Of a DNA stretch of 34,540 nt, positions 1 to 34,540 are shown piece by piece (positions within the stretch are counted from its first letter, which is position 1; every line of letters starts with the position of its first letter). The stretch is from a virus. Made by a program: the position numbers and the translations under genes. The notes beneath the pieces are model-generated. The model worked only from the letters and a program-made list of their open reading frames with translations, ran no database searches and had not been told where the DNA came from. The DNA lies in the IMG/VR virus record IMGVR_UViG_3300049733_000321, positions 1 through 34,540 of that record; one strand, given 5' to 3'.

Positions 1-110
1 CCGGACGGCACCGACACGATGTCGCCGGGCAGAAGCACGCAATGCTCCGGCGCCGCGATCCAGTCATGCACCCGCCGCTTTTCCTGGTACTCGAAGAACT
101 TTTCGGTGAC
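1..110. repeat. Terminal direct repeat, left copy (circular overlap)
   Basis: These 110 bases are identical to the last 110 bases of the window. Both copies lie inside the tail-hub gene, and joining them gives one uninterrupted frame. This is what a circular or circularly permuted molecule looks like after assembly; it is not a physical chromosome end. Confidence 0.95.
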
Positions 111-2342
111 GATGCGCTGCGCCTCGGCGTCCGCCATCAGGATCGGCGTGGAAAACCTGGGCGTGGTGATGGAGTTGAGCACGCCGGTGGTCATCGAGAA
201 CGAAGCCGGCCGGGATTTATAGCCGCCTTCCTTCGACTGGTATTCCATTTCGAGCGCGGACGGGGTGCGAATGTCGCCCTCGTCCAGCGAGTTCACCGGC
301 TGCGGCCTCTCGACGATGTCAGCGGATGTCATCGCGGCATCGACCGTGAGCGCGTCGCCCTGTCCGGCCTTCTTGAAATAAAACCCGCTTCCCGTGTCGC
401 ACCAGGAAAACCCATAGATGTCGGCGATCGAGCGGACGACGGTCTGGATGGTGGTGTCGGCGGCGATGACAAAGCCGTAGGAGGTCAAGCCGGTGAAGCC
501 GGAAAAAGTGAGGTCGGCGGAACCGAAGCCGGCCAGCGACATCGCGTCGGTGACGATGTCCTGAAGGTCGATCAGGCCGGGAACGGCCGTGGCCGCCTGG
601 TGGACGGCCCAGTAGCCGTTCGAGTCGTCCGGGTAAATGTCTTCCATCCAGATGTTGTGGGTCTGGTCGTAGAGCCCATAGGCCGGGTCGTTGTAGGAAT
701 AATCGGCGAAGCGGACCAACGTGAAGGTGTTGAGGTTGAGCGCCCACACCTCGTTGTTGAGGTGGTCGTAGAACAGCACGCTGCCCTGCGCCGGGTAAAG
801 CCGGTTGGAGCAGTACCAGCCGTTATCCATCAACAGATCGAAGGCGACGGCGGTTTCAATCTCGCGGATCAGCACGCCGGCGGTATTGACGACGTGGATG
901 GAATAGTTGGTGCCGTCGCGCACCGGCACCGCCAGGTAGCCGGTCGATGCGGAATAAGCGACGCCGCGCGCGTAGCCGGCCGGCACCGTGTAGACAAGGC
1001 GCGGGGTTACCGTGACGCCGTTATAGATCAACTCCACGATGCGATTGTTCTGGAGTTCGGACTTGGAATATTCCCACTCGACGACGAAGAACGAGGTCGT
1101 CCCGGATCCCGCCTGCCCTGGACAGGCATAGGACGCATAGTCGTAGGCGGTCGGGATGTCGATCAGCGTCAGCGAACCGGCGGCGGTGTTGAACACGGCC
1201 AGGCAGGAATTGGCGTCGTCGGTCGGCGAGACGTGCGTGGTGAGATAGGTGCCCAGCGCCAGCCATGTTCCCGGCAAGGCATTCGACGCATTGATGGCGC
1301 AGGTGAAAGTGACGGCCTCGTCTGGCTTGGAACCGGATGGCACCTCGACGACAAGCGCGTGCCCGCTGGTCATGTCGACCACGCCGATTTCGTAAGGCGC
1401 GTCGATCTCCTGGCTGACGGCGAGCATGTACTGCGTGCCGGGCAGGATGAGGAAATTGATCGGGTCGGGGATCGACACGGACGGCCAGGCGAACCGGCTG
1501 ATCTCGGTGAGCGATTCGATCGACAGCACGTGCATCATGTCCATGCCGTGCGAGGAATGGACCGCGTAGACGAACTGGTAGATCAGCCCCTGCGCCAGGT
1601 CGTAGGTGCCGTACTGCGGCCACCAGACCGAATTGTTGTAATCGCCGGTGATGGTCTCCACCGAATCCGGCGTGGTGTCGGGCGCATTGGAAATGACGGC
1701 GGACACGCTCGGCGGGCTGTCGGCCGGGAAGCCGTCAAGGAACAGCATGACGAAGTTTTTATAGGCGCCGGCATTGTCGCCGATGATTTCGGTGAGGATT
1801 TCGTCCTGGCTGTCGTGCTGGCCGCCGTAGAACCGGAAGGTTGTCTGCGCCCCGACATTGTTCTCGGCGTCAAAGACGACCGTGCCGTCGACCTCCAGCC
1901 GGATCAGGTCGTAGCCGCGTTCGAAGTAATCGTAGGCAAGCACGTAGCCGGCGATGGTGACGGTCTGGGTGGAAACCGTCTCAGTGACGTTGCGGGTGTA
2001 GACCGGCAGCAGCGGCCCCTCGATGTAGGATCCGCCGGTGCCAAAGGTGTTGCCGCCGCGCGTGATGTTCTGTGCCCAGATGCCGCCCTGGTACTCGGTG
2101 ATGTCCTGCCAGGAATAGCTCTCGGTGGTGGTGACGGTCTCGATCTGTTCGACCCCGCCGATGAAATAGTTGCCGTCGACGCGGCCGGTTCCGATGACCG
2201 CCGGCAATGGCTTGCCCAGCGCCTGGCCGGCGGCGGAAAGGTCGGTCCTGGAAACCAGCGTCGCCGGCCGCACGGTGACTTCCTCGCCGCCGAACCGGGC
2301 GACATCGAAGTCCGGGTCGAAGCCGAGCCAGGTCTGCGCCAT
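1..2342 (-). CDS. Tail hub/tip protein (GTA gp15-like), N-terminal 780 residues; continues at 34430
   Basis: The ATG at 2342-2340 shares one base with the stop of the DUF2163 gene (TGATG), and the frame is open to base 1. Through the circular junction it continues to a TGA at 33221, giving 1,183 residues. The N-terminus (about 1-235) resembles the start of gp15-like hubs of gene transfer agents and related siphophages. Residues about 240-565 form a Gly/Ala/Tyr-rich series of short beta-strand-like repeats that looks like a beta-propeller insertion. From about 575 on (LIDLQDIVTDAM...) it returns to hub-like sequence with the tail-protein pattern expected of baseplate/tip proteins. The hub closes the distal tail and contacts the fibre. 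No NlpC/P60 peptidase gene lies between DUF2163 and this gene, unlike the GTA order. Family call is from pattern recognition; the propeller is inference. Confidence 0.85.
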   Translation of the reverse strand, partial: MAQTWLGFDPDFDVARFGGEEVTVRPATLVSRTDLSAAGQALGKPLPAVIGTGRVDGNYFIGGVEQIETVTTTESYSWQDITEYQGGIWAQNITRGGNTFGTGGSYIEGPLLPVYTRNVTETVSTQTVTIAGYVLAYDYFERGYDLIRLEVDGTVVFDAENNVGAQTTFRFYGGQHDSQDEILTEIIGDNAGAYKNFVMLFLDGFPADSPPSVSAVISNAPDTTPDSVETITGDYNNSVWWPQYGTYDLAQGLIYQFVYAVHSSHGMDMMHVLSIESLTEISRFAWPSVSIPDPINFLILPGTQYMLAVSQEIDAPYEIGVVDMTSGHALVVEVPSGSKPDEAVTFTCAINASNALPGTWLALGTYLTTHVSPTDDANSCLAVFNTAAGSLTLIDIPTAYDYASYACPGQAGSGTTSFFVVEWEYSKSELQNNRIVELIYNGVTVTPRLVYTVPAGYARGVAYSASTGYLAVPVRDGTNYSIHVVNTAGVLIREIETAVAFDLLMDNGWYCSNRLYPAQGSVLFYDHLNNEVWALNLNTFTLVRFADYSYNDPAYGLYDQTHNIWMEDIYPDDSNGYWAVHQAATAVPGLIDLQDIVTDAMSLAGFGSADLTFSGFTGLTSYGFVIAADTTIQTVVRSIADIYGFSWCDTGSGFYFKKAGQGDALTVDAAMTSADIVERPQPVNSLDEGDIRTPSALEMEYQSKEGGYKSRPASFSMTTGVLNSITTPRFSTPILMADAEAQRIVTEKFFEYQEKRRVHDWIAAPEHCVLLPGDIVSVPS

Positions 2343-3157
2343 CAGTTCGCCACGAAATCAAAGCCGGGGAAGCGGTCGATGTTGTCGTAGAAAATACAGT
2401 CCTCGCGGTTCTGCCGGCAGCCGGACAGGATGTCGAAGCCATCGCCCACGGAAATGTCGAACGGCAGGTCGGTGACCAGTTCGGTGAGGCCGGTCCCAGA
2501 TGTCCACTGCCGCACCCACTCGGAGGTTCCGGCATTGTCGCCCGAGGTGAAGGTGACCTTTCCGAGCGAGAAGTTGAGCGCGCCGGGGCTGGTGATGGTG
2601 GCGGTGAATTTCCGGCGGCTGGTGACCGAGGTGACCGTGCCGGCGCGGGTGTATGTCGCCTCGGTGACGCCGCACTTTTGGCCGCAGAAACGGAACGAGC
2701 ACTTTGGCTGCACCGACAACAGCACCACGTCCTTCAGCGCGTCGGCGAGCGTGGCGATCTCCATGCGGCCGGAAAGCCGGTCGGTGAAGGAGACCTGGCC
2801 GACGAAGCCCTGTATCAGGATCTCGCGCGCGACCGGCGTGGCGGTGTGCGCCAGCCACACCACGATGGTGGCGCCGCGCCAGGCGCCGCGCCGCACGTCC
2901 TCGGCGAAGATCTCGCCCTCGTCGGAAAACGGCAGCGTGAAATCAAGCGTCGCCGCCTCGCCGCCGTTCTTGAAGGTGACGCGGCTCAAGGTGAAGCCGG
3001 GCGTTTTCAGGAAGGTATCGCCGCCAACCGTCCGGTCGACATCGTGGCTGGTGAGCCGCACGGTCTGCCCGGTGCGGTTTTCCAGCTCGGCGAGAAAACA
3101 GCGAGTGATTTCGGCACTGGCCAGTTCGTCGACCAGCGTGGAATTCCATGCCCTCAT
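2342..3157 (-). CDS. DUF2163/phage_BR0599 distal tail protein (GTA gp13-like)
   Basis: The 271-residue protein has the DUF2163 pattern in its first half (MRAWNSTLVDELASAEI, FTLSRVTFKNGGEAATLDF). Its C-terminal BR0599-type half has conserved cysteines (CSFRFCGQKCG near 155-165; GCRQNREDC near 250) and ends in a FPGFDF-type motif. In GTA-like tails this protein follows DUF2460 and forms the distal tail/hub adaptor, with cysteines proposed to bind a metal cluster. The start is fixed by an ATGA overlap with the DUF2460 stop (3154-3157), although the frame is open further upstream. The stop overlaps the hub ATG by one base. Family membership is recognised from motifs; metal binding is inferred. 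Confidence 0.88.
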   Translation of the reverse strand: MRAWNSTLVDELASAEITRCFLAELENRTGQTVRLTSHDVDRTVGGDTFLKTPGFTLSRVTFKNGGEAATLDFTLPFSDEGEIFAEDVRRGAWRGATIVVWLAHTATPVAREILIQGFVGQVSFTDRLSGRMEIATLADALKDVVLLSVQPKCSFRFCGQKCGVTEATYTRAGTVTSVTSRRKFTATITSPGALNFSLGKVTFTSGDNAGTSEWVRQWTSGTGLTELVTDLPFDISVGDGFDILSGCRQNREDCIFYDNIDRFPGFDFVAN

Positions 3158-3762
3158 GGGACGACCTCGATCGCCGTGAGGTCTTCCACCGAAATGATGT
3201 CCATCTGCGACTGGTAATTGACGATGGCGTTGTAGCGGTCGCCCTCGAACCGAACCGGCACGTAAAATTCGAAGGTTGCCGTGACGATGGCGCCGACGCC
3301 AGGCGCCGAGACGAAGGTGATGAGCCCGCTCGAGCTCACCGTGTAATGGGTGGTGATCGTCTGCGGCGCGCCGTTCAGGAACACCGACAGCGTGCCGGCC
3401 TTGATATGCCGGATCGTTCGCACGTAGGGATTGGACCCGGCACTGTAGGTCTTGATCACCTGGAAGGCCGTCGCGGAGGCGTCGCCCACGCCGATCGGCT
3501 CGGAAGCGGCGGAATAGTCGGCATGGTCCTTCAAAAGCCACGCCTTGAAGTCGCCGCGCCGGTCCAGGAAGAAATCCCTCAGCGATGCCTCGATGGCGCG
3601 CGAGGTGTTGGTGTAGTTCCAGGTGTAGATGTGGATGGCGACATCGCGGTTTTGCAGCCGCCGCTCCTGGCCGTTGACCATCACCAGCTTGTCGGTGGAA
3701 AAGGTCGGCCCGCCCTTGAAGCCGAGGCTCACCCGCTCGTCAAGGACGACGTTATCGACCAT
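3154..3762 (-). CDS. DUF2460 tail protein (GTA gp12-like distal tail)
   Basis: The 202-residue protein matches DUF2460. The N-terminus has a short beta-region (VSLGFKGGPTFSTDKLVMVNGQERR), followed by AIHIYTWNY, the helix EASLRDFFLDRRGDFKAWLLKD, and a C-terminal FYVPVRFEGDRYN motif that is typical of the family. In GTA and related phages it forms the distal tail ring between tail tube and hub. It overlaps the tape-measure gene end by 11 bases and the DUF2163 start by four, so translation is likely coupled along the tail operon. Length is normal for the family. Confidence 0.9.
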   Translation of the reverse strand: MVDNVVLDERVSLGFKGGPTFSTDKLVMVNGQERRLQNRDVAIHIYTWNYTNTSRAIEASLRDFFLDRRGDFKAWLLKDHADYSAASEPIGVGDASATAFQVIKTYSAGSNPYVRTIRHIKAGTLSVFLNGAPQTITTHYTVSSSGLITFVSAPGVGAIVTATFEFYVPVRFEGDRYNAIVNYQSQMDIISVEDLTAIEVVP

Positions 3763-5473
3763 AGAACGACCTCAGCGCAGCGTTCGCTCCCGCCGAGGCC
3801 GCCTGCTTGATCTCGGCGGCCGATTGCGCGGATAGCCGCGTGCCTTCCAATACCGGCTTGACCACGACGGAGACGTTGACGGTGCCGGCCTCGCCGGCCG
3901 ATGGCGCGATCGGCTGGTCGGTGGCCGCGGTGGCCAGGTTTCCCGGCAGGAGGTTCGCCATCGACATGCCGGGCAGCATTTCCGGCGGACTCATGTTGCG
4001 GAAGGTGAGCCGCCGGCCTTCCCAGCTATCCTGGCTAAAACCCTGGAAGCGGAAGGAGGACGCCAGCGCCACCACGCCGGCGCCAAGCGTGTCGACGGCC
4101 TGTTGCAGGTTCTGGAAATTGTAGGAGACGGTGCCGCCGAGCCGGTCGAAATAGCCGGCGGTGTTGGAGTCCAGCCGGTCAATGCGGTGGTACACGTCGC
4201 GGGTGGCGCCGGTTTCCTCGTCGATGGCGTCCACGATCTCGTCTTCTTCGCCGTAGCGTGTGACGGTGGGCAGCGTGCGGGGGGTAAGGCCGGCGGCCTC
4301 CATCGAGGCGATTTCGGACGCGCGGAAGGCCTGCGCGAGGTCGGCCCGCACCGCCTTGGCGGCCGATGAGGTCACCCGGTAGAACTGCACCAACTCGGCC
4401 TCGAGGACGCCGATATTGTCGAGCGCCGCGCCGATGTCGAAGTTCACTTCAACACCCTCCTCGGCGAGAGCGAACAGCTCATTCAGCTTCCCGTACGCCG
4501 CCAGCAAGTCGGTCTGGATATCGGCGAACGAGCGCGCCGCCACCTCGGTGGCGCCAGCCGCCTTGGCGATGGTGTCCTTGAGCTTGCGTTCCTCTTCCGT
4601 CAGCTCGGGAAACAGGTTGAGCAGCGTCTTCCACGACGGGTTGTTGGCGAAGGCGGTAATCTTGTTCGAGGCCTCGGCCACCTGCCCGGTGAGGTGCGCC
4701 ACGCCGGTCGCGGTGCGCAGCAGGATCGGTCCCATGTTGACCAGTGCCGTGTTCCACTGGGTATTAATGATCTGGGTTTGGCGCGTAAGCTCGTCGTCGA
4801 GTTCGCCGGCCTTCTTGATGGCGCTTTCGGAAATGACGATGCCGAGCCGCCGTGCCGTGGCCACCATCTTGTCGAGCGATTCGCGGCCGCCATCGAGCAC
4901 GCGCACCATGTCGGCGCCGCCGCGGCCGAACACGGTGGTGGCCAATGCCGCCTTTTCGGTGGCGTCGGTCATCCGGCTCATCGCATCGGCGACCAGCTTG
5001 AGCCGCTCCTCCTGGTCCTGCGCGGTGAGCACGGCTCGCAACAGTTCGGGGTTCAGCTTCGAAAGCCCGGCATAGAGCGCGCCAGCGCCTTGCTGGGCGA
5101 GCCCCATGTTCTTGGCGAAGATGGCCAACGAGGTGTTGAGCGTCTCGGTCTCCACGTCGGCCTCGGCGGCGCCGAACGCGATGGCCTGAAAGAACTCGGT
5201 GCCGAGCCCGGATGCCTTGGCGCGGTTGCCGATGTCCTCCAGTTCGCCCATTGCCGTGGCGATCTGCTTTATGGTGTTGGTGAGCGCGCCGACGCCGATG
5301 CCGGCGACGATCCCACCGGCGAAGCCGCGCATGGCGTTACCGATGCCGACCATCGCCTTGGACATCCGCGCGGATTGCCGCTCGACCGTTGTTGCGGCCT
5401 TCTTGAACCCATCGGTGAACTGATGGGTGTTGGTGCTGAGTTCGATTGCGATACTACCGACGGTCGCGACCAT
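3752..5473 (-). CDS. Tape measure protein
   Basis: At 573 residues this is the longest helical protein in the tail cluster, with the expected position between tail-assembly chaperone and distal tail genes. Residues 1-40 (STNTHQFTDGFKKAATTVERQSARMSKAM) are the usual TMP start. A hydrophobic Gly/Ala stretch follows at about 42-65 (GIGNAMRGFAGGIVAGIGVGALT), then long coiled-coil and amphipathic helices (about 75-350) and a disordered C-terminal part. TMP length sets tail length; at about 0.15 nm per residue this predicts a tail of roughly 85 nm, which is inference. The ATG at 5473 shares one base with the TAA of the frameshifted chaperone (TAATG). No lysozyme or peptidase domain is visible. Confidence 0.92.
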   Translation of the reverse strand: MVATVGSIAIELSTNTHQFTDGFKKAATTVERQSARMSKAMVGIGNAMRGFAGGIVAGIGVGALTNTIKQIATAMGELEDIGNRAKASGLGTEFFQAIAFGAAEADVETETLNTSLAIFAKNMGLAQQGAGALYAGLSKLNPELLRAVLTAQDQEERLKLVADAMSRMTDATEKAALATTVFGRGGADMVRVLDGGRESLDKMVATARRLGIVISESAIKKAGELDDELTRQTQIINTQWNTALVNMGPILLRTATGVAHLTGQVAEASNKITAFANNPSWKTLLNLFPELTEEERKLKDTIAKAAGATEVAARSFADIQTDLLAAYGKLNELFALAEEGVEVNFDIGAALDNIGVLEAELVQFYRVTSSAAKAVRADLAQAFRASEIASMEAAGLTPRTLPTVTRYGEEDEIVDAIDEETGATRDVYHRIDRLDSNTAGYFDRLGGTVSYNFQNLQQAVDTLGAGVVALASSFRFQGFSQDSWEGRRLTFRNMSPPEMLPGMSMANLLPGNLATAATDQPIAPSAGEAGTVNVSVVVKPVLEGTRLSAQSAAEIKQAASAGANAALRSFYGR

Positions 5474-6122
5474 TACCGCATGACCTTCGAAATCAGCCGC
5501 ATCATTTTGTATTGTTCATCGATGGTCTGCCGCTTTCGAACCGGTGCGGCGCGGCGGAAGATCGCTTCCTCGGTTTTGGGAAAATGCTTGTGTGGCACCC
5601 GCTGGAAATACGCAGTGCGCCAGGCCAGCCGGCTGTTGTTTTCGTCCATGGCTTGCACGGCCTGCTGAATGGAATGCCATGTCATTGTCCAAAAGACCGG
5701 CTCGGAAATCCCGGCACGGAAGGCAAGGTGCCGAAAATAATCGGTCAGGCTTCCGTGCCCTTCGAAGGGTTTTTGCGTCTGGCCATCTCCTGCTCGTTCC
5801 TGGCTATCAGTGCTTCGGCGGTGATGCCCTCACGGAACAGGGTAAAGCTATCCAGGCACTTCTTGGCGATCGGCGCGATTGGCCCGTTTTCCAATGCGCC
5901 ATTAGCCGGAACAATCTCCCCATCCTTGCGCAGCGCCACGTCAAGGAAAGCTTGCAGGTATGTGCTGTTCATTATCGACAGACCGAAATTCACCTTGCCA
6001 GCGAATTCAAATTCCCCGAACCGGCTTTCGAGAATGGCCTGACCGCGCATGTCGAGCCGGATGGTATAGCCCTCGCCGAACTCCGGCGCGTCGACCTCGG
6101 CGATGTATTTGTTGGCGGTCAT
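5473..6122 (-). CDS. Tail assembly chaperone, -1 frameshift fusion (gpG-T type)
   Basis: A -1 ribosomal slip at AAACCCT (5766-5772) would join the first 118 residues of the upstream chaperone to an open downstream frame, giving a 216-residue protein. The downstream frame is open from 5829 to 5473. It has GISEPVFWTMTW at about 138-149, like the FW-[ML]-T signature of GTA/lambda-type chaperone C-terminal domains. That signature begins upstream of the only ATG of the downstream frame (5685), so an independent 70-residue gene would lack part of the domain. Chaperones of this type recruit the tape measure protein and tail-tube subunits during assembly. The stop overlaps the tape-measure start by one base. 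The slippage itself is inferred from sequence and family precedent. Confidence 0.8.
5745..6122 (-). CDS. Tail assembly chaperone, unshifted product (gpG type)
   Basis: The 125-residue protein starts at an ATG overlapping the tail-tube stop by four bases (ATGA, 6119-6122), although the frame is open further upstream. It has an N-terminal beta-rich part (IRLDMRGQAILESRFGEFEF) and a C-terminal charged helix (ITAEALIARNEQEMARRKN) that ends just after the slippery site. Its position between tail tube and tape measure is diagnostic. It would be the major translation product, with the 216-residue fusion as the minor one. Assignment to the GTA-like chaperone group rests on context plus the downstream FW motif. 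Confidence 0.85.
   Translation of the reverse strand: MTANKYIAEVDAPEFGEGYTIRLDMRGQAILESRFGEFEFAGKVNFGLSIMNSTYLQAFLDVALRKDGEIVPANGALENGPIAPIAKKCLDSFTLFREGITAEALIARNEQEMARRKNPSKGTEA
5766..5772 (-). promoter_or_regulatory. Programmed -1 frameshift slippery heptamer
   Basis: The mRNA reads A AAC CCT in the zero frame (Asn-Pro), a perfect X XXY YYZ heptamer (AAACCCT). Slipping one base back re-pairs as AAA CCC and enters the open frame of the chaperone T-domain. The zero-frame stop TGA is seven codons later (5745-5747). A stimulatory structure was not resolved by eye. Confidence 0.75.
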
Positions 6123-6586
6123 GCGGCCGGACCCCAGGTCGGCGAGGACGACATGGAAATGGTGCCGCTGCCGGTCACCATGCCCTCGGCCACCGAAACC
6201 GAATGCGCGGTGACGACGCCCGAAAACGAACAAATGCCTTCGGCGGTCGGCGCTCCAACGCCGCCATTGTCGGCTCCCGTAAAGTCGAGCTGGTAGTTTC
6301 GCGGCTCGCCGGAATCGTAGGCCGCCAACATGCCGTCGGTATCGTCATGCGTGGGGTTATCGGGATCGAAATGATATTCCCAATCGACGCTTGCCGACTT
6401 GAAACCCTGCTTGTATTCGCGGTAGCCGCTGGTCGACAGCAGGTGAGTCGCGTCAACCTGGTCGGCCTCGGTGTTGAGGTTGACGCTGGTGACGTTGGCG
6501 ACCGAGTTGAAGACTTCCGTGGGCGTAGCACCGTCGCCCATTTTGAGCGTGGCGCCAATTCCGGTAAAACCAGTCGTAGCAGGCAT
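6119..6586 (-). CDS. Major tail tube protein
   Basis: The 155-residue protein has the tail-tube (lambda gpV-like) pattern. The start GFTGIGATLKMGDG is followed by the strand set VTSVNLNTEADQVDATHL and the SGYREYKQGFKSASVDWEYHFDP segment, with closing strands FSGVVTAHSVSVAEGMVTGSG. It would polymerise as hexameric rings around the tape measure. The start has a clear Shine-Dalgarno sequence (GGAG/AAGGA in GAGGAGTAAGGAAA before the ATG), stronger than most genes in this operon, as expected for an abundant protein. Its stop overlaps the chaperone start (ATGA). Confidence 0.9.
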   Translation of the reverse strand: MPATTGFTGIGATLKMGDGATPTEVFNSVANVTSVNLNTEADQVDATHLLSTSGYREYKQGFKSASVDWEYHFDPDNPTHDDTDGMLAAYDSGEPRNYQLDFTGADNGGVGAPTAEGICSFSGVVTAHSVSVAEGMVTGSGTISMSSSPTWGPAA

Positions 6587-6603
6587 TTTCCTTACTCCTC
6601 AGG

Positions 6604-7008
6604 TTATGCGCTGCTGCGCCAGCGCAAGGTAAAACTCATCACGCGGCGGTGCGTGGTGAGGTCGTCGGCGTAGTCGGTGAAGTCGACGCCATCCTTAGCG
6701 AAGGAAGCATGCACCGGCTGCGGATCGGTCGAGACGTAGAGAAGGTCGCGCAAATGGTCGCGCACCGCCTCGCCGAGGTCGATCGCCGCGCTGGCCTTGG
6801 CTGCGATGCAATGCACCTGCACCGTGGTCTCGGGATAGACCGAAGCGCCTTGCAAAAGCACTTCCTCGTCCTCGGCCGACATGGCGACGGCGATCGCCGG
6901 CAACGTGGTGGTGGGCGGCAGCGGGAACGGATAGACGCGATTGCTGACGATTGCCGTCACTGGCGACGGCACCATGAGCGCGCGAATGGCGAGGGAAACG
7001 CCACTCAC
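6604..7008 (-). CDS. DUF3168 tail completion/terminator protein
   Basis: The 134-residue protein matches DUF3168 (GTA gp8-like). It has an N-terminal helix (SLAIRALMVPSPVTAIVSNRVYP), a PAIAVAMSAEDEEVL strand, the VQVHCIAAKASAAIDLGEAVRDHL helix and a terminal RRVMSFTLRWR strand. Proteins of this family terminate the tail tube at the head-proximal end. It starts with GTG overlapping the previous stop by four bases (GTGA, 7005-7008). Length is normal. Confidence 0.88.
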   Translation of the reverse strand: MSGVSLAIRALMVPSPVTAIVSNRVYPFPLPPTTTLPAIAVAMSAEDEEVLLQGASVYPETTVQVHCIAAKASAAIDLGEAVRDHLRDLLYVSTDPQPVHASFAKDGVDFTDYADDLTTHRRVMSFTLRWRSSA

Positions 7009-7340
7009 TCGACCATCCTCGCCTCGACCATCAGGCCTTGCCGGCGTCCCAGCTCACGCGGGCGCCCGATGATCTCGTAGGTGTCGCCATCGTAAACGAT
7101 GCGGTGCTCGGCCTCGATGTCATCCCGCCAGCGGACAGTGAAGAAAAGCGCCATTTGCGCGTATTCCCTGCCTTGCGCCTCGGCCTCGAAGGAACGGTGG
7201 AATTCCATGCGCGCCCATACGGTGGCGTAGGTCGCCCAGACCAACACCTCCTCGTTGTAGTCGGGGTCATTGGTAACGGTGGCGGCTTGCAATTCGATGC
7301 GGCGGTCCAGTTCGCCGGCCGGGAAGGCGACGACGCTCAT
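7005..7340 (-). CDS. Head-tail adaptor/head closure protein (SPP1 gp16 family)
   Basis: The 111-residue all-beta protein begins PAGELDRRIELQAATVTNDP and continues VWATYATVWARMEF, AQMALFFTVRWRDDI and HRIVYDGDTYEIIGRPREL, the usual series of the SPP1 gp16/HK97 gp9 head-closure family. The tryptophan pair and the EIIG strand are characteristic. It seals the portal-connector stack and accepts the tail. It overlaps the neighbours by four bases on each side (ATGA at 7337-7340, GTGA at 7005-7008). Confidence 0.9.
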   Translation of the reverse strand: MSVVAFPAGELDRRIELQAATVTNDPDYNEEVLVWATYATVWARMEFHRSFEAEAQGREYAQMALFFTVRWRDDIEAEHRIVYDGDTYEIIGRPRELGRRQGLMVEARMVE

Positions 7341-7834
7341 TTGATTTTCTTGCGCCCCAGCTTGGCCGCGCGCTTTTCCATTTCCGGGCCGATACGCTCG
7401 CCGAACCGCTTCACCACTTCCTCGCGGGTGGTCATGTAGGCCGGTGTCAAAAACGGGTGCGGCCGGGCGCCGGGATGATAGCGGCCCTTGATCATGTGGC
7501 CCGAAGTGCCGAACTCGACCAGATGCGCATATTTCACCGGCCGCCGCTTGCCGAATTGCGTGTCGCGCTCGAAGCCGGCGTCCGGGCCGACCTGGTACAC
7601 TGGATTGATCTTGGAAGATTTCGCCTTGCGCTTGATAGTGAGCGATTTCGCCAGCGCGCCGGAAGAATCCTTGAGCGACAGTTTTGCGACATTCACCCGC
7701 GCCGCGCGCAAGGTCGGGCGCAAGGAAAACCGCGATGCGTAATTGACCGGCACTGTCACCTGCTTCGCCAGCTCGCGCAGGTTGGAGGCCGTCACCCGCA
7801 CGCCGCCGATCTTGATGTCAATCATGCCCGCCAT
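7337..7834 (-). CDS. HK97 gp10-like tail-joining protein
   Basis: The 165-residue protein has the HK97 gp10 pattern. An N-terminal beta-segment is followed by a basic region (SLTIKRKAKSSKINPVYQVG) and the family hallmark YAHLVEFGTSGHMIKGRYHPGARPHPFLTPA before a C-terminal basic helix. Such proteins sit at the head-tail junction. An alternative ATG three codons in (MIDIKIGG) is possible. The upstream SD AAGGAAGGG favours the first ATG. It is separated from the preceding LamG gene by a 64-base gap holding a hairpin. Confidence 0.9.
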   Translation of the reverse strand: MAGMIDIKIGGVRVTASNLRELAKQVTVPVNYASRFSLRPTLRAARVNVAKLSLKDSSGALAKSLTIKRKAKSSKINPVYQVGPDAGFERDTQFGKRRPVKYAHLVEFGTSGHMIKGRYHPGARPHPFLTPAYMTTREEVVKRFGERIGPEMEKRAAKLGRKKIK

Positions 7835-7852
7835 CAGGATAGCCCTTCCTTG

Positions 7853-7871
7853 CCACGGGGAAGGCCCGTGG
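7853..7871 (-). other. Intercistronic hairpin
   Basis: CCACGGG (7853-7859) and CCCGTGG (7865-7871) form a 7-bp stem with a 5-base loop in the only gap of this part of the operon. There is no T tract, so it is not a standard intrinsic terminator. It may protect or punctuate the mRNA ahead of the SD for the gp10-like gene. Confidence 0.45.
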
Positions 7872-7898
7872 GCGCGTTTCTCATGCTGGGTGGCATCC

Positions 7899-8672
7899 TT
7901 AATCGCTCGGCGAGGAAGAAGCGTCCGTTAACGTCCCGGTCAGCGTGAATGCCCCGCCCGAACCTTGATTTGTGGCGAAGGAGGCGGCATCGCCGGAAAA
8001 CAGGATGCAGGGAGTACCCAGCGCCGCCGTCGCCACGGCAGGATCGACGGGTTTGCCGTCCGCATCGATGAACAGCCGGCGGTTTTCTTCAACGCTGATG
8101 TCGACATACTGGCCCGGCGCGAACCAGAAGTCGGCGAAATCGCCGATCATGTGGGTACCCCACGAATCCGTCAGGATGAACAGCGGCAATCCATTGAAGG
8201 TCATGGTGAACGCCGGGCTGAGATCGCCTTTGGTGAACGAAGCCGGAGCGTCGTTGATGTAGATCTGAAGGACCTTTCCGGGCAGGTTGGTTCGCGCCGC
8301 GACCAGGATATGGAACCAGGTGTCGACCGGCAAGAACAGGTTGGTGGCATTCAATGTTTCGCCGACCGTACTGTACAGTCGCAGCCGGGTTTTCAGCGGG
8401 GTGTCAATAATTTCGTCATCCGTGAACCATCCGGCTTCGGGATCGAGAAAAAAGAACTTGGTATATTGGTCGTCCGGTATCTTGCACCAGCGGGAATAGA
8501 GGATTTGATCGATGCTGGCGGCGGCGGTCAGACTTGCCGTGCTGAGATAGGCCGAACCGTCGAAATGCACGGCCTGCGCCTGGTAGCCGCCGCCGTTGCC
8601 GCCGTCATCGACAGCGTCAAGTACTGAAATGACAACAGTATTGTTGCGGCCTCTCGTCACCATTTTTGCCAT
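7899..8672 (-). CDS. LamG/concanavalin-like lectin-fold virion protein
   Basis: The 257-residue protein has the layout of a LamG/ConA-like jelly roll: AVHFDGSAYLSTASL near 33-47, then SRWCKIPDDQ, KTRLRLYSTVGETLNATN, TWFHILVAARTN, KVLQIYINDAPA, and a MIGDFADFWFAPGQYVDIS block. These domains usually bind glycans or other proteins. Its place among head-tail connector genes suggests a virion-surface decoration that promotes attachment to cells or surfaces; this is inference. No signal peptide is present, as expected for a capsid-associated protein. It follows the preceding gene without a gap and starts with ATG. Confidence 0.75.
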   Translation of the reverse strand: MAKMVTRGRNNTVVISVLDAVDDGGNGGGYQAQAVHFDGSAYLSTASLTAAASIDQILYSRWCKIPDDQYTKFFFLDPEAGWFTDDEIIDTPLKTRLRLYSTVGETLNATNLFLPVDTWFHILVAARTNLPGKVLQIYINDAPASFTKGDLSPAFTMTFNGLPLFILTDSWGTHMIGDFADFWFAPGQYVDISVEENRRLFIDADGKPVDPAVATAALGTPCILFSGDAASFATNQGSGGAFTLTGTLTDASSSPSD

Positions 8673-9635
8673 CTAAGCCACCACCGTCAAAGTCATTGGA
8701 TTGGAAACCAGCCCATCCGGGTTTTTCACCGTCACGGCGAATGTCGCGCCGATCGTCTGGAACATGCTTTTCGGCGCACTGACCGTGACCTGGCCGGCAT
8801 TGACAAACGTGGTGGTGACCGGTGTGACGCCGATGGATACCACCGCGCCACTGACGAGGAATGAGCCGTTTATAGAAGCCGCCCAGACCTTGTCGAAGCG
8901 CGCCGTGTTTGGCGTCAGCGCGGCGATGACCGGCGCGGGCGCGGGCGGCGGCGGTTCCGGCTTCGGCGGCGAGCCGGGCGCCGTGATGTTGAGCAGCATC
9001 TGGTTGGATTCGATTTCGCCGGGATGCACGACCTTGACCGACACCGCGCCGGTCGGCAGCGTTTCGACCATGCCGCGCAGCTCGGTCAGCGACACGAGAT
9101 AGGTCGGGATCTCGACGCCGTTGAAGATGATGCGGCCGAGCCCGCAGAAATTGGTCCCGAGCACGCGAAGCACGAACGGCGCCGCGCCGTCGACCGGATA
9201 GCTGTCCGGTATCAGCCGGTCGATCGTCATCGGATCCCAGGGCTCGAAACAAAATGTTTTGTAGTATTCGTCAATCTGCTTTTCGGTCGTGACGGCACCG
9301 TTGACGATCATGTCGTACAGTTTGCGCTCGGCCTCGTAACAGAGCCGGATGTGCGCGCCCATGTCGGCGTCGATGATGGCGAGATTCGGCTGGTCGATCA
9401 TCTGCCAGCCATTGAATGCCTTAAAGTTGAACGGTGTCGGGATCTCGCTGCGGTCGACGCGCCCCCGTAATGTCGCGATCTTCCGTTGCGCTTCGGAGTC
9501 GGTCCTGATGTGAATGCCGTTAGAGGCGACGATTCCTCCCTGCTCGGTGTCCCAGCGCACGCTCGCCGAATAGGCGATCAGGTCACGGATGGCGTCCTGC
9601 GCGGCGTTCGGGTTTTCGTCTATAATCAGCGCCAT
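8673..9635 (-). CDS. DUF4376-like protein with two Ig-like (IPT/TIG) domains
   Basis: In the 320-residue protein, residues about 45-110 resemble DUF4376 (QRKIATLRGRVDRSEI, FKAFNGWQMIDQ, AHIRLCYEAERKL). Residues about 140-218 form one Ig-like domain (APFVLRVLGTNFCGLGRIIFNG). A proline-rich linker (220-235) leads to a second IPT/TIG domain at about 235-320 (APVIAALTPNTARFDKVW, VTVKNPDGLVSNPMTLTV). DUF4376 occurs in phage tail-fibre-associated proteins, and phage Ig-like domains often bind carbohydrate. The gene lies between the connector and LamG genes, where a surface-displayed head protein is plausible. Domain calls are by eye. Confidence 0.72.
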   Translation of the reverse strand: MALIIDENPNAAQDAIRDLIAYSASVRWDTEQGGIVASNGIHIRTDSEAQRKIATLRGRVDRSEIPTPFNFKAFNGWQMIDQPNLAIIDADMGAHIRLCYEAERKLYDMIVNGAVTTEKQIDEYYKTFCFEPWDPMTIDRLIPDSYPVDGAAPFVLRVLGTNFCGLGRIIFNGVEIPTYLVSLTELRGMVETLPTGAVSVKVVHPGEIESNQMLLNITAPGSPPKPEPPPPAPAPVIAALTPNTARFDKVWAASINGSFLVSGAVVSIGVTPVTTTFVNAGQVTVSAPKSMFQTIGATFAVTVKNPDGLVSNPMTLTVVA

Positions 9636-9648
9636 TCCCGATCCCTTC

Positions 9649-9984
9649 TCACGCCAGCGTCGGCGTCCGATAAGGCATCAGCAATGCCAACACGGCCGGC
9701 GGCAGATAGGCGCCCGCCGTCTGCGTGGCATCGCCGGCGATGCGGTCGTCGTAGAGTTCCGAAAGGATGAGTTCGATCGCCGCCGCGATGTCGTCCGGCA
9801 CCGTCTCGTCGGTCCAGTCGACGATGGAGTCATCCTCGGGGTCCGGCGTGCCGATGCTGCGCTTGATGTAGGTGAGCGCGATCGCCGAAGCCTGGCCGAT
9901 CTTACGGGTGATGTCCTCGTCGGAATCGTTATTGTCAACGCGCAGGTGCCGCTTGGCGTTGTCGAGCGAGACGAGCGCTACCAT
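9649..9984 (-). CDS. Head-tail connector protein (HK97 gp6-like)
   Basis: The 111-residue, mostly helical protein has the gp6/gp15-like connector pattern. It begins SLDNAKRHLRVDNNDSDEDIT, has a second helix KIGQASAIALTYIKRSIG, and a third AAAIELILSELYDDRI, and it ends LPPAVLALLMPYR. It forms the dodecameric ring under the portal. It overlaps the collagen-like gene by seven bases. Family assignment is firm from the N-terminal pattern and position. Confidence 0.92.
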   Translation of the reverse strand: MVALVSLDNAKRHLRVDNNDSDEDITRKIGQASAIALTYIKRSIGTPDPEDDSIVDWTDETVPDDIAAAIELILSELYDDRIAGDATQTAGAYLPPAVLALLMPYRTPTLA

Positions 9985-10520
9985 TTCGAACCGTCCGGCG
10001 CCATCTGCGTCAGATCCCGGCCGGCCCGTCCTTGGACGCCGGGTTCACCCTTGTCGCCCTTGTCGCCGTTCTTGCCGTCTCGGCCACGGCGAACAGCGCG
10101 CGTCCAGGCTTCGACACCTTCATCCGGTTTTTCGGCGGTGGTAACGTTGCAATGCCAGAGCGAGCCGCCGTAGGTGACCGTGTCGCCCCGCTCATAATCG
10201 CCTGCCCTCCAGGCGCCGCGATAAATCAGCACCGGCACCCGGAAGTGGAACGCCTTGCAGCGATCACCCTGCATGAATCGCAAGGCAAAGGTCCGCTCGC
10301 CGTCATAGCTCATATCGAGATCGTCAAAACCAAAACCGTCCACGCCGTTGATGCCGTCTTGCCCGTTGATGCCATCTTCGCCCGGATCTCCCTTTTCCCC
10401 CTTTGGCGGCTCGCGTCCCTCCAGAACGCCGAGCCGCACTTCCAGCGGCATCAGCACCCGCGACACGTAGGCCTTGACCGTCTCGACGATCTCGGCCCCG
10501 AAGGCCCGACCGTTAAGCAT
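9978..10520 (-). CDS. Collagen-like protein with carbohydrate-binding-like module
   Basis: The 180-residue protein has two runs of collagen Gly-X-Y repeats, at about 41-62 (GEKGDPGEDGINGQDGING) and about 146-167 (GRDGKNGDKGDKGEPG). Between them is a beta-rich module containing YRGAWRAGDYERGDTVTYGG and SLWHC, which resembles the CBM5/12-type carbohydrate-binding pattern common in phage fibres. It lies between portal and connector, so it may be a trimeric surface spike on the head. It overlaps the portal end by eight bases and the connector start by seven. Confidence 0.78.
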   Translation of the reverse strand: MLNGRAFGAEIVETVKAYVSRVLMPLEVRLGVLEGREPPKGEKGDPGEDGINGQDGINGVDGFGFDDLDMSYDGERTFALRFMQGDRCKAFHFRVPVLIYRGAWRAGDYERGDTVTYGGSLWHCNVTTAEKPDEGVEAWTRAVRRGRDGKNGDKGDKGEPGVQGRAGRDLTQMAPDGSKW

Positions 10521-11880
10521 CGGCGAACCCTTTCCGTATTTCTTCCAGCGCCGCCGCCTGCTGCGCCGCCATCATCGCCTTGGAATCGGCTGGCTGTTGG
10601 TCGGCGGCCGGTGCGGCCGGCGCGGGCTTCGGCTTGGCAAACGGATCGTCGCGGTCCCGCTCATCGAGCGCGGCGAGTGAGAAATTCTGCTGTTGCAGGT
10701 ATGGCGAGGCGCCGCCCTTCACCGGGCCCAGATTGAGCCGCCGCCGGGCCTCATTGGGCGCCATGATGCCGGCGCCGACCGCATCCGCCAGCGCCTTGAC
10801 CTGGGTGGCGGTATCCATGCGCAAGAGATCGTCCAGATCAAACTCAGTGCCGTAGGGCGGTGGCAGTTCCAACCCTTCGTCCAAACATACCTCGATCGAT
10901 TCGATGAAGATCTGCAGGCAGTTGGAATAATACTGCTGCTCCAGCGCCTCGACGTTTCCCGCAGTTTGATATGCGCTGCCCATGACCTTGTGCAGCGGCA
11001 CGCCGAACACTGCGCAAATCGCCTCGGCGGCGAACTTGTGCTGTTCCACCACCTGCGCATCAACCGCCTTGAAGGCGATCGGCTCGTACTTCATGCCATC
11101 CGCCAGGACGGCCGTCCTGCCCGCATTGGCACCGGAATAGCCAGTGTCGAATTTGCTTTTCAGGCTTTGCGCCGATTCCTCGGAAATGGGTCCGGGTGCA
11201 AGCAGGATGCCACCCGGCTTGGCTCCGTTGGCGAACAGATTCGTCTCGTTCTTCTGAATTGCCAGCCCCTGCAACGCCGGCATGCCGGCCGCATACATTT
11301 TTGAAAGCCCGATCAGCGGATGGTAAAACGTGTCCTCGCGGTCATGGATCATCTCGCGCGCCGGCATGGTCACCGTCTCGCCGTTGAATCCGGCCAGGTC
11401 AAGATTGCCGCGCAGCTCGTAAAAAACCGCGCCATCCGGCGCCACCAGCACTGTCACCCGCGTCGGGTCGAGCACATGAAGCCGTACCACAACGCCGCGC
11501 TGATCGCGCTGCTTGAGGATATAAGCATTGCCGTGGATGAGTTTGGATTGCACCCAGGAGGTAAAAAACTGGATGCGGTTCTGGTAATCGTTCGGCTTGC
11601 GGATGACCGGCGAAAACGCCGGCGAGGCAGTTTCGGTCCAGATGCCGTTGTCGTCCTGGCTGACCAGTTTCAGCCGCATCTTGGCGACATCGGAGGAAAT
11701 TACGTCGATGCAGCGGAACACCGGCCAGAACGACAGCCAGTCCTCGATGCGGATTTCCTCGTTTTTCTGCCAGGCACCAGTATAAGGCTCATGGATGATT
11801 GGCCACCAGCCTCGGAAACCGTCGACCGGCTGCGGCGGGTTGCGCGCCGCCTTGGTGATTTGCAGCCCGAACAGGCGCAT
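10513..11880 (-). CDS. Portal protein (HK97 family)
   Basis: The 455-residue protein matches the HK97-type portal family. It has WLSFWPVFRCIDVISSDVAKM near 49-70, FTSWVQSKLIHGNAYILKQRD near 106-127, and a YHPLIGLSKM turn. The AAEAICAVFGVPLHKVMGS and NVEALEQQYYSNCL helices of the family follow, with LGPVKGGASPYL near the end. The portal is the dodecameric DNA entry vertex and docks the terminase. The C-terminus is an Ala/Pro/Lys-rich tail. The ATG shares one base with the stop of the preceding small gene (TGATG at 11878-11882). Confidence 0.96.
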   Translation of the reverse strand: MRLFGLQITKAARNPPQPVDGFRGWWPIIHEPYTGAWQKNEEIRIEDWLSFWPVFRCIDVISSDVAKMRLKLVSQDDNGIWTETASPAFSPVIRKPNDYQNRIQFFTSWVQSKLIHGNAYILKQRDQRGVVVRLHVLDPTRVTVLVAPDGAVFYELRGNLDLAGFNGETVTMPAREMIHDREDTFYHPLIGLSKMYAAGMPALQGLAIQKNETNLFANGAKPGGILLAPGPISEESAQSLKSKFDTGYSGANAGRTAVLADGMKYEPIAFKAVDAQVVEQHKFAAEAICAVFGVPLHKVMGSAYQTAGNVEALEQQYYSNCLQIFIESIEVCLDEGLELPPPYGTEFDLDDLLRMDTATQVKALADAVGAGIMAPNEARRRLNLGPVKGGASPYLQQQNFSLAALDERDRDDPFAKPKPAPAAPAADQQPADSKAMMAAQQAAALEEIRKGFADA

Positions 11881-12113
11881 CAGTCGTTGTCTTCAGCCTT
11901 AAGGCGCCGGGTCTTGTAAGTTTTCTTGTCGTCCTTCGGCGTGGCCTCGGCCTTTTCAGCCGGCTTTGCCTTCCCCGGTTTCTTTTCCCCTGCTTCCGTC
12001 GCGTGGCCCACCCGCAGGAATTGCCGCGCAAACTTGTCGGGCAAGTCGATTTCCTCGCCTTCCATCACCCTGCGATTGCCCAGCCGCATCGTCCGCGTCA
12101 TGACGATCTTCAT
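11880..12113 (-). CDS. Small basic protein between capsid and portal genes
   Basis: With the ATG at 12113 this is a 77-residue protein (MKIVMTRTMRLGNRRVMEGEEI). This start has SD AAGGA about eight to nine bases upstream, and 18 upstream in-frame codons are probably untranslated. The N-terminal half has a beta-hairpin-like pattern (RRVMEGEEIDLPDKFARQFLRVGHA). The C-terminal half is a Lys/Ala/Pro-rich, probably disordered tail. Small proteins in this slot are common in HK97-type head clusters and may be capsid-associated. I do not recognise a named family. Confidence 0.75.
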   Translation of the reverse strand: MKIVMTRTMRLGNRRVMEGEEIDLPDKFARQFLRVGHATEAGEKKPGKAKPAEKAEATPKDDKKTYKTRRLKAEDND

Positions 12114-12118
12114 GGAAG

Positions 12119-12138
12119 TTTTCCTTTTTCGGAAAAGG
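12119..12138 (-). other. Hairpin overlapping the SD of the 77-residue gene
   Basis: CCTTTT (12123-12128) and AAAAGG (12133-12138) form a 6-bp stem with a 4-base loop. An alternative register pairs TTTTCC (12119-12124) with GGAAAA (12131-12136). On the minus-strand mRNA it lies between the capsid stop and the next start and includes the AAGGA ribosome site. It could reduce expression of the small gene relative to the capsid protein. No T tract follows. Confidence 0.4.
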
Positions 12139-12191
12139 ACGCGGCCGCCCCGATGCAGCCGCGCCAAGTCAAACGCCCAGGGAGGAAGGCG

Positions 12192-14105
12192 TTATGCGGT
12201 ATAGGCGGCGTTCTCGATCCAGGCGACCACGCCGGACCGGCGCGGCAGCCAGTTGACGAAGCGCTCGGCCCGGATGCCGACCAGGTTGTGCTGCCACAAT
12301 GACACCAGCACCGTCGTTGCCGTGGCCGGATTGTCCGGCGCGTCGTTCATCTGCACCGACGCCTCGCGCGAGGAATCCAGCGTCACGCCATCGTCGGCAA
12401 ACAGGATCTCGCTGGTTTCAATCAGGAAAATGCGAGACCCCGAGGCGCCCGGCACAATGTTGGTGGAGGTCACCACCGGGAAACCGAACAGCGTCCCGCC
12501 ATCGGCGCCCAGACCCGGGAAGTCCGGCACGCCCATTACGTTGCGCGATGTGCCGAGCGTCGCCGCCATCGCTGGCGTCATCACCCACGCCATCGATGAC
12601 ATTTTGTGATTGGCGGTCGAGAATGTATTCACCAACGCAGTCAGGTCGGTGAAGGCATCGTCCAACGTCGTGCCGGATGGCGTGGCGCCGGTGACGCCAT
12701 TGGTGATGGACGCTGGCGAAGTACCCGCAACCGCCGCCTTGGCCGGATCGAGGAACTGCGAGTCGATAAACTGCGCAATCGCATTAATCAGGTCCGATCG
12801 GATCAGCGCTTCCGCTGATGGATTGGAAAACCGCGCCAGTTCCTCGGTGATGACCACGATCACCGCGACCTTGTAGAAGCCAAGCGAGATCGTATCAAAG
12901 CTCAGGCTCGACAGCGGCTTGGGCGCTCCTTCTCCTACCCAGCCGGCGCTGGCTCCGGTTAGCTGCCGCTGTACCTTGATGTTGAACGGGATCCGGTGAA
13001 GTCCAGGCAGGCGTCCAACGATGGTTGCCGGCCGCAGCATGTCGATGAATTCCTGCACCATCAATTGATAGGCGACCAGCGGTTGCGCCCAATCGGCGTC
13101 CGTGGTGGTGCCGGCAGCGACGGCGGCCTTCAGGATCGTTTCGACTTCCGGCGTGTCGTTCCAGCCCTTGGCGATCTGCGCGGACGTATGCAGATCGCCC
13201 TTACCGCGCATCAGCGCCATTGCATAGCGCGAGAATGCCGTGCCCTTGGGCAGATTGTTGCCTTTCACCTCGATCCGAGGCACCAGCCGCTTGGCCGGCT
13301 CGGGCAGTTTGTCATCAACCGGCTTGGCTGCTGCCTTGTTCAGCCTCTCGATTTCCATAAGCCGCACAAGGTGCTCGTCGATCTCAACCAATTCGCCTTT
13401 CAGCGTCTCGTATTCTTCCTTCTGGTTCTCATTGAGGGTTGCCCCATCGGCTTCCGCCATGACGGCCAGCAGCCTGGCGGTTTTGGCGGCTCGGGATGCC
13501 TCGAATGCGGAAACCTGTTCCGCGATTGGCAAAGACGCGTTCATCGGTCTTGTCCTTTTGGGTTTGATGGTTGCTCCTTTGCCCGATGTGCCAGGCCGGT
13601 TGCTGAGGGTGGGCTGGTCGCCAGTCAAGGCAAGCCCACTGTCGGCGAATTGCTTGATAGTATGAATTGATGCTTCGGCATTGGCCGGGATTGTCACGGC
13701 CGAAAGCTCCAGCCATTCCCATGACTTGTGATGCACCGGTCCCCACGGATCCTTTGGGTTGATCGGTTCCGATTCCAGCGAGCGGAAGCCGATCGACAGA
13801 CCGCGCACCAGCTTGGCCTTGATGTATTTCCAGGCCCGGTCGATTGTCTCATCCACGCCCTTGCGCACTTCCGCGACGATCTCGATGCCGTCCTTCGATA
13901 CCGTCGCCTCGGTGATTTCGCCGAGCGGCTGGCTGCTGTCGTGCTGCCACAGGAATGGCACGGGAAGTTGAAACTTCACGCCTTCCGAATGCACAACGTC
14001 GCCCATGCGGTCAGGCGTCGGCGTCGTCGCCATGCCGCGCAAGATGCGTTGATCCTCGTCGACCGATTTGATTTCAAGCAGGGAATAGGCTCTGTTCATC
14101 ATCAT
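12192..14105 (-). CDS. Fused prohead protease (S78-like) and major capsid protein
   Basis: The single 637-residue frame contains the whole head-maturation set. Residues 1-160 are an HK97-type prohead protease: LWQHDSSQPLGE with His55, VRGLSIGF with Ser104, and WLELSAVTIPANAEA with Ser135. Residues about 188-285 are a helical delta/scaffold-like region (AFEASRAAKTARLLAVM, NENQKEEYETLKGELVEID). Residues about 290-637 are the HK97-fold capsid protein, with GASAGWVGEGAPKPLS, SLGFYKVAVIVVITEELARFS and AWVMTPAMAATLG. The start overlaps the terminase end by four bases (ATGA). An internal SD and ATG at 13544 would give a 450-residue scaffold-capsid product. In most HK97-like phages protease and capsid are separate genes. 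Confidence 0.95.
   Translation of the reverse strand: MMMNRAYSLLEIKSVDEDQRILRGMATTPTPDRMGDVVHSEGVKFQLPVPFLWQHDSSQPLGEITEATVSKDGIEIVAEVRKGVDETIDRAWKYIKAKLVRGLSIGFRSLESEPINPKDPWGPVHHKSWEWLELSAVTIPANAEASIHTIKQFADSGLALTGDQPTLSNRPGTSGKGATIKPKRTRPMNASLPIAEQVSAFEASRAAKTARLLAVMAEADGATLNENQKEEYETLKGELVEIDEHLVRLMEIERLNKAAAKPVDDKLPEPAKRLVPRIEVKGNNLPKGTAFSRYAMALMRGKGDLHTSAQIAKGWNDTPEVETILKAAVAAGTTTDADWAQPLVAYQLMVQEFIDMLRPATIVGRLPGLHRIPFNIKVQRQLTGASAGWVGEGAPKPLSSLSFDTISLGFYKVAVIVVITEELARFSNPSAEALIRSDLINAIAQFIDSQFLDPAKAAVAGTSPASITNGVTGATPSGTTLDDAFTDLTALVNTFSTANHKMSSMAWVMTPAMAATLGTSRNVMGVPDFPGLGADGGTLFGFPVVTSTNIVPGASGSRIFLIETSEILFADDGVTLDSSREASVQMNDAPDNPATATTVLVSLWQHNLVGIRAERFVNWLPRRSGVVAWIENAAYTA
13542..13559 (-). 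promoter_or_regulatory. Internal ribosome binding site and start codon for capsid alone
   Basis: Inside the protease-capsid gene the mRNA carries AAAAGGA (13553-13559), eight bases before an in-frame ATG (13544-13542, Met188). Translation from here would make scaffold plus capsid (450 residues) without the protease. This gives a way to make many capsid subunits per protease copy. It is inferred from sequence alone. Confidence 0.6.
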
Positions 14106-15664
14106 AGATCCACGAAAAAGACATCGTATTGCGGTTGCGGCTTCACCTCGAACGTGCCGGCGACGGCCCGCGCCATCGCCAGCGCCACCAGGCCATCAAT
14201 GCGGCCGGTGGCCTTGGCCTTGTCGAGTTTTCGATTTCCCGCGGGATCCATCGTGACCACGGCATTGGCCGCGCACATCGACAGCACCGGATGATTGCCA
14301 TGGACGATAAGCCCGTCCAGAATGTCGACCTCCAGGTCGCGCAGCGCCGGACTCATCGACTGGTAGCCTTGGCCAAACTGCTCGAAAATCGCGGCGTCGC
14401 CCTCAAGTTGCGCCTCGGCGAAGCCTGCCTTCAGAAGCCAAGGCTTCAAATGCCGCCAGTTCCAGCGGTCAAACGCGATCTTGCGCACGTCCATGACCTG
14501 GCAGTCGGCCCAGAGCGTCGCCGCCACGAACTCGTAATCCACCGTCTTGCCGGGAGTCGTGCGGATGTGGCCCTGCTGGTGCCACAAGTCATACGGCACC
14601 CGATCCATCCGAGACTTTTGCGCCAGCCCTTCGCCGGGCAGCCAGAACGTCGGCCTCACGTGCCAGCCGCCATTCACCGGCGAGATATAAACCTTGGCGG
14701 TGAGATCGCTCACGCTGGAAAGGTCGAGGCCGCCGAACACTGGCCCGGCGAACTTTTCCGCCACCGGCCCGCCGCATGACTGCCACACCTGCTTGGAGAT
14801 GAACGGCGACGAGGCTTCGACACGCCGGTTGAGGATCAGGTTCTCATACTCGGCCTGGCGGCTCGGCATGTGCCGCGCGTTTTCGCACATGTCCATGACC
14901 TCGGCCCGGTTCATGAAGATGTCGAAGGCCGGATTGGCCGCCCGGATCGCCTCCACCGAAAAGGCGTCAAGGTCGTCGCCCGCCGTCTGCATCCGCAGCA
15001 CCGTGCGCGGATCGCGCGCCGTCATCGCGTCGTCGATCAGCACCGAAAGCAGATCCGACTCCTTCGGCGCCTGCGTGGAGATGATCACCGTCAAGGGATC
15101 GTCCTGCGCCGCCGTCGCCGTCTCCAGCGCCTCGTACAACTCGGAGCGCGGCCCCCTCACCTGGCCGAGTTCGTCATGCGCGACGAACCGCGGCGATAAG
15201 CCGAACGCCGTCGATGCATCGGCCGACAGCGCCCGGTAGAGCGTGCCCAGTTCGGCGCAAAACAGCTGCTTGGTCGAGTCGCGCACGGTGATGACCGAAT
15301 TCAGTTCTGGCGACATGCGGACCATCTTGGCCGCCAGGCTGAACAGCACCGAAGCCTGATCGCGCGATTGGGCCGCCGAGAACAATTGCGAATTCGCCTT
15401 GGCTTCCGGCCCGCACAAAAACAGCAGCATCAGCATCGCCGTCTCGACGGTCTTGGCATTCTTGCGGCCCCGCGTGATAATCGCCCTTCTGGTGCCGGCC
15501 GGGTTGTCGAAAATGGCGCGAAAATCGTCCCGCATGAACTCGGCCATCTTGAGCGGACGGCCGACATACTGCCCCTCTGGAATGCGGATCAGCCGCTCGC
15601 ACCAGGCGATGGCGCGCTCAGCCCTGCCAGGGCTTGCGCGGCTGGATCTGTTTCGCGTTGCCAC
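14102..15664 (-). CDS. terL: Terminase large subunit (HK97/Terminase_1 family)
   Basis: The 520-residue packaging motor has a Walker A-like loop RGRKNAKT at 65-72, Walker B VAHDE at 161-165, and a coupling motif near 193-196 (IIST). The C-terminal RNase-H-like nuclease has acidic residues in FGGLDLSSVSDLTA, IAFDRWN and GRIDGLVALAMARA. It cuts concatemers and translocates DNA into the prohead. It starts with GTG and overlaps the small terminase gene by 47 bases; no good SD is seen, so coupling is likely. Its end overlaps the capsid gene by four bases. Confidence 0.97.
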   Translation of the reverse strand: MATRNRSSRASPGRAERAIAWCERLIRIPEGQYVGRPLKMAEFMRDDFRAIFDNPAGTRRAIITRGRKNAKTVETAMLMLLFLCGPEAKANSQLFSAAQSRDQASVLFSLAAKMVRMSPELNSVITVRDSTKQLFCAELGTLYRALSADASTAFGLSPRFVAHDELGQVRGPRSELYEALETATAAQDDPLTVIISTQAPKESDLLSVLIDDAMTARDPRTVLRMQTAGDDLDAFSVEAIRAANPAFDIFMNRAEVMDMCENARHMPSRQAEYENLILNRRVEASSPFISKQVWQSCGGPVAEKFAGPVFGGLDLSSVSDLTAKVYISPVNGGWHVRPTFWLPGEGLAQKSRMDRVPYDLWHQQGHIRTTPGKTVDYEFVAATLWADCQVMDVRKIAFDRWNWRHLKPWLLKAGFAEAQLEGDAAIFEQFGQGYQSMSPALRDLEVDILDGLIVHGNHPVLSMCAANAVVTMDPAGNRKLDKAKATGRIDGLVALAMARAVAGTFEVKPQPQYDVFFVDL

Positions 15665-16040
15665 GGTGATTGGTCGTCGATTGTTGCGCTATTCGAAGTT
15701 TTGTCGCCAATATCGCGATGGCCAGACTTTCCCGCCGTTGCATTTGCAACAGCCGATCATAGTCGCCGATTTCTAGCGCCGGATCGCTCGTCGCCTTCTC
15801 GATCAGTTCGCCTACCTTGCGAGCCTGGACGGCATGGCGACAGTATTGGATCAGCAGCGGATGGGTTTCGGTCGGAAACCAGTCGGCCGGCATTCGATTA
15901 ACGATGCCGAACCAAATTTCTGCTGCCTCGTCAGTAAGATCGTGTGGACAGACAGGACGTTCTACGCTATCAATAATCGACGTGGTTATTTCAAGCGATG
16001 CCGCTGATTTCCTGCCACGTTTTCCCCTTACGGCAACCAT
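15618..16040 (-). CDS. terS: Terminase small subunit (P27 family)
   Basis: The 140-residue protein matches the P27-type small terminase. It has a basic N-terminus (KRGRKSAASLE), the segment CPHDLTDEAAEIWFGIVNRMPADWF, the helix LLIQYCRHAVQARKVGELIEKA, and the hallmark LLQMQRRESLAIAILATKLRIAQQS. It recognises the packaging site and brings it to the large subunit. The start is ATG with only a weak ribosome site. The 111 bases upstream are non-coding and include a 9-C run, a possible cos region. Confidence 0.93.
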   Translation of the reverse strand: MVAVRGKRGRKSAASLEITTSIIDSVERPVCPHDLTDEAAEIWFGIVNRMPADWFPTETHPLLIQYCRHAVQARKVGELIEKATSDPALEIGDYDRLLQMQRRESLAIAILATKLRIAQQSTTNHRGNAKQIQPRKPWQG

Positions 16041-16108
16041 TGTTACGGATTAGCTCGAAATGCCTCCCGGCGGCGGTCTAGGCCGGTTTCGATTTCAGGT
16101 TGCAAATA

Positions 16109-16117
16109 CCCCCCCCC
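16109..16117. other. Nine-cytosine tract, candidate cos region (16041-16151)
   Basis: The gap between the HNH and small terminase genes contains a run of nine C followed by GTCGCTCGCGCGACCGCG, a GC-rich segment with partial dyad symmetry. In HK97-type phages cos commonly lies between an HNH gene and terS, and GC-rich single-stranded ends are typical. No physical end is visible because the window is circular, so this is only a candidate. Confidence 0.35.
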
Positions 16118-16151
16118 GTCGCTCGCGCGACCGCGCAGGTTGCATCATGGG

Positions 16152-16421
16152 TCAATTCACCGGCCATCCGTCCATTCCGATGATGCGTCCGCCCTTCTCG
16201 ATCCGCTGCTTGTCGCTGTCGTGGTGGCGAAAGCACAGGCTTTGCAGGTTGCGTTCGTTCCAGAACTTCATTGCATCGCCTCGATGCGGGTCGACGTGGT
16301 CGCATACCATCGCCGCTACGGTGTAGCCCTCGGCCCTGCACATGCGACACAGGGGCTCATGCCTCAAATGCCGTGCCCGCATCTGCTGCCAGCGATAGGT
16401 CTTGTGCCAGGGATGAGCCAT
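16152..16421 (-). CDS. HNH endonuclease (packaging-associated)
   Basis: The 89-residue protein is a compact HNH nuclease. It has the CRMCRAEG zinc knuckle start near 25-32, VCDHVDPHRGD near 39-49 with the catalytic His42 region, and NLQSLCFRHHDSDKQ near 59-73 with the second Cys and HH pair. Next to terminase genes in HK97-type phages such proteins assist large-terminase cleavage at cos. No SD precedes the ATG, and a strong terminator ends only nine bases upstream. It is therefore probably translated after read-through. Confidence 0.93.
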   Translation of the reverse strand: MAHPWHKTYRWQQMRARHLRHEPLCRMCRAEGYTVAAMVCDHVDPHRGDAMKFWNERNLQSLCFRHHDSDKQRIEKGGRIIGMDGWPVN

Positions 16422-16429
16422 CGGAAATG

Positions 16430-16456
16430 AAAAAGCCCGGCGCTTGGCCAGGCTTT
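16430..16456 (-). terminator. Intrinsic terminator before the HNH-terminase genes
   Basis: On the minus strand AAAGCCTGGC and GCCGGGCTTT pair over 10 bp with one G-U and a 5-base loop, followed immediately by further T residues (TTTTT in total). It lies between the DUF6456-like gene and HNH. It should stop leftward transcription unless the polymerase is modified. Confidence 0.75.
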
Positions 16457-16460
16457 GGAA

Positions 16461-16503
16461 CGTGGGACCCCACGATATGGAGAACTATCTACATTTGGGG
16501 TCC
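16461..16503. repeat. Nested palindromes between terminator and DUF6456-like gene
   Basis: CGTGGG-AC-CCCACG (16461-16474) is a near-perfect palindrome. Its inner part GGACCCCA (16465-16472) also pairs with TGGGGTCC (16496-16503), 23 bases away, overlapping the 3' end of the gene. Two competing structures immediately upstream of the terminator could form an antiterminator/terminator switch or a protein-binding site. Confidence 0.5.
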
Positions 16504-17004
16504 GTGCTTCGTCAAGACCATAGGCCTTGATCTTCGCAAATAACCCCACGAAACAGCCATATCGTCCAGGGAAGCCCGCAATAAATCAGCTGCGCTCTTG
16601 GTGGCCCTGCCCTTGGGAATCATCATTTCAGAGAACGAATAACCATATCCGCATACCGCTTCCAAAAGCTTGTAGGAACGCCAGCCCAGGAGATCACGGC
16701 AGATCCTGAGATCCCTTGCGGCGACGACCACCTTATCCGAAAGCGAAGAACCGGCGCGGTTGTCGACACGCTCGCCTCCTGAGGAAACCATGCCGTTGAC
16801 GATCTCGAAGGCCGCCCGGAATCGGTTGGCGGCACGCATCTGGTGGTCGTTGATCACGTGCCGTGACCGAAGGTAGACGATCGCGCTTTCCTTGACGTTC
16901 ACATGAACGCCGATGCGCTTCGGGTTGGCGGAACTCTCGAAATGATCAGCGGCGAACCACGGGTTATCCGCCTCGATCGTCGCCAGTTGCGCCTTACGGT
17001 TCAT
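16489..17004 (-). CDS. DUF6456-like protein
   Basis: The 171-residue protein starts at the ATG that overlaps the stop of a 32-codon gene (ATGA, 17001-17004). It has the DUF6456-type layout: IVYLRSRHVINDHQMRAANRFRAAFE near 45-70, LSDKVVVAARDLRICRDLLG near 89-108, LLEAVCGYGYSFSEM, and a final helix ADLLRASLDDMAVSWG. The family occurs in alphaproteobacteria and their phages and is often considered DNA-associated; its role is unsettled. The last gene before the main terminator is where an antiterminator such as lambda Q would sit, but no sequence similarity supports that. Function remains unknown. Confidence 0.75.
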   Translation of the reverse strand: MNRKAQLATIEADNPWFAADHFESSANPKRIGVHVNVKESAIVYLRSRHVINDHQMRAANRFRAAFEIVNGMVSSGGERVDNRAGSSLSDKVVVAARDLRICRDLLGWRSYKLLEAVCGYGYSFSEMMIPKGRATKSAADLLRASLDDMAVSWGYLRRSRPMVLTKHGPQM

Positions 17005-17099
17005 CTCACCACCCAATCGATGATGATCCAGCCCGTCACCACGACTACGACTAGGATGATGCCGAGCAGCCACCGTTGTTCCCTAGGCTGGAGCGGCAT
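17001..17099 (-). CDS. 32-residue single-span membrane peptide
   Basis: This short ORF begins with ATG at 17099, inside the last 17 bases of the endolysin gene, and ends with a TGA overlapping the next ATG by four bases. The peptide has a charged start (MPLQPREQRW), then a continuous hydrophobic span (LLGIILVVVVVTGWIIIDWVV) and one terminal Arg. The overlap at both ends and the clean membrane span argue that it is real. Next to the endolysin it could be a holin-like or lysis-accessory peptide; this is inference. Confidence 0.65.
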   Translation of the reverse strand: MPLQPREQRWLLGIILVVVVVTGWIIIDWVVR

Positions 17100-17814
17100 C
17101 GCCCATCCTCGCATGCAAGATCACCTCGCCATTGACCGCCACGCTGACCGCCACGCCGGGATCCGATTGAATGTTGACATGCACCGTGCCGAAGCCGGGC
17201 TTTGGCCGCAGCGCCGGCGTCACCCTCGCCGCCTCCAGCGCATCCATGAAGGCGAAATGATAATCCGCCACCTTCGGCCCAATGGTTGAGACATCGCCGT
17301 TGATGATGTCCCTTGCGCCAACCGCGTCGTTGTCCGTCTCGTTGAAGAAATCCGACAGCTTCGATCCCCGGAACCAGCCCTGGTACATGCCGATGAACAT
17401 GACCTTCGCGGCGATGACCAGGTTCAGCGCCTGCCCGGCGTGCCAGACAAGATCATCGTCGCCGGCCAGCCCAAGCTCATCCGTCGCGCGCTGATAGTTG
17501 TCCCGCCAGGTGAGCTGCACGAAGCCGCGGCCGTAATAGGTCTGCCCGGTTTCGGCATCCGGCACGCCGTAGGGATGACCGGCGCCCTCGCCGTATTCCT
17601 CGATGGGCTGCATGGTCTGGGCGGTCTCGTGGAACGTGGTGGCCAGCATATAGCCCAGCCATCGCAGGTCTGGATCGCGCTTTTGCACCAGCGGGTTTTC
17701 CCATGCGTCGAGAATGGCGTTCTGGCCGTCCACCTGCTGCTGGGTCATCGAGCCGGAAAACAGCGAGGCCCGCACGGCGTCGAAATAAACCTTTCGGTCA
17801 AAGCGCGTGGTCAA
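17083..17814 (-). CDS. Endolysin, GH19 chitinase/lysozyme-like
   Basis: In the 243-residue protein, residues 1-195 match the GH19-type endolysin pattern. They contain WLGYMLATTFHETAQTMQPIEE near 52-73 with the likely catalytic Glu after FH, then TYYGRGFVQLTWRDNYQRA near 91-109 and DIINGD near 169-174. The C-terminal 40 residues form a beta-strand-rich extension (GTVHVNIQSDPGVAVSVAVNG) not typical of the core fold. The start is TTG with a strong SD (GGAGG, seven bases upstream). No signal peptide is visible, so a holin or pinholin is presumably needed. It cleaves peptidoglycan glycan strands to release phage. Confidence 0.9.
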   Translation of the reverse strand: MTTRFDRKVYFDAVRASLFSGSMTQQQVDGQNAILDAWENPLVQKRDPDLRWLGYMLATTFHETAQTMQPIEEYGEGAGHPYGVPDAETGQTYYGRGFVQLTWRDNYQRATDELGLAGDDDLVWHAGQALNLVIAAKVMFIGMYQGWFRGSKLSDFFNETDNDAVGARDIINGDVSTIGPKVADYHFAFMDALEAARVTPALRPKPGFGTVHVNIQSDPGVAVSVAVNGEVILHARMGDAAPA

Positions 17815-17845
17815 TGGCGTGCCTCCACGGCGCAGACTTGGCTGG

Positions 17846-18178
17846 TCATAGCAATTCGTCGTCGTCCGGCTTGCCTTCGTCCTCGTCGTCCATCGGCTCG
17901 GCGTCCAGTTGCTCTATCGCCTCCTCCAGCACCTGGCGCAAACTTTGCGGCTCGGCGCCCTTTTCCAGAAACCGGGTGATGAGGTTGGTCAGTTCGGCTG
18001 AAAATTCGTCCATTGGTTTCCCCTCCGATAATTGCGAAGCATTCGGCGGCGAATTTATCATATTTCGCAGCCGCTCGATCTCGTCGGCTGCTTCCCTGGT
18101 CATGGCCTCGATGTCATCCGGATCAACCGGCGTGATCCGATACGGCCAGCCACGCAGCCTCTCGACAAGGTCGCTCAT
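17846..18178 (-). CDS. Hypothetical acidic protein with MSD-ERLR N-terminus
   Basis: The 110-residue protein begins MSDLVERLRGW and contains AADEIERLRNM at about 30-40, a heptad-rich motif shared with the next gene upstream. The C-terminal 50 residues are very acidic. A perfect internal SD (GGAGGGG) stands about six bases before an in-frame ATG at 18013 (Met56, MDEFSAELTNLITRF), so a separate 55-residue product may be made. Proteins starting this way are frequent in phages, with no known function. The start overlaps the preceding stop by four bases. Confidence 0.7.
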   Translation of the reverse strand: MSDLVERLRGWPYRITPVDPDDIEAMTREAADEIERLRNMINSPPNASQLSEGKPMDEFSAELTNLITRFLEKGAEPQSLRQVLEEAIEQLDAEPMDDEDEGKPDDDELL

Positions 18179-18594
18179 TGCTCACCGCCTTTCAGGGCGC
18201 GGATGCCAGCGGCAAAGTAATTGCCGTCCGCTTTCTCGTTGCCTTCCGCACAGAACCGCGCCGCCTCTTCCAGCGTCTCGTCGCGCGAGGTGCGGACGAC
18301 ACCATCCATCCAGTCGAGCGTGGCCCGCAGCCGCTCGATCTCGTCGGCGGCTTCGTGCAACAGTTCGCCATCGAATGTATGCGAGCCAAAACGGCCACCC
18401 CGGTTACGCAACCGCTCAATGATGTCGCTCATCTTCCGGCCCTCCCAATCATGGCGGTCGCCGCGCCTGCGCTTGGCGGCAATGGCGGCCAGGAACGACA
18501 GATAGCCGTCAAGCGCGGGGTCGTAGCCGTCGGCGTGCGTGTCGCCGAGAAACTGCGCACCCGGATCCGTGGTTTTCCAGCGGTCGTAGCTCAT
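18175..18594 (-). CDS. Hypothetical protein, fusion of a short domain with an MSD-ERLR domain
   Basis: The 139-residue protein starts at 18594, where the ATG overlaps the stop of the 26-codon gene. The first part (MSYDRWKTTDPGAQFLGDTH, LDGYLSFLAAIAAKRRRG) is followed in frame by MSDIIERLRNRGG and HEAADEIERLRATLDWM. The latter repeats the pattern of the downstream gene. SD GGAGGG lies eight bases before the internal ATG (MSDII, Met55), which suggests two formerly separate genes now read as one, or two starts in one frame. Function unknown. Confidence 0.65.
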   Translation of the reverse strand: MSYDRWKTTDPGAQFLGDTHADGYDPALDGYLSFLAAIAAKRRRGDRHDWEGRKMSDIIERLRNRGGRFGSHTFDGELLHEAADEIERLRATLDWMDGVVRTSRDETLEEAARFCAEGNEKADGNYFAAGIRALKGGEQ

Positions 18595-18671
18595 CCCAGC
18601 ACCGCCCAGCCGATCAGCGCCCACAAAAGCAGTGACAGGCTGACAGTCCAGAACCCCGCCGTGAGGCTCAT
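18591..18671 (-). CDS. 26-residue single-span membrane peptide
   Basis: A 26-codon ORF with a strong SD (GGAGG, five bases before ATG at 18671) ends in a TGA that overlaps the next start by four bases. The peptide is nearly all hydrophobic (MSLTAGFWTVSLSLLLWALI then GWAVLG), one membrane span with no charge. Strong SD plus coupling support translation. It resembles the minimal membrane peptides found in phage operons; a role in lysis or membrane regulation is possible but unproven. Confidence 0.65.
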   Translation of the reverse strand: MSLTAGFWTVSLSLLLWALIGWAVLG

Positions 18672-18684
18672 AATCGCCTCCGTT

Positions 18685-19044
18685 TCATTGTTCAGTGATC
18701 TCCATTCCCAGTCGTTTCATCCATGCTTTTGTCAGTGGTGGCGGCGCAAACGGTAATATGTTTTCCCCTTTTTCAATGCGATCAGCCATTTGGCGAAGAA
18801 AATCTGCCCATTCCGGTGCCGGCCGACTTTCCGCAAGATTGAATTCCAAGTGGATAAAGTACAGCGCCGACGAGACAATCCACGGTGCTGCACCCTGCCT
18901 GAGACGATCTTCAACAAACCACAGCAGTGCTCTCATTTCGATATCCGTGGCTTGATCAGTCAGTTTCGCCTCACGGATTTCGTCATTGCTTTGATCGAAT
19001 TCTCGCGCCAGTTTTTCTTGAGTGAATTTTCGATGACGTTTCAC
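18685..19044 (-). CDS. Hypothetical helical protein
   Basis: The 119-residue protein starts with GTG overlapping the previous stop (GTGA, 19041-19044). The N-terminus is basic (MKRHRKFTQEKLAREFDQ) and the middle is helical (IEMRALLWFVEDRLRQ, WIVSSALYFIHLEFNLAE). A C-terminal helix (WADFLRQMADRIEKGE) is followed by a proline-rich turn. No family is recognised. Its base composition is less GC-rich than its neighbours, which may point to a separate origin. Confidence 0.65.
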   Translation of the reverse strand: MKRHRKFTQEKLAREFDQSNDEIREAKLTDQATDIEMRALLWFVEDRLRQGAAPWIVSSALYFIHLEFNLAESRPAPEWADFLRQMADRIEKGENILPFAPPPLTKAWMKRLGMEITEQ

Positions 19045-19253
19045 AGCCGCCGCCTCACCTCGTGGAGCGCCTTTATCTGCGCCTCCAGGTACGCAATCGT
19101 CGCGTCGATCATGGCGGTGACGGTGGGCTTGTCGGTGGGCGGCATCGGGTCGATCGGCGGCGGGTTGTTCTTGAATGGGGAGGCGCGCAGCTTCGGCACG
19201 TCCTTGAAGTCGTGGTCTAAGGCGTCATTGATCTGCTTTGCGAGTTCTTCCAT
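19041..19253 (-). CDS. Hypothetical small protein
   Basis: The 70-residue protein MEELAKQINDALDHD is chosen from the ATG at 19253 because an SD (GGAGA) lies eight bases upstream; an ATG eight codons earlier has none. It has a proline-rich centre (NNPPPIDPMPPTDKPT) and a C-terminal helix (IDATIAYLEAQIKALHEVRRR). It overlaps the neighbouring genes on both sides. No function is recognised. Confidence 0.6.
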   Translation of the reverse strand: MEELAKQINDALDHDFKDVPKLRASPFKNNPPPIDPMPPTDKPTVTAMIDATIAYLEAQIKALHEVRRRL

Positions 19254-19458
19254 CTGCGTTTTCTCCAGTAGGGGCATGCTTGGCTTTCATGGTTGTGCGT
19301 GTCAGCAGCCGCTCGGCGTCCTTGACATCCTGGGCGGTGAGTTTGACCGGCAATTGCGGGCCGGGCGGATCGGGCGGCTTCTCCCGCATGGACCGGCATA
19401 TGCGGTCGATGTGCTCGCGGGCGAGGAAGGACAGGCGGCCGTAGGGCGAGGGTTTCAA
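19225..19458 (-). CDS. Hypothetical small protein
   Basis: The 77-residue frame starts with TTG overlapping the DUF1376 stop (TTGA, 19455-19458). It begins MKPSPYGRLSFLAREHIDRI, has a Pro-rich stretch (KPPDPPGPQLP) and a helix (TAQDVKDAERLLTRTTMKA). Its last 29 bases overlap the next gene. The coupled start and normal amino-acid usage support it; function is unknown. Confidence 0.55.
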   Translation of the reverse strand: MKPSPYGRLSFLAREHIDRICRSMREKPPDPPGPQLPVKLTAQDVKDAERLLTRTTMKAKHAPTGENADGRTRKADQ

Positions 19459-20111
19459 TGTTTGAGCCCTCCTGCCATGAGCCGCCAGTATTCGGCCGAG
19501 CGGCGATAGTCCTCCGGCTCTGGCTCCTCTTCCTGCTTCATCGTTGAAGCGACGGCATCGACAAGCGCCCGAGTGAGCGAGCCGCCATCACGAGCGAAGC
19601 GCGCGAACTCGGGCGAAGTTGGGTCGTTGGCGGTCTCGCGCGGAACGTAGAGCACTTCACTCTCCGTGGGGGGGATTTTCCCGGCTATTGGGGGCGGAAA
19701 ATCCCCCTTTTGGTTTTGGATAGGCACGCGCGCGCGCGAGAAATCGAACAAGTCATTGTTTTCTTTCGAATTGACATGCCGATCTGAAGCCACTTTTGGC
19801 GGATCAGATACGGCATTTTGCGAAACCCTTTTTCTAACGTTTTCAATGGTGCCCAAAAGCCGCTTTTGGGTCAGTTCGTCAGCTCCGGTCAGTCTCAGAA
19901 ATGGCATCAGCCGCTGTTTCACGCGGCTCCACCGCTTCGGTGCCACGCAGCATATCCGCGCCAGGTCGTGGTCGTCGTTCGGCACCGATCCATTGCGCCT
20001 CCACATCGCCATCAAGAGCAGCAAATAGGCGCCGTGCTCTTCAGCCGTCAGATGCGTCGTATCGGCCAAGTAGGCATCGATAAACAACGGCATTGACGGA
20101 TACTTGCTCAT
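19455..20111 (-). CDS. DUF1376 (YdaU-like) protein, probable replication accessory
   Basis: The 218-residue protein opens with the DUF1376 signature (PLFIDAYLADTTHLTAEEHG, then AYLLLLMAMWRRNG near 26-39) and an ICCVAPKRWSRVK helix. The C-terminal half is low in structure and charged, as in many family members. DUF1376 proteins occur in prophage replication regions, sometimes next to DnaC-like loaders, and have a winged-helix-like N-terminus. Here no helicase or loader gene is found nearby. The ATG at 20111 is preferred over an in-frame GTG three codons upstream. Confidence 0.85.
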   Translation of the reverse strand: MSKYPSMPLFIDAYLADTTHLTAEEHGAYLLLLMAMWRRNGSVPNDDHDLARICCVAPKRWSRVKQRLMPFLRLTGADELTQKRLLGTIENVRKRVSQNAVSDPPKVASDRHVNSKENNDLFDFSRARVPIQNQKGDFPPPIAGKIPPTESEVLYVPRETANDPTSPEFARFARDGGSLTRALVDAVASTMKQEEEPEPEDYRRSAEYWRLMAGGLKH

Positions 20112-20153
20112 CGTCACCACCCATACGGCCCCCGCCGCTTTGGTTGGTTGCCG

Positions 20154-20834
20154 TCATGCGGCGTCCGCCAGGACATGCCGCATCGCCGCCTTGCCGATGA
20201 ATTCCGCATAGGCCGGCGGAATGGCCTGGCTCAATTCGGTCATCGTCATCCAGTCGATGTCCATTGCCGCGCGCGCGTCATCGACTGGAAAAGTCCGGCG
20301 CACGCGGTTTCGGATGACGTTCTGTTGCGGGGTATGGCCGGTGACCGTGATGGTTCGGCATCGGTCGCGCCGGTGCCCGGCGCGGTGATGGCACGGCGGC
20401 GCGAGCAGCAGAAAAGAGGTTTCGAAATATCGATGCCGGCGCAATTTCGCCCCGCATGGCGTCACGAGATCGAACATCGAGCCGCAGAGCATGATGGTCG
20501 ATCGCAGCGGCGAGCCAGGCACATTTTCCATCGCATAAGGAACACCGGCGGCGACCAACATGGCACGCGTTTGCGGAATGAAATCAGCGTGTTCTTTGGC
20601 GTTCCACATCTTGCGCAATGACGTATGCGCCTGGCACGGCGGCGAGGCCCACACGAAGTCGAAATCGCGCAGGTCGATCGGCGCGGCAAAGACATCCGCG
20701 CGAATGAAACGGTCGCCACAATATCGCGGCTGATCGGCTATATCGACGCCGGTGACGTGAAAGCCGGCGCGTTGCAACCCTTTGGCGACGCCGCCCGCAC
20801 CGCAGAAAAGATCGAGCGCACGCGGCTTTGTCAT
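20154..20834 (-). CDS. DNA cytosine (C5) methyltransferase
   Basis: The 226-residue protein starts at the ATG overlapping the preceding 40-residue gene (ATGA, 20831-20834). It has motif I ALDLFCGAGGVAKGLQRAGF, a GVDI acidic motif II, and motif IV FVWASPPCQAHTS with the catalytic Cys. It also has motif VI MENVPG and a motif VIII-like RRHRYFE. The protein is short for a C5 enzyme, with a small target-recognition region and a C-terminal helix SQAIPPAYAEFIG. It would methylate phage DNA, protecting it from restriction or altering regulation. It lies next to gcrA and an MT-A70-type methyltransferase. Confidence 0.92.
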   Translation of the reverse strand: MTKPRALDLFCGAGGVAKGLQRAGFHVTGVDIADQPRYCGDRFIRADVFAAPIDLRDFDFVWASPPCQAHTSLRKMWNAKEHADFIPQTRAMLVAAGVPYAMENVPGSPLRSTIMLCGSMFDLVTPCGAKLRRHRYFETSFLLLAPPCHHRAGHRRDRCRTITVTGHTPQQNVIRNRVRRTFPVDDARAAMDIDWMTMTELSQAIPPAYAEFIGKAAMRHVLADAA

Positions 20835-20953
20835 GCGCTCACCGGCGCCTTCCAGCGCGCCAGCGCATCCGCCACCATGAAGTGCACCGCCTCCTCCTTC
20901 GCCGGCGGCAGCCTGGCGGCCTTGCGGCGGGTGAACAGCGAAAGCTGGCTCAC
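20831..20953 (-). CDS. 40-residue protein between gcrA and cytosine methyltransferase
   Basis: A GTG start overlaps the gcrA stop (GTGA, 20950-20953) and the TGA overlaps the methyltransferase ATG (ATGA), so the gene fits exactly between them. The peptide is basic at the start (MSQLSLFTRRKAARLPPAKE) and ends in a helix (FMVADALARWKAPVSA). Position and double coupling support it; function is unknown. Confidence 0.6.
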   Translation of the reverse strand: MSQLSLFTRRKAARLPPAKEEAVHFMVADALARWKAPVSA

Positions 20954-21462
20954 GCCCGCGCCCTCCCATAATGGTGCCGGCAGTATGGCCAGCCCTTGTT
21001 GTCCACAGCCTCCGCGCAGAACAAAAACCCCCCGGGCACGTCCGGCGCGTCGAGCACCGGCCAGCGGCATTGATTGGCGCGCAGCTTGATCAGCGGCTTG
21101 GCCTTGCGGAAGGCCTCTCTTTCCTCCCAGCCGGTCCAGTCGTCATGTAGAATCTCAGCAACGCTTTTCGGCGGCATGGGTGCCTCTGGTTTGGGTTTGG
21201 GTTTCGGCTTTGGAAAAGATTTCGTCCGCGGCTTCGGCTGCGGCGGCGCTGCCTGCTTGCCCTGAGCCCGTCGAAGGGTCGGATAGCCGCGGTGCGAAAG
21301 GATCTTCTTCAGCTCGGCGTCGCGGTGAATGCGGCCAATGACGGCGTTGCGGGTGATCTTGAAGCGGGCGCCGATCTCCGAGCACGCCAGCCCGGCCAGG
21401 ATCCACGCCTCGACCTTGCGGCGGTCGGCCTGCGACCACAGCGCGGGCGGACCGGCGGTCAT
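20950..21462 (-). CDS. gcrA: GcrA-family cell-cycle regulator homologue
   Basis: The 170-residue protein has the GcrA layout. The N-terminal helix-turn-helix (WSQADRRKVEAWILAGLACS, EIGARFKITRNAVIGRIHR) is followed by a Lys/Pro-rich linker (about 70-105). The C-terminal sigma-interaction-type domain follows, with CRWPVLDAPDVPGGFLFCAE and GWPYCRHHYGRA. In Caulobacter GcrA binds sigma70-RNA polymerase and acts at methylated GANTC promoters. A phage copy could redirect host transcription or read methylation made by the adjacent enzymes; that is inference. A REP-like repeat encodes part of the linker. Confidence 0.93.
   Translation of the reverse strand: MTAGPPALWSQADRRKVEAWILAGLACSEIGARFKITRNAVIGRIHRDAELKKILSHRGYPTLRRAQGKQAAPPQPKPRTKSFPKPKPKPKPEAPMPPKSVAEILHDDWTGWEEREAFRKAKPLIKLRANQCRWPVLDAPDVPGGFLFCAEAVDNKGWPYCRHHYGRARA
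21260..21278 (-). repeat. REP-like interspersed element inside gcrA
   Basis: CCCTGAGCCCGTCGAAGGG is the 19-base core of an interspersed repeat seen widely in alphaproteobacterial and other proteobacterial genomes (CTTCGAC..GCTCAGG type). Here it lies in frame in the GcrA linker and encodes part of LRRAQGK. It is imperfectly palindromic. The match is from memory of the motif, not a search. Confidence 0.6.
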
Positions 21463-22301
21463 GCGGCCGCCTCCTCAACTTCATTGCCCCATGCATCCCA
21501 GCCAGGTCGCGCAGGACCGCGCCGGTTCAGTTCGATTTTGGGAAGATTCGGAAAGTATTGCTCGATCAGTTCAAGGAACTGTTCCGGTTTGGCCGAATGT
21601 TCCTTGCGCGCGATCGCCAGCACTGACGCGAACTGATCGCCCATCGCCGGTGCCGGGATGTTGCCTCTGGTGCCAACCAGCAACAACTCATGGCGGTTGC
21701 GGAACCAATAGCCGGTGCCGATGTGGACTTTGTCCCAGACGAGGTGCGACTTGTATTCGAAGCCCCAGGCTTCCATGACGCGCAGGGCGTCACAGAGCAT
21801 CGGAACCGTCGCCCACTCGTACAAAACGCAATCGTCGGCGGCGATCGACGCTACATCGCGCGCCGCGATGATGTCCGTGATGCTGGTCGGATAGTGGTTG
21901 TCGGCAGCGCGATCCATACCGGTCTCGCGCGAATAAGGCTCAAAGCGCCATTCAGGATCAGCAACAATGACGCCGTACCGTTTTTTTGGCAGGGCGACGA
22001 TCTTGCCGGCCAATTCCTGTTCGCGCGCTGCCCGCTTCTCGGCCTTGGTGGGTTTCTGAACGTTTTCGTTCAGCTTCTGAACATCGGCATTGATCGTCGC
22101 TGCCGATACCCCGAGCAGCTTTGCCGCCTGGCGTTGGCTCAACCCGCTTTCGATCAGCTTCGTCGCCGTTTTACGCCGCGCCTCGACGGTAAGTCGCAAA
22201 GCATCGGCGGTCGTATGGCCGCCCTCGATGCCCCAATCAACCAGATCGCGAACACCAGTCAGGAGCTTCCCGGCAATCTTGGTAAAGGCATCGTCGCTCA
22301 T
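21459..22301 (-). CDS. MT-A70 family adenine methyltransferase with N-terminal HTH
   Basis: The 280-residue protein starts at an ATG overlapping a 31-codon gene (22298-22301). Residues about 47-78 form a helix-turn-helix (ATKLIESGLSQRQAAKLLGV, SAATINADVQKL). From residue 108 comes the MT-A70 fold: YGVIVADPEWRFEPYS (DPEW at 115-118 in place of the usual DPPW), WGFEYKSHLVWDKVHIGTGYW, then NRHELLLVGTRGNIPAP and KPEQFLELIEQYF. The enzyme would add N6-methyl-adenine to DNA; the HTH may give DNA targeting or autoregulation. The Pro-to-Glu change in the catalytic motif is unusual but known in phage relatives. Next to gcrA it may modify the methylation that GcrA reads. Confidence 0.9.
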   Translation of the reverse strand: MSDDAFTKIAGKLLTGVRDLVDWGIEGGHTTADALRLTVEARRKTATKLIESGLSQRQAAKLLGVSAATINADVQKLNENVQKPTKAEKRAAREQELAGKIVALPKKRYGVIVADPEWRFEPYSRETGMDRAADNHYPTSITDIIAARDVASIAADDCVLYEWATVPMLCDALRVMEAWGFEYKSHLVWDKVHIGTGYWFRNRHELLLVGTRGNIPAPAMGDQFASVLAIARKEHSAKPEQFLELIEQYFPNLPKIELNRRGPARPGWDAWGNEVEEAAA

Positions 22302-22393
22302 GACAGGATGTCCCGCAGTCGCCGCTCGTCGATAAGGGCTTGGGTTAACTGGAGATCGAATTTCTTGTCGTGACCGAATTCGATCTTGGTCAT
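22298..22393 (-). CDS. 31-residue protein coupled to the MT-A70 gene
   Basis: The ATG at 22393 has SD GGGGAG eight bases upstream, and the TGA overlaps the methyltransferase ATG (ATGA). The peptide MTKIEFGHDKKFDLQLTQAL and LIDERRLRDILS is charged and helical. Strong SD and coupling support translation. Its job may be only to deliver ribosomes to the methyltransferase start, which lacks an SD. Confidence 0.55.
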   Translation of the reverse strand: MTKIEFGHDKKFDLQLTQALIDERRLRDILS

Positions 22394-22423
22394 TCCACCC
22401 ACTCCCCTTTTTTGTTGGCCGCC

Positions 22424-22462
22424 GCCGGGCGTCTGGGGTAACGGCGACATAAGGCGCCCGGC
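22424..22462 (-). repeat. Inverted repeat in leader upstream of the methyltransferase genes
   Basis: GCCGGGCG (22424-22431) pairs with CGCCCGGC (22455-22462) across 23 bases. It lies in the 138-base gap between the HTH gene stop and the 31-codon gene. On the leftward transcript it is followed by A-rich sequence, not a T tract, so it is not a standard terminator. Confidence 0.5.
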
Positions 22463-22469
22463 AGCTTCC

Positions 22470-22528
22470 TTTCACGCCTTTTGAAAACTCCTGCTTGTCG
22501 AAGGCAGAAGCGAGGGATCGGCGTGAAA
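22470..22528. repeat. Nine-base inverted repeat after the leftward HTH gene
   Basis: TTTCACGCC (22470-22478) and GGCGTGAAA (22520-22528) are perfect inverted repeats 41 bases apart, next to the stop of the HTH gene. Together with the downstream hairpin they suggest a structured leader or a pair of regulator sites at the entry to the leftward operon. Confidence 0.5.
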
Positions 22529-22531
22529 CCC

Positions 22532-22759
22532 CTATGCGGTCTTGCAACCCGGCGATTCGAAGAACCACGCGTCGTTCCAGGGTATGCCGCGCTCGGCGGC
22601 GGCCTGGCGGATCGCCCGCATCTCGTCGAGCGACGGCGACACCCCTTCAAGGTCGTTTTCCCACCGCGAGACGGACGCCTGCGCGACCCCGGCAAGGGAG
22701 GCGAATTCGATTTGCGTGACCTGGAAGACGTGCTTCCGAATGTAGCGGAGCGCGTTCAT
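22532..22759 (-). CDS. XRE/Cro-type helix-turn-helix regulator
   Basis: The 75-residue protein has the HTH at about 12-36 (VFQVTQIEFASLAGVAQASV then SRWEND). The C-terminal part (PSLDEMRAIRQAAAERGIPW, NDAWFFE) is a short helix typical of phage Cro-like proteins. It is the first gene of the leftward unit and diverges from another regulator. The operator palindrome starts one base before its ATG, leaving no room for an SD, so the mRNA may be leaderless. Small size and lack of a dimerisation/cleavage domain favour a Cro-like role, but repressor is possible. Confidence 0.85.
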   Translation of the reverse strand: MNALRYIRKHVFQVTQIEFASLAGVAQASVSRWENDLEGVSPSLDEMRAIRQAAAERGIPWNDAWFFESPGCKTA

Positions 22760-22787
22760 GGCCGTATACTATGCGTGCATACGGCCA
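22759..22787. promoter_or_regulatory. Palindromic operator between divergent regulators
   Basis: TGGCCGTAT (22759-22767) and ATACGGCCA (22779-22787) are 9-base perfect arms. A second nested palindrome TATGC-GT-GCATA occupies 22770-22781. The site covers the start region of the leftward HTH gene and its -10-like TAGTAT (22771-22766). It shares ACTATRCGTGC and CCGTATAMT with a site at 23251-23278. Confidence 0.7.
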
Positions 22788-22812
22788 ATGATGAAAGGCA
22801 AAAAATATACAG

Positions 22813-22841
22813 CTGCAAATTTAACTTTTTTATTCTATGCT
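22813..22841 (+). promoter_or_regulatory. Candidate promoter for the rightward regulator
   Basis: CTGCAA (22813-22818) and TATGCT (22836-22841) are spaced by 17 bases, giving a start at about 22848, the A of the chosen ATG. That would make this mRNA leaderless too. The -35 match is poor (three of six), so confidence is low. Confidence 0.35.
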
Positions 22842-22847
22842 GGATAT

Positions 22848-23177
22848 ATGGGCGCTATGGATGCAGCCCAAAAATTGCGACGGATTCTCGACCATACCCA
22901 CTGGAACCAGCAGGAACTGGCCGACCGCCTAGGGGTTTCGCAGCCTACCGTCAACCGCTGGCTGAACCGACGAATCCGCTGGCTGTCGGCGGATCACCGT
23001 GATCGCATTGACAATTTATATCGGGAAGTCTTTGGTCCCGCCGAACTGTCGCTATCCGACGCCTATTTCTGGCCGTCTTCGTTGACGCAGCGGATGCTGC
23101 TGCTGGAGCCGCAGAAACAGGAGACGATCTTCTCCATCATCGCGCTCGCCATCACGCTCGCCGAACGTCACGATTGA
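22848..23177 (+). CDS. Helix-turn-helix regulator of the rightward unit
   Basis: The 109-residue protein has the HTH at about 17-43 (HWNQQELADRLGVSQPTVNR then WLNRR), followed by a helix (HRDRIDNLYREVFG). A C-terminal part has a hydrophobic end (ETIFSIIALAITLAERH). The frame is open upstream to 22758, but that start lies inside the operator, so 22848 (or 22857, MDAAQK) is more likely. It could be the lysogeny repressor or a Cro-like protein. It lacks a LexA/CI-type autocleavage domain. It is flanked by two related operator sites. Confidence 0.8.
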   Translation: MGAMDAAQKLRRILDHTHWNQQELADRLGVSQPTVNRWLNRRIRWLSADHRDRIDNLYREVFGPAELSLSDAYFWPSSLTQRMLLLEPQKQETIFSIIALAITLAERHD

Positions 23178-23188
23178 GTTCCGGCAAC

Positions 23189-23206
23189 AAGAGCCTTGAG
23201 GCTCTT
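23189..23206 (+). terminator. Hairpin after the rightward regulator gene
   Basis: AAGAGCC and GGCTCTT form a perfect 7-bp stem with a TTGA loop, 11 bases after the stop codon. The downstream T run is weak (TTATG), so termination may be partial. Confidence 0.5.
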
Positions 23207-23243
23207 ATGCGGCTACGCACAATTATTTAGATACGCAACACGC

Positions 23244-23278
23244 TTGACGCCCGTATAATCGCGTAGCACTATACGTGC
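23244..23278. promoter_or_regulatory. Second operator-like region and promoter elements
   Basis: This holds CCGTATAAT (23251-23259) and ACTATACGTGC (23268-23278). They match CCGTATACT and ACTATGCGTGC of the 22760 operator at eight of nine and ten of eleven bases. TTGACG (23244-23249) and TATAAT-like sequences suggest a promoter for the 23409 gene under the same regulator. Exact -35/-10 pairing is not resolved. Confidence 0.55.
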
Positions 23279-23408
23279 TTGGTTAATGCTTCCTTGCCGG
23301 CCGCGCCCATCCGCCCCCGTCGAGGCACCGCCTGAAAAGCAAAGCCTGCAAACGACCCGCGCACTGGCCGGGCGCCCGATGCGGCTATTGGTCCAGGGAG
23401 TTCCGCGT

Positions 23409-24158
23409 ATGGACGCACTGATTTCCAATGAAATGACCGAGGCGGAATATGACCGCCAGCGCGCCGAGCTTAGAGCAACCTATGGCGACAGCGCACGTGA
23501 GGCCGGCATTCGCCGCGAGCAGGCACTGGCCCGGCTGTTCCACCAATCCGGCTGGACCCAGGAACACCTGGCCCAGAAGGAGGGCGTGTCACTCGCGGAA
23601 GCAAGCCGTAGACTGATCTTCGGGCGGTTTCTTGACTTTTCTCCAATTAGAGAAAGTGCCGAAAACCCCGTTAAAACCCTCACTCAAGGCCGTTTTTTCA
23701 CTTACTGGCGGCAGACCGACACCATTGGCAACGAGCGCAAGCGCTTCCAGAAGGTGCTCGACCTGATCGCCGCCGATGCCACTATCGAAAAGGCCGGCGC
23801 GAGCGATCTGCCCAAAAAGATCATCGACGAATATGGCGACGGCGAATGGCATCTGCTGGCCACCGTCGTCGATTTCCTCGGCGAGGACGAAAAGGTCTGC
23901 GCCGCCGCCCTTGAAAAGGTGGCCAAGAACAAGACGTTCCAGTGCAAGGTTGAACGGAAGCCTTATGGCGCATCGTTCAAGTTCGTCATCTATCGCCAGC
24001 ATGATGCCGTAGGCATCCCCGAGCTGGTGCAGAAACTCGGTCCCATCATCAAGGAACTGGTAGAGGAAGGCAAGAAAGGCCCTGCCCGGATTTCCGGTCA
24101 GCAGGTGACCGCACTTGCCGTAAGGCTCCAGCACCTCCTCGATGAATGGCGCGAGTAG
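23409..24158 (+). CDS. Unrecognised early protein with an HTH-like region
   Basis: The 249-residue protein starts at ATG 23409 with SD GGGAG eight bases upstream. Residues about 38-70 look like a helix-turn-helix (ALARLFHQSGWTQEHLAQKE then GVSLAEASRRL). The rest is mixed alpha/beta with no recognised family (FFTYWRQTDTIGNERKRFQK; HLLATVVDFLGEDEKVCAAA; GPARISGQQVTALAVRLQHL). It is the first gene after the regulator, controlled by the second operator site, and is followed by a 9-bp inverted repeat. It may act with the next gene in DNA replication, partition or control; no function is assigned. Confidence 0.75.
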   Translation: MDALISNEMTEAEYDRQRAELRATYGDSAREAGIRREQALARLFHQSGWTQEHLAQKEGVSLAEASRRLIFGRFLDFSPIRESAENPVKTLTQGRFFTYWRQTDTIGNERKRFQKVLDLIAADATIEKAGASDLPKKIIDEYGDGEWHLLATVVDFLGEDEKVCAAALEKVAKNKTFQCKVERKPYGASFKFVIYRQHDAVGIPELVQKLGPIIKELVEEGKKGPARISGQQVTALAVRLQHLLDEWRE

Positions 24159-24194
24159 CCGGACGTTGATCCTGTGCGTGCGTTCACGTCCGGC
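24158..24194 (+). terminator. Inverted repeat after the 249-residue gene
   Basis: GCCGGACGT (24158-24166) and ACGTCCGGC (24186-24194) form a perfect 9-bp stem with a 19-base loop, directly at the stop codon, followed by TTCCTTC. It may be an attenuator that lowers transcription into the next gene. Confidence 0.5.
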
Positions 24195-24229
24195 TTCCTT
24201 CAATTGCCGCACTGTATGGAGTAGGCAAT

Positions 24230-25111
24230 ATGTCCGCAACTGTGCCTTTTACGCTGCTTACAGCCACGACCAGCCCGCTTACCTATGAAAAGGCGGTCGA
24301 GTTCAACAACATGCAGAAGGCGCCAACCGAACGTGAGCTTCTGCCCAAGCGCCTGAAAGACCTGCGTGAGAAATTTGAGTCCGGTCTTGGCGTCACCTGC
24401 CATTGGGCAACCGCCGAACTCGGCGAACAGATCTACCGCATGAATGGCCAGCACTCCGCAAATGTGTTGACCGACATGAATGGTGCCTTCCCGGAAGGCC
24501 TGCAGGTCCACATCGACCATTACAAGGTCGAGGACATGGAAGGCTTGGTCTTGCTGTTCCGGCAGTTCGATCCGCGCGAGTCCGGCCGCTCGGCCGGCGA
24601 TGTCGCCGGTGCTTACCAGGGTCTGGAATCGGATCTGACCGACGTGGCCAAGCCGATCGCCAAACTGTCGATTGAGGGTATCGCCTGGCATAACGAAAAC
24701 GTCGAAGGCCTGCCGGCGCTGAAAGGCGACGACAAGTATACGCTGTTCCACAACAAGACTTATCATCCGTTCCTTGTGTGGACGAATGGCCTGTTCGGCA
24801 TCAAGACGCCGGAACTGCGTCGCGCCCAGATTCTGGCCGCCATGTACGGCACCTGGCGCATCAATGGGCCGGAGGCCGAAAAGTTCTGGGATGAGGTCGC
24901 CCGCGGCGGGATCCAGAATGACGACGATGCGCCGTCGAGCAAGCTCGATGCCTGGCTGGAAGGTCTGAAAGCCGCACCGCAGGGTCACAAGGTCAAGCCA
25001 GCGCATTTCTATCAGGCGTCGATCTTCGCCTGGAACGCCTTCCGCCGCGGCGAGAAGGTCAAGACGATCAAGCATGACACCAGCAAGGGTTTCCTCGCGA
25101 TCGTCGAGTAA
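24230..25111 (+). CDS. Unrecognised protein with a DGQHR-like (ParB/sulfiredoxin-like) motif
   Basis: The 293-residue protein has SD GGAG eight bases before the ATG. It contains YRMNGQHSANVL at about 69-80, resembling the D/N-GQHR motif of the ParB/Srx-like superfamily. A LLFRQFDPRESGRSAGDVAG block at about 108-127 resembles the segment that follows this motif in those proteins. The C-terminal half is helical, with HNKTYHPFLVWTNGLFGIK and a KAAPQGHKVKPAHFYQASIF region. It is the last gene before a strong terminator, suggesting an independently expressed early pair with the 249-residue gene. Activity is unknown; ParB-like binding or NTPase function is speculation. Confidence 0.7.
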   Translation: MSATVPFTLLTATTSPLTYEKAVEFNNMQKAPTERELLPKRLKDLREKFESGLGVTCHWATAELGEQIYRMNGQHSANVLTDMNGAFPEGLQVHIDHYKVEDMEGLVLLFRQFDPRESGRSAGDVAGAYQGLESDLTDVAKPIAKLSIEGIAWHNENVEGLPALKGDDKYTLFHNKTYHPFLVWTNGLFGIKTPELRRAQILAAMYGTWRINGPEAEKFWDEVARGGIQNDDDAPSSKLDAWLEGLKAAPQGHKVKPAHFYQASIFAWNAFRRGEKVKTIKHDTSKGFLAIVE

Positions 25112-25120
25112 ATCCGGTTC

Positions 25121-25154
25121 CCGGCGGCAGGCGTCTTCTGCCGCCGGTCTTTTT
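25121..25154 (+). terminator. Strong intrinsic terminator of the early pair
   Basis: CCGGCGGCAG (25121-25130) and CTGCCGCCGG (25138-25147) form a perfect 10-bp GC-rich stem with a 7-base loop, followed by TCTTTTTG. It is the clearest terminator on the plus strand and ends the 23409-25111 unit. Confidence 0.9.
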
Positions 25155-25228
25155 GTTCCGTAAAGCGTTCACCCGCGTAGAAGGGTAAAACCATGTTCCC
25201 GTGTGAAAAGAACCTCGAAAGAGGATTG

Positions 25229-25378
25229 ATGTTGCTTGGCGCACCCACCGAAATTCGCGATTTGCTGCAGCGCGGTGGCGTTGTCGTCACGCCTTGCATG
25301 TGCTGCGGCAATGGCCATCTGCTTGCCATCCGCCAGCATGGCTTGAGGTTCGAGGTGACAACCGTCACGAGGCATTGA
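25229..25378 (+). CDS. Hypothetical small protein with a CxxC motif
   Basis: A 49-residue protein (MLLGAPTEIRDLLQRGGVVV) with CMCC near residues 23-26, a possible zinc knuckle or redox pair, and a beta-strand end (LRFEVTTVTRH). The start at 25229 has an AGAGGA SD; an earlier in-frame ATG at 25193 is possible. The stop is directly followed by the ATG of the next gene. Function unknown. Confidence 0.6.
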   Translation: MLLGAPTEIRDLLQRGGVVVTPCMCCGNGHLLAIRQHGLRFEVTTVTRH

Positions 25379-25618
25379 ATGACAGCATCACGTCCCACCC
25401 TTGCCGAGCTGCGCGCCCGCCTGGCCGACGCCGAGGACGAATACGGGCGCTGCCAGTATATCGACCACTGGCCTTCGGCGCTGGCCTGCCGCGACAGATG
25501 GCGCAGCACGATCGACCGGCTGACAGCGGAAATCACCCGCATCGAAAGCGAGGACGACAGCCGCGCCGACCGCATGGCCGGGTTGTGGAAGGCCGGAAGG
25601 ACCGACGAAGGTGATTGA
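25379..25618 (+). CDS. Hypothetical coiled-coil protein
   Basis: The 79-residue protein is mainly helical: LAELRARLADAEDEYGRCQY then ACRDRWRSTIDRLTAEITRI, with a charged tail. It starts at the base after the previous stop and overlaps the YqaJ-like gene by eight bases, so it belongs to the recombination operon. No function is recognised. Confidence 0.65.
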   Translation: MTASRPTLAELRARLADAEDEYGRCQYIDHWPSALACRDRWRSTIDRLTAEITRIESEDDSRADRMAGLWKAGRTDEGD

Positions 25619-26519
25619 GCAGCGCGCCATCACCAGCCGCGAGACGTGGCTTTCCTGGCGCAAGTCCTTCCTCGGCGCCAGCGAAATCGCCGCAGCGGCC
25701 GGGCTGGATCCGTGGCGCAGCCGGCTGCACCTCTTCATGGAAAAGACCGGGCAGATCGACGGCCAGGCTTCCAATGATGCGATGGAGCGCGGGCTGCTGC
25801 TCGAGGTCGCGGCAATCGGCGCTTTCCGCAAGGAACACCCCGAACACGAGATCATCCAGCCCAACGTTTTCGTTTGCGACACCGAGGCAAAGCTGTCCTG
25901 CACGCCGGACGCCTGGATCACCAACGACGAGAGCGGCAAGCGCATCAACGTCCAGATCAAGTGCACCAGCCCGGCCAGCTTTGAAAAATGGAACGGCGCC
26001 GTCCCGGTCTATTACCAGCTTCAATGCTGCTGCGAGGCGATGCTGGCCGACTGCGCCGGCTCGATCCTTGCCGTGTTCCTGGTCGACAGCTGGTCGGCGC
26101 GCATGCGCTATTTTTCGATCCCGCGCCACCCGGCCGCCGAGGAGCGCATCCGCGCCCTTGCCGCTGAGTTCTGGCGCGACATCGAGGCAGGCCATATGCC
26201 GCCGCCAGACTATGCCAGAGATGCCGAGCTGGTGACAAAACTGTTTCCGCCGCGCCCCGACGTGCCGGTGATCGACCTTTCGGAGGACAACCGGCTCGGC
26301 CAGGCATTGGAGCGGCGCGCCCGGCGAAAGGCCTACATCAAGGCGGCGGAAGATTGGTGCAAGTCGGTCGAGGCCGAGCTGATCCATAAGCTCGCCGGCG
26401 CCGAACGTGCCACGCTGCCGGGCTGGCGCATTTCGCACAAAATGCAGCACCGGCAAGGCTACCAGGTCGCAGCCAGGGATGCGGCGGTGCTCAGGATTGC
26501 AAGGGAGAAGGAAGGATGA
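25611..26519 (+). CDS. YqaJ-like viral recombinase (exonuclease)
   Basis: The 302-residue protein matches the YqaJ/lambda Exo-like nuclease family. It has WLSWRKSFLGASEIAAAAGL near 13-32 (the GASE motif with an active-site Glu) and AMERGLLLEVAAIGAF near 57-72. The metal-binding core is LSCTPDAWI (Asp near 103) and NVQIKCTSP (Gln-x-Lys near 117-119). It resects DNA 5' to 3' so that the Bet-like partner encoded next can anneal single strands. The start is GTG with an upstream GAAGG. Its stop overlaps the bet start by four bases (ATGA). The C-terminal 90 residues are helical and lack a recognised domain. Confidence 0.92.
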   Translation: MIEQRAITSRETWLSWRKSFLGASEIAAAAGLDPWRSRLHLFMEKTGQIDGQASNDAMERGLLLEVAAIGAFRKEHPEHEIIQPNVFVCDTEAKLSCTPDAWITNDESGKRINVQIKCTSPASFEKWNGAVPVYYQLQCCCEAMLADCAGSILAVFLVDSWSARMRYFSIPRHPAAEERIRALAAEFWRDIEAGHMPPPDYARDAELVTKLFPPRPDVPVIDLSEDNRLGQALERRARRKAYIKAAEDWCKSVEAELIHKLAGAERATLPGWRISHKMQHRQGYQVAARDAAVLRIAREKEG

Positions 26520-27235
26520 CCGGCACATCGCTCATCACCCGGATGGCCGAACGGCGCCATCTCGATACGCAGCAATTTTATGACACGATCAAAAATACCG
26601 TGATGCCGAAGGCCGCGACGAAGGACCAGCTCGCCGCCTTCCTCATGGTCGCCGATCGTTATCAGCTCGATCCTCTGGCAAAGGAAATCTACGCCTTTCC
26701 GGGCAAGGGCGGCGGCATCACGCCGGTGGTCAGCGTGGACGGCTGGATCAACCTGGTGAACTCTCACCCACAGAGCAATGGTTTTGAGTTTTCCTATACC
26801 CAGGACAGCGAGGGAAAGCTCGCGTCCGTCACTTGTAGAATGTTCAGAAAAGATCGCGACCATCCCACCGTCGTGACCGAACTACTGCGCGAAAACTGGC
26901 GTGACACCGATCCCTGGCGGCAGATGCCGAGCCGCATGTTGAGGCACAAAGCATTCAAGGAAGCTGCCAGGTATTGTTATGGCTTCGCCGGCATCACCGA
27001 CGAGGACGAGGCCCGCGACATCGTGCGCGGCATCAACGCCGAGCACAGCCAAGCGGTGATCGTGCATGACCTTGACGCCTTTGCCGAAGGCCGGATCGGC
27101 AATCCTTCGACAGAAGATGTTCAGGACATGGGAGACTCGCCGGTTTCCGAAGCGCTAGCCGGCGAGGAAGGCGGCGGCGGTTCTCCTCAACGGCAACAGG
27201 CCGCCGCCGCTGATCGCCTGGAAAACCTGCCATGA
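26516..27235 (+). CDS. bet: Phage recombination protein Bet (RecT/Redbeta family)
   Basis: The 239-residue protein has the Bet signature: FLMVADRYQLDPLAKEIYAF near 42-61, then GKGGGITPVVSVDGWINLVN near 63-82. It also has RMLRHKAFKEAARYCYGFAG near 141-160. It binds single-stranded DNA and promotes annealing, acting with the adjacent YqaJ-like exonuclease as a Red-type recombination system for concatemer formation or repair. The C-terminal 50 residues are acidic and Gly/Gln-rich, as usual for the family. An SD (GAAGGAAGG) precedes the ATG inside the exonuclease gene. Confidence 0.93.
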   Translation: MTGTSLITRMAERRHLDTQQFYDTIKNTVMPKAATKDQLAAFLMVADRYQLDPLAKEIYAFPGKGGGITPVVSVDGWINLVNSHPQSNGFEFSYTQDSEGKLASVTCRMFRKDRDHPTVVTELLRENWRDTDPWRQMPSRMLRHKAFKEAARYCYGFAGITDEDEARDIVRGINAEHSQAVIVHDLDAFAEGRIGNPSTEDVQDMGDSPVSEALAGEEGGGGSPQRQQAAAADRLENLP

Positions 27236-27492
27236 ACCTCGATCTGGACGCCCTCGCGCTATCGGTCGACACCACCGAGCTGACGGGGAAGATCTCGCTG
27301 GAACTGGCGGACAAGGATCCCCGGGTGCAGGCATTGGTGCTGGCCGATCTTGTCTCGATTCACCTCTGCGGCTTTCCGCGATCGGCGCGCAAGGACATGC
27401 TGGGCATCCTGGTTGTGATGATCAATGACATGGTGCCCATCAACGAAGCGCGCATTTACGACGGCCTCGGCCATCCGCAGGACAGGAATTGA
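27232..27492 (+). CDS. Hypothetical protein in the recombination operon
   Basis: The 86-residue protein starts in an ATGA overlap with bet and ends in a TGATG overlap with the next gene. It is helical and fairly hydrophobic, with DPRVQALVLADLVSIHLCGF near 29-48 and RKDMLGILVVMINDMVPINE near 53-72. The pattern resembles small helical proteins of unknown role in prophage early regions. No family is recognised. Confidence 0.7.
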   Translation: MNLDLDALALSVDTTELTGKISLELADKDPRVQALVLADLVSIHLCGFPRSARKDMLGILVVMINDMVPINEARIYDGLGHPQDRN

Positions 27493-27725
27493 TGACCCTT
27501 CGCCAGGACGCCATCGCCTATCCGCCGCGCGGGCTTAGCCGCGAGGAAGCGGCGCGTTATGTCGGCGTCGGTACCACGAAGTTCGACGAGCTGGTCGGCG
27601 ACCGTCGCATGCCGAAGCCGCGCCGCATCGACGGCCGCACCGTGTGGGACCGCGTCGAACTCGACATCGCCTTTAGCGAGCTGCCGCACGAAGGCCAGCG
27701 CAATTTCTTCGATCGGGCGTCTTGA
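27492..27725 (+). CDS. AlpA/excisionase-like DNA-binding protein
   Basis: The 77-residue protein has the winged-helix pattern of AlpA/MerR-like factors: LSREEAARYVGVGTTKFDEL then VGDRRMPKPRRIDGRTVWDR and VELDIAFSEL. Such proteins act as excisionases or integrase regulators. The ATG shares one base with the preceding stop and has SD AGGA. It is one of two such genes upstream of the integrase, so one may be the recombination directionality factor. Confidence 0.8.
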   Translation: MTLRQDAIAYPPRGLSREEAARYVGVGTTKFDELVGDRRMPKPRRIDGRTVWDRVELDIAFSELPHEGQRNFFDRAS

Positions 27726-27782
27726 ATAGTACGGCATAGCGTGCCATGTTATGTCCCGTCAGCCTTACGGGAGCGCTTGCCA

Positions 27783-28001
27783 ATGCCCATAACCCTACCA
27801 CAGACAGATCGGATTTTGCGCGGCCCGGCGTCCGCCGCCAAGCTCGGCATCTCGCCGCGCCAGTTCCTTCGCGAAGTGGAAAAGGGGAACATCCCGGCAG
27901 GTATCCGGATCTCTGAAGGAGTCACCGGCTGGCGCGAAAGCACGCTGGACCGGGTGATCGCCGACCGCGAGCGTGGGCGGATGAGGACCGAACATGACTG
28001 A
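27783..28001 (+). CDS. Second AlpA-like small DNA-binding protein
   Basis: The 72-residue protein has SAAKLGISPRQFLREVEKGN then IPAGIRISEGVTGWRESTLD and RVIADRERG, again the AlpA-like winged-helix layout, but it differs clearly from the preceding one. The ATG at 27783 is chosen because GGGAG lies upstream; the frame extends further 5' without an SD. A 57-base gap with short inverted repeats precedes it. It overlaps the next gene by eight bases. It is a candidate excisionase. Confidence 0.75.
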   Translation: MPITLPQTDRILRGPASAAKLGISPRQFLREVEKGNIPAGIRISEGVTGWRESTLDRVIADRERGRMRTEHD

Positions 28002-28224
28002 CGCCATCACCCGCGATGATCTAAACGTCGCGCTTGCCGAGCTTCGTAAAGACATCGGCCGCGACATCGAATTGGCCGGCGAAAAGCTGCGCTCCGAATT
28101 CCGCGCCGATACGGTCACGCATGTGCGCTGGCTGGCCGGGCTGTTCATCGTCCAGTTCATCGCCACCGTCGGCGCCACGACCGGGCTGGTGTCCATCCTG
28201 ATCAATAACGCGAGGTTGCCATGA
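27994..28224 (+). CDS. Coiled-coil protein with one C-terminal membrane span
   Basis: The 76-residue protein has a charged helical N-terminal part (ITRDDLNVALAELRKDIGRD, LAGEKLRSEFRADTVTH). A hydrophobic span follows at about 46-69 (WLAGLFIVQFIATVGATTGL). The layout resembles DUF1640-like coiled-coil membrane proteins. It sits just upstream of a 44-residue coiled-coil peptide and overlaps its start by four bases. Function is unknown; it may anchor a complex at the membrane. Confidence 0.65.
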   Translation: MTDAITRDDLNVALAELRKDIGRDIELAGEKLRSEFRADTVTHVRWLAGLFIVQFIATVGATTGLVSILINNARLP

Positions 28225-28355
28225 CGAAAGAAGTGTTGGCCAAGATCCTGGAGCACCTCACAAACATCGAGGCCAGTCTCGACAGGATCGAGAAAACACT
28301 GATCGCCATGCGCGCCGAGATCAACCGCATCATCGCCCTGGAGCGGAAGAAATGA
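28221..28355 (+). CDS. 44-residue coiled-coil peptide
   Basis: Too short for usual gene finding, but bracketed by ATGA overlaps with the membrane protein before (28221-28224) and the integrase after (28352-28355). The sequence MTKEVLAKILEHLTNIEASL and DRIEKTLIAMRAEINRIIAL has regular heptads. It may pair with the preceding coiled-coil membrane protein. Function unknown. Confidence 0.65.
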   Translation: MTKEVLAKILEHLTNIEASLDRIEKTLIAMRAEINRIIALERKK

Positions 28356-29470
28356 AACATCCCGATTATCCCGGCGTCTCGTCATTCAAGGATAATCGCG
28401 GCATCATCCGCTGGCGCTTCCGCAAGACTGGACTGAAACCTTGTTACCTGCCCGGCGAGCCGCATTCACGCGAGTTCGATGCAATCTATCAGGCCGCAAT
28501 TGAAGGCCGCGCCGTTCGGCAAGCACCAATCATCAAGATGCCTGGCGCTGCATATCCAACCTCGCTCAATGCGGCCTGGTGCAAATTGCAGGAAACCGCC
28601 AAGTGGAAAAAGTTGGATCGGGAAAGTCAGTCTCTTTACGCGCGCTATGTTGAGGAATTCCTGCGTCGGCCGATCGGCTCGATGACGGCCGGAGATGGGC
28701 CGGTCGCTGATCTTCGGCCACGCCATATTGCCGCCGCGATGGACGACCTGGCGGATAAGCCGCACAAAGCCAAGCTGCTTTTGATCGGACTGAAAAAGCT
28801 GATGAAAGTAGCGATCTTGCAGGAATGGATTGAATACGATCCAACCTACGGCATTGAACCGCCGGACACCACCACGGATGGACATCTGGCCTGGCCGGCG
28901 CATATCTGCGCCAAATTCGAATTGCGCTGGCCAATTGGAACGCAAGCTCGCACCGCCTATGCGCTGGCCTTGTGGATGGGCAATCGGCGCAGCGATATTG
29001 CACTGTTGCGCTGGGATCAACTGACGACACGGATCATAGCATCTGAGGATGGATTGCGGCGCTCTGTTGAGGGATTCGCCTTCATTCAGTTCAAGGGACG
29101 CAATCGCAAGGGAACGGGCGAAATCTTCATTCCGATCACGCCAATGCTGGCGGAATCGCTGGCGCCATTGCCGCGAGGTACCGAGACCGTACTGACGCGC
29201 CAGGATGGTCAACCATACAATTACAAGTCGCTGACTGCGATGATGTGGCACTGGCGCAAGGCTGCCAGCATTGAAGGTAAGTATTCACTGCATGGCTTGC
29301 GCAAGGCGCTCGGCGGCATGCTCGCCGATGCCGAAGCTACCGGCCATCAATCCAAGGATGTTCTCGGCCATCGATCGATGGCTGAAGTCGACCGCTATTC
29401 TCGCTCCCGCAATCGCGCGGCTGGCTCGGTCACGGGAATGGAAAAAGTTGTCAAGCTGGTGCGTGGGTGA
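28352..29470 (+). CDS. int: Tyrosine recombinase integrase
   Basis: The 372-residue protein has an N-terminal arm-binding-type segment (MKHPDYPGVSSFKDNRG, then IIRWRFRKTGLKPCYLPGEP). A SAM-like core-binding domain spans about 70-165, and the catalytic domain carries Arg212 (GNRRSDIALLRW), Lys248 (FKGRN), His314-x-x-Arg317 (HGLRKALGG), His340 (LGHRS) and Tyr349 (VDRYSRS). All catalytic residues are present, so it should integrate the phage into the host chromosome. It follows two AlpA-like genes in the same operon. Its N-terminal segment resembles that of the next gene. Confidence 0.97.
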   Translation: MKHPDYPGVSSFKDNRGIIRWRFRKTGLKPCYLPGEPHSREFDAIYQAAIEGRAVRQAPIIKMPGAAYPTSLNAAWCKLQETAKWKKLDRESQSLYARYVEEFLRRPIGSMTAGDGPVADLRPRHIAAAMDDLADKPHKAKLLLIGLKKLMKVAILQEWIEYDPTYGIEPPDTTTDGHLAWPAHICAKFELRWPIGTQARTAYALALWMGNRRSDIALLRWDQLTTRIIASEDGLRRSVEGFAFIQFKGRNRKGTGEIFIPITPMLAESLAPLPRGTETVLTRQDGQPYNYKSLTAMMWHWRKAASIEGKYSLHGLRKALGGMLADAEATGHQSKDVLGHRSMAEVDRYSRSRNRAAGSVTGMEKVVKLVRG

Positions 29471-30063
29471 TGAATACAATCGCGGAAGAGATACCTATCC
29501 ATCCAGATTATCCTAATGCCGTCCCGTTTCGCATGCTCGGTCGCCGTATCCATTGGCGTCGGCGTAACTTTCAATTTGATGATGGAAGCTGGTCCTACAA
29601 TGATTTACCCGGCAAGCCAGGCGATAGGAAATTTCACATTCGCTATCACGGACTGGAATATGCTCAGAAAGCTCATCCGATTCCGACAAAACCGATCTGG
29701 CGCCCAGTCACCGATCAGGAACACTTCATTGACAACCTGGTGAGAAAGGCCAAGGAACGATCAAGACGAAGCGGTCGCCGGTTCGATATCGATTCTCGAT
29801 GGGTAATCGAACAATGCGCCAAGCAAGGTTGGTGTTGCGCGCTCACCGGCGTCAACTTTCAATTTGAGACTGATCATCGTCGCTGGTGTCTCTACGCCCC
29901 AAGCATGGACCGCATGGATCCTAACATGGGCTATACGAAGGACAACGTTCGTATTGTCCTGCTCGGACTCAACATTGCGTTAAACGATTTTGGCCTGGAG
30001 TTTTTTGACAAGCTCGCCGCCGCAAGATTGGCGTGGAAGGCCGGAAACCAGGGCAATGGCTAG
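29470..30063 (+). CDS. HNH-type nuclease with integrase-like N-terminal segment
   Basis: The 197-residue protein starts at the ATG sharing one base with the integrase stop; a GTG one codon earlier is also possible. The N-terminus (IHPDYPNAVPFRMLGRRIHW, NDLPGKPGDRKFHIRYHG) resembles the integrase N-terminus in HPDYP, F, R-x-W-R, LPG-x-P and R-x-F spacing. The C-terminal half is an HNH/EndoVII-like nuclease: CALTGVNF near 123-130, SMDRMDPNMGYTKDNVRIV near 145-163 and a NIALNDFG helix. It may be a homing or recombination nuclease that binds the same DNA sites as the integrase. The first GCTAGC repeat covers its stop codon. Base composition is less GC-rich than the neighbours, suggesting later acquisition. 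Confidence 0.8.
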   Translation: MNTIAEEIPIHPDYPNAVPFRMLGRRIHWRRRNFQFDDGSWSYNDLPGKPGDRKFHIRYHGLEYAQKAHPIPTKPIWRPVTDQEHFIDNLVRKAKERSRRSGRRFDIDSRWVIEQCAKQGWCCALTGVNFQFETDHRRWCLYAPSMDRMDPNMGYTKDNVRIVLLGLNIALNDFGLEFFDKLAAARLAWKAGNQGNG

Positions 30064-30218
30064 CATGGCTAGCGGGTTGGCTAGCAATCCATATTCCATC
30101 AATCATAACAAATGTTTGAACTTAACCATTGGGTAAGGTTAACTCTTTACTATAATTGATAAAAATTATCAGCTAGCCAATTTCGTTTCTCCATGCGTTC
30201 CAGTCTATTTGGCTAGCC
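30058..30218. repeat. Five GCTAGC palindromes in an AT-rich gap
   Basis: GCTAGC occurs at 30059, 30068, 30080, 30172 and 30212. Three copies are flanked as TTGGCTAGC (30077 and 30209 direct, 30172-30180 inverted). Between them lie TTAACC/GGTTAA (30122-30142) and GATAA/TTATC (30158-30170) inverted repeats in AT-rich sequence. It is the only gap of its kind and lies at the convergence of both transcription units, beside integrase and HNH. It is a candidate attP, bidirectional terminator or nuclease/protein-binding array. Confidence 0.75.
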
Positions 30219-30219
30219 G

Positions 30220-30426
30220 TTAAGGCACCGTGACCGGCACGCCGGCGAGTTGCAACAGAAGCAGGATGACGATGATCGCCGCTATGACCACCACCACGAT
30301 CTTGATGATCCTGCCCAGCGGCTCGCCGATCGGGATGGTGTCCACCGCCCAGTTGACGACGGCGACCACCAGCGCCAGCACCAGCAGGTAGATCAGGATG
30401 TTGACCAAGGCGGCGATGGTGATCAT
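30220..30426 (-). CDS. Two-span small membrane protein (Thivi_2564-like)
   Basis: The 68-residue protein has two hydrophobic spans (IAALVNILIYLLVLALVVAV at about 3-23 and IIKIVVVVIAAIIVILLLLQ at about 40-59). They are separated by the turn DTIPIGEPLGR. The pattern resembles the Thivi_2564-type small membrane family and also class II holins. It is the last gene of the leftward unit, and its start overlaps the preceding stop by four bases (ATGA). A holin or lysis-timing role is possible, although the endolysin is 13 kb away on the linear map. Confidence 0.7.
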   Translation of the reverse strand: MITIAALVNILIYLLVLALVVAVVNWAVDTIPIGEPLGRIIKIVVVVIAAIIVILLLLQLAGVPVTVP

Positions 30427-30623
30427 CTGGAATTCTCCTCTATCTGAAGATACCCGCACGCCCCGATGAGCGATTCGAACAGCACCTGGCGGCGGTCCTC
30501 GGCCTTCTGCATGGCGAAATAGGTGAGCACCGCGAACAGCGCCGCCAGCAGGATCGCCGCCAGGCAGTTCGGCGAATTCCTGAACGCCTCGGCGACCCGG
30601 CCGCCAGCTTCGGACAGCGTCAT
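30423..30623 (-). CDS. Single-span small membrane protein
   Basis: The 66-residue protein has an N-terminal amphipathic helix (LSEAGGRVAEAFRNSPN), one hydrophobic span at about 20-40 (CLAAILLAALFAVLTYFAMQ) and a charged C-terminus (EDRRQVLFESLIGACGYLQI). It is linked by ATGA overlaps to the fibre-associated gene before it and the two-span protein after it. Paired with that protein it may form a holin/antiholin or tail-fibre-associated membrane pair. No named family is certain. Confidence 0.7.
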   Translation of the reverse strand: MTLSEAGGRVAEAFRNSPNCLAAILLAALFAVLTYFAMQKAEDRRQVLFESLIGACGYLQIEENSR

Positions 30624-31927
30624 GCCTGCTTCGGCCGGATCGACAGCGCGATGTAGCCGCTGCCGACATTCGGCGAGAAACTCGCGGTGACGCCGTAGCC
30701 GCCGGCCGTGGCCGCCGCCTTGCGGAAGGCGGCGAAGCCGCGCGCGCCGCTGGTGGCCGACGAGACCGTGGCGTCCACGCCCGACATCGACGGCACCTGC
30801 GAGCCGTAGGCTTCCGAGCAGCCGATGATGAGTTCGTTGGTGCCGGCCGTGGTTTCGGTGTGGCTGTAGGATGCCGCCGAGGCGGTATCGAACACCGCGA
30901 ACAGGCCATCAAGGAAGGTCGTGACTGCTGCCGCCGAGGAGCTGGTGACGGTCATGAAATTGGCGATCTCGAAGATGACCAGCACGCCGGTGCCACCGGC
31001 GCCGAAAGAAGTCGGCGTCTGGGTGGCGCTCTCGGACGCGCCGGCAACCTTGTAATAGACCGAGTTACCGTCCTGACTGGCCGCGTTCTGGGTGAAATGC
31101 TGGGTCCAGCCGGTCGCGGCCGCCGGGCTGTTGTTGAAGTGGAATTGCAGCGCCACCAAAAGGTTGCCGGAAGTCGGCGCGGCGTCCAGCGTGATCGAGC
31201 CGCCCTGCGTGGCGACGCCCTTGGCCTGCACCACGGTCGGCGCCGTCTCGGCGGTGATCGGCGCGAATGCGGCCGCCACCAGCCCGCGATTGGTGTTGGT
31301 GTTGGTGGCGCTGATGGACAGCGGCGAGGATACGCCGACCGCCGACAGCTTGGCCGCCGTCTGCTGCGCCGGGTTGGTGATGTCCTGCACCGCGTCGACC
31401 TCTTCGGTCAGCCCCGTCCAGGTAAAGCCGGCATTGGTGCCGGCCGCGCCCAGCGCCGCGCCGACGATGCCGCACGGATCGGGAATGGTGAGGCTGACGG
31501 TGGCCGTGCCGGTGGCGTCGTTGCTGACGAATTCAACCGATGCCAGCCCGACCGGCGTGCCGGTATGGGAGAACACCGAGATGCCGGCCGAGCTGACGGC
31601 GCCGGATCCGGTGACGGCAATGTTGGCCGTGGTGCTGGCCGGCCACGGCAAGTAGGCGATCGCCACGGCGGAAAGCCCCGCCGGCGCGGCCTGCAATGGC
31701 GCAAGGTGCATGCGGTTGCCGTCGAGCGTGACGCTGGTGACGGTGACAGCCGCCGCGCTGCGGCGCAGCGTGACGCCGACAATGACCATGCGGTCGGACG
31801 AGGCCGCGCCGATCGAGGTGCCGTTGAACGCGGTGGAAACGGTGGAGGTCGCCGAGGTGACGAAGACAAGCGTGCCGGCGGCCGGAGCGGCGGCCGCGAA
31901 CCGGTACGGATCGACAAGAAAAGTCAT
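30620..31927 (-). CDS. Tail-associated protein with tandem beta-sandwich repeats
   Basis: The 435-residue protein starts at the ATG overlapping the tail-fibre stop (31924-31927); the frame is open further upstream but outside the operon logic. It shows two copies of a beta-sandwich-like unit: VTLRRSAAAVTVTSVTLDG near 51-69 with ISVFSHTGTPVG, and NLLVALQFHFNNSP near 250 with VLVIFEIANF. It is Ala/Ser/Thr/Gly-rich with few charged residues. The position after the tail fibre suggests a fibre tip, receptor-binding or virion-surface protein. Repeat boundaries are approximate. Confidence 0.75.
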   Translation of the reverse strand: MTFLVDPYRFAAAAPAAGTLVFVTSATSTVSTAFNGTSIGAASSDRMVIVGVTLRRSAAAVTVTSVTLDGNRMHLAPLQAAPAGLSAVAIAYLPWPASTTANIAVTGSGAVSSAGISVFSHTGTPVGLASVEFVSNDATGTATVSLTIPDPCGIVGAALGAAGTNAGFTWTGLTEEVDAVQDITNPAQQTAAKLSAVGVSSPLSISATNTNTNRGLVAAAFAPITAETAPTVVQAKGVATQGGSITLDAAPTSGNLLVALQFHFNNSPAAATGWTQHFTQNAASQDGNSVYYKVAGASESATQTPTSFGAGGTGVLVIFEIANFMTVTSSSAAAVTTFLDGLFAVFDTASAASYSHTETTAGTNELIIGCSEAYGSQVPSMSGVDATVSSATSGARGFAAFRKAAATAGGYGVTASFSPNVGSGYIALSIRPKQA

Positions 31928-33216
31928 GTCCGGGTGCCGATCAGCATGATCTTCAGCCCCTTGGCCGTGCCGTCGCCCACCGCGTCGATGTCCACGCTGA
32001 TCTCGGCATCGTCGGCCAACGTGGCATCGGAAATCACGGCGGGCGCCGCCGCCGTGGTGGATGTCTTTTCGGTGTTGTCGATCGTCAGTTTTGTCGACAG
32101 GATCGAGGCGCCGCCCTCGTTGATGTCCACGGTGAACGTTGAGCCGGAGGCCTGCGCCACCGTCAGCGAGGCGCGCACACCGGTCAGCGTCACGGCGTCC
32201 GGCATGCGGAACGTCACCTTGCCGGCGCCGCCGGTCAGCGCCGTGGCCTCGTCCGAGCACGCCACCACCATCTCGAAGGCGGCGGCGGCGGATGCCCCGG
32301 TATCGTAGCCGACACCCGACAGAACCCAGGTGTTGGGATTGGCCCGCTTCTCAAGCCACGCCTCTTCATGCTGCCGCACCGTCAGCACGGAATTCAAACT
32401 GTTGATGGTGACGCCGGGTCCGGGTGCCACGGTCAAGAGGCCAGCGCCCAGGTTGAGCAGCTTGATGGTCGTGTTGACGGCCGAGTTGACGCTGGATTGC
32501 GGCGCCACCGTCATCGTCTTGGCGCCGGCGTTGGTGAACTCCAGCCGCTTGCCGCCGTCATTGGCGCCGTGCGTGTAGGTCGTGCCGCTGATGGTCTTGC
32601 CGATGAAGACCTGTTGCGGCGTGGCCATCGCCTGGAAGTTGATGGCGGTCGTGCCGATGGTGACCGCGCTCTGGTTGGTGCAGAAGAACACCTGGTCGCC
32701 GTTGGCCGTGCCGCGTTCGACGTAGACCATCATGCCCGGCGTGATGTCGGGGTCCACGTCGGCATCGGCCGCGCGCGCCCAGGCCCCGGCCGCCGAGACA
32801 TAGATGCCATTCTGCGAACCGGTGCTCTGGTTCTTCACCAGCACGCGGGATGCCGCCGTGACAACGCCGTCGATCGTCTGTTCGCCCGACAGCGTGATGT
32901 TGGCGGTGGTGGCGACGGCGACGCTGTCCTTGAAATCGGTTGGCGCGGTCGGCGACGTGCCGCCGCCTATGACGTTGAACTTAACCTGGCCGGCGGTCGA
33001 CCAGTCGGCGGTTATCGTGGCGCTGTCGGTGACCACCCGTTCGGCGCTCAAGGCGGCATCGGCGGTCCTGACCAGATAGTCGGCGCCGCCGGGCGCCCCG
33101 CCCGTCGAGCCGTAAAGCTCGGTGAAATTGTCGTTCGTCTTGGCGAACGCGTCGCGGATCGGGTCGCCGGTGCCGTCGTTGGGCGCCGCGCCGATGTCGA
33201 TGAGTTGCTGTGCCAT
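31924..33216 (-). CDS. Tail fibre protein
   Basis: The 430-residue protein begins MAQQLIDIGAAPNDGTGDPI RDAFAKTNDNFTELYGS, a common N-terminus of phage tail fibres that attaches to the tail tip. The body is beta-rich and low in charge (TISGTTYTHGANDGGKRLEF, TVAPGPGVTINSLNSVLTV). A C-terminal jelly-roll-like domain follows (AGKVTFRMPDAVTLTGVRAS, STFTVDINEGGASIL). It would recognise the host surface. It follows the hub gene by four bases and overlaps the next start by four. Confidence 0.85.
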   Translation of the reverse strand: MAQQLIDIGAAPNDGTGDPIRDAFAKTNDNFTELYGSTGGAPGGADYLVRTADAALSAERVVTDSATITADWSTAGQVKFNVIGGGTSPTAPTDFKDSVAVATTANITLSGEQTIDGVVTAASRVLVKNQSTGSQNGIYVSAAGAWARAADADVDPDITPGMMVYVERGTANGDQVFFCTNQSAVTIGTTAINFQAMATPQQVFIGKTISGTTYTHGANDGGKRLEFTNAGAKTMTVAPQSSVNSAVNTTIKLLNLGAGLLTVAPGPGVTINSLNSVLTVRQHEEAWLEKRANPNTWVLSGVGYDTGASAAAAFEMVVACSDEATALTGGAGKVTFRMPDAVTLTGVRASLTVAQASGSTFTVDINEGGASILSTKLTIDNTEKTSTTAAAPAVISDATLADDAEISVDIDAVGDGTAKGLKIMLIGTRT

Positions 33217-33220
33217 TTAT

Positions 33221-34540
33221 TCAGCTTTCGTCCGCGAAGTGAAGGATGGTGTCGGCGGTGAGCGTGGAAGTGTCCACCGTCGCCGGAGCGAATGACTTGT
33301 AGCCGCGCGCCTCGTAGCCTCGGCCCTCGACCGGCCGGTCCTGGCCGGCGACGAGGATCGGCAGCGCGCTCATCATGAAAACGCGGAAATGCAGGTCGGA
33401 CGGTGGATCCGCGCCGAAGTCGGCCACCACGTCGGCCGTCGCGTAATGAACGCTGTTGGTCGTCGAGGTCAGCGTACGCAACCAGGTCGTGCCATCGGTG
33501 TCGTAGATGTCGATCTCGAATTCCAGCGCCGCCTCGCCGAAGTTGGCCGGGTTCAGTCCCTCCGCGATGCGCGAGCGGTAATCCCACGAAATGTCGATGC
33601 CGTCCGGCGTGGCCTCCGCCGCGTCGAGGTTGAGACAGGCGTAGGGCGTCTCGGCGGTGCCGGTGATGACGTGCGGCAGGATCGGCGCGGCGGCCGGGTT
33701 CTGCCCGTTGCCGACAGCCCGGTAATACAGCGTCTCGCCAAGGTCATCGACCGGGTGGAGCATGCTCCTGACCCACGGGAAGTTCACCAGCACGAACAGG
33801 TCGCCGACCTCGTGTGTGCCGCAGAACACTTCGGAGCCGCGATAGCCGCGCCGGGAAAAGCCGGACAGCGTATACGTGCCGTCGCCATTGTCGGTGACAT
33901 CCTTGAAGCCCACCCACTCCCAGCGGCCGGGGGCGCCGATATAGGCATTGTTGCGGCCGGAAAGCACCTCGGCCTCGGTGCGGTCGAAAAGCATGCCGGG
34001 GCGCGCGTCGCGGATGGTCACGGTGGAATCGTCGTCGAGCGCGAACGGATCGACCGGCGCGGCCAGCACCGTCGTGCAAACACCGGTGACGCCCTGGTGC
34101 GGCGACTGGTTATAAATGGCGCCCAGCGCGGTGGGCAGCGGACCGCGGTCGAGCCGGGCGCCGGACCATAGAAGCTCTTGGCTGCGCGGCCCGAGGAACC
34201 CGTATTGCACCAGCGCGGCGCCGTCCTGGTCGTGCGCGTACTGCAACAGCGGCACGTCGAGGTGGATGTATCGCGAGGCCAGGTAGACGGCGCGCCACAC
34301 CGGCACGGCGTTGGAGACGCTGGTGATGGTGGTCTCGGCCTCGGTCTGGAAATCGCGCGCCGAGATCTCCACGCCCATCGAGCGCAAGTCGATGCCGATG
34401 CCTTCAATGCGCGTGGTGTAGGTGATGGTGCCGGACGGCACCGACACGATGTCGCCGGGCAGAAGCACGCAATGCTCCGGCGCCGCGATCCAGTCATGCA
34501 CCCGCCGCTTTTCCTGGTACTCGAAGAACTTTTCGGTGAC
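33221..34540 (-). CDS. Tail hub/tip protein (GTA gp15-like), C-terminal part; begins at 2342
   Basis: This is the 3' part of the 1,183-residue hub gene that enters from base 1 through the 110-base repeat. Residues after the junction run through HDWIAAPEHCVLLPGDIV, a typical hub segment. They then pass a region rich in short beta-strands (PGRWEWVGFKDVTDNGDGT, YTLSGFSRRGYRGSE) and an Ig/fibronectin-like stretch near residues 1070-1140, ending ...ILHFADES. The stop TGA at 33223-33221 lies four bases before the ATG of the tail-fibre gene at 33216, so the two are probably co-translated. An ATG at 34501 exists inside the frame but is an internal methionine, not the start. Confidence 0.85.
   Translation of the reverse strand, partial: VTEKFFEYQEKRRVHDWIAAPEHCVLLPGDIVSVPSGTITYTTRIEGIGIDLRSMGVEISARDFQTEAETTITSVSNAVPVWRAVYLASRYIHLDVPLLQYAHDQDGAALVQYGFLGPRSQELLWSGARLDRGPLPTALGAIYNQSPHQGVTGVCTTVLAAPVDPFALDDDSTVTIRDARPGMLFDRTEAEVLSGRNNAYIGAPGRWEWVGFKDVTDNGDGTYTLSGFSRRGYRGSEVFCGTHEVGDLFVLVNFPWVRSMLHPVDDLGETLYYRAVGNGQNPAAAPILPHVITGTAETPYACLNLDAAEATPDGIDISWDYRSRIAEGLNPANFGEAALEFEIDIYDTDGTTWLRTLTSTTNSVHYATADVVADFGADPPSDLHFRVFMMSALPILVAGQDRPVEGRGYEARGYKSFAPATVDTSTLTADTILHFADES
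34431..34540. repeat. Terminal direct repeat, right copy (circular overlap)
   Basis: Exact second copy of bases 1-110. Removing it leaves a 34,430-bp circle. The repeat ends exactly at both window ends, which suggests an assembly overlap rather than a packaged terminal redundancy. Confidence 0.95.

Follow-up and report, generated by a model that had tools for sequence, protein, structure and literature searches.

An HNH protein with an integrase-type N-terminal domain, encoded at the integrase gene and candidate attP of eight viruses

Why would an HNH protein share its N-terminal segment with the integrase encoded directly before it? The question arises from a 34,540-base IMG/VR virus record, analyzed over its whole length and called here the window, in which the ATG of an HNH gene overlaps the stop codon of a tyrosine integrase gene (TGATG). 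An initial annotation, made from the letters alone, placed the HNH protein at 29470-30063, directly after the integrase (28352-29470), and the coordinates proved exact. It also claimed that the two proteins share an N-terminal segment, that they are otherwise unrelated, and that a repeat array lies near the HNH gene. It proposed further that the nuclease could be directed to the arm sites at attP, as half of a linked integration/cleavage pair or as a homing element built from an integrase fragment, an interpretation that the results below support in part. The features of the region are listed in Table 1.

Table 1. Features of the integration module in the window.
Feature	Position	Strand	Details
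Small helix-turn-helix protein	27489..27725	+	phrog_25900 2.4e-16; phrog_66 excisionase 9e-4
Tyrosine integrase, lambda type	28352..29470	+	372 aa; PF00589, phrog_1, AF2 model
Integrase N-terminal arm-type domain (modelled)	28355..28510	+	Residues about 2-53; three strands, then helix
HNH protein	29470..30063	+	197 aa; ORF and phrog_3322
Integrase-type N-terminal domain of HNH protein	29497..29673	+	Residues about 10-68; BLASTP, profile, hhalign
EndoVII-like HNH core	29731..30027	+	Residues about 88-186; phrog_3322, phrog_1035
Three direct TGGCTAGC copies, candidate attP arm-type sites	30057, 30066, 30078 (30057..30085)	+	Layout as in L090
A+T-rich spacer, inferred to hold attP core	30086..30171	.	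Flanked by direct and inverted copies, like the L090 core
Inverted TGGCTAGC copy, candidate arm-type site	30172..30179	-	L090 has one too
Fifth TGGCTAGC copy, candidate arm-type site	30210..30217	+	

The N-terminal domain of lambda integrase binds attP arm sites. The integrase of the window has arm, core and catalytic regions, as seen from its match to the tyrosine recombinase family PF00589 (1.6e-10) and from a full-length alignment with lambda integrase, and phrog_1 matches it over residues 14-353 (1.5e-21). Its AF2 model (pLDDT 85) has full-length lambda integrase as the best PDB match (1z1b, E 2.9e-11, 370 columns aligned). In this model the N-terminal domain, predicted to be of the lambda arm-binding type, consists of strands 9-13, 19-23 and 31-33 and a helix at 40-50, mostly at pLDDT 78-90, and its motif is family-wide among alphaproteobacterial phage integrases. 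The small helix-turn-helix protein of the window is possibly the excisionase or a regulator of the same integration module; Agrobacterium phage Rivra and Microcystis phage Mae-JY35 have a similar small gene ahead of their integrase. Further upstream, at 25611-27235 on the plus strand, a RecE-like exonuclease is encoded, followed by a Bet/RecT-like annealing protein.

The C-terminal part of the HNH protein belongs to a different protein class. The phrog_3322 endonuclease profile matches residues 89-186 (3.4e-18), phrog_1035 is matched as well, and the core carries the signature APSMDRMD..GYTKDNVRIV...N. AF2 models nearly all of this core at pLDDT above 85, and its best Foldseek match is the HNH restriction enzyme PacI (3ldy, E 0.03, prob 0.99). 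With a PF00589 recombinase on one side and a phrog_3322 endonuclease on the other, the remainders of the two proteins are indeed unrelated. Pfam gave no match for the HNH protein of the window, and neither Pfam, NCBIfam nor PADLOC names a family for the proteins of its type described below.

The similarity of the two N-termini, by contrast with these remainders, is evident by several measures. In a single BLASTP comparison, integrase residues 3-48 aligned with HNH residues 12-62 at 17 of 51 identical positions (33%, E=3e-4). A profile built from 17 integrase N-termini, with the HNH protein left out, scored 18.3 bits on the HNH protein, against a best score of 10.4 among 5000 shuffles; as a single target the protein obtained 4.5e-7, and among all ORFs of the window it ranked second to the integrase itself (E=3.6e-4). 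These results bear out the shared segment. Profile-profile comparison, where an absence of similarity had been named in advance as the outcome that would speak against the claim, was likewise favorable. Aligned by hhalign with integrase N-termini, the N-termini of the HNH protein and of seven relatives scored 93.7% (E=2e-7), the subset of the window type, which includes the window protein, 97.7% (2.5e-12), the subset of a second type 82% (1e-5), and the subset of lambda type, compared with lambda-type integrases, 95% (2.6e-8), while control HNH proteins with zinc-finger N-termini reached 0.1% (E=0.5). Structure prediction of both N-termini, proposed as another check, gave three strands plus a helix for the integrase, whereas residues 1-50 of the HNH model are poor (pLDDT about 40) and only a helix at 53-68 is modelled, at low confidence, so that the fold of the HNH N-terminus rests on homology. 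No Pfam arm-binding match was obtained in the eight HNH proteins or in the N-termini of the integrases scanned, Pfam models leaving this integrase N-terminal subfamily uncovered, and no sequence relatives of the domain were found in the PDB. By these sequence comparisons, the shared segment is a true N-terminal domain of the integrase type.

Could the similarity be a chance resemblance of short basic segments? The segment is short and pairwise identity is low, but none of the 5000 shuffles scored as high, profile-profile values ran from 2e-7 to 2.5e-12, and seven further cases came to light. Shuffles, blind scoring (see below) and profile-profile comparison thus reject chance, which we consider extremely improbable. 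A recent duplication of the 5′ end of the integrase gene was also rejected, since protein identity is just 33% and other integrases match the segment equally well or better.

The same arrangement, an integrase-type HNH protein at an integrase, was found again in seven other, unrelated viruses. Searches with the segment itself were unproductive: DNA patterns for HPDYP..LPGxPG gave integrases only, apart from chance matches, in IMG/VR, and chance matches only in bacterial genomes, and therefore the exact segment is not common to other HNH proteins that can be found in this way. A scan of IMG/VR with the single HNH protein returned no relatives. The N-terminal profile met integrases and chance frames only in 385 alphaproteobacterial genomes, and the few HNH matches of an HNH profile in these and in 398 Pseudomonadota genomes all lay outside the N-terminal part; among the matches listed for named phages and plasmids there was no arm-type HNH protein. 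Relatives were found by searching with the HNH domain, after the exact-pattern searches had given integrases, and 161 distinct ones were gathered. Seven of these, all from IMG/VR viruses, bear integrase-type N-termini, and all seven are encoded beside an integrase gene or opposite the integrase across the attachment site. The HNH gene directly follows the integrase in L090, L092, L174, L185 and L192, the ORFs overlapping in L192. L090 and L092 were the first relatives found after an integrase, and their integrase-like N-termini are of other subtypes; the N-terminus of L090 matched the integrase profile at 1.5e-10, that of L092 matched integrase L084 at 3e-8, and that of L184 matched the integrase of Pseudomonas phage Fyn8 at 6e-9.

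In the prophages L180 and L184, HNH protein and integrase lie at opposite ends of the record. Both records (G747 and G748) contain direct repeats of 51 bp, terminal in G747 and no more than 17 bases from the left end in G748, which include the tRNA-like GGACTCGAACC, in our reading the sequence of the 3′ part of a tRNA. Owing to these end repeats, the two genes would be neighbors across attP when the genome is circular. The N-terminus of the L180 HNH protein (KRLASGRVAYYAYADKGG) is very similar to the one on the integrase of this prophage (KKLASGRLKIYYYTEAG), and the same holds for L184. A second, different HNH-type gene (DHITPCAAGGDNSAENCAFLCKPCH) directly follows the arm-type one at the left end of the L180 prophage (725-1153), and in G749, the record of L192, a second tyrosine integrase is encoded at 2135-2515, near the end opposite the overlapping integrase-HNH pair. 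In L006, positions 4001-4140 encode an N-terminus of integrase type (60% identical, MKHPDYPGVSS...), after which comes, close to where the contig ends, a short reading frame of unrelated sequence; this may be an integrase cut short or an N-terminal domain standing alone.

The association with integrases is selective. A same-strand integrase next door was seen for five of the 161 relatives, all five with integrase-type N-termini, and for none of about 135 other relatives, whose N-termini are zinc-finger-like (CxxC) or of other kinds; in L329 an integrase lies about 2 kb off on the opposite strand. Blind scoring of 142 HNH N-termini against 32 integrase N-termini, with each protein's own partner integrase excluded, placed L090, L174, L184, L092, L185 and L180 at the top (z 7.7-24), all of them linked to an integrase or attachment site, and the rest scored at most 5.1. 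L192 was outside this top group and was assigned by the match to its own integrase and the ORF overlap.

The repeat array that had been reported at 30058-30218 is real. The window contains five copies of TGGCTAGC, against 0.55 expected, and all are located at 30057-30217, in the order three direct, one inverted and one direct, the first overlapping the HNH stop codon. In L090, where the integrase belongs to the same subfamily, GGCTAAC occurs in direct orientation at 2557, 2569 and 2582 and inverted at 2696; these copies are confined to the interval between integrase end and HNH start and surround a tRNA-like core, GGGCCCGGAGGGACTCG. Three copies of AGTGACTAA lie between integrase end and HNH start in L174, the last of them some 16 bases ahead of the HNH start. 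In L185, three copies of TTGTAAAAY, at the integrase stop and across the start codon of the HNH gene, surround a tRNA-like core, and a 17-base repeat (94% identical; 3513-3529 at the integrase stop, 3736-3752 at the HNH start) brackets this attP-like core. TTGCGGTGCA is present just three times in the 40 kb of G747, on both sides of att: twice between att and integrase and once immediately upstream of the HNH gene. At the L092, L180 and L192 loci, no arm-like repeats were found. Judged by layout, the TGGCTAGC array and the comparable arrays at four related loci look like candidate attP arm sites.

If the N-terminal domain came from an integrase, was it the neighboring one? HNH N-termini fit their own integrases better than under permuted pairing, the summed match exceeding 98.5% of permutations (p=0.015). 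The own integrase ranked first in L180, L184 and L192, second in the window and L174, and fourth or fifth in L090, L092 and L185, the three of eight pairs in which the HNH domain is closer to another integrase subtype. The catalytic domains of the pairs did not co-diverge (rho 0.12, p 0.55). Pairing, as far as sequence tells, is non-random and not strict, and together with the lack of co-divergence this pattern suggests that the N-terminal domain was exchanged repeatedly, rather than inherited from one fused ancestor, eight cases being few. The earlier proposal of an element built from an integrase fragment thus remains plausible in its general form, but not as a recent copy of the neighbor, given the three domains of different subtype.

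We favor the reading, and give it an even chance, that the HNH protein is a free-standing homing-type endonuclease directed by its integrase-type domain to attP arm sites. It combines what is expected of such enzymes, a homing-associated nuclease family and a separate predicted DNA-binding module. The homing-type reading draws on the homology of the N-terminal domain to integrase N-termini, on its recurrence in eight viruses and on its placement at integrase and attP, with arm-like arrays at the HNH gene in five loci and N-termini that match their own integrases more than permuted ones. It draws also on the position of family relatives, as in Achromobacter phage JWAlpha (L011) and Pseudomonas phage Drael01 (L010) EndoVII-like HNH genes, whose annotation is endonuclease or hypothetical protein, separate the two parts of a split RNA polymerase gene, a homing-type position. 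Presence and absence speak for it as well, since in L002 the integrase is 54% identical, an arm-like array follows its stop immediately, and an HNH gene is lacking. In the mechanism that we infer, a two-domain nuclease at the phage attachment site, made of an integrase arm-type DNA-binding domain and an EndoVII-like HNH domain, would bind as its DNA target the arm sites on either side of attP in a related phage that co-infects or superinfects the host. The HNH domain would cut or nick near the bound sites, and repair would copy the HNH gene, with the adjacent integrase and attP region, into the cut phage, to the competitive advantage of the element; the RecE-like and Bet/RecT-like genes near the integration module would favor such repair-based transfer. 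Nuclease activity is uncertain, because the eight arm-type proteins do not conserve the usual first histidine of HNH and have S-x-D-R in its place. The phage's own attP carries the same candidate sites, so that self-protection must be explained, and the homing reading is weakened by the three of eight HNH domains that fit another integrase subtype better than their own. No close pair of empty and occupied sites showing recent HNH movement was found, L002 being only a distant comparison. A more specific version, which is tentative and rather unlikely, is that a class of temperate phages carries an attP-targeted nuclease, an HNH enzyme that recognizes the arm-site code of integrases, be it that of its own phage or of a rival, and cuts the attachment region of competitors. 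If it is true, the integration module would both integrate and defend or spread itself, and HNH proteins whose domain is of a different integrase subtype would have rival phages as their targets.

The chief rival to homing is a role as an accessory of recombination, in which the HNH protein would bind arm sites together with the integrase and nick or remodel attP, attL or attR for integration or excision. Its location at or inside the attP arm-like array in five loci, the overlap with the integrase gene in the window and L192, and the matching of N-termini to partner integrases are all consistent with such a role, and a precedent exists in the HK97 HNH protein that assists terminase at cos, in the account cited in PMC10448857. 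Yet the protein is dispensable, as it is absent directly after most integrases of the family (e.g., L002, L004, L007 and L008), its position and orientation relative to the integrase vary (between integrase and array, beyond attP, or convergent across att), and three of eight pairs are mismatched; we regard an accessory role as unlikely.

The missing histidine would also fit a regulator whose HNH domain is inactive or secondary, and which competes with the integrase for arm sites, tuning recombination or its own transcription. The arm-like sites that L174, L185 and G747 have at the HNH start or close to it, and the annotation of some relatives as sigma-factor decoys, point the same way. Set against this are the residues S, D, R, Y, T, D, N, R and N, invariant in the HNH core of all eight proteins, which suggest a working core, and the split-gene positions of relatives, which are typical of active homing enzymes, and we think a regulator improbable. 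Hardly more probable is generic domain capture, whereby a small beta-sheet DNA-binding domain was taken from the integrase pool and now serves an unrelated target, integrase and attP being merely a tolerated insertion site. HNH proteins are known to mix DNA-binding modules such as AP2 and zinc fingers (PMC10448857), and both the differing subtypes in L090, L092 and L185 and the absence of co-divergence would be expected from capture. It sits poorly, however, with the non-random pairing and with the occurrence of arm-type N-termini solely in HNH proteins beside an integrase or att, the roughly 135 relatives at other places having none.

AP2 and integrase arm domains have a common three-strand-plus-helix fold. 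The homing-type nuclease that we favor can be compared with the HNH-AP2 homing endonucleases of phages, cyanobacteria and protists, such as the IPA-HNH proteins of ICP1 (PMC10448857), which likewise fuse an HNH nuclease to a small DNA-binding domain. Their order, N-terminal HNH_3 and C-terminal AP2, is reversed in the window protein, where the putative binding domain is N-terminal and the HNH domain C-terminal. Moreover, its HNH domain is EndoVII-like and not HNH_3, its putative binding domain resembles integrase N-termini by profile, and it is located at integrase and attP and not in structural or polymerase genes; neither an AP2 nor an HNH_3 Pfam match was found in the eight arm-type proteins. 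The EndoVII-like phage HNH proteins (phrog_3322 and phrog_1035; JWAlpha, Drael01) are of the same core family, with relatives in homing-type positions, but away from integrases they carry zinc-finger-like CxxC or other N-termini instead of the integrase-type domain. The HNH N-termini align with those of integrases with the lambda arm-binding domain (1z1b, 5j0n), whereas here this domain is joined to a nuclease and not to core-binding and catalytic recombinase domains. As in HK97, an HNH gene neighbors a DNA site on which a second enzyme of the phage works; here the site is attP, the partner is the integrase, and the HNH protein itself bears an integrase-type domain. Literature searches limited to an open-access library found no account of an HNH protein with an integrase arm-type domain at attP, which is not proof of absence. 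We rate the arm-type HNH proteins as a variant of the HNH homing-endonuclease kind, in a combination named in no library used.

Site-specific integration and homing nucleases, usually studied apart, are linked here by a shared DNA-binding domain at one site. If this domain reads attP arm sites, the HNH proteins would serve as test cases, already at hand, for the encoding of arm-type specificity and would show in nature the joining of recombinase targeting domains to nucleases, and they may represent a route for integration modules to spread or compete between temperate phages.
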